Shown: positions 1 through 35,487 of the stretch, one piece after another
Layout: every line of letters starts with the position of its first letter
Numbering within the stretch: position 1 is the first letter of the stretch
Assembly (NCBI GenBank): GCA_016874055.1
Contig: VGVG01000016.1
Coordinates: 1 to 35,487 of the forward strand
Origin: Gammaproteobacteria bacterium
GTDB taxonomy: Bacteria; Pseudomonadota; Gammaproteobacteria; Steroidobacterales; Steroidobacteraceae
Length of the DNA stretch: 35,487 nucleotides
Direction of reading: 5' to 3'
The notes under the pieces: model-generated
Seen by the model: the letters and a program-made list of their open reading frames with translations, nothing else
What the model was told of the DNA's origin: nothing
Database searches by the model: none
Program-made: the position numbers and the translations under genes

Positions 1-56
1 CTGCAACCCGCAAGCACCCACGACAGCGCGACAACCACCCACATCCGCCTCGGCAA
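1..56 (-). CDS. Start of a lipoprotein gene, truncated by the window edge
   Basis: Only the first 18 or so codons are in the window. Reading the minus strand from a TTG at 56, or an ATG at 44 in the same frame, gives a short basic start (PRRM), a hydrophobic stretch (WVVVALSWV) and then LAGC, a good lipobox. An AGAAGG Shine-Dalgarno sequence sits about 4 nt before the TTG, favouring that start. It begins 17 nt after the stop of the PLP-enzyme gene, so it is probably the next gene of the same operon. The function of the mature lipoprotein cannot be judged from here. Confidence 0.45.
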   Translation of the reverse strand, partial: MPRRMWVVVALSWVLAGC

Positions 57-73
57 TATGCCTTCTTGATATT

Positions 74-1246
74 TCATTGACCCGCCTTCTCAAGCGCTTG
101 GGAAAGATCTGCCTTCAAGTCTTCGATATCCTCAAGTCCGATCGACAATCGAACCGTACCCGGCCCGATGCCAGAGAGGGCGAGATCCTCAGGCGAGAAA
201 TCCTTTGGTTGCATCATCTGCGGGGGCATCGCCAACGACTCGGTGGAGCCAAAGCTAGGCGTTCGCGCAAACAGCTGCAGCGACTCGGTAAATTTCCGCC
301 CCGCCTCGTATCCCGCCACGAGATCGAAACAAATCACCGAGCCGAACTCTCGCATCTGGCGTCGAGCGAGCTCCGCTTTGGGTTGCGAGGCCAGCCCAGG
401 ATATCGAACTCGCGTACACGCCGGATGGTGTTCGAGAAACTCCGCCACGGCCTGCGCACTCGATGACTGCTGCCGGTAGCGCACGAAGTAGGTCTTCAGA
501 CCTCTCACCATGATCGAGGCAGACAACGCATCGAGGTGCGCGCCGAACAACCGGAAATCACTGCGGAGCTGACCGATGAGTTCGCGTCGAGCGATGACCG
601 CGCCGCCCATGACATCTCCCGCCCCAGTCGTAAACTTGGTGAGGCTGTGTACGAAGAGATCGATGTCAAACTCCCCGTGCTGATGAAATCCTGCGGCGGT
701 ATTGTCGATGGCAGTCAGCGCGCCATGCGCCCGAGCCAGTCGGGTGATCGCTTCGATATCGGCAATCTTGTTGATCGGATTAGTTGGACTCTCGAACCAC
801 ACAAGACGGGTCTTTCGGGCAGTAAGCGTTCGCTCGAGACCCTCAAGGTCATCGATGGAGAGCATGCTGTGGGTGACCCCAAAACGCGCCAACATTCCGC
901 GGATAATCTGACGCGTGGGGCCGTATCCCTCCGTGAAGAACACCACATGGTCGCCGGCGCGGGTGAGCCCGATGAGCGTCTGGGCGACCGCATTCACGCC
1001 CGAGGCGGTCACCATGCACTCGTCTCGACGCTGTAGCTGAGCCAGCATGAGCTCGAGTTGCCGGACGGAGGGATTCGATAGGCGAGAGTAAAAGAAACCC
1101 GGTCGCTCTCCGCGCGCGATCCGCTCGCCCTCGAGCACGGTCTCGGTCTCCCATTTCACGTTCTGGAAGATCGGCAGATTGAGGGGATAGTTATCGCCCG
1201 GCAGTTCGATCGCCGGTGGGTGATTGACTCGTGTTTCGTCTTTCAT
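74..1246 (-). CDS. Cys/Met-metabolism PLP-dependent enzyme (cystathionine gamma-synthase / methionine gamma-lyase family)
   Basis: This 390-residue protein has the usual length and layout of the trans-sulfuration family of fold-type I PLP enzymes. Visible signatures are YSRLSNPS (about residues 53-60, phosphate and neighbouring-subunit contact), FESPTNP (151-157), the cofactor aspartate in DNTAAG (D181) and the Schiff-base lysine in HSLTKFTTGAGDVMGG (K204). The C-terminal SFGSTESLA stretch (about residue 330) fits the substrate-binding part. The DNTAAG sequence departs from the common DNTFATP. The gene starts 8 nt downstream of potI, so it is co-transcribed with the polyamine importer. Family members act on O-acylhomoserine, cystathionine, methionine or cysteine; the sequence alone does not decide which, and its presence here hints at an amine- or sulfur-linked side role. 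Confidence 0.85.
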   Translation of the reverse strand: MKDETRVNHPPAIELPGDNYPLNLPIFQNVKWETETVLEGERIARGERPGFFYSRLSNPSVRQLELMLAQLQRRDECMVTASGVNAVAQTLIGLTRAGDHVVFFTEGYGPTRQIIRGMLARFGVTHSMLSIDDLEGLERTLTARKTRLVWFESPTNPINKIADIEAITRLARAHGALTAIDNTAAGFHQHGEFDIDLFVHSLTKFTTGAGDVMGGAVIARRELIGQLRSDFRLFGAHLDALSASIMVRGLKTYFVRYRQQSSSAQAVAEFLEHHPACTRVRYPGLASQPKAELARRQMREFGSVICFDLVAGYEAGRKFTESLQLFARTPSFGSTESLAMPPQMMQPKDFSPEDLALSGIGPGTVRLSIGLEDIEDLKADLSQALEKAGQ

Positions 1247-1254
1247 TCGATACG

Positions 1255-2100
1255 TCAGTTGCCGCTACGGGCCATCTGCTCCTCGCGCAGCCGACGTTTT
1301 TCCTCGTGCTTCATGTATAGGGTCGAGAGCACCACCCCTGTGGCGACGATGAGCACCAAGATGGTGGCGAGCGCGTTGATGTCCGGACTGACGCCAAGTC
1401 GCGCTTTCGAAAAGATCACCATCGGCAAAGTCGTTGAATTGGGTCCCGAGACGAACTGAGAGATGACTACGTCATCCCAGGACAAAGTAAAGGCAAGCAG
1501 CCAACCGGAAACCAAAGCAGGCGTGATGAGCGGCAGCGTGATGCGAAAAAAAACCGTCAGCGGCTTAGCTCCAAGGTCAAGTGCAGCCTCCTCGAGCGAG
1601 TCATCGAACCCCACGAGGCGCGACCGCACGACTACCGTGACATAAGCCATCGCAAGGGTGATGTGCGCGATGGTGATAGTCATAATCCCTCGCCCCTCAG
1701 GCCATCCCGTCAGTTGTTCGAGAGCGACGAAAAGCAGCAGTAGCGACAGACCCGTAATGACCTCCGGCATGACGAGCGGCGCAGTTGTCATCGTCGAAAG
1801 CATTGCACGACCGCGGAAAGCTCCGAATCGCACGAGAGCGAGACCAGCCAACGTGCCAAGGATGACTGCGCCGGTGGCGGTCATGGCGGCGATCTGTAAC
1901 GAAAGAAACGCCGCATCCAGTATTTGCTCATTGGCGAACAACTTTCTGTACCAGGTGAGTGTCGGCGAGTTCGCCGAGTCCCAAACGGTAACGAGGCGCG
2001 AGTTATTGAACGAGAACACTACCATCGACAGGATGGGCATATAGAGAAATGCGAGCCCAAGCACGAGCGCGCCGTTACGAAACCCGCTGCGCGACTTCAT
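1255..2100 (-). CDS. potI: Polyamine ABC transporter permease, PotI/PotC type
   Basis: A 281-residue inner-membrane permease with about six hydrophobic segments and the cytoplasmic EAA loop EEAALDLGAKPLTVFFRITLP (about residues 169-189) that docks on the ATPase. The N-terminal FLYMPILSMVVFSFNNSR and the central PEVITGLSLLLLF are typical of PotI/PotC. It pairs with the preceding PotH-like permease to form the membrane channel of a putrescine/spermidine importer. The gene begins 10 nt after the potH stop and is followed 8 nt later by the PLP-enzyme gene. The potF-potG-potH-potI order matches the putrescine system, so potI is preferred over potC. Confidence 0.93.
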   Translation of the reverse strand: MKSRSGFRNGALVLGLAFLYMPILSMVVFSFNNSRLVTVWDSANSPTLTWYRKLFANEQILDAAFLSLQIAAMTATGAVILGTLAGLALVRFGAFRGRAMLSTMTTAPLVMPEVITGLSLLLLFVALEQLTGWPEGRGIMTITIAHITLAMAYVTVVVRSRLVGFDDSLEEAALDLGAKPLTVFFRITLPLITPALVSGWLLAFTLSWDDVVISQFVSGPNSTTLPMVIFSKARLGVSPDINALATILVLIVATGVVLSTLYMKHEEKRRLREEQMARSGN

Positions 2101-2110
2101 CGTTTAAATC

Positions 2111-3118
2111 TCATCGCTTCGCTGCCTCGAGTTCCCGTCGTTGATATCGCTGGAAAATCATGATTGGCAGCAGCAACGCGATCAGCATGACGATCGCTAC
2201 TGCGCTCGCGACCGGCCAGTCTCGGTTGGCAAAGAACTCATCGGACAAGATACGGCCGATCATGAGCTGGTCTGCGCGTCCGAGCAGGGAGGGAATAACG
2301 AACTCTCCCACCGCCGGAATGAAAACTAGCAGACACCCTGCGACGATACCCGGTACCGACAGCGGCAGAGTGATCAGGAAGAACGACTTGAAGGGACGAG
2401 CACCCAGATCCGCTGCTGCCTCGAGCAACGTGATGTCGTGCTTCTCGAGGTTGGCGTACAAAGGCAGAATCATGAACGGCAAGTAGGAATAAACGATACC
2501 TATGTAGACGGCGAGATCGGTGTACAGCAAGGTCAGCGGCATGTCGATGAGGCCCAGCGATAACAACACGTTGTTAATGACTCCATCCGATTTCAGCAGA
2601 CCCATCCACGCGTAGACGCGGAGCAGAAACGATGTCCAAAATGGCAAGATAATCAACATCAGAAGCAGACTGCGAGTAGTCGGCGCAGCACGCGCGATAC
2701 CGTAGGCCATCGGATATCCGACGAGCAGGCAGAGCACCGTCGATACGGCCGCAATTTTTAAGGAATAAAGAAAGGTACTAACGTACAACCCATCGCTTAT
2801 CACGAACGCGTAGTTGCTGAGATCGAGAGTGGTGACGAGGCGCCTGCCCTCCTCAAGCCACTCGAAAAGCGGCGCATACGGCGGCATCGCGAGCCGGATC
2901 TCGGAGAACGAGATCTTGAATACGATTAAAAAAGGTACAATGAAAAAAAGAAACAACCAGATCCATGGCACGGCGATCACAAGTCGCTGCCCAGACCAGT
3001 GCTCCCGCACGTAACGGGACCAACGTGGAGGCCCGTACTGATGTAAGAGCGCGTGCAAAAGACCCAATCTACTATTGGAAAGACCTTGAGGCGCGGGACT
3101 ACCGGAGATACGAACCAT
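2111..3118 (-). CDS. potH: Polyamine ABC transporter permease, PotH/PotB type
   Basis: The first of two permeases of the polyamine importer. I place the start at ATG 3118, 2 nt after the potG stop; a longer reading would add 13 codons lying inside potG. The 335-residue product has a long cytoplasmic N-terminus, a first hydrophobic segment (IWLFLFFIVPFLIVFKISF), five further membrane segments and an EAA loop LLEAAADLGARPFKSFFLIT. These are hallmarks of the PotB/PotH family, which forms a heterodimer with PotC/PotI. The conserved HPxxWxxFLLRxYAW-like stretch appears as LPFWTSFLLRVYAWMGLL. Direction and tight spacing place it in the potFGHI operon. Confidence 0.93.
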   Translation of the reverse strand: MVRISGSPAPQGLSNSRLGLLHALLHQYGPPRWSRYVREHWSGQRLVIAVPWIWLFLFFIVPFLIVFKISFSEIRLAMPPYAPLFEWLEEGRRLVTTLDLSNYAFVISDGLYVSTFLYSLKIAAVSTVLCLLVGYPMAYGIARAAPTTRSLLLMLIILPFWTSFLLRVYAWMGLLKSDGVINNVLLSLGLIDMPLTLLYTDLAVYIGIVYSYLPFMILPLYANLEKHDITLLEAAADLGARPFKSFFLITLPLSVPGIVAGCLLVFIPAVGEFVIPSLLGRADQLMIGRILSDEFFANRDWPVASAVAIVMLIALLLPIMIFQRYQRRELEAAKR

Positions 3119-3120
3119 GA

Positions 3121-4233
3121 TTATTGCGAGAGCACCACAGGGCTCGACGCATGCCAAGACAAATGAACTGCCTCGTCCCAGACGATTCGCTCGTCGGCAT
3201 GGCGTTCAACGTTGGGAATCGTGACGCGTACCATACGTCCTGAGTCGAGTTTGACAAGATAAACCGACATATCGCCCATGTAGGCTATTTCCTTGACGAT
3301 GCCGCGGGTCAAATTCTCGGCACCCTCCGGCGCTCCACGCGTCATTTCTATCTTTTCAGGTCGTATAGCTACCGAGACCTTGGCGTCCGGCGCAGAGCTG
3401 ATGCCGTGACTCACAAACACCGTTGTATCGAGCTCAGGACAACGGATGCGCACATGACCCGGCTCGTCCTCGATGAGTTGACCTTCGAATATGTTGACCG
3501 AACCAATGAAATCGGCAACAAAGCGAGAATTCGGGAATTCATAGATATCTGTCGGCGTACCGACCTGCACGATTTGTCCCTTGTTCATGACTCCGATCCG
3601 AGTGGCGAGTGTCATCGCCTCCTCCTGATCGTGAGTGACAACTACAAAGGTGACCCCTAATCGCTCCTGCAAATTGATGAGCTCGAACTGGGTATGCTCA
3701 CGCAGCTTTTTATCGAGTGCGCCAAGTGGCTCGTCGAGAAGCAGAATCTTCGGTCGCTTGACAAGAGCGCGCGCCAAGGCCACACGCTGCCGCTGCCCAC
3801 CAGAGAGTTGGTGAGGCTTACGTCTCGCAAACTCACCCAACTTGACGATGTCTAGCATGTCGGCAACTCGGTTGGAGACCTCAGCTTTGGTTAGACCTTC
3901 CTGCTCGAGACCAAATGCGACGTTTCTCTCGACCGACATGTGTGGAAAGAGCGCATAGGACTGGAACATCATATTCACTGGACGCTCGTACGGCGGAGTA
4001 CTCGCCATATCCTGACCATCGATAAGGATGCGACCTGACGTCGGCGCCTCGAAGCCTGCCAGCATCCGTAGCAGTGTCGTCTTGCCACAACCGGAGCCGC
4101 CAAGCAGACAAAAAATTTCGCCCTTGTAAATATTGAGCGAAACGTTGTCGACGGCGACGAAATCACCAAAGCGCTTGGTGACGCTTTCTATACGAACGTA
4201 TTCCTGCGAGCGGTCGATGGTCTTTTCAGCCAT
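3121..4233 (-). CDS. potG: Polyamine ABC transporter ATP-binding protein, PotG/PotA type
   Basis: ATPase subunit of the importer. With the start at ATG 4233 (MAEKTIDRS) the protein has 370 residues; an upstream in-frame start at 4278 would run into the 4264-4299 hairpin and is less likely. All ABC motifs are present: Walker A GGSGCGKTT (about 45-53), Q-loop region FQSYALFPHM, signature LSGGQRQRVALARAL, Walker B ILLLDEPLGALD, and H-loop VVTHDQEEAMT. The C-terminal third is a TOBE domain, as expected for the PotA/MalK class, where it can sense regulators. The product energises uptake of putrescine or related amines delivered by PotF. Confidence 0.94.
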   Translation of the reverse strand: MAEKTIDRSQEYVRIESVTKRFGDFVAVDNVSLNIYKGEIFCLLGGSGCGKTTLLRMLAGFEAPTSGRILIDGQDMASTPPYERPVNMMFQSYALFPHMSVERNVAFGLEQEGLTKAEVSNRVADMLDIVKLGEFARRKPHQLSGGQRQRVALARALVKRPKILLLDEPLGALDKKLREHTQFELINLQERLGVTFVVVTHDQEEAMTLATRIGVMNKGQIVQVGTPTDIYEFPNSRFVADFIGSVNIFEGQLIEDEPGHVRIRCPELDTTVFVSHGISSAPDAKVSVAIRPEKIEMTRGAPEGAENLTRGIVKEIAYMGDMSVYLVKLDSGRMVRVTIPNVERHADERIVWDEAVHLSWHASSPVVLSQ

Positions 4234-4263
4234 GGTTGACCCCGATCGGAGCGTAGCACCCTT

Positions 4264-4299
4264 AAGCAGGACGGCCACCCGAAGGTGGCCGTCCTGCTT
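4264..4299 (-). promoter_or_regulatory. Perfect 16-bp hairpin with UUCG loop between potF and potG
   Basis: The arms 4264-4279 and 4284-4299 are exactly complementary. On the transcribed (minus) strand the loop reads TTCG and is closed by C-G, giving the very stable C(UUCG)G tetraloop. It lies in the 76-nt gap after the potF stop and before the potG start. No U-run follows, so it is not a complete intrinsic terminator. The likely role, by analogy with hairpins after other binding-protein genes, is to protect the 3' end of the potF message or attenuate readthrough, so that PotF is made in excess over the membrane subunits. Confidence 0.75.
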
Positions 4300-4309
4300 T
4301 CGCTAAATT

Positions 4310-5422
4310 TTACTTTCCAGTCTTTATGCTGGTCCATGCGCGATTGAGAGAGCGCGAGAACTCTGGGGACTCCGGCATGTCAGGCGCCAGCTTGCCCATC
4401 AGGTCAGCAGGCGGATAGACGTTGGGATTTCCGGTGACCTTCGTATCTACAAGCGGTGTAGCCGCCTTGTTAGCATTAGCGAAGACGATGTACGAACTAT
4501 TCTTCGCAGCCACTTCGGGGCGAAGCAAATAGTTGATGAAGAGATGAGCATTTTTTGGATGCTTGGCGTCTTTAGGAATCGCCAATTGATCGAAGAACAT
4601 CACCGCACCTTCTTTCGGGATGTTGTAACTTATCTCCACGCCGTTACTGGCCTCTTCAGCGCGGGCCTTGGCCTGAAGTACGTCGCCCGACCAACCGAGT
4701 GCGAGGCAAATCTCGCCGTTCGCAAGCTGCTCGATGTAGTTCGAGGAATGGAAATTTTTGATATACGGGCGGACAGCCTTTAGGACAGCCTCGGCAGCCG
4801 CCAAGTCTTCGGGCTTCTCGCTGTTCGCATCCTTACCCAACCAGATCAGCACAGTACCGATAACTTCGCCCGGCGCATCAAGCAGACTGATACCACAGTC
4901 GGCGAACTTCGAGACGACCTTCGGATCGTAAAACATCGCAAAACTGTCCACCGGCGCATCCTTCATGCGCTCCGTAATTTTTTTGACGTTATAGCCGACC
5001 CCTGAGGTACCCCACATGTAGTTGACTGAGTACTCATTTCCAGCATCGAACGCCTCGAGCCTTTTTGCAATATCTGGGTCGATGTTGGCAAGGTTTGGTA
5101 ACTGCGTCTTGTCGAGCTTCTGGTGTACGCCGGCCTGAAGCTGTCGATAAAGAAACGAGGCTGAAGGAACGACCAGGTCGTAACCGGTATTACCCGCAAG
5201 CAGCTTTGTCTCCAGCATTTCATTGGAGTCGAAGACATCGTACTGAACCTTGATGCCGGTCTCCTTAGTGAATTCCTCGATTACGCTGGCCTCAATGTAA
5301 TCGGACCAGTTGTAAACATTGAGTACCTTAGACTCCGCCGCATCCTCCGACTTGCCACCGCAAGCAGTGAGCAGCGCGGCGACGGACAGGGCAACGAGAG
5401 CCGGTCTGAAAACCTGTTTCAT
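4310..5422 (-). CDS. potF: Polyamine-binding lipoprotein of the ABC importer, PotF type
   Basis: A 370-residue substrate-binding protein, the same length as E. coli PotF. The N-terminus MKQVFRPALVALSVAALLTAC is a lipoprotein signal with lipobox LTAC (C21), so it is probably anchored by lipid rather than freely soluble. The mature start LNVYNWSDYIEASVIEEF matches the PotF family, and WSDY forms one side of the ligand pocket. Other pocket residues seen are E in APGEVIG, W and D in LGWSGDVLQA, and F and D in MFFDQLAIP. The set resembles putrescine-binding PotF/SpuD more than spermidine-binding PotD, but specificity is inference. It has an AGGAG ribosome-binding site about 10 nt before the start and is followed by a strong hairpin. 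Confidence 0.94.
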   Translation of the reverse strand: MKQVFRPALVALSVAALLTACGGKSEDAAESKVLNVYNWSDYIEASVIEEFTKETGIKVQYDVFDSNEMLETKLLAGNTGYDLVVPSASFLYRQLQAGVHQKLDKTQLPNLANIDPDIAKRLEAFDAGNEYSVNYMWGTSGVGYNVKKITERMKDAPVDSFAMFYDPKVVSKFADCGISLLDAPGEVIGTVLIWLGKDANSEKPEDLAAAEAVLKAVRPYIKNFHSSNYIEQLANGEICLALGWSGDVLQAKARAEEASNGVEISYNIPKEGAVMFFDQLAIPKDAKHPKNAHLFINYLLRPEVAAKNSSYIVFANANKAATPLVDTKVTGNPNVYPPADLMGKLAPDMPESPEFSRSLNRAWTSIKTGK

Positions 5423-5448
5423 TTCGGGCGGACTCCTGGAAAGGGAAA

Positions 5449-5467
5449 CTCCCGCACCGTGCGGGAG
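5449..5467 (-). promoter_or_regulatory. 8-bp hairpin in the potF leader
   Basis: The arms CTCCCGCA (5449-5456) and TGCGGGAG (5460-5467) enclose a 3-nt loop. On the minus strand the hairpin is followed by TTTCCCTTT and then the potF ribosome-binding site. It lies in the 118-nt gap between the aminotransferase gene and potF, so it could be a leaky terminator or a 5' stabilising structure. The interrupted U-tract makes efficient termination uncertain. Confidence 0.5.
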
Positions 5468-5540
5468 ACAGCGAAGTTATAGCGCAGACCCGCGTCCCGG
5501 GAAAGTCCATCGAAGGGTTTCGACGCGTCGCGGTTCCGCT

Positions 5541-6926
5541 CTACAACCAGCCGTCCTGACGCAAGTCGGCATGGAGCTGGTCCAGAGACGTGACCGCCTT
5601 GGTGATGAGTTCGTCGATTTCATTTCGGGTGACGACGAGCGGCGGCGCAGCGATCAGGGTGTCCCAGACGGCCCGCATGACGAGCCCGTTTCGGATGGAA
5701 ATATCCCGCGCCCGCGTGCCGACCGATCCCCGCTCGGGAAAGAACTCGCGCGAAGGCTTTCTTGGGACGAGCTCCAACGCGCCCAAAAGCCCTAAACTTC
5801 GCGCCTCGCCGACCAGGGGATGCGCCCCCAGCTCGCGCCATCGCGTTGAGAAATACGGCGCCAGATCGTTGCGAACTCGGTCGACCACACCCTCTTTCTG
5901 CATGATCTCGAGGTTCGCCAGCGCCACTGCGGCCGCGACCGGGTGACCGGAATAGGTATACCCGTGGGCGAACTCCCCGCCCTTCTCAATGAAAACCTCT
6001 GCGATCCGATCGGAGACCATCAGCGCACCGAGCGGTTGGTAGCCCGAGGTGATAGCCTTGGCCAGGGTTAGGAAATCTGGGCGGGTACCGAAGTACTCGC
6101 AACCGAACCATCGGCCGGTCCGACCGAAGCCGCAGATCACTTCGTCCGAACAAAACAAAATACCGTACCGATCGAGGATGCACTGGATTTCGGGCCAGTA
6201 GGTGTCAGGCGGGATGATCACTCCGCCGGCTCCTTGCACCGGCTCACCGATGAAGGCCGCCACGCGCTCAGGACCAATTTCGAGGATTTTGGCCTCGAGC
6301 TCCCGCGCCGCTTGCAGACCGAACTCTGCAGGATCGAGATCGCCACCCCGCTCGAACCAGTACGGCTGATTGATATGCACGATGCCCGGAATGGGCAGCC
6401 CGCCCTGCGCGTGCATGACCTTCATACCACCGAGCGAAGCGCCAGCCATCGTGCTGCCGTGATAGCCGTTCCAGCGGCTGATAATCACCTGTCGCTGCGG
6501 CTTGCCGAGCAACTCCCAATAGCGACGCACGAGCCGAACGAAGGTATCGTTGGCCTCGCTGCCTGAGCCGGTAAAAAATACGTGCCTGAACTGCGGCGGC
6601 GTGAGCTCAGCAAGCTTCGCAGCAAGTTCAATCGCAGGTGGGTTCGAGCATTGGAAAAAGCTGTTGTAATACGGCAGCTGTTGCATCTGCCGATAGGCCG
6701 CCTCAGCGAGCTCGCGACGTCCATAACCAAGCGCCACGCACCAGAGGCCTGACATGCCATCGAGAATGCGCTGACCTTCGCTGTTGTAGAGATACACGCC
6801 CTCTGCGCGAGTGATAACCCGCGTACCGCGCGCCGCAAGCGCGCGCGAATCGGTGAAGGGATGCAGGTAGTGGGCGGCGTCCATAGCTTGCCACTCTGCT
6901 GTGCTGCGCTTGGGAATATGACTCAT
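5541..6926 (-). CDS. spuC: Class III aminotransferase, SpuC-like polyamine:pyruvate aminotransferase
   Basis: A 461-residue fold-type I PLP enzyme closely resembling Pseudomonas SpuC: HPFTDSRAL near the start, MSGLWCVALGYGR (58-70), FFTGSGSEANDT (117-128), RWNGYHGSTMAGASLGGMK (151-169), PIPGIVHINQPYW (178-190), the cofactor aspartate in SDEVICGFGRTG (D261) and the Schiff-base lysine K290 in LAKAITSGYQPLG. SpuC moves the amino group of putrescine to pyruvate, yielding 4-aminobutyraldehyde and alanine. Relatives act on GABA, beta-alanine or longer polyamines. It lies between puuA and potF with only 24 nt to puuA, so it is part of the polyamine operon. It may offer a direct transamination route beside the gamma-glutamyl route, or take the GABA released by PuuD. 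Confidence 0.88.
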   Translation of the reverse strand: MSHIPKRSTAEWQAMDAAHYLHPFTDSRALAARGTRVITRAEGVYLYNSEGQRILDGMSGLWCVALGYGRRELAEAAYRQMQQLPYYNSFFQCSNPPAIELAAKLAELTPPQFRHVFFTGSGSEANDTFVRLVRRYWELLGKPQRQVIISRWNGYHGSTMAGASLGGMKVMHAQGGLPIPGIVHINQPYWFERGGDLDPAEFGLQAARELEAKILEIGPERVAAFIGEPVQGAGGVIIPPDTYWPEIQCILDRYGILFCSDEVICGFGRTGRWFGCEYFGTRPDFLTLAKAITSGYQPLGALMVSDRIAEVFIEKGGEFAHGYTYSGHPVAAAVALANLEIMQKEGVVDRVRNDLAPYFSTRWRELGAHPLVGEARSLGLLGALELVPRKPSREFFPERGSVGTRARDISIRNGLVMRAVWDTLIAAPPLVVTRNEIDELITKAVTSLDQLHADLRQDGWL

Positions 6927-6950
6927 CGCAGCATCTTACGGCGTTGGCCA

Positions 6951-8291
6951 TCAAACGTTGAGCAATAGATGCTCCCGTTCCCAGGAACTGATCACCTGTA
7001 GGAATACCTCGTGCTCGGCTTGCTTTACGAGCGAGAAGGCCGACACGAAACTCTCACCAAGAATTTCGATAAGCGGATCGCACTCGCGCAGTAAGCAAAT
7101 CGCCTCATCAAGATTTCGAGGCAGCGAGAACGGCATATCGTGAGCACTACCCGTAACAGGATCACTGGCATCCAGTCCCTGAACCATCCCGAGATATCCG
7201 CAAGCGAGCGAGGCGGCGGTCGCGAGATAGGGGTTGGCATCAGCGCCCGACAGACGATTCTCGACTCGGCGCGATTGCGGGTCAGAACCCGGCACGCGCA
7301 ATCCCGCCGTCCGATTATCGTAGCCCCATTGTACGTTGATGGGTGCCACCTGAAAACGCGTGATTCGACGGTAGGAGTTGACGTTCGGCGCGAGTAGTGC
7401 CATCGCCGCGGGTAGATAACGCTGCATTCCTGCGATATGCGAGAAAAAGAGTGGCGTCGGCGAGCCATCGGCGTTCGAGAACACGTTCTTTCGCGTCTTG
7501 CTGTCGATGACGTTCTGATGAATGTGCATTGCAGAGCCCGACTCCTTGGCGTGGGGCTTAGCCATGAATGTCGCATACATCTTGTGACGAAGCGCAGCTT
7601 CACGTGCCGTGCGCTTAAACATGAAGGCCTGGTCGGCAAGGTCAAGTGCATTGCCGTGCAGCAGATTGATCTCCATCTGTGCAGGGCCGTCCTCGTGGAT
7701 CAACGTATCGATCGCGATGTCCTGATCTTCGCAAAACTGATACACGTCATCGAATAGCGGATCGAATTCATTGACTGCCGCAATACTGTACGACTGACGT
7801 CCCGACTCCGCACGCCCCGAGCGACCGATCGGCGGCTTGAGCGGATAGTCCGCATCGATGTTTGGCTCGACAAGATAAAACTCGAGCTCGGGCGCCACTA
7901 CCGGCTCCCACCCTCTCTGCGCGTAAAGATCGAGCACGTGCCGCAGCACTTCTCGAGGCGCCATTTTCACGCGACGACCATCCGCATAGAAACAATCGTG
8001 AATCACCTGCGCGGTGGGCTCCGGTGCCCACGGGACGCGACGGATGGTGCGCGGGTCGGGCTTCAGGATGATGTCGATTTCTGCGGGGCTCATCGCCGCC
8101 GCGGTTTCCTCGGGGTAATCGCCAGTCACTGTCTGCAGGAATATGCTCTCAGGCAAGCGTAAGCCCTGGTCGCCCTGAAATTTTTGAGCAGGCATCACCT
8201 TGCCGCGGGCGATTCCGGCCATGTCCGGAACGATCGCTTCGATTTCCTGGATATTGTGGTCGCGGAAAAATTGCGAAATAAGATCTGTCAT
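6951..8291 (-). CDS. puuA: Gamma-glutamylputrescine (polyamine) synthetase, glutamine synthetase family
   Basis: A 446-residue type-III-like glutamine synthetase homologue. It has the PuuA/PauA-type N-terminal beta-grasp (DMAGIARGKVMPAQKF), the glutamate/metal-binding core APELEFYLVEP and EDGPAQMEINLLHG, the ATP-site SGSAMHIHQN, and the C-terminal arginine segment YDNRTAGLRVP and GADANPYLATAASLACGYLGM. The adenylylation tyrosine loop of classical GlnA is not apparent. Gamma-glutamylation of an amino end of putrescine opens the Puu pathway and protects the amine from forming a reactive aminoaldehyde. The gene sits between puuD (11 nt upstream) and the SpuC-like aminotransferase, so the pathway assignment rests on both sequence and context. 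Confidence 0.88.
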   Translation of the reverse strand: MTDLISQFFRDHNIQEIEAIVPDMAGIARGKVMPAQKFQGDQGLRLPESIFLQTVTGDYPEETAAAMSPAEIDIILKPDPRTIRRVPWAPEPTAQVIHDCFYADGRRVKMAPREVLRHVLDLYAQRGWEPVVAPELEFYLVEPNIDADYPLKPPIGRSGRAESGRQSYSIAAVNEFDPLFDDVYQFCEDQDIAIDTLIHEDGPAQMEINLLHGNALDLADQAFMFKRTAREAALRHKMYATFMAKPHAKESGSAMHIHQNVIDSKTRKNVFSNADGSPTPLFFSHIAGMQRYLPAAMALLAPNVNSYRRITRFQVAPINVQWGYDNRTAGLRVPGSDPQSRRVENRLSGADANPYLATAASLACGYLGMVQGLDASDPVTGSAHDMPFSLPRNLDEAICLLRECDPLIEILGESFVSAFSLVKQAEHEVFLQVISSWEREHLLLNV

Positions 8292-8302
8292 GACTTAAAC
8301 CC

Positions 8303-9070
8303 CTATTGAGCGCCGCCGCCACGTCGTGTGGCGCGAACTTGCGCGGCCTCGCCGAAAGCGTTGAACAACGCCAATGAAAACTTGTTCGCCATTACCCGCC
8401 ACTCAGGATGCCATTGAACAGCCCACGTGAACGCAGGTGAGTCCGGGAGGTAGAACGCCTCGATCAATCCATCCGGCGCCCTCGCCGCGATGCGCAATTC
8501 CGCGGCCAGTTGTTTGACACCCTGACCATGCAAAGAATTAACGGCGATACGCTCGATACCACCAGCCCACTCGCGCATCGGCCCCGACTCGAGGATCACC
8601 TCATGTGCTGACCCGTACTGACTCTCCAAGGGTGCCGATTTGTCCTCGCGGTGATCGAGGAGTCCTGGCACCTCGTGAACTTTCTGCCAAAGCTTGCCCC
8701 CGAGAGCGACGTTTATTTCCTGAAAGCCCCGACAAATTCCAAGGATCGGGACACCGTGCTCAACGGCCGCCCGGATGAGCGGCAGGGTGGTGGCATCCCG
8801 CGCGCGGTCGTGCAGGACCCCCGGGTCGCTTGTATGTTCTTCATAATGGTATGGCTCGACGTTGGAGGGGCTCCCAGGAAAAAGCAGGCCATCAACGCGC
8901 GCCAAAAGCTCGGGCGCATCCATGGGCTCCGGCAGCACGGGAATTAGAAGCGGCAGCCCACCGGCGGCCCGAGTCACCGCTTGCGCGTACTTCTCACCGA
9001 CCATGTGAAACGGGTGAGAACCCACCATTCGGCGGTCGGCAGGAATTCCGATAAGCGGGCGAGGTAACAT
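8303..9070 (-). CDS. puuD: Gamma-glutamyl-gamma-aminobutyrate hydrolase
   Basis: A 255-residue class I glutamine amidotransferase-like hydrolase, the expected length for PuuD. The nucleophile is C113 in VPILGICRGFQEINVALGG, and the His-Glu partners are H221 and E223 in VQWHPEW. NSLHGQGVK (about 178-186) matches the PuuD-specific stretch. The enzyme releases glutamate and GABA from gamma-glutamyl-GABA, the last glutamylated step of the Puu pathway. It is the first gene of the long minus-strand operon, and its 5' side faces the divergent second synthetase gene, so the shared 194-nt gap should hold promoters for both. Confidence 0.9.
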   Translation of the reverse strand: MLPRPLIGIPADRRMVGSHPFHMVGEKYAQAVTRAAGGLPLLIPVLPEPMDAPELLARVDGLLFPGSPSNVEPYHYEEHTSDPGVLHDRARDATTLPLIRAAVEHGVPILGICRGFQEINVALGGKLWQKVHEVPGLLDHREDKSAPLESQYGSAHEVILESGPMREWAGGIERIAVNSLHGQGVKQLAAELRIAARAPDGLIEAFYLPDSPAFTWAVQWHPEWRVMANKFSLALFNAFGEAAQVRATRRGGGAQ

Positions 9071-9185
9071 GGAAGGAAATACCGAGGTCGGCTCGGAGTG
9101 CGAGGGATTAAAGCATAAGAGCGACTGTATAACCGTCCAGTCTTTGTTAATTTTCGTGTAAGTTACTGTTTTTATTGAATCTATA

Positions 9186-9214
9186 TTGCTTTGGTAAGTG
9201 GGACCCCCTATGAT
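9186..9214 (+). promoter_or_regulatory. Candidate sigma-70 promoter for the divergent synthetase and puuB genes
   Basis: TTGCTT (9186-9191) and TATGAT (9209-9214) are separated by exactly 17 nt and lie about 50 nt before the ATG at 9265. The spacer ends in GGACCCC (9201-9207), whose exact reverse complement GGGGTCC occurs at 9242-9248; the latter is also part of a small inverted repeat, GGGGTC-CA-GACCCC (9242-9255), just before the start codon. These could be operator or leader elements. No equally good promoter was found for the leftward operon, though TGGACG and TATGCT on the minus strand are a weak match. Confidence 0.45.
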
Positions 9215-9264
9215 CCTAGATACTTTCCAGGCAGATCGCCTGGGGTCCAGACCCCCGAGTTCTA

Positions 9265-10659
9265 ATGAGTGCCTTTCCCGAACTCGACCAATTTCTCGAG
9301 CGCCATCCTGATACCCGGCACGTCGACGTTTTCCTGAACGACCTTAACGGCGTCGAGCGCGGCAAGCGGATCGAGCGTGCGGCTCTGCACCACCTTTACT
9401 CCGAGGGAATACCGCTACCCGGCTCCATGTTCGCCCTGGACGTCCGGGGCGGAACCATCCAGGAGAGCGGTCTCGGCTTTGACGAGGGTGACGCAGATCG
9501 TCCTTGCATGCCCCTACCCGGCTCCTTGGTACCCGTGTCTTGGCAGAGCGGCGGCATCGCTCAGGTTCAAGTGGCGATGTTCGAAGCCGACGGTCGACCC
9601 TTCTTCGCGGACCCGCGACATGTGCTCACGCGCGTGCTCGATCGGTTTCATCGTCTGAACCTGACACCCGTTGTCGCACTCGAGTACGAGTTTTATTTCA
9701 TCGATTGCGGGCGTCTGGAGGGCGGCATGCCGCAACCGCCGCGACTGCCTCTTGCAGGTCGCCGGGAGTTTCGTACCCAGATCAACTCGATGACGGACCT
9801 TAACGAATTCTCGCAGGTGCTGTCGCGTATCGACGAGGTGGCGAGACTGCAGGGTCTACCTTCTACGAGTGCGCTCGCCGAATACGGTCCAGGACAGTTC
9901 GAGGTGAATCTCGAGCACCGACCAGATGCTCTGCGAGCTTGCGACGAAGCGATGCGTTTCAAGCGCGTGGTACGCAGCGTGTCGCGTGAGCAGGGCTGGG
10001 ACGCCACCTTCTTGCCGAAGCCCTACCGCGACATGGCAGGCTCGGGCTTGCATATCCATATCAGTGTGCTCGATGCTGCTGGTCAAAATATTTTTGCCTG
10101 CCCGGATCCTGCAGCGATCCATGACGATGCGCCGCATCATGGCATCGAGAGCTCAGCGCTGCGCCATGCCATCGGCGGGACGCTGCATAGTCTCGCCGAC
10201 GGCATGGCAATTTGTGCGCCAGGCCCTAATTCCTATCGCCGCTTTCGAGCTGAAGCCTACGTGCCGTTGACTCCGAGCTGGTCGATCAACAATCGGGGTA
10301 CGGCCGTGCGGATTCCATTGAGCGATGCAACCAATCGTCGTATCGAGCACCGACTCGCCGGAGCTGATGCCAATCCCTACCTCGTCGTCGCCTGGGCACT
10401 CGCGGGTATCCACTACGGAATTGCTGAGCAACTAGAGCCCGCAGCGCCGATCCGCGGTAACGCCTATCGGAAGATCGGCGAGAAGCTACCCCTACATTGG
10501 GCGAGCGCCATCCAACGCTTTGAACATAGCGAGTTTGCGGCAGCCTACCTCGGTCGACCCTTCCGAGATCACTATGCGAAGGTAAAACAAGGCGAACTCG
10601 ATCAGTTCAACTCTTACGTCACCCCGCACGAGATGCAGTGGTATCTCGGCGCGATTTGA
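9265..10659 (+). CDS. Second gamma-glutamylpolyamine synthetase, glutamine synthetase family
   Basis: A 464-residue PuuA/PauA-like glutamine synthetase homologue, clearly distinct from the copy at 6951-8291. Signatures are FLNDLNGVERGKRIERAAL near the start, VALEYEFYFIDC, EYGPGQFEVNLEH, the ATP-site DMAGSGLHIHISVLD, and C-terminal SINNRGTAVRIP plus GADANPYLVVAWALAGIHYGI. It is divergent from puuD and followed 21 nt later by a PuuB-type oxidase, so it probably supplies that enzyme with a glutamylated amine. Pseudomonas uses several PauA paralogues with different preferences for putrescine, cadaverine, spermidine and spermine; a similar split between the two copies here is plausible but not shown by sequence. 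Confidence 0.87.
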   Translation: MSAFPELDQFLERHPDTRHVDVFLNDLNGVERGKRIERAALHHLYSEGIPLPGSMFALDVRGGTIQESGLGFDEGDADRPCMPLPGSLVPVSWQSGGIAQVQVAMFEADGRPFFADPRHVLTRVLDRFHRLNLTPVVALEYEFYFIDCGRLEGGMPQPPRLPLAGRREFRTQINSMTDLNEFSQVLSRIDEVARLQGLPSTSALAEYGPGQFEVNLEHRPDALRACDEAMRFKRVVRSVSREQGWDATFLPKPYRDMAGSGLHIHISVLDAAGQNIFACPDPAAIHDDAPHHGIESSALRHAIGGTLHSLADGMAICAPGPNSYRRFRAEAYVPLTPSWSINNRGTAVRIPLSDATNRRIEHRLAGADANPYLVVAWALAGIHYGIAEQLEPAAPIRGNAYRKIGEKLPLHWASAIQRFEHSEFAAAYLGRPFRDHYAKVKQGELDQFNSYVTPHEMQWYLGAI

Positions 10660-10680
10660 TCGGCGGATGAGCCATTCGCT

Positions 10681-11976
10681 ATGAGTCATCCGATCCACTC
10701 CTGGTACGTATCGAGCACCGTCGCCTCGTCGTCGCGACCCGTACTCGAGGGCGATCATGAGACAGACGTCTGCGTCATCGGAGGCGGTATCGCCGGTTGC
10801 TCCACTGCGTTACATTTGGCCGAGCGCGGCTATCGGGCGACGCTGCTGGAGGCCGAAACCATCGGTTGGGGTGCCTCGGGCCGAAGCGGCGCCCAGGCTA
10901 TCACCGGCGTCGCCTGTGGACAGACCAAGCTCAAGACCTTAGTGGGAGCGAGCGACGCGCGCCGTATCTGGGACATGAGCGTCGAAGCACTACGCTTGCA
11001 GCGCGAGCTGATCGACCGACACGGGATAAACTGCGACTACGTGGCGGGACAGATGCACGTTGCGCTCAAGCCCCGCCAGGAACGCGAGCTGCGCAAAGAC
11101 GTCGAGATAACTCAAACCCTCTATGGCCACGACTCGCTACGCATGGTCGAGCATGACGAGCTGCGCAGCCTAGTCGCATCCAATCGCTATATTGCCGGAA
11201 CATACGACTCGGCCTGCGGTCATTTGCATCCGCTTAAATACACCTTAGGTCTCGCTGCCGCAGCCGAGCGCGCCGGCGCGAAGATTTTTGAGCGCTCGCG
11301 CGCGCTCAGGTACCAACGATTGAGGAATACCACGTCCTCGGCTCCCGCCCTGCTCGTCCGCACGTCCGATGCCACAGTCCGATGTCGCTCAATCGCGCTC
11401 TGCGGAAACGCATGGCTGGGGTCGTTCGCACCAAGTCTCGCCCGAAAGATTATTGGCGTCAGTACCTACATAGTCGCGACGGAACCCCTCGGTGCTGAAC
11501 GTGCGACGGCACTCATAACGAATAACGCAGCTGTTACCGATATCAATTGGGTGATCGACTACTTCCGGCGCTCCGCAGACCATCGCTTGCTGTTCGGCGG
11601 CCGAGTGAGTTATTCGGGGATCGATCCGCTCGGTACCCGACGCGCGACGCGGGCACGAATGATTAAAGTATTCCCGCAGCTCGCCGATACCAAAATCGAG
11701 TTTGCTTGGGGTGGACTTGTCGATATCACGCTGAACCGTGCGCCGCATTTTGGTCGACTAGAACCTGACGTATACTTCCTTCAGGGTTTCAGCGGTCATG
11801 GAATTGCGCTCACGGGTATCGCCGGCAAGCTACTTTCCGAGGCCATCAGCGGCACGCAGGACCGATTCGACGTCTTCGCACGCATTCGGCACCGAGATTT
11901 TCCAGGCGGGGCTACCTTACGTCGGCCGGCCTTGGTGCTCGCGATGCTGTGGTATCGCCTGCGTGACCTTCTCTGA
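10681..11976 (+). CDS. puuB: FAD-dependent gamma-glutamylputrescine oxidase
   Basis: A 431-residue DAO-family flavoprotein of the PuuB/PauB type. The dinucleotide fold is at residues 27-60 (DVCVIGGGIAGCSTALHLAE then TLLEAETIGWGASGRSGAQ), with the GASGRSG segment that covers the flavin. The C-terminal YFRRSADHRLLFGGRVSY and YFLQGFSGHGIALTGIAGKL complete the FAD site. It oxidises the free amine of gamma-glutamylputrescine to the aldehyde, with H2O2 formed. It lies 21 nt after the second synthetase gene and is probably co-transcribed with it. Another ATG 14 nt upstream is out of frame, so 10681 is kept as the start. It converges on the RND pump gene with only 15 nt between them. Confidence 0.88.
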   Translation: MSHPIHSWYVSSTVASSSRPVLEGDHETDVCVIGGGIAGCSTALHLAERGYRATLLEAETIGWGASGRSGAQAITGVACGQTKLKTLVGASDARRIWDMSVEALRLQRELIDRHGINCDYVAGQMHVALKPRQERELRKDVEITQTLYGHDSLRMVEHDELRSLVASNRYIAGTYDSACGHLHPLKYTLGLAAAAERAGAKIFERSRALRYQRLRNTTSSAPALLVRTSDATVRCRSIALCGNAWLGSFAPSLARKIIGVSTYIVATEPLGAERATALITNNAAVTDINWVIDYFRRSADHRLLFGGRVSYSGIDPLGTRRATRARMIKVFPQLADTKIEFAWGGLVDITLNRAPHFGRLEPDVYFLQGFSGHGIALTGIAGKLLSEAISGTQDRFDVFARIRHRDFPGGATLRRPALVLAMLWYRLRDLL

Positions 11977-11991
11977 GCGCTCGCCGAGGGT

Positions 11992-14900
11992 TTAATGCGT
12001 CGCATCGTGCGGCAAAAAGCGCGCGACCATAGGCCGCAGGCGTGTCTCGGTGATCTGGGCGACCACCGAGTACGCGGCCGGCACTACGACCAGCGACAGC
12101 AACGTCGAGGTGATGAGCCCCCCGATGACCGACACACCAAGCGGCGTACGGAAGTTGCCGTCTGCACCGAGACCAAGAGCAATCGGTAACATTCCTGCGC
12201 CCATGGCGAGAGTTGTCATGATTACAGGTCGCGCACGTTTCCGGCACGCATCGATCAGGGCTTCGTCACGCGACATGCCAGCCTGCTCGCCGAGGATGGC
12301 ATAGTCGACGATCAAGATCGAATTTTTTACCGCAATACCGTTCAGCAAAAGAAGTCCAATAAGGGACGGCAGCGACAGCGCGTTGCCAGTGAGTAGCAAC
12401 AAGCCAAACGCACCGCCACCGCAAAGTGGAACGGCAGCGAGGATCACGAGCGGCTGTGTACCGCTGTGAAAGAGCAACACCAATACGATGTACACCGATA
12501 CAATTCCGGCGAGCAACGCGAGCGCAAAGCCGACGAATAGTTCTACAAAAGCCTCGCCGTCTCCGGCCGGCAGAATGCGAGTCCCCGCGGGTAAATTTTT
12601 CACGGCAGGCATATCACGAACCTTCGCCATAACATCGCCAAGCGGCAACCCATTGAGTTCGGCGGATACGGTCACCGTGCGCTCACGATTGAGACGATCG
12701 ATGCGCGCAGGGCCGCTACCCTCGGTAATGTCCGCCACCGCCGACAACGGCACAGGACCACCCTCCCCGGGTACTCGAAGCTGACTTAGCACCGCTGGAT
12801 CAGTGAGCGATGAGCCCGCCAACTGCACACGGATCGGGATCTGTCTCTCCGCAAGATTTAGTTTAGCCAAACGCTGAGAGACGTCACCACTTGTAGCAAT
12901 ACGCGCCGCATCGGCAATATCGATCGTGGACACCCCAAGATCCGCTGCACGAGCTGGATCGGGTCGGATCATGATTTCAGGACGCAGCAAAGCCGCTGTG
13001 GTCGACACGGAACCGATCCCCGGAACTGTGCGAATTGCCGCGGCAATGTCTTGGGCGGCAGTCGATAACTGTTCAGAGTCTTTGCCGCCAATAGCCATCG
13101 AAAGTCGATCGCCAGGCCCGCCCGCCACAAAACTCACCCGAACTCCTGGTAGGGGTATCAAAGCCTCGCGGACATCATTCTCAATCTCGGCGCTGCTGCG
13201 ATCACGATCCTCAGCGAACTCGAGGGTCATCGAGATTTTTCGTACCTCAGGGAAGCTTAGACCGCCTCCCATGGTTTCACCGCGCTCTCCACCCACAGTC
13301 GCGAATATCCGCGCTACCTGCGGCACCTCAGCCTTCAGTCGTACGCGAACTTCCGAGGCGACCTCAAGCGAGTCGGATAGTCGCGCTCCGGGGGGCAGCT
13401 CGACCTGCAGCTGCGCCCGTGAGGTATCAGCGTTAGGGATGAAGGTTGTCGGAATAAAGAACGCAAGGGCGAGTGAGAGCACAAATATCAACATCGCGAG
13501 TGCGATTACCCTTCCTCGATGACGAATGGCGTACTCCACCCAGTGCAGGTAGCGAATCATTAGCGGCGAGTCTGTTGCGACTTTCGGTTCACCGCGCATG
13601 AAATGCCCCGCGAGCATGGGCGTGAGCAATCGTGCGACGAGTAAAGAAAAAAGCACCGCAGCTGCGGCGGTCCATCCAAACTCGCGGAAAAACTTACCAG
13701 TCACACCCGGCATGAAAGCGACCGGGATAAACACCGCCGCCAACGTAACCGACGTCCCGATTACCGCAATACCGATTTCGTCGGCTGCATCGATGGCAGC
13801 CTGCATGGGCGGCTTACCCATCGCCCGGTGTCTCGCCACGTTCTCCACCTCGACGATAGCATCGTCGACTAACACGCCGATCACAACCGCCAATGCAAGC
13901 AGCGTGAGTAGGTTTAGGGAAAAACCGAGCCAGCTCATCACGGCGAAGGTCGGAATCACCGATAGCGGTAGCGCCAGAGCCGAAATGACGGTCGCTCGCC
14001 ACTCGCGCAGGAAGAACCAGACGACGATTACTGCGAGTAGCGCACCTTCGATGAGCATCACCATCGAAGCGTTGTAGGAATTTTTGGCAGTTTCAACCGT
14101 AGACTGTACCTCGGTGAAGCGGACCTCGGGGTGCTCGGCTTGTAGTTTTTTGATGCTCTCTCGAACACTCTCGCCAACTGCGACCTCGCTAGAGCCCGCC
14201 GTTCGACGCACCGAAAATCCGACGACCGGTTTATCGTCGAGTAACGCTGCTCCTCGCGCCTCGCCAGCGCCGTCAGTAACCGTGGCGATAGCCGATAGTC
14301 GCACCGTGCGGCCATCCGGCAGATAGATTGGATAATCGGCGAGTTCCTGAACATTCCGTGCCACAGCAACGGTGCGGACCGACTGTTCGGCGCCTCCGGT
14401 TTCGGTGCGACCGCCCGGCTTTTCGACCTGTAGGCGTGCAAGCTGACTCGACACGGAACCCGCCGTGACACCGAGCGCTTGAAGCGCCTCAGGTCGCAGA
14501 TCGACCCTGACCTCGCGCTCAATGCCACCTACACGCGACACCGAGCCAACACCCGACACTTTAAAAACGGCTTTCGATATTTTATCGTCGACGAACCACG
14601 ATAATTCGTCCGGCTCGAGGCGGTCTGATTCCACTGCGAAAGCGATCAACGTCGGACCCACAAGACTTATGCGCTGAATGTTCGGCTCGGTGATGTCTTG
14701 CGGCATATCGCGACGGATGCGCGACACAGCATCTTTAACCTCATCGAGTGCTTGATCGATATTTCGACCCAGCTCGAACTCAATACGTGTGACGGAGGTT
14801 CCCTCGCTCACCGCGGAGTTAATACGCTTAATTCCAGGAGTACTTGCGATTGCATCCTCGACGCGACGCGTTACGTCGGTTTCTAGCGTCGAGGGCGAAG

Positions 14901-15060
14901 CACCCGGTAAGTCTATAGACACTTGAATGGACGGCAGAGCGATATCGGGCAGATAAGAAATGGGTAGCTGCCTCAAACCCCAAAAGCCGCCGATGACCAG
15001 GACGACGAATAGCAGGACCGAAGGCAGGGGGTACTTGACGCCCCAGCGCGAAAGATTCAC
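11992..15060 (-). CDS. RND efflux pump inner-membrane transporter, HAE1 (AcrB-like) family
   Basis: A 1022-residue transporter with the two-fold RND layout: 12 membrane helices and two large periplasmic loops. The start is a GTG overlapping the adaptor stop (GTGA). The proton-relay aspartates D399 and D400 are present in VVIGVLVDDAIVEVENVARH, and the partner lysine lies in LLNGIAVKNSILIVDYAI in the second half. This distinguishes it from heavy-metal CusA types and supports drug or hydrophobic-compound export by proton antiport. It forms a pair with the adaptor gene at 15057-16151. No outer-membrane TolC-type gene lies in the window, so the third component must come from elsewhere. Substrate is unknown. 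Confidence 0.93.
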   Translation of the reverse strand: MNLSRWGVKYPLPSVLLFVVLVIGGFWGLRQLPISYLPDIALPSIQVSIDLPGASPSTLETDVTRRVEDAIASTPGIKRINSAVSEGTSVTRIEFELGRNIDQALDEVKDAVSRIRRDMPQDITEPNIQRISLVGPTLIAFAVESDRLEPDELSWFVDDKISKAVFKVSGVGSVSRVGGIEREVRVDLRPEALQALGVTAGSVSSQLARLQVEKPGGRTETGGAEQSVRTVAVARNVQELADYPIYLPDGRTVRLSAIATVTDGAGEARGAALLDDKPVVGFSVRRTAGSSEVAVGESVRESIKKLQAEHPEVRFTEVQSTVETAKNSYNASMVMLIEGALLAVIVVWFFLREWRATVISALALPLSVIPTFAVMSWLGFSLNLLTLLALAVVIGVLVDDAIVEVENVARHRAMGKPPMQAAIDAADEIGIAVIGTSVTLAAVFIPVAFMPGVTGKFFREFGWTAAAAVLFSLLVARLLTPMLAGHFMRGEPKVATDSPLMIRYLHWVEYAIRHRGRVIALAMLIFVLSLALAFFIPTTFIPNADTSRAQLQVELPPGARLSDSLEVASEVRVRLKAEVPQVARIFATVGGERGETMGGGLSFPEVRKISMTLEFAEDRDRSSAEIENDVREALIPLPGVRVSFVAGGPGDRLSMAIGGKDSEQLSTAAQDIAAAIRTVPGIGSVSTTAALLRPEIMIRPDPARAADLGVSTIDIADAARIATSGDVSQRLAKLNLAERQIPIRVQLAGSSLTDPAVLSQLRVPGEGGPVPLSAVADITEGSGPARIDRLNRERTVTVSAELNGLPLGDVMAKVRDMPAVKNLPAGTRILPAGDGEAFVELFVGFALALLAGIVSVYIVLVLLFHSGTQPLVILAAVPLCGGGAFGLLLLTGNALSLPSLIGLLLLNGIAVKNSILIVDYAILGEQAGMSRDEALIDACRKRARPVIMTTLAMGAGMLPIALGLGADGNFRTPLGVSVIGGLITSTLLSLVVVPAAYSVVAQITETRLRPMVARFLPHDATH

Positions 15061-16151
15061 GAGGAGAAACCAGCGACGACTTTGACGATGTCCCCGTCGC
15101 TTAGGAAGCCTGCCCCTCGCGCAACGACTTTCTCGCCCTCTCGGAGACCAGAGCGAACTTCAATGAAATCACCCTGCGGCAGACCGGAGTCGATGCGGCG
15201 CTGCAAGACCTTGCCGCCCTCACCCAACACGAACACGTAGGAGTACCCATCGCGGAAGACAACAGATTGACGGGCAATCACCGTCACTTCAGCCTTACCT
15301 ACCCGCAACCGACCCTCGGCGAACATGCCAGCACGCAGCGCGCCCGGCTTTTCAAGATCGGCGTAGACGAGAGCGGTTCGGGTCTGCGGATCGATGGCCG
15401 GAGACACCGCACGAATGACTCCGGATACCCGCTCGCCCGAGGGCCCACGTAGATCGACGGTTGACCCCACCTTGATGCGGGTTAGATCGGTCTCGGAGAC
15501 TTCGGCGCGCCACTCGAGGCGACCCCGACGAATAAGGCGAAGGAGTTCGCTTCCCCCAACGACTATTTGACCGGGCTGCACGTTGCGCGTGGAGATAATG
15601 CCGTTATCGGGTGCACGCAGCGTCGCGAAGCCGAGCCGAAGTTTGGACGCATCGTATTCGGCTTGGGCGGAGGCGACTTGCGCTTCGGCGCGCGCCCGAT
15701 TGGTACGCAGTACTTCGAAGTCGTTGGTGGAGATGAGATTGCGATCGAGCAGCGTCGCGCCGCGTTTTTCCTGGGAGATGGCAAGCTCGGCATTGGCCCT
15801 AGCCTGAGCGAGACTCGCCTCGGCCTGGCGTGTTTGCACCTCGAGCGTCCGTCGATCGAGTTCGACGAGCGCCTGACCCGCGACCACCTTGTCGCCGGGC
15901 TCAACAAGGACATTCGCCGCGCGTAGCCCCGTAACTTCGACGCCGAGGGACATCTCTTGCCAGGCTGCTACCGAGCCCGAGGCTACGACCTCGCGATCGA
16001 CCGCTCGACGTTCTGCCGCCGTAAGCGTTACGGTGAGCGAGGATGCAGCGGGCGCACCCGTACCACCACCGCGGGAACAGGCCGCAAGAGCAAGGGCAGC
16101 CATCAGGGCGATCGCGAATGGGAAAACTTTGGGAGATTTCACGCGAAGCAC
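15057..16151 (-). CDS. RND efflux periplasmic adaptor (membrane fusion protein), lipoprotein
   Basis: I choose GTG 16151 because GAGGA lies 7 nt upstream; a longer reading from 16202 adds 17 codons lacking signal-peptide character. The product (364 residues) begins VLRVKSPKVFPFAI and has a lipobox LAAC (C25). Then come the two lipoyl halves (GVEVTGLRAANVLVEPGD and ATLRAPDNGIISTRNVQPG) flanking an alpha-hairpin rich in Ala, Gln and Arg (LEVQTRQAEASLAQARANAE). A beta-barrel domain and membrane-proximal domain follow. It bridges the inner-membrane pump and an outer-membrane channel. Its TGA stop overlaps the pump start by 4 nt, so the two are translationally coupled. Confidence 0.92.
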   Translation of the reverse strand: MLRVKSPKVFPFAIALMAALALAACSRGGGTGAPAASSLTVTLTAAERRAVDREVVASGSVAAWQEMSLGVEVTGLRAANVLVEPGDKVVAGQALVELDRRTLEVQTRQAEASLAQARANAELAISQEKRGATLLDRNLISTNDFEVLRTNRARAEAQVASAQAEYDASKLRLGFATLRAPDNGIISTRNVQPGQIVVGGSELLRLIRRGRLEWRAEVSETDLTRIKVGSTVDLRGPSGERVSGVIRAVSPAIDPQTRTALVYADLEKPGALRAGMFAEGRLRVGKAEVTVIARQSVVFRDGYSYVFVLGEGGKVLQRRIDSGLPQGDFIEVRSGLREGEKVVARGAGFLSDGDIVKVVAGFSS

Positions 16152-16219
16152 GATACGGTCCTCGTCACAGCAGTTGCCACGAAGCCACTGCCCGGCGTCC
16201 ATGGTCCGGTCAGATTAAC

Positions 16220-18403
16220 CTAACGAATCTCAAAAGCTCGGTGGATGTTGGTATTTCGAGAAAAGTCGGGGGGTACCGTCTCTCTACTGATGTCGCGAAT
16301 TGGGAGACGTGCCATCAAGCCCTCATCCATCCGAAATCTCTGAGCATTGGTCGTGAACACGAGCAGCCCGCCGCGCGCCAACACTGCAAGACAATCTTCA
16401 ATAAGTGCCACATGATCCCGCTGTAGGTCGAGCACCCCTTCCATGCGCTTACTGTTCGAAAACGTGGGCGGATCACAGAAAATGAGGTCGTAATGCTCGC
16501 CCCGCCGCGCCGCAGCAGCAAGCCACTCACGTGCATCAGCTTGCTCGAAGCGGTGTCGCGGATCCGATAATTGATTGAGCGCGAGATTGGCCTCAGCCCA
16601 ATCGAGATAGGTCGCCGAGAGATCAACGGTCGTTGTGGATGCTGCGCCGCCGGCTGCGGCGTAAACCGTTGCCGCTCCCGTATACGCGAATAAATTCAGG
16701 ACTCGTTTCCGTAATGAGCCCTCCCGCAATCGCGTACGAGTAATGCGATGATCGAGGAACAAACCCGTATCGAGGTAGTCTTCGAAGTTTACCCGAAAGC
16801 GCAAACCACCCTCACCCACGACGTGAAACTCACCGCGCTCACCACGCTTGGTGTATTGATCACCCCTCCTCACGCGACGGCGTGTTCGCAGATGCACGTG
16901 GTCGGCAGGAATCTTCGTCGCCGAGACGAGCCCCGCGAGGGCCTCAGAACGCCTCTTGCGTACCGACTCCTCTGGAATCTGCGCGGGTGCCTGATACTCC
17001 TGCACGACGAGCCACCGTTCGGCGCCATCGAATGACGTGTAGAGATCGATCGCGAACGCGTACTCCGGCATATCAGCATCGTAGAGCCGATAACAACCGA
17101 CACCCTCTCGGCGTAGCCATGCTGAGAGTTGTTTCATATTTTTACGAATACGATTCGAGAACATGACGGCGCCCGGCTGCGTCGCAAGCAAGACGTCGAT
17201 CTGTGAGCCCCGACGTGGTCGTAGATCTCGCACCGCCGACTCGCCCACTCGTAACCGCAAGAGCCGGCACTCGAGTGCGCCGACGAAGACGTTGTGCACA
17301 CGATGCGCGCGAAGCCCAAGCTCAAGGCCGAGCGATGCATCGCCGCTTAGCACCGAAGCCTCCCAACCCCCGAACCGCTCGCGCAGCACCGTGCCGAGCT
17401 TGGCATGTACTGCGCGAGCCGCTTCTTGATCGCCGAGTCGGACTCCCCACGGTGGATTTGTACAGAGCAAGCCGCGGGGTGATGGCAGCGTTACCGTTGT
17501 CAGCTCGCCCACTTCGAATGTCGTAATCTCTGCAACGCCCGCACGCGAGGCATTAATCACAGCTTCGCGCAGCAAACGCCTATCCTGATCGCGCCCAATC
17601 AGACATAAACCCTTCGCCTTGCACTCGACCAAGCCCGCGACCGCACGCGCCTCGCTCGTCTCAACGAGTCGGCTCCAGAGTGCCACATCGTGACCTTTCC
17701 AACCGATGAAGCCGAAATACTGGCGACGATGATTAGGGGCGATGCCCGCAGCCATGCGTGCCGCTTCGATGACGAACGTTCCTCCGCCACACATCGGGTC
17801 AATGAAGCCACCACCCCTCGCCGCAATCTCGGGCCACCCAGCACGCATTAGGATGCCAGCTGCGATGTTTTCACGTAGCGGCGCCTCGGCCGTATCGCCA
17901 CGCCAGCCGCGTCGATGCAGTCCTTCACCGGATAGATCGATAGACACCGTGACACGTATGCCCGCCGCATGCGCATGAACACGGACCGATGGCTCGAAAG
18001 TGGCGATGTCGGGACGCTTGCCGGTTTTATCGCGCAGTGAATCGCAGATCGCATCCTTCAATCGCAGCACGCCAAAATGCGTATTGGAGATCGCCGGATG
18101 TCGACCCGACCACACACAAGCGAGCGTCCCCGATGTATCGATATGTGCCGCCCAATCGATGACACGTAGCGCCGAATAGATCGCCGGATCATCGGCAGCT
18201 TCGAAGCGCAGCAATTCAAGGTGAACGCGGCTCGCCACTCGGGACTCGAGACAAATGCGATACGCTACCTCGAGGGTCCCTGTGAAGGTTACAGTGTTAC
18301 CCCGCTCGCGCACGTCGAGACCGCCGAACTCACAAATCTCGCGCGCGAGTAGATCACCAAAACCGCGCGGAACGCTAGCGACAAATGCTCTAGGCACACT
18401 CAT
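16220..18403 (-). CDS. rlmL: Bifunctional 23S rRNA methyltransferase RlmKL (m2G2445 and m7G2069)
   Basis: A 727-residue fused methyltransferase. The N-terminal part has a THUMP domain and the RlmL catalytic motif NPPWGVRLG, for N2-methylation of G2445. The C-terminal part carries the RlmK motif FCDPPTFSNSKRMEGVLDLQRDH, for N7-methylation of G2069. The fusion is characteristic of Gammaproteobacteria. I place the start at ATG 18403, which overlaps the stop of the upstream nuclease gene as ATGA; the alternative at 18418 adds MAVFH. It acts on assembling 50S subunits in the cytoplasm. The neighbours are unrelated in pathway, so this is a mixed operon. Confidence 0.94.
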   Translation of the reverse strand: MSVPRAFVASVPRGFGDLLAREICEFGGLDVRERGNTVTFTGTLEVAYRICLESRVASRVHLELLRFEAADDPAIYSALRVIDWAAHIDTSGTLACVWSGRHPAISNTHFGVLRLKDAICDSLRDKTGKRPDIATFEPSVRVHAHAAGIRVTVSIDLSGEGLHRRGWRGDTAEAPLRENIAAGILMRAGWPEIAARGGGFIDPMCGGGTFVIEAARMAAGIAPNHRRQYFGFIGWKGHDVALWSRLVETSEARAVAGLVECKAKGLCLIGRDQDRRLLREAVINASRAGVAEITTFEVGELTTVTLPSPRGLLCTNPPWGVRLGDQEAARAVHAKLGTVLRERFGGWEASVLSGDASLGLELGLRAHRVHNVFVGALECRLLRLRVGESAVRDLRPRRGSQIDVLLATQPGAVMFSNRIRKNMKQLSAWLRREGVGCYRLYDADMPEYAFAIDLYTSFDGAERWLVVQEYQAPAQIPEESVRKRRSEALAGLVSATKIPADHVHLRTRRRVRRGDQYTKRGERGEFHVVGEGGLRFRVNFEDYLDTGLFLDHRITRTRLREGSLRKRVLNLFAYTGAATVYAAAGGAASTTTVDLSATYLDWAEANLALNQLSDPRHRFEQADAREWLAAAARRGEHYDLIFCDPPTFSNSKRMEGVLDLQRDHVALIEDCLAVLARGGLLVFTTNAQRFRMDEGLMARLPIRDISRETVPPDFSRNTNIHRAFEIR

Positions 18404-19827
18404 ATGGAAGACGGCCATGGACGAAAATTACGCGCGCCGGGTTTCAGGTGGCGACAAAGAATTCGATAAGCATCGGCATCGAAGCCATCAGTCGCGGGAT
18501 GCAAACGCGGCGTCAATTCATTACTTTGATCAAACTCGTCGGCCACTACGGTACCGAGATACTGCCAACCATCGATCACATGCCAATGGCGGATGCCGAG
18601 TGCACTGATCTCTTCCACTGCGACCGGGCCTTGGTACGGCCAGAGTCGCAACTTGAGTGCAGCGAGGTGGAGTTTCAAACGTGCGCTGTGGCGCGCCAAA
18701 GGCTCCTTACCCACGCACGCACCCGCACATCTGCCGACTTGGTAAGCGAAACACGAACCGGTGTCTCCAGCCTCGAGCCCAAGGACGCGCAAACAACACT
18801 TGTGGTCGCGTGCGATATTGACGAGAGCTGTCTTCGCCTGACGTGCGCTGCGGTAGATTCCGAAGGCATCGACGCCCAAGGGAATCGGTCCGTCGAGTTG
18901 ATGCAGCTGTGGCGCGAGACCCGTATCGTCGACGAGCCAGGTGTAGGCGTCTCCACCGCGCAACCGGCGGTTATAGACCGGCTCTAATTCGCGCACGAGA
19001 CGCGATTCGAGCAGCAACGCACCGAGCTCGCCTGCCGTTTCGGTCCACTCTATGCGTCGCAACTGCGAGGTCAGGCGCTGCGATTTGGCGTCGCGACTTG
19101 CCCCCATGAAGTGCCCGAGCACCCGCTCGCGCAGGTTATTAGCCTTGCCGACATAAATGAGCGCTCCGCCCTCACCAAAGAAACGGTAGACACCTGCCGA
19201 CTCTGGCAGATCATCGATAAGATCGGGCGATAGATGCGAGGGTAGCAACGGCCGTCGACTCACGCGCTGAATGGCCGCATCGAGCGTCGCTGTAGGCCAA
19301 CCGGCACGTAAGCGCTGCCAAAGCTGCGCGAGCACTTGAGCATCGGGCAGCGCGCGGTGCCGCGAGCCGCAGGTCAAGCCGAGTCGCTCGATGATGGAAT
19401 CGAGATTGTGCCGACCTGTATCGTGGTACAAATCTCTAGACAATCGAACTGTACACGTCAACGGTGCCGAAAACTTGCGGCCGGCGCGACGCATTTCCGC
19501 ACGCACGAAGCCATAGTCGAATCGCACGTTGTGGGCCACGAAACGCCGTTGCGCGAGGCGCGCTGCAATTTCGTCAGCAAGGTCTTCAAATCGCGGTGCA
19601 TCTTGCACCATGTCCTGAGTTATGCCAGTCAGCCGCTCGATCGAGGGCGGAATGCGCGTACCAGGATTGACCAGCGACCTCCACTCCCACTCGATCTCAC
19701 CCGCCCGCATCGCGACGATGGCGATTTCGGCGATGCGATGCCAGACCGGATGTCCGCCAGTAGTCTCGACGTCGACGAAAGCGATAGCCCCATCGGCGAG
19801 GGGCGAGTCGTCCTCTCCCAAAGTCAC
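18400..19827 (-). CDS. DEDDh exonuclease fused to GIY-YIG endonuclease (DnaQ-UvrC/Cho-like)
   Basis: A 475-residue two-domain nuclease. Residues 14-175 are a DnaQ-like 3'-5' exonuclease with all DEDDh residues visible: D19 and E21 (AFVDVETTGG), D104 (AHNVRFDYGF), H157 and D162 (HRALPDAQ). Residues 205-290 are a GIY-YIG domain with GVY (212-214), YVG (225-227), R233, a glutamate in LLESRLVREL and the asparagine of PVYNRRL, as in UvrC and Cho. The C-terminal cysteine-containing region (KCCLRVLG, CFAYQVGRCAGAC) resembles the segment that follows the GIY-YIG domain in Cho-like proteins. The GTG start overlaps the puuC stop (GTGA), so the genes are coupled. A role in DNA repair is likely; precise function is unknown. 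Confidence 0.88.
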   Translation of the reverse strand: MTLGEDDSPLADGAIAFVDVETTGGHPVWHRIAEIAIVAMRAGEIEWEWRSLVNPGTRIPPSIERLTGITQDMVQDAPRFEDLADEIAARLAQRRFVAHNVRFDYGFVRAEMRRAGRKFSAPLTCTVRLSRDLYHDTGRHNLDSIIERLGLTCGSRHRALPDAQVLAQLWQRLRAGWPTATLDAAIQRVSRRPLLPSHLSPDLIDDLPESAGVYRFFGEGGALIYVGKANNLRERVLGHFMGASRDAKSQRLTSQLRRIEWTETAGELGALLLESRLVRELEPVYNRRLRGGDAYTWLVDDTGLAPQLHQLDGPIPLGVDAFGIYRSARQAKTALVNIARDHKCCLRVLGLEAGDTGSCFAYQVGRCAGACVGKEPLARHSARLKLHLAALKLRLWPYQGPVAVEEISALGIRHWHVIDGWQYLGTVVADEFDQSNELTPRLHPATDGFDADAYRILCRHLKPGARNFRPWPSSI

Positions 19828-21320
19828 CCGAGTTCGATCCAGGTGGTTTTCAGCTCGGTGTACTTATCAAAGGCATGTAGCGATTTATCACGACCGATAC
19901 CCGACTGCTTGTAACCCCCGAAAGGTACCGTGATATCGTCTGCATCGTAACAATTGACGTAGACCGTTCCAGCCCGAAGGCCACGGGCGAAACGATGCGC
20001 AGTCGACAGATCACTACTCCACACTGCCGCAGCTAGTCCATACTCGCTATCGTTGGCGATTCGTAGTGCCTCTGCAGGATCGTCAAAGGAGAGACAAGAC
20101 AATACCGGTCCAAAGATTTCCTCTCGGGCGATGCGCATACCGGGTGTCACACCATCGAAAATAGTGGGCTCGATGTAGCAGCCGCCCGTCTCCGTGCGCA
20201 CTCGCAAACCACCGAGGTGCACTCGAGCACCCTCCTGGCGACCCGCATCGATAAGATTCAAAATCCGACACAGTTGGATGTCATCGACGATGGCGCCGAG
20301 CCGGGTTGCCGGATCGAGCGGATCACCAGGCTTGAAATCACGCGCGATCGCGGCCACCTTCTCAAGCATCGCCTCGCGGACCGACTCATGCACCAACAGG
20401 CGCGAGCCCGCGGAGCACATCTCACCCTGATTATAGAAAATGGCGAAGGCTGCTGCGCGCGCCGCCGCATCGAGATCAGGACAGTCGGCGAGCACGATAT
20501 TGGCGGACTTCCCGCCGCACTCGAGACCCACGCGCTTCATATTCGACTGACCCGCATACTGCATAACGAGTTTGCCCGTCGCTGTCGAGCCGGTGAAGCC
20601 GATGGCATCGACCCCCATAGAGAGTGCGAGCGCTTTGCCCGCTGTGCCACCGAAACCCGGTACCACATTAAAAACCCCGGCAGGGATACCCGCTTCGACC
20701 GCAATCTCAGCGAGTCGCAAAGCGCTCAACGGTGATTTTTCGGATGGCTTAAGCACCATCGAATTGCCTGAGGCCAAAACCGGACCAAGCTTCCATGCGG
20801 TCATGATCATCGGGAAATTCCAGGGCACGATGGCCCCAACGACCCCCATCGGCTCGCGCGTAATCGTGGCGAGCGAACCCGGGCCAGATGGCGCCACTTC
20901 ACCGTAAATTTTGTCGATGGCTTCTGCATACCACTCGATGCAGCGTGCAGAGGACGCGACATCTACTTTTAAGGAGTCGGAAATCGGCTTGCCCATATCG
21001 AGCGTCTCGAGTAAAGCAAGGTCTTCCTCATATTTGCTAATCAATTCAGCAAAACGCTTCAAAACACGCTTGCGCTGAGCCGGGCTCTTCGCCGACCACA
21101 CGCCAGAATCAAAGGCCTTACGGGCGCTCGCCACGGCGGCCTCTACATCTGGCGTATCGCATGAGGCCACATCGGCGATCAAACGACCGTCTACGGGGCT
21201 TTTCTTTGGAAACGTATCGCCGCTCAGAGCGGTGACATATCGTCCATCAATGAACGCTCGAGTGGGGGGACGGAGACCGACGGCACGTTCGTGCCAAAGA
21301 AAATTATGTTGCGCAGGCAT
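19824..21320 (-). CDS. puuC: Gamma-glutamyl-gamma-aminobutyraldehyde dehydrogenase
   Basis: A 498-residue NAD(P)-dependent aldehyde dehydrogenase, counted from ATG 21320 (MPAQHNFLWHERA). It follows E. coli PuuC throughout: NGxY-type start, LLETLDMGKPISDSL, IRWYAEAIDK-like IEWYAEAIDKIYGEVA, PWNFP (N168), GFTGSTATGK, catalytic base E267 in VGLECGGKSANIV, catalytic C302 in NQGEMCSAGS, and the ending DKSLHAFDKYTELKTTWI. The enzyme oxidises the aldehyde made by PuuB to gamma-glutamyl-GABA. It therefore completes the Puu pathway although it lies 8 kb from the other genes. A longer reading from a TTG at 21380 is possible but has no family counterpart. Confidence 0.92.
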   Translation of the reverse strand: MPAQHNFLWHERAVGLRPPTRAFIDGRYVTALSGDTFPKKSPVDGRLIADVASCDTPDVEAAVASARKAFDSGVWSAKSPAQRKRVLKRFAELISKYEEDLALLETLDMGKPISDSLKVDVASSARCIEWYAEAIDKIYGEVAPSGPGSLATITREPMGVVGAIVPWNFPMIMTAWKLGPVLASGNSMVLKPSEKSPLSALRLAEIAVEAGIPAGVFNVVPGFGGTAGKALALSMGVDAIGFTGSTATGKLVMQYAGQSNMKRVGLECGGKSANIVLADCPDLDAAARAAAFAIFYNQGEMCSAGSRLLVHESVREAMLEKVAAIARDFKPGDPLDPATRLGAIVDDIQLCRILNLIDAGRQEGARVHLGGLRVRTETGGCYIEPTIFDGVTPGMRIAREEIFGPVLSCLSFDDPAEALRIANDSEYGLAAAVWSSDLSTAHRFARGLRAGTVYVNCYDADDITVPFGGYKQSGIGRDKSLHAFDKYTELKTTWIELG

Positions 21321-21322
21321 AG

Positions 21323-21343
21323 TCAGGAAGTGTAGCAGTCCAT
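21323..21343 (-). CDS. Possible 6-residue leader peptide just before puuC
   Basis: The minus strand holds ATG-GAC-TGC-TAC-ACT-TCC-TGA (MDCYTS) with GGAG 9 nt before its start. Its stop is 2 nt before the puuC ATG, while puuC itself has no good ribosome-binding site. Translation of puuC could depend on reinitiation after this mini-ORF. Such short ORFs also arise by chance, so the call is tentative. Confidence 0.25.
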   Translation of the reverse strand: MDCYTS

Positions 21344-21485
21344 ATGCCGTTACTCCGTTTTGGAGATTCACTCGTGCCAAACCAGTAGGGAATATGCGCT
21401 AGAATTTAAAGTTGCGCGACGATCTAGACACTATGGGGCTACAATTACGCTCGCACTAAAATGAACGGTAATCCTTACAAATCCC

Positions 21486-21496
21486 GAGGTCACCTC
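21486..21496 (+). promoter_or_regulatory. Palindrome containing the porin-gene ribosome-binding site
   Basis: GAGGTCACCTC is a perfect inverted repeat around one central base, and its left arm GAGG is the Shine-Dalgarno sequence of the porin gene whose ATG is at 21500. It could fold as a small 4-bp stem hiding the site or serve as a protein-binding site; it may also be coincidence. Confidence 0.3.
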
Positions 21497-21499
21497 CCT

Positions 21500-22195
21500 A
21501 TGAAGACTACCCTAGTCCTTGTCCTACTTGCGCTCGGAGCCGCGGCGACCAACGCGCGGGCCGAGGTATCCTCGACTATCACCCTCGCGTCCGACTACGA
21601 CTTCCGTGGCATCTCTCAGACGGCGCGCGATCCAGCCCTGCAAGCGAGCCTGGACTGGTCGACCGAGTCCGGTTTCTACCTCGGAGCCTGGGCTAGTAAC
21701 GTCGACTACGGTGACGGCACAGAGTCTGAGTTAGAGTTAGACCTCCTCGGCGGCCTCTCGGGGAACTTCACTGACGATTTTGGCTACGATATTGGTCTTG
21801 CCCGATACAACTACTTTGATGACGGGGACGACATCGACTTTACCGAGTACTACGTTGGCCTCTCCTTCAAAGCAGCGTCGATGAAATATTGGTACGCATC
21901 CGATTTCAGTAACTCAGGCGATAGCGCGAACTATATCGAATTGAACGTAGAGCTTCCGCTGCCTAATGACTTCACCGCCTCGCTGCATGTGGGCCGCTCT
22001 AGCGGCGACCACTGGGGAGAGGACAAATACACCGACTACGCCATCGGCGTGAGCAAAACCGTCGGCAACTTCGATCTCGGTCTCAAGTGGGTCGACGGTA
22101 GCGACTACAGACCGGGTACCGATATCGGTGATGCCAACTCCTCCGAGAGCAAGGTTGTGCTCACCGTGGCGACCACGCTGCCCTGGGGGAAATGA
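21500..22195 (+). CDS. TorF-family outer-membrane beta-barrel protein (putative porin)
   Basis: A 231-residue exported protein. I choose ATG 21500, because it has GAGG 9 nt upstream and directly gives a signal peptide, MKTTLVLVLLALGAAATNARA, cleaved before EVSS. The mature start TITLASDYDFRGISQTARDPAL and GFYLGAWASNVDYG match the proteobacterial family TIGR02001 (TorF). The rest is acidic and rich in Tyr, Gly and Asp with alternating strands such as LEVDLLGG-like LELDLLGGLSG and IELNVELPLP, ending in SKVVLTVATTLPW, typical of an outer-membrane barrel. Its solute is unknown. It stands alone, divergent from puuC, and is closed by a strong terminator at 22231-22265. Confidence 0.85.
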   Translation: MKTTLVLVLLALGAAATNARAEVSSTITLASDYDFRGISQTARDPALQASLDWSTESGFYLGAWASNVDYGDGTESELELDLLGGLSGNFTDDFGYDIGLARYNYFDDGDDIDFTEYYVGLSFKAASMKYWYASDFSNSGDSANYIELNVELPLPNDFTASLHVGRSSGDHWGEDKYTDYAIGVSKTVGNFDLGLKWVDGSDYRPGTDIGDANSSESKVVLTVATTLPWGK

Positions 22196-22230
22196 GGCTC
22201 GCGACTCAATAAAAAATTAAAGTCTGTCCA

Positions 22231-22265
22231 AAAAAATGCGCCGGGGATCGCCCCGGCGTTTTTTT
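22231..22265 (+). terminator. Bidirectional intrinsic terminator
   Basis: An 8-bp GC stem, CGCCGGGG (22239-22246) and CCCCGGCG (22251-22258), with an ATCG loop is preceded by six A and followed by seven T. It lies between the stop of the porin gene and the converging stop of btuM, so it can end transcription from both sides. Confidence 0.93.
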
Positions 22266-22298
22266 AAGTTAAAAACACATCAGATCTGAGCAAGGCTC

Positions 22299-22844
22299 TC
22301 AGGTAAGTGCGCGACGGCGGAAACGCAATACTCGCTCAATGACTATTCCGCCGGCAACGTAGGTCGCCATCGTCATCAAATATCCCGGGTAGTAACCCGC
22401 CACGGTAGAGGCAAACTCCGACAGCGACAGCGCGGCAGGCGAAGGCGCCAGCCAGAACATGCCCAGATTGGCTAGAAAAAAGGTGACGACGGAACTACCC
22501 GTCACAGCAAGGGAGACACGACCATAACCGCGGTCCGATCCCCAGCGCCCCGCCAAAAATAGCGCGCCATAGGCCGGGATGAGAAAGAGGTATGCGATGC
22601 CGTAGCAGTTAGTGGGCGTCCCCAGCGCAAAGGCCGTCAGATCGACGATCCAACCCAGTACGAAGTACGCAGGAAAAAGTCGCAGATCACGTAACCAAAG
22701 CCCCGCAAGGAAGAATACGGCCCAAGACGCATCGGGGGGACCACCGTGCTCGCCGAAGTGGCCAAGTCGCGTAATCGCCAATACGGTCGCCAGCCCCAAA
22801 GCCAACCACCAGAACCCGCGAGGGGCTGACGTTATTTTATCCAT
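22299..22844 (-). CDS. btuM: BtuM-type cobalamin (vitamin B12) uptake membrane protein
   Basis: A 181-residue inner-membrane protein with about six hydrophobic helices, of the size of solitary ECF S-component-like transporters. A cysteine stands exactly at residue 80 in FALGTPTNCYGIAYLF, the position of the cobalt-ligating cysteine known from Thiobacillus denitrificans BtuM, which binds and decyanates cobalamin. A strong AGGAGG lies 10 nt before the ATG. The gene lies downstream of a cobalamin riboswitch on the same strand with only a small ORF between, which independently ties it to B12. No ECF ATPase or T component is in the window. I identify it as BtuM by motif, topology and regulation; the exact family match was not searched. 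Confidence 0.82.
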   Translation of the reverse strand: MDKITSAPRGFWWLALGLATVLAITRLGHFGEHGGPPDASWAVFFLAGLWLRDLRLFPAYFVLGWIVDLTAFALGTPTNCYGIAYLFLIPAYGALFLAGRWGSDRGYGRVSLAVTGSSVVTFFLANLGMFWLAPSPAALSLSEFASTVAGYYPGYLMTMATYVAGGIVIERVLRFRRRALT

Positions 22845-22872
22845 TATCTACTGACCTCCTGAATGACCGATC

Positions 22873-23133
22873 TCAATACGTCGCTTGTTGAGCAGTTTCA
22901 AAAAAATCTTCACCAAGAGCTGAGAGCAGCGGCGGCGTCTCGACTATAGAGCGTATTTGCCAGCCGAGCCTCGGCCTTGGAAGACAGGGTATAGCCTCAA
23001 GTTTTTGTAGCATGCGCGCGGCAGTGTTGACGTAGGACCGAGGCAGCACAGATTTTTCGACGGCATCGAGACCTACCGCAGCGGAAATCATAGAGGGCTG
23101 CGAGCAGGGCCTTGGGCGCCGGAAATTGAGCAC
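22873..23133 (-). CDS. Small ORF of unknown function between the riboswitch and btuM
   Basis: A GTG-started frame of 86 codons with AGGAG 9 nt upstream, ending 28 nt before the btuM ATG. I do not recognise the product. Its central and C-terminal part (GLDAVEKSVLPRSYVNTAAR, then RPRLGWQIRSIVETPPLL) looks protein-like. The first 15 residues are Arg/Pro/Ser-rich and look like a wrong frame. A competing ATG at 23137, 5 nt after the same AGGAG, opens another frame reading MGAQFPAPKALLAALYDF, which looks more natural but stops after 46 codons. The pattern suggests one gene with a frameshift near 23080-23100, either a real mutation, a recoding site or a sequencing error. No membrane segment or signal peptide is present. 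Confidence 0.45.
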   Translation of the reverse strand: MLNFRRPRPCSQPSMISAAVGLDAVEKSVLPRSYVNTAARMLQKLEAIPCLPRPRLGWQIRSIVETPPLLSALGEDFFETAQQATY

Positions 23134-23171
23134 CCATCGATACTCCTTCTCGCGCTCCCACCGAGCACGCT

Positions 23172-23395
23172 GTGGATATCCCGAGGCCGGTCTCCGGACT
23201 TACGAGCAGTCGCAGACTTCTGCGACCTGGATGATCACCTTCCCGATCCCACCCCTTCAGTGGGTACAGTGGCGGAAAATCATTCTGCCTCGCTTACCGT
23301 TGCGGGGGCAGTGCCGGTATTGCGCGCCGAGACGCCCTCACCGACTTCCCGTTTCACCTCCGATGCGACCATCGCGCCGCGGGCACCTCACGAAC
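23172..23395 (-). promoter_or_regulatory. Cobalamin (AdoCbl-class) riboswitch
   Basis: The minus strand carries the conserved elements in the right order: ACGGGAAGTCGGTG (23339-23352), GCCCCCGCAACGGTAAGC within 23291-23311, and the B12 box AAGTCCGGAGACCGGCC (23185-23201, consensus AAGCCAGGAGACCTGCC). The outer limits are estimates. A 6-bp stem GTGCTC/GAGCGC follows, just before the AAGGAG of the small ORF, and there is no U-run, so control at translation start is more likely than termination. High B12 should turn off the small ORF and btuM. Confidence 0.93.
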
Positions 23396-23436
23396 AAATA
23401 GGAGGCTACGCTCTGGCACCGAGCGGTGTCAATTGT

Positions 23437-25032
23437 TCAGGAGCTACAAGAGAGTGCGGAGCAGCCTGCACGATGCCGCGCCCACTCAGGTCGACGCGAT
23501 GCGTACGCGTCTCGGTTCAGCTGCCGCTCGTATGGACGACGTAACACGCTGAGTAGCTCAGCGAGCGGCTCGACATTACCCTCCGCTGCCGCATCGATAG
23601 CCAGTTGTGCCAAGTAATTGCGGGGTAGGTAGCACGGATTATTGGCGTTCATGTGTCGCTGGCGCTCGCTCGTGTCGAGGCCACTCGCTTCGCCTCGCTT
23701 TTGCCACCGTAAAAACCACGCCTGCCATCGCGCCCTGAGATCTGCCGGGAATCGGCTAGCGTCATAGAGAGCTGGCTCGACTACTTGCTCGATCAGCCGA
23801 TACTCCCGATCGACGATGTGCTCGCCCAGTGCACGGAAGAAGATCGGCATGTCAGTCTCTACCGCCGCCATCAAAGAAAAAAGCTCATCGACGAGCGCCG
23901 TGTCACCCTCACGCTCGATGCTGTCCAAGCCAATTTTGCCGGCGAGCATACCCTGCCACGTAACGCGGTAGGTATTGCGGTAAAGTTCGAGTCCGCGCTG
24001 CAAGACGGCGCAATCTTCGATGATCGGCATGAGCGCGCCAGCGAGCCTCGCCAAGTTCCAGAGACCGATTTGCGGCTGCTTGCCATAGCAATAACGGCGA
24101 CCCGCAGCGTCCGTAGTATTTGGGGTCCAATTCGGGTCGTAACCCTCGAGCCAGCCGTATGGACCGTAATCGAGCGTCAGTCCGACAATGGACATATTAT
24201 CGGTATTCATCACACCGTGGACGAATCCGACCCGCATCCAGTGAGCGATCATCACCGCCGTGCGTCGGCAAATCTCGGTAAACCAAGCTGCAGGGGTCGC
24301 TGGGTCTTTGATGTCAAAGTTTGAGTAATGCGCGCAGATGACGTGATCGACGAGACGCCGCAGGACGACGTGTTCTTTGCTCGCTGCGTGGATCTCAAAG
24401 TTTCCAAAGCGAATAAAAGTCGGTGCAACACGGCATACGATCGCTCCGGGCTCGGGCTTCGGGTGTCCGTCATAGAACATGTCTCGAACCACCTGCTCGC
24501 CCGTCGATACGAGCGCGAGTGCTCTCGTCGTCGGAACGCCAAGGTGGTGCATGGCCTCACTACAAAGAAATTCGCGCAGCGACGAGCGAAGTACGGCCCG
24601 ACCGTCCGCGAATCGCGAATAGGGCGTCGGCCCCGCTCCCTTCAGCTGTAGCTCCTGTCGCGAACCGTCGAGTGCGATGAGTTCACCAAGCGTGATGGCA
24701 CGTCCGTCGCCGAGTTGCCCCGCCCAGTTGCCAAACTGATATCCGCCATATCGTGCCGCGTACGGACACATACCCGGCGCCAAACCGTTTCCCGCGAGGA
24801 TATCCACAGCAGCACCCTTCGACGGTGGACGCTCGAGACCGAGGCGCTCGGCCAGATCCTCGGACCATGCGAGCAGGCTCGGTGCAACGACGGCAGTTGG
24901 CGCGACAACGGTGTATGCCGCACCGGATACCTGACGCGGTACATTTTCGGATTGGGGATCCGCCGGTAGCGCCTCAACCACAGTTGATTCGAACTGAGTC
25001 TCTTGAAGTGCGCGCCGTGCGGACGTCGTCAT
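23437..25032 (-). CDS. selO: SelO-family protein adenylyltransferase (YdiU/UPF0061)
   Basis: A pseudokinase-fold enzyme that transfers AMP to Ser, Thr or Tyr residues of proteins. From ATG 25032 the product has 531 residues. Family stretches are YGGYQFGNWAGQLGDGRAI, ELQLKGAGPTPYSRFADGRA (glycine loop and ATP lysine), SSLREFLCSEAMHHLGVPTT, RVAPTFIRFGNFE, and the metal/catalytic segment FVHGVMNTDNMSIVGLTLDYGPYG. It ends in SCSS, the conserved C-terminal CSS tail in which eukaryotic SelO has selenocysteine and which allows redox control. A GTG start at 25050 would add six residues. It ends about 40 nt before the riboswitch, divergent from the MOSC gene. Confidence 0.94.
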   Translation of the reverse strand: MTTSARRALQETQFESTVVEALPADPQSENVPRQVSGAAYTVVAPTAVVAPSLLAWSEDLAERLGLERPPSKGAAVDILAGNGLAPGMCPYAARYGGYQFGNWAGQLGDGRAITLGELIALDGSRQELQLKGAGPTPYSRFADGRAVLRSSLREFLCSEAMHHLGVPTTRALALVSTGEQVVRDMFYDGHPKPEPGAIVCRVAPTFIRFGNFEIHAASKEHVVLRRLVDHVICAHYSNFDIKDPATPAAWFTEICRRTAVMIAHWMRVGFVHGVMNTDNMSIVGLTLDYGPYGWLEGYDPNWTPNTTDAAGRRYCYGKQPQIGLWNLARLAGALMPIIEDCAVLQRGLELYRNTYRVTWQGMLAGKIGLDSIEREGDTALVDELFSLMAAVETDMPIFFRALGEHIVDREYRLIEQVVEPALYDASRFPADLRARWQAWFLRWQKRGEASGLDTSERQRHMNANNPCYLPRNYLAQLAIDAAAEGNVEPLAELLSVLRRPYERQLNRDAYASRRPEWARHRAGCSALSCSS

Positions 25033-25081
25033 CGACGAATTGTAGCCCACGACTCCACAGTTGCAGCGTTATCATGCGAGC

Positions 25082-25861
25082 GTGAATCGGAACGTCCGCA
25101 TCCACTCGCTGCACATCTACCCCGTCAAATCGGGACGAGTCATCGACCTTAACGTCGCACGCATCGGCCCACGCGGACTTCATTACGATCGCGAGTGGAT
25201 GTTCATTACCGCCGAGGGGCGGTTCGTGACCCAACGCAGCCACCCCACGCTGGCTCTGCTCGAAGCGACCCTAGATAGCTCTGGAATCACACTCTCGCAT
25301 CCGCAGGCGGGGCAATTAACGGTGGAAAGACCCGCCCTTATGGCCACCGCGCCGAATAATTGGCGCTCCGTCAACGTCTGGAAACGCAGTATCGACGCCA
25401 TCGATCTTGGAAGAGAAGCCGCACGTTTCGCGAGCGCGGTCATTGGCGAGCCTGCGCGAATTGTTGCAGCCAGCGCGGATAATTTTACGGATGGCTATCC
25501 TCTGCTCGTCTGTACACTGGCCTCGCTCGCAGACTTAAACCACCGCTTGCCATCGGCTCTACCTATGAATCGTTTTCGACCGAACCTCGTGCTCGATGGT
25601 CTCGATGCCTGGAACGAGGATCAGATTAAAGAATTACGCATCAACGACGTGTACCTAAAGTTCGTAAAGGCGTGTACTCGATGTGCCATAACGGGTATCG
25701 ACCAGCAGAGTGGACTAAAAGGCGTAAGCCCTTTGCCTATCCTGCATGGATTCAGATTTGACGCGGCACTGGGAGGCGTCACTTTCGGACAAAATGCACG
25801 CGTAGAGTGCAGCGTCAGCAGCTCACTGCGAATCGGTGACGCGGTCGAAATCTTAAGTTGA
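25082..25861 (+). CDS. MOSC-domain protein (YcbX/mARC-like molybdenum cofactor enzyme)
   Basis: A 259-residue protein from GTG 25082; a TTG at 25061 would add seven residues. The N-terminal MOSC_N barrel is clear (IHSLHIYPVKSGRVIDLN, GLHYDREWMFITAEGRFVTQR). The C-terminal MOSC domain holds the cofactor-binding cysteine in KACTRCAITGIDQQSG. E. coli YcbX has a C-terminal ferredoxin domain and detoxifies N-hydroxylated bases; this protein ends after the MOSC domain, so it would need a separate electron donor. It reads away from selO and its last 9 nt overlap the 3' end of the convergent desaturase gene. Confidence 0.85.
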   Translation: MNRNVRIHSLHIYPVKSGRVIDLNVARIGPRGLHYDREWMFITAEGRFVTQRSHPTLALLEATLDSSGITLSHPQAGQLTVERPALMATAPNNWRSVNVWKRSIDAIDLGREAARFASAVIGEPARIVAASADNFTDGYPLLVCTLASLADLNHRLPSALPMNRFRPNLVLDGLDAWNEDQIKELRINDVYLKFVKACTRCAITGIDQQSGLKGVSPLPILHGFRFDAALGGVTFGQNARVECSVSSSLRIGDAVEILS

Positions 25862-26914
25862 GCTAGTGACTAAAGGAACGCGCGAGGTCACTTGGCCACG
25901 AAAATCGAGCCAAGCGTGATTAGTGTAGTCGTAGAGCTTACAGCGACGCACGCAGTCGCGATACGTCTGCCAGTTCATTCGATAAATCTGGAACTGATCG
26001 TTGAAGCGCTCAGTGAGCAGCGCCTGTGCACGACGCAGTGAGTACATCGGAATACGCGGATTCAGGTGATGCGCGTTGTGCTCCATAATATTATGGAGTA
26101 ATCGATCCATGCCCAAAGGCAACCTGACCTGAACTGTTGCGGTGAGGTAAGCGCGATATTGCTGCCACTCGTGCCGCTTTAGGAACCACGCGATTTTCGG
26201 ATGAGTGTGATGGACGAACACCACAAACCCCATCACCACATTCCAGAGAACGAACGGCACGATCACGCCAAGCGTGAGCAGCAGTACGAGGCTCTGATTA
26301 GTTTCGAAAGCTACCAGGATGACCAGCGACACCCAGGTCAGCATGCCCGACGTTACGAGCGCGCTATCCCAATGATATTTGGCACGGCTCGCGCCGATCT
26401 GTTTGCGCGTGGCGAAGTAGAGCTTCTTCCACCATAACTCGAGAAAATAGTAGAGTCCCCATCCGAGACCGCTGCGGTAAATGCGCTCGAGAGCGCGGCG
26501 ATAGCGCGGCAGCGCGTCAAACTCTACTTTGGAGAACGGCGTCCAAACCTGATCGCGGCCCTTGAGATTGTTGAAACCGTGATGAGCCACGTTATGACCG
26601 ACATCCCACAGGCTGAACGCCGTCATCGAGGGCAAAAAGGCGATTCGACCAACGACCTGATTGAGCCACTCACTCTTAAAGAATGAGCCATGACAAGCAT
26701 CGTGACCGATGAGAAAAAGGCGAACGATGCCCACGGTGATCATCGACGACCCGAGCACCTTGAGCCACATCGAAGCGTCGATGAGCACGAGCGTGAGGCC
26801 GCCAGCAAACAGGGCAAGATCGATGGCAAGAGCAAAGAAAGGCTTGAGATAGCCCGCGTTTTCGAGGGCAATCAGTAAGGCCTTGCGACTCGGGTTCTCA
26901 GTGCTGGTCTGCAT
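25853..26914 (-). CDS. Membrane fatty acid desaturase
   Basis: A 353-residue integral membrane di-iron desaturase. The three histidine boxes are H71-xxx-H75 (GHDACHGSF), H107-xxx-HH (GHNVAHHGFNN) and the C-terminal HNAHH (MEHNAHHLNPRIP), with hydrophobic pairs between them (LFAGGLTLVLIDASMWL, LVSLVILVAFETNQSLVLLL-like). The layout matches the Delta-12/DesA-like FA_desaturase group, which inserts a double bond in acyl chains at the inner membrane. Regiospecificity cannot be read from the sequence. It is divergent from putA, with only 62 nt between the start codons, and its end overlaps the MOSC gene by 9 nt. Confidence 0.88.
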   Translation of the reverse strand: MQTSTENPSRKALLIALENAGYLKPFFALAIDLALFAGGLTLVLIDASMWLKVLGSSMITVGIVRLFLIGHDACHGSFFKSEWLNQVVGRIAFLPSMTAFSLWDVGHNVAHHGFNNLKGRDQVWTPFSKVEFDALPRYRRALERIYRSGLGWGLYYFLELWWKKLYFATRKQIGASRAKYHWDSALVTSGMLTWVSLVILVAFETNQSLVLLLTLGVIVPFVLWNVVMGFVVFVHHTHPKIAWFLKRHEWQQYRAYLTATVQVRLPLGMDRLLHNIMEHNAHHLNPRIPMYSLRRAQALLTERFNDQFQIYRMNWQTYRDCVRRCKLYDYTNHAWLDFRGQVTSRVPLVTSST

Positions 26915-26940
26915 TACCTCTTGCCCTCAAGTCATCGAAG

Positions 26941-26969
26941 TGGGCACAGATTGTACCCGGGCTCATAAT
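26941..26969 (+). promoter_or_regulatory. Candidate putA promoter, possibly leaderless
   Basis: TGGGCA (26941-26946) and CATAAT (26964-26969) are 17 nt apart. A start 7 nt after the -10 would coincide with the putA ATG at 26977, giving a leaderless or nearly leaderless message. The only Shine-Dalgarno-like sequence, AAGGA, is just 2 nt from the ATG. Confidence 0.3.
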
Positions 26970-26976
26970 AAGGAAC

Positions 26977-29900
26977 ATGACATTCCTCTCATCGCCTCCT
27001 CGCAGCGAGTCCGCGGACGTTTTACAGCTGCTCGATTCACTTGAGGAGTGGTGGCGCGAGGCTGCGATCGCCACCGGTCGCGCGCTCGTCGCAGGCGCTC
27101 GATGCCGCGCCGATGAACGCCCCTATCTTGATGAATTTCTTCAGGAATTCGGTCTCTCCAACCAGGAAGGAATCGCGCTCATGTGCCTCGCCGAGGCCTT
27201 GCTGCGCATTCCCGATGACGACACTGCCGACCGCCTGATCGCCGAAAAAATAGCGAGCGGCAACTGGGACTCCCACTCGGGACGATCCTCATCCGTATTC
27301 GTCAATGCGTCGACCTGGGGCCTCATGCTGACCGGCCGACTCGTGGATCTACCGGTAGACCTGACGGGCGACACCCGACACTGGTTGCACGGGCTTAGTC
27401 AGCGCATGACCGAACCCGTGGTACGTAATGCTCTGCGTCGTGCCATGCGCATCATCGGTGGCGAGTTCGTCGTGGGACGCAGCATCCAGGAGGCGCTCGA
27501 TCGCTGCACTTCGGAGCCCACCCTCGCACTCTGCTCCTTCGACATGCTAGGGGAGGGCGCTCGAACGGACATCGATGCAGAGCGATATGCAAAGGCCTAT
27601 GCGTCAGCGATCAACGCCATTACGACGGCCCGAGGACAACACGATACGTCGTCACCGCACTCGTACCACTCTATCTCGATCAAACTCTCGGCTCTTGATC
27701 CACGCTACGCCCTCATGCAGCGCCGACGTACCCTCGATCGCCTGCTGCCGCGCGCGCTTGAGCTCGCCCGACTCGGTGCAGCATATGGACTTGACCTGAC
27801 CATCGATGCTGAGGAGCAGGATCGATTAGAGCTGTCGCTCGAACTCTTCAGCGAAATCGCGCGCGACCCGAAAACGCGCGACTGGCCGGGCCTCGGGATA
27901 GCGGTGCAAGCCTACGGACGTCGAGCGCCTCAAGTCGTCGATTTCGTAACGTCCCTTGCCCACGGACTCCGCCGTCCTCTAGCCGTACGCCTTGTCAAAG
28001 GCGCCTACTGGGACGGCGAGATCAAGCGAGCGCAGGAGCGCGGACTGGCCGAGTACCCGGTGTATACGCGCAAGTGCTCGACAGATGTGGCGTATCTCGC
28101 CTGTGCGCGCAAGTTGCTCGCCGCCCCTCTCATCTATCCACAGTTCGCCACTCATAACGCCCACACGATCGGCGCCATTCTCGCCATGTCTCGAAACGCG
28201 AGTCCCACCGGCCGTGCGGCGCCTGCGTTTGAGTTCCAGCGGCTGCATGGCATGGGCATCCTGCTTTATGACGAGGCTCGTCGACAGCTACCCAATTTTC
28301 CGCCGGTACGAGTCTACGCGCCTGTCGGTGCACATGCCGATCTGCTCGCGTACCTCGTCCGTCGCCTGCTCGAGAACGGTGCAAATACATCGTTCGTCAA
28401 CCATTTCATGGACAAGCGTGTCTCAGTTGCAGACGTTGTCGGCGACCTGGTTGGAGAGGTACGTATGAGGTTTAAAGATGCGAAGGTGGCTCATCCCGGG
28501 ATCTCGCTGCCGCCGAAACTTTTCGGCGATGCGAGAAAAAACTCGGTGGGTCTCGACTTCGGACTCGAAGAAACGCTACAGGCCCTGCGAAAGGTCTGCG
28601 ATACGCACCCTCTGAGCCCGATGCCCGCATTCGCTTCGGTTACCGCGGTCGCGCCTGCGCTCGATGCGGCGCTGGCTGCGCTTCCCGATTGGCAACGACG
28701 GGGCGTCGAATCCCGCTCCGTTTGTCTAGAAGGCGCCGCCGATCTGCTTGAGCAACAGCGCGACCGATTTCTCGCACTGCTTGTCCAGGAGGCCGGAAAA
28801 ACATTCGGTGATGCGCTCGCCGAAGTGAGGGAGGCTGCCGACTTCTGTCGCTACTACGCCGCCCAAGCGCGCGAGCTTCAGAGTATGCCTCAGCGGCTTG
28901 CAGGCCCCACCGGCGAAACCAACGACTTACATCTCGTCGGGCGTGGTGTGTTTGCGTGTATCAGTCCCTGGAATTTCCCGCTCGCCATCTTTGCGGGTCA
29001 AGTCGCGGCAGCGCTCGTCACGGGTAATACTGTCGTCGCAAAGCCCGCAGAAACTACGCCGCGTATTGCCCTCGCTTTCGCTGAGCTGCTGCGTCAGGCA
29101 GGTGTTTTGAACAACGCCTTACAGGTCTTGCCGATGATCGGTCGGGATTTCGGTGACACCGCTCTGGAGCATCCCGCTTTGGCCGGTATCGTGTTCACCG
29201 GCTCGACGGCTACGGCACGTTGGATCAATCAAAAATTGGCGGCGCGTCCGGGGGCGATCTTACCGCTCATCGCGGAGACCGGCGGGATCAACGCCATGAT
29301 CGTTGACTCCACCGCTCTACCCGAGCAAGTGGTTGACGATACCATCGCCTCGGCTTTCGGCAGTGCGGGTCAACGCTGTTCAGCGCTGCGGCTTCTTTGC
29401 GTTCAGGACGATATCGCAGACCGCATCATCGACATGCTGAGGGGCGCGATGGATACACTCGTCGTGGGTGATCCGCGTGATCTCGCCGTCGATATTGGAC
29501 CGGTCATCAGCCTTCAGGCGGTGCGTCAGATACACGAGCATGTTGAAGAGATGAGTCTTCGAGGTCGGCTGCTTCATGTGGGTCGTCCAGTGAACGTCCC
29601 CTCAAGCCTCGGTGCGGACCTCATCGATCCCAGGCGCTACGTGGTCCCCCACCTGATCGAACTCGACTCCGCATGTGATCTCTCCCGCGAGGCTTTCGGG
29701 CCTATCCTGCACGTTATCCGCTATGCCCCACGCGAACTTCCGCAGTTACTTGGAAAATTACGCGCTAGTGGTTACGCGTTGACGCTCGGTATTCAAAGCC
29801 GACTCGAGTCGACACGGGAGCGCGTTTACGCGCTGTCGAATGCCGGCAACGTGTACGTAAATCGCAATATGGTCAGTGCGGTGGTCGGCGTGCAGCCCTT

Positions 29901-30036
29901 TGGCGGATCGGGTCTATCGGGTACGGGTCCAAAGGCCGGTGGCCCGCACTATCTTTTGCGCTTCGTCACGGAGCGCACTTTGACGATCAACACGACCGCA
30001 ACCGGCGGAAACACCGCCTTGCTCAGTCTCGACTAA
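26977..30036 (+). CDS. putA: Bifunctional proline dehydrogenase / P5C dehydrogenase, short PutA
   Basis: A 1019-residue PutA that oxidises proline to glutamate in two channelled steps. The FAD-dependent proline dehydrogenase barrel covers about residues 150-460 (HSISIKLSALDPRY, RLVKGAYWDGEIKRAQ, FATHNAHTIG, FEFQRLHGMG). The NAD-dependent aldehyde dehydrogenase covers about 540-1000 (CISPWNFPLAIF, VFTGSTATARW, ETGGINAMIVDST) with catalytic C801 in SAGQRCSALR. The length shows that it lacks the N-terminal ribbon-helix-helix repressor domain and the extra C-terminal domain of E. coli PutA, so it cannot repress its own gene by that route. It is a single gene, divergent from the desaturase and convergent with the aceE remnant, 7 nt apart. 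Confidence 0.95.
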   Translation: MTFLSSPPRSESADVLQLLDSLEEWWREAAIATGRALVAGARCRADERPYLDEFLQEFGLSNQEGIALMCLAEALLRIPDDDTADRLIAEKIASGNWDSHSGRSSSVFVNASTWGLMLTGRLVDLPVDLTGDTRHWLHGLSQRMTEPVVRNALRRAMRIIGGEFVVGRSIQEALDRCTSEPTLALCSFDMLGEGARTDIDAERYAKAYASAINAITTARGQHDTSSPHSYHSISIKLSALDPRYALMQRRRTLDRLLPRALELARLGAAYGLDLTIDAEEQDRLELSLELFSEIARDPKTRDWPGLGIAVQAYGRRAPQVVDFVTSLAHGLRRPLAVRLVKGAYWDGEIKRAQERGLAEYPVYTRKCSTDVAYLACARKLLAAPLIYPQFATHNAHTIGAILAMSRNASPTGRAAPAFEFQRLHGMGILLYDEARRQLPNFPPVRVYAPVGAHADLLAYLVRRLLENGANTSFVNHFMDKRVSVADVVGDLVGEVRMRFKDAKVAHPGISLPPKLFGDARKNSVGLDFGLEETLQALRKVCDTHPLSPMPAFASVTAVAPALDAALAALPDWQRRGVESRSVCLEGAADLLEQQRDRFLALLVQEAGKTFGDALAEVREAADFCRYYAAQARELQSMPQRLAGPTGETNDLHLVGRGVFACISPWNFPLAIFAGQVAAALVTGNTVVAKPAETTPRIALAFAELLRQAGVLNNALQVLPMIGRDFGDTALEHPALAGIVFTGSTATARWINQKLAARPGAILPLIAETGGINAMIVDSTALPEQVVDDTIASAFGSAGQRCSALRLLCVQDDIADRIIDMLRGAMDTLVVGDPRDLAVDIGPVISLQAVRQIHEHVEEMSLRGRLLHVGRPVNVPSSLGADLIDPRRYVVPHLIELDSACDLSREAFGPILHVIRYAPRELPQLLGKLRASGYALTLGIQSRLESTRERVYALSNAGNVYVNRNMVSAVVGVQPFGGSGLSGTGPKAGGPHYLLRFVTERTLTINTTATGGNTALLSLD

Positions 30037-30043
30037 GGAACCC

Positions 30044-31400
30044 TCAGCGCTGCCACGGCGGATCGGAGGCTACGGCGCCGAGACGACTTGCAGCTTCGAT
30101 GAGCCGCATCGACGGCAGTCGCCTGGAATCGACCAGCGCCTGTACAGCCGCCAGCGCGATGCTCGAGCAGTCGACCTCAAAGAATTCACGTAACACAGAT
30201 CGGGTATCGCTGCGCCCAAAACCATCCGTACCAAGTACGACAAAGCGTCGATTCGGCAGGTAACTTACCAACATCTGCGGCACCGCACGGACGTAGTCCG
30301 ATGCGGCAACGATGGGCGCATCTCCCGACAGGCAAGCCGCGAGGTACGATATTTTACGAGGCGCTGTCGGTGATAACCGACACTCACGCTCAAGTGCAGC
30401 CGCCTCGCGAGCAAGCTCGCTGTAACTCGTGACACTCCAGATTTCGCTCGAAATCGCCATCTCACGCTCAAGCCACTCTCCTGCCGCGATCACCTCACGC
30501 AGAATGGCCCCCGCACCCAATAGGTGGACGACCGCCACGGAACCGCAGGTCGCATAGCGATATATCCCTTTAATCACGCCTTCGTAGGCCGCCGTCGGTA
30601 TCGAGGGATGCGGATAGTTTTCATTCATGACGGTCAGGTAATAGAACTCGTCCCGACCCTCCTCGAGCATGCGACGCGCACCATGATCAAAAATAATCGC
30701 GAGCTCGCCTGCGAATGCGGGATCGTAGGCCCGGCAATTCGGGACGGTGGCTGCGACGAGATGGCTCGACCCGTCTCGATGCTGCAAACCCTCGCCTCCA
30801 AGCGTGGTGCGGCCGGCCGTCGCGCCGAGCAAGAACCCCCGCGCCCGCGCTGGTCGGCCGCCGCCCAGATGAGATCACCGACCCGCTGGAAGCCGAAGAT
30901 TTAAATAGATATAGAGCGCTAGCAACGTTACGCCGTGCACGCTGTAGGCGGTGGCCGCTGCAACCCAGGACGAAAGCGCTCCGGCCTCGGTGATACCTTC
31001 CTAGAGCAGCTGGCCATCGCGACTCTCGCGATAGGACAGGATGGAAGCCCGCCTCGAAGATTTCGGCGGCAGAGGCATAGGTTGCAACGTGGCCCCCGAG
31101 CTCGCCATAGGCCTTGTTCGCCCTGACGACCATGGCAAGAGCGTTCCAACGCATGATCGCCGTGAGACGCTCCTCGATCGCAACATCGCCCGGGTGCACC
31201 GCCTGCTCATCGAGCGGCAGCGTATTCTGATAAGCCGAGTACGGCATCACGTGCGCGACGACGCCCAGTTGCTGCGCCTGCTGCTCAAGTTGGGTGAGCA
31301 GATACAGCCCGCGTTCACGGCCACCCGCTGCGACTGCGGCGCGTAACGCTTCAAGCCACTCGGAAGTCTCCTCTGGATCGATATCTTTCATCGAATCCAT
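30044..31400 (-). pseudogene. aceE: Collapsed pyruvate dehydrogenase E1 gene with a large internal deletion
   Basis: About 450 codons remain of an E1 gene that is normally about 890. The N-terminal part, 31400 to about 31045, starts MDSMKDIDPEETSEWLEAL and keeps RWNALAMVVRANK and GGHVATYASAAEIFEAGF (near residue 130). It then jumps to a sequence belonging near residue 600 (SYRESRDGQLL, EGITEAGALSSWVAAATAYS). Between there and the end are an amber codon at 31001-31003, a frameshift near 30905 and another in the G-run at 30836-30840. The C-terminal part (ATAGRTTLGGEGLQHRDGSS, VMNENYPHPS, VLGTDGFGRSDTR) is intact to its TGA. The thiamine diphosphate site lies in the deleted part, so no active enzyme can be made. 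An intact copy should exist elsewhere. Confidence 0.9.
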
Positions 31401-31402
31401 GG

Positions 31403-33025
31403 TCACGCCGGGAGCGCGTGATCCTTAAAGCGCTCGCGTAATACGCTCTTCTGCATTTTGCCCGTGGCGCCGAGCGGAATGACATCGACGAATACGACAT
31501 CATCCGGGATCTGCCATTTGGCGACCTTACCGGCAAAGAAAGTGAGCACGTGCTCACGATCAATGTTTGCACCCGACTTCTTAACCGCAACCAGCAAGGG
31601 CCGCTCATCCCATTTGGGATGCGGCACTGCAATGCAGGCGGCCATCGCGATGGCCGGGTGCGCCATGGCAATGTTCTCGATGTCGATGGAGCTGATCCAT
31701 TCACCGCCCGACTTGATGACGTCCTTGCTGCGATCGGTAATCTGCAGATAACCGTCGGCATCGATAGTCGCGACATCGCCCGTGTGAAACCAACCGTCTA
31801 TGAGTAAGGACTCTTGCTCGCGCTTGAAATACTTTGAGGCGATCCACGGTCCACGAACAAGAAGATCACCCGAGGTTTTACCATCCCAAGGCAGCTCCTC
31901 TCCGTCCGGATCGACGATCTTCATATCAACCCCGAACACCGCTCGACCTTGCTTGGCAACGATGGGCAGCTGCTCTTCCCAACTGAGGCCGACGTGCTTG
32001 TTACGCAGTGCGCCCACCGTACCGAGTGGAGACATCTCCGTCATACCCCAGCCGTGCAACACCTCGACGCCGAGCTTATGAAACGCGTCGATCATCGCGG
32101 GCGGACACGTAGAACCGCCGACGCTGGTTCGACGCAGCGTTGAGAATCGCTTGCCCTCACTGGAGAGATGATTAAGCAGACCAAGCCACACCGTCGGTAC
32201 ACCGGCCGCGCAGGTCACCTGCTCGGCCTCCATCAATTCGTAGATGGATTTGCCATCGAGCGCAGCACCCGGCCACACCACCTTCGCGCCCATCATCGGC
32301 GCGCTGTACGGTACACCCCAGGCGTTCACGTGAAACATCGGTACGACAGGCAAGATGCAATCGCGCGCCGACAGGAACGTCGAGTCCGGGAGCGAACCTG
32401 CGTAGGCATGCAAGGTCGTGGAGCGATGGCTATACAGCACGCCTTTCGGATCACCCGTTGTTCCGCTCGTATAGCAAAGCCCGGCCGCCAGACGCTCATC
32501 GAACACGGGCCATTCGTAACGTCCGTCCTCAGCGCCGATCCACGCCTCGTAGCTCAAAAGATTGGGGATACCCGAATACTCAGGTAACGCCTCGGTCTCG
32601 CAGAGCGCAACCCAATGGCGCACCGTTCTACAGTACGGCGCGATCGCCTTTACGAGCGGTAGAAAAGTCATATCGAAGCAGAAGACGCGATCTTCGGCGT
32701 CGTTTGCGATCCACGCCACCTGCTCGGGCTTGAGGCGTGGGTTGATCGTGTGGATTACCCGACTACTTCCACTCACGCCGTAATAAAGCTCAAAGTGCCG
32801 ATATCCGTTCCATGCGAGCGTTGCGACTCGATCGCTCTGCGCGAGCCCGAGCGTATCGAGTGCAGAGGCGACTTTCTTTGATCGGTTAAGTGCTCCGCGA
32901 TAGGTATATCGGTGAATATCCCCCTCGACTCGGCGCGATACCATCTCGATGTCGCCGTGGTGGCGCCCTGCATGCTCCAAAAACCGCCAGATCAAGAGCG
33001 GTTCGTCCTGCATCAGTCCGAGCAT
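31403..33025 (-). CDS. Acyl-CoA ligase, DmdB / medium-chain fatty acid type
   Basis: A 540-residue adenylate-forming ligase. Motifs in order: P-loop YTSGTTGDPKGVLYSHRST, MFHVNAWGVPYSAPM, adenine site GWGMTEMSPLGT, hinge GWFHTGDVATIDADGYLQI, DRSKDVIKSGGEWISSIDIE, and the C-terminal catalytic lysine in IPLGATGKMQKS. The start MLGLMQDEPLLIWRFLEHA and the length match enzymes called 3-(methylthio)propionyl-CoA ligase (DmdB) or medium-chain fatty acyl-CoA synthetase. The acid substrate is not decided. Its start lies inside the 3' end of the upstream exported-protein gene (13-nt overlap), and its stop is 2 nt before the aceE remnant start. Confidence 0.88.
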   Translation of the reverse strand: MLGLMQDEPLLIWRFLEHAGRHHGDIEMVSRRVEGDIHRYTYRGALNRSKKVASALDTLGLAQSDRVATLAWNGYRHFELYYGVSGSSRVIHTINPRLKPEQVAWIANDAEDRVFCFDMTFLPLVKAIAPYCRTVRHWVALCETEALPEYSGIPNLLSYEAWIGAEDGRYEWPVFDERLAAGLCYTSGTTGDPKGVLYSHRSTTLHAYAGSLPDSTFLSARDCILPVVPMFHVNAWGVPYSAPMMGAKVVWPGAALDGKSIYELMEAEQVTCAAGVPTVWLGLLNHLSSEGKRFSTLRRTSVGGSTCPPAMIDAFHKLGVEVLHGWGMTEMSPLGTVGALRNKHVGLSWEEQLPIVAKQGRAVFGVDMKIVDPDGEELPWDGKTSGDLLVRGPWIASKYFKREQESLLIDGWFHTGDVATIDADGYLQITDRSKDVIKSGGEWISSIDIENIAMAHPAIAMAACIAVPHPKWDERPLLVAVKKSGANIDREHVLTFFAGKVAKWQIPDDVVFVDVIPLGATGKMQKSVLRERFKDHALPA

Positions 33026-33801
33026 AAGTCCCCCGCCTTCACGACGAAGAGCTCATCCGGCATCGACTTATCGAGCTCGAAGTCCGTCCAGATGATGTCG
33101 TTTTGTTTAACACCGTCGTAATAAAGACGCACGAGCCCCGGCTGTACCCAAGAGACACCGGGCTTACGGAAGAAATTGGAGTAAAGGCGCTCGTGCCAGC
33201 CACGCGAGGTATCGAAGCCTAGCCGTAAGATCGCGTAGTCGTCTTTTGCGATCGAGAAGAGCGTGACCTGCTGAGACGGGTCGATGATCCGCACAACGTA
33301 CACAGGTCGACTTTCGACCGAGTCGTCGGGTAACCGCTCCTGACGGAAACCGGGCTCGATCGCAAAGCGAATCACACCGAATCCGAAATTCTCCGACCAT
33401 TGCTTATCGGCCTCGGACGGTGGCTGCAGACCCTCGAGCGTGTAAGAGCGCTTGCCGTCGAAGGTAATGAGACGGACACATCGACCTTGATACCACGACT
33501 CAATACGCACCTTGCCGTCGGCGGCATGAGCCGAACCTTTCTGTTCGGGATAGACGCGCCACATATCGTACCGCTCATGTCGCTCGGCGCCTTGGGGCGT
33601 GTAAAACACTGCATGGCCACGCATCAATAAGCTGCTCGGATGAACCCAGGTGTCGCCGCCGGCTGCGATCTGCGCCCGAGCGACGATCTCGCGCGCAGTC
33701 AGAGTCTCGCCCTGCTCTGCCGGGAGAGCGCGGGAATACGAAGTCGCCACGGCCGCGAGCAGTAGAGCCCGAAGCATCGTCGCGATCTGCCTGCGCATCA
33801 T
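33013..33801 (-). CDS. Exported protein of unknown function, possibly LolA-like fold
   Basis: A 262-residue protein with a signal peptide (MMRRQIATMLRALLLAAVAT, probable cut after SRA near residue 25). The mature part has an early helix-like region TAREIVARAQIAAGGDTWVHP and then many beta-strand-like segments (HAVFYTPQGAERHERYDMWR, VRLITFDGKRSYTLEG, YVVRIIDPSQQVTLFSIAKDD, VRLYYDGVKQNDIIWTDFEL). This is reminiscent of periplasmic lipoprotein-carrier (LolA/LolB-type) proteins, which bind hydrophobic ligands, but I do not recognise a named family. The start overlaps the RfaH-like stop as ATGA and its end overlaps the ligase start, so the three genes form one tightly coupled operon. Confidence 0.7.
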   Translation of the reverse strand: MMRRQIATMLRALLLAAVATSYSRALPAEQGETLTAREIVARAQIAAGGDTWVHPSSLLMRGHAVFYTPQGAERHERYDMWRVYPEQKGSAHAADGKVRIESWYQGRCVRLITFDGKRSYTLEGLQPPSEADKQWSENFGFGVIRFAIEPGFRQERLPDDSVESRPVYVVRIIDPSQQVTLFSIAKDDYAILRLGFDTSRGWHERLYSNFFRKPGVSWVQPGLVRLYYDGVKQNDIIWTDFELDKSMPDELFVVKAGDLCSD

Positions 33802-34289
33802 CGATCCCCTACGATCAACTGCGAGACGTTTACGGATACTCGGTTTTGTCTTCCGAGCAGGTCCAGGAGTACTAGTGCCCGATCAGATCCATCCTGCATC
33901 TCGAATACCGCATCGAGACTTGCGTAGGGTCCCGTGACGATGCGCAACTTCTGTCCTTGCATAAAAAGCGGACGGTGCTCTTGCCGCTCCTCGGCACGGG
34001 ATCGCAGAAGATCGATCAGCGTCTGCGGCACAGTTGCATAAATGCCGCCAAACTTGACAGGCGAGACGACACCCACCGTGCTGCGCAGGGGCGCCCAGGA
34101 CTGCTCAGGCTTCGCACCAACAAAGAGGTAGCGCGGAAAAAGCGGCTCTTCAACCCAAGTCCACTTGAACCGTCGCTGCTTTTGCACGCGCATAAGCGGA
34201 CACAGCACCTCAAAGCCTTGTCGCTCGAGGTGACCCTCAGCAAGCGCCTCAGTGCGAGGCTTCGTCAAAACAACCAACCAAGAGAGCAT
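33798..34289 (-). CDS. RfaH-like transcription antitermination factor (NusG paralogue)
   Basis: A 163-residue specialised NusG-family protein. The NusG N-terminal domain is seen in LSWLVVLTKPRTEALAEGHLERQGFEVLCPL and FPRYLFVGAKPEQSWAPLRSTVGV (about residues 2-85), which binds the RNA polymerase clamp helices. The C-terminal KOW-like part, RIVTGPYASLDAVFEMQDG, contacts S10 or, in RfaH, refolds. Length and the short linker fit RfaH rather than housekeeping NusG. Such factors raise expression of long operons through an ops site in the leader. No good ops match was seen nearby. It is the first gene of the operon with the exported protein and the acyl-CoA ligase. Confidence 0.85.
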   Translation of the reverse strand: MLSWLVVLTKPRTEALAEGHLERQGFEVLCPLMRVQKQRRFKWTWVEEPLFPRYLFVGAKPEQSWAPLRSTVGVVSPVKFGGIYATVPQTLIDLLRSRAEERQEHRPLFMQGQKLRIVTGPYASLDAVFEMQDGSDRALVLLDLLGRQNRVSVNVSQLIVGDR

Positions 34290-34322
34290 GACGAGCGATA
34301 GTGTACCCGTGATCGCACTCCG

Positions 34323-35159
34323 TTAATTACGGTTGAGGCTTTGGACCCAGTAACCTACCTCGGTCACCGCTGGGTCGAGAATTTCGGGCGGTATGCTGCC
34401 GTTTGTGAGGAGTACCTCACGGAAACTCTTAATATCGAAACGGTCGCCGAGCTCGCGCTCCGCGCGCTCGCGCATACGCAGTATGGCAAGCCGACCGACC
34501 TTATAACTCGTCGCCTGTCCCGGCCACACCACGTACCGCTCGATTTCAGCGGCTACTTTCGGCCCGCGAGAGGCCCTCGATCCTCTCGAGCTTGGCGGGC
34601 AAGGTCATCATGAGCACATTACTAACCGCACCGCCTTTGATGAAGGCACGCATGCCCGTAAGCGCCCGGTCGATCACGAGGTCCGGCGGTATTACACCGT
34701 TCGCCCGATCGTCCTCGACGCGGACCTTGACCTCGCGAAGCACCCTACCGAAATCCTTCAGACGGGACAGATGGCGTTCGGCGCTGCGCTCACTCTTGAC
34801 GATGTAATCGTCGGTAAAGCATTGCGGCAGATCAACCGGCGCACCCGAGATCCGATTGATTCGGTATCCCGAATGCCTGAATTCACCTTGACGGATGATA
34901 TCGTCGAAGAAATATGTGGTCACTTCCCAGGTGAGCAGCTCCTAACCTTCAAGACTCTCCGGACCGTACCGATCGAGTTCCGCACGCGACTCGCGGATGC
35001 GCTCGAGCATGCGCTCTTCATTTTCTTCGGTCTGGGGATCGAGCTTGTCCTATGAAAGCCAAGCGGTGTGTCGTCGATCAGGCCGAGCTAGGTCAAGACC
35101 TGAGGCGAGGACATCGCCATCTGCTACGTGATCTTGTTGACGTAGTTATTGAGACCGAC
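34323..35159 (-). pseudogene. Collapsed DUF885-family gene with internal deletion and amber codons
   Basis: Pieces of a DUF885 protein (usually about 550-600 residues) lie in order on the minus strand. The N-terminal pieces are NNYVNKIT, QMAMSSPQVLT, LGLIDDTPL and, after a frameshift near 35050, DKLDPQTEENEERML. They are split by amber codons at 35124-35126, 35088-35090 and 34942-34944. Then comes TTYFFDDIIRQGEFRHSGYR through RALTGMRAFIKGGAVSN to AKLERIEGLS. Near 34560 the frame shifts and about 250 expected residues are missing before the C-terminal EIERYVVWPGQATSYKVGRL and FREVLLTNGSIPPEIL, ending in TAA at 34323. The gene cannot be functional. Its 5' end abuts an IS3 remnant. Confidence 0.85.
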
Positions 35160-35174
35160 TGACGTGAACCAGAA

Positions 35175-35379
35175 CCGACATCCCCCCGGATTTAGTTCCG
35201 GTTGGGTCTAGAGACTGACGGTTAGTGTATCTGCCTTTTGACTGATCTGTTTTGCATATTCCGTTGGCGTTAATCCGCCGAGCGTTTTCTTCGGTCTTGC
35301 ATCGTTGTATTCCCTTCGCCAAGTCTCGATCACGCCGCGGGCGTGATCGAGAGAAGTAAATGACCGGCGTGAAAAAACT
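35175..35379 (-). mobile_element. IS3-family remnant: transposase OrfB C-terminus
   Basis: From about 35375 down to an amber stop at 35209-35211 the minus strand encodes the end of an IS3-family OrfB integrase: SFTSLDHARGVIETWRREYN, DARPKKTLGGLTPTEYAKQI, then SQKADTLTVSL. This contains the last conserved part of the DDE domain. The rest of orfB and orfA are missing, cut off where the second element begins. The sequence CCCCCCGGATTTAGTTCCGG at about 35183-35202 is probably near the element's right end, so the boundary with the DUF885 remnant is around 35160-35180. Confidence 0.8.
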
Positions 35380-35487
35380 GGTCCAGATTCAGTGAGAGAA
35401 AATGCCGATTTTCTACACTGGAAAGGATCAAGAAATGCCCAAAGGAGTGCGTTTAAAACCCGAGCAGGCTGTGGCCAAGCTGCGGGA
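35380..35487 (+). mobile_element. Start of a second IS3-family element with partial orfA
   Basis: An ATG at 35436 with AAAGGA 7 nt upstream opens a frame, MPKGVRLKPEQAVAKLRE, that runs off the window and looks like the helix-turn-helix start of an IS3-family OrfA (KPEQxVxxLRE). The probable left end is at TGGTCCAGATTCAG, from about 35380. It faces the opposite way from the neighbouring OrfB remnant, and the terminal sequences differ, so this is a different element that may have inserted into the first. Confidence 0.65.

Follow-up and report, generated by a model that had tools for sequence, protein, structure and literature searches.

Among the closest known counterparts of the locus described below is the cobalamin transporter BtuM of Thiobacillus denitrificans. 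According to the part of PMC6072759 available to us, the initial prediction of BtuM relied in part on its gene lying together with btuB, Cys80 of the T. denitrificans protein is the cobalt ligand, its change to Ser abolishes complementation, no EcfT homologue was found in the organism, and the cobalt-binding cysteine is described as invariably conserved. In Azotobacter chroococcum, as far as the available part of PMC4465626 describes it, a cobalamin riboswitch is followed by a cluster with btuB and an adjacent btuM, so the ancestral gene order of the locus considered here is already known.

The locus lies in a stretch of 35,487 nucleotides (contig VGVG01000016.1 of assembly GCA_016874055.1, Steroidobacteraceae; hereafter the window), where a cobalamin riboswitch is followed by an open reading frame (ORF) of 86 codons and then by a gene of 181 codons (Table 1). 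The initial annotation had described these as a B12 scavenging unit spanning positions 22299-23395; all of the elements it named exist, all are on the minus strand, and the span covers them except that it falls 10 nt short of the 5' end of the riboswitch. With a probability of about 0.88, we interpret the locus as a riboswitch-btuB-btuM uptake operon in which the loss of some 1.6 kb from its interior, together with frameshifts, destroyed btuB, with BtuM left intact. A selO-like gene (23437-25050) lies 31 nt upstream of the riboswitch. Convergent with btuM lies a TorF/Gcw_chp putative porin gene (21461-22195, plus strand); nothing ties it to B12, and the two nearest relatives of the locus (L032 and L033) carry a comparable ORF at the corresponding position.

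Table 1. Features of the locus, listed in the minus-strand direction with their positions in the window.
Feature	Position	Strand	Evidence
Cobalamin riboswitch aptamer (RF00174)	23168..23405	-	cmscan 83.9 bits, cut-off 31.5, full length
Hairpin of 7 pairs with GGUGG loop, between aptamer and old btuB ribosome site	23151..23169	-	forms in L032, in L033 and in the window
Old btuB ribosome-binding site AAGGAGT (23148-23142) and start ATG (23137-23135)	23135..23148	-	part of the 33 nt (aptamer end to ATG) with 97% identity to L032 and to L033
btuB relic, 5' piece (mature N-terminal region)	22981..23038	-	nhmmer, btuB DNA profile 102-157, E 0.0035
btuB relic, 3' piece (C-terminal end)	22879..22971	-	nhmmer, model 1748-1848 of 1854, E 0.015
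86-codon ORF, very probably open by chance over the relic; its stop is most likely that of the old btuB	22873..23133	-	
btuM's own ribosome-binding site AGGAGG	22855..22860	-	read from sequence
btuM, 181 codons, Cys80 present	22299..22844	-	phmmer, profile, dN/dS, AlphaFold2 model

The assignment of the 181-residue protein to BtuM is secure. In a phmmer search of the PDB it matches the solved BtuM (8c7p/8ovv) with E 2.2e-12 and with Cys80 aligned to Cys, and a 45-row profile (alignment A1, the window protein plus 44 of 80 named loci, which are the best 80 of 292 relatives) matches the same structures with E 5.7e-54. The second match in each search, a ribosomal protein at E 0.13 and RNase PH at E 0.59 respectively, was taken as chance. 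Because the protein has no Pfam match, comparison with solved structures was used instead; in NCBIfam it finds only an unrelated aminotransferase model at E 0.014, far below the cut-off. An AlphaFold2 model with a mean pLDDT of 89.6 compares to 8ovv with TM 0.80 and to 8c7p with TM 0.81 at about 30% identity, these entries (both entitled "Tagless BtuM", with hydroxy- and cyanocobalamin bound) being the sole structure matches with E up to 0.001; a search by those two identifiers found no paper on them. The predicted protein is helical, with six of its seven helical elements at least 12 residues long; a six-helix BtuM-type protein with a cysteine at residue 80 had been proposed. It is 78% and 75% identical to the BtuMs of L032 and L033, and the corresponding dN/dS values of 0.13 and 0.16 (Nei-Gojobori) are rough because dS is about 1. 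As to the proposed lack of a dedicated ECF module, the genome assembly (83.65% complete) contains no CbiQ/EcfT match and no FecCD-type permease match. Judging by its T. denitrificans homologue, BtuM most likely binds cobalamin via Cys80 and, like that protein, imports it through the inner membrane independently of an ECF module.

The riboswitch is equally clear: RF00174 is the sole Rfam match in the window at gathering thresholds, and the covariance model aligns from end to end (1-189 of 189, E 1.8e-19), far enough above the curated cut-off to bear out the element first recognized from conserved sequence blocks. The genome assembly (1.39 Mb, 29 contigs, 83.65% complete) holds no second RF00174 match. 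The aptamer is 82% identical to that of L033, and measured against L034 and L039 it is 3-4 points less similar than the L033 aptamer is, with a corresponding deficit of 4-5 points for btuM. The aptamer is thus not decaying faster than a working gene, which suggests, but does not prove, that the riboswitch is still under selection.

It is the 86-codon ORF, with its GTG start, for which our reading departs from the earlier one, according to which it encodes a real small protein working with BtuM as a partner, chaperone or leader. The open frame and its location between riboswitch and btuM speak for such a protein. In a window with 112 ORFs of at least 80 amino acids, an open frame of 86 codons is unremarkable. 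We searched both strands of the whole window by nhmmer with a DNA profile of btuB, made from 16 btuB genes of congeners; 17 such genes adjoin btuM, and that of G126 was left out as it does not belong to the named loci. The two best matches are the two relic pieces of Table 1, scoring 5.6 bits (5' piece) and 3.5 bits (3' piece), on the correct strand and in the correct order, separated by a gap in the profile that comprises positions 158-1747, about 1.6 kb; all further matches in the window score below -4 bits. Each piece is weak alone, the 3' piece falling below the HMMER inclusion line, but among 1000 dinucleotide shuffles of the region only 10 gave any match, the best of them scoring 1.7 bits, so that neither 3.5 nor 5.6 bits was attained by any shuffle, and a collinear pair never arose; the 3' piece of the real sequence scored 3.0 bits in that run. 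The DNA profile, being tolerant of frameshifts, detects the relic more clearly than a btuB protein profile, which gave only E 0.04 and 0.2 (counted over three targets) on the three frames of the region. The latter was made from 12 of the 16 genes, leaving out L033 and L050, whose frames are broken, and L035 and L051, which are short and at contig ends.

The frames and the codon usage of the ORF agree with this result. The old btuB frame, read from the ATG at 23137, stops after 46 codons, while the GTG of the ORF is situated four bases past that ATG in a different frame, and, to go by the junctions aligned with the relatives, its closing TGA most likely served btuB as stop codon. At -0.105, the ORF has a codon score lower than those of all 194 equal-length in-frame pieces of 20 window genes, which score somewhat high since they come from the same 20 ORFs, chosen as likely genes, on which the codon table was trained; for 970 out-of-frame pieces the mean is -0.111, and 384 of them score at least as high as the ORF. 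BtuM, which was outside the training set, scores 0.196. The ORF product matches no Pfam or NCBIfam family at E 0.1, and when it was compared by tblastn with 111 loci, nothing outside the window's own loci was better than E 0.09, a match that itself lies inside a relative's btuB. The weak tblastn pieces fall on the N-terminal end of the receptor at E 0.09-0.21 and on its C-terminal end at E 6-7. Neither an open frame for plug and beta-barrel nor a Pfam match is present that would make the ORF a BtuB in its own right.

Homology to both ends of btuB, mixed frames and out-of-frame codon usage together identify the ORF as a gene relic, most likely the decayed stump of a deleted gene for the outer-membrane B12 receptor BtuB, across whose ends the 86-codon frame would be open by chance. 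A small protein acting with BtuM is, on the same evidence, extremely unlikely, and a separate leader-peptide gene was likewise dropped as a reading of the ORF. What stands of the initial interpretation is therefore the riboswitch, the BtuM with its cysteine and the lack of a detected ECF module in a genome 83.65% complete, but not the extra small protein.

It is also important to consider whether the short btuB could be an assembly or sequencing error in a genome with an intact gene at this position. The assembly is of metagenome type, in 29 contigs, and the relic occurs in one genome only, both of which are consistent with an artefact. The leftover pieces are, however, themselves decayed: the 33 nt from the end of the aptamer to the old ATG are 97% identical between the window and each of L032 and L033 (94% between those two), but over the next 150 nt the window is only 56% identical to L032 and 52% to L033, whereas L032 and L033 are 83% identical to each other. 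A plain misjoin would leave well-kept coding ends and is disfavoured for this reason, and the frames are moreover out of register. We consider an error very unlikely, and chimeric assembly, dropped as the main reading, is kept as a minor rival.

The hairpin just before the old ribosome site has a z-score against shuffles of -3.5 in the window but of -1.4 in L033 and -0.8 in L032, which is not clearly better than shuffled sequence, so its support is conservation rather than energy. A hairpin of such a kind beside a ribosome site may take part in riboswitch control. With aptamer, hairpin, old ribosome site and old start codon all preserved, the RNA probably remains a B12 sensor that lowers btuM expression when B12 is plentiful, although the conserved 33 nt may partly reflect selection that acted before btuB was lost. 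Because btuM now has a ribosome site for itself, some 290 nt downstream of the former btuB start, this control probably acts via transcription or polarity and not by hiding the btuM ribosome site. No promoter-like site turned up when 22700-23600 was scanned, and the single terminator-like site is located inside btuM. One could also imagine a regulatory role for the relic, in which the old ribosome site and start serve, with the 46-codon frame, as a translated leader through which the decision of the riboswitch reaches btuM. In favour of this, the hairpin, the ribosome site and the ATG remain 97% identical in spite of the decay that follows them; against it, there is no terminator-like site between riboswitch and btuM (23137-22845) and the arrangement is seen in one genome only. 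We regard it as unlikely.

Loss of btuB from an existing operon is supported by the relatives. In L032 and L033 a receptor gene lies between the riboswitch region and btuM; that of L032 has 616 codons and TIGR01779 (TonB-dependent vitamin B12 receptor) as its best NCBIfam match, at 535 bits against a strict cut-off of 599.7, and that of L033 contains one frame break. Across 24 genomes of the genus, the window's own among them, btuB stands directly before btuM in 17 (in G065 and G155 with broken frames), and for these 17 the riboswitch is upstream on the same contig in 11, in 2 it shares a separate contig with the beginning of btuB, and in the other 4 btuB is at a contig end. The riboswitch directly precedes btuM in three genomes (G032, G049 and G138), btuM has no riboswitch nearby and btuB is elsewhere in two (G150 and G165), neither was found in one (G180, 77% complete), and the btuB relic is confined to the window's own. 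Strong TIGR01779 matches (E 4.5e-73 or better, none above the strict cut-off) are present in 21 of the 24 genomes, equivalent to 21 of the 23 congeners, with G032 and G180 offering nothing better than plug-region matches near 1e-29. In the genome of the window (83.65% complete), TIGR01779 has no match at 1e-20 and no strong BtuB is seen.

Several observations on these congeners deserve mention in their own right. The frame-split btuB genes (L033:1125-2973 in G065 and L050:1196-2903 in G155) may represent receptor decay under way, or sequencing errors. G032 (99% complete), with its riboswitch at C18:10718-10937 directly before btuM and a best TIGR01779 match of E 9.2e-29, is a second congener seemingly without BtuB. 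The genus also has B12 loci of another type (L181 in G049 and L182 in G165), in which a riboswitch and a 41-43% identical BtuB are followed by a CobT-type phosphoribosyltransferase, CobS and a histidine phosphatase. The records of L038 and L045 are titled Klebsiella pneumoniae, a label that looks wrong given that their BtuMs are 58-62% identical to the window's and that they match genomes of its genus.

The loss of the receptor raises the matter of how B12 enters the cell. MetH is present in the window's genome (83.65% complete), CobS has no match there, and the only MetE-family match, in a protein of 389 residues, extends over no more than profile positions 2-76 of 324, which falls short of a full MetE. 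From a genome of which about 16% is missing, it thus appears that the organism depends on ready-made cobalamin. The same genome has 13 Plug-domain matches, the best being 31% identical to the L032 BtuB over residues 32-204, so another receptor could serve; passage of the outer membrane may otherwise use a porin, or a btuB may lie elsewhere in the genome, in its unassembled part. A further-reaching view is that of a B12-dependent Gram-negative lineage without any BtuB but with riboswitch and BtuM retained, in which the dead gene's ribosome site and start form a leader passing the riboswitch decision to btuM and cobalamin enters by a non-BtuB route, which we hold to be unlikely.

The cysteine itself is not universal among the BtuM relatives examined. 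Among the best 80 of 292 BtuM relatives, the Cys80 position is Cys in 78 and Ala in 2, namely L041:3001-3546 (G032) and L043:3001-3546 (G138), neither of which has any other Cys. Their sister L038 (G049) retains the Cys, and dN/dS among the three BtuMs is 0.12-0.17. We found no report of exceptions to the BtuM cysteine among papers judged by title or the start of the abstract, and these natural Ala80 BtuMs could serve to test if BtuM can ever do without the cysteine.

The main explanation for the locus is an ordinary one, a decayed btuB within a known kind of operon, and recognizing it keeps a pseudogene stump from being mistaken for a BtuM partner protein. Of remaining interest are the cysteine-less BtuMs and the loss of a receptor with switch and BtuM kept, an instance from nature of a B12 operon whose outer-membrane receptor decayed and whose RNA switch and inner-membrane transporter stayed. 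Two questions become testable, how B12 enters without this BtuB and what becomes of riboswitch control after its direct target gene dies.

By titles and abstract openings, the literature contains no report known to us of a decayed btuB in a riboswitch-btuB-btuM operon, and comparison with known systems places the locus as follows. It shares with T. denitrificans BtuM (PMC6072759, in the part available; 8c7p, 8ovv) the fold, the aligned cysteine and, in a genome 83.65% complete, the lack of a detected EcfT-type protein, but its btuM sits behind a decayed btuB, and the homologue is known here from sequence and a structural model. The riboswitch-btuM loci of G032, G049 and G138 (L041, L038 and L043) likewise have no full btuB between riboswitch and btuM, but two of their three BtuMs are without the cysteine, and their 221-nt riboswitch-btuM stretches hold no convincing btuB relic (one match, E 4, in one of the three). 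The riboswitch-btuB-btuM operons of the same genus (L033, L034, L039, L044-L047, L049 and L050) and, from the available text of PMC4465626, the A. chroococcum cluster begin with the riboswitch and end with btuM as the window does, but the btuB that stands between them there is reduced in the window to its two ends.
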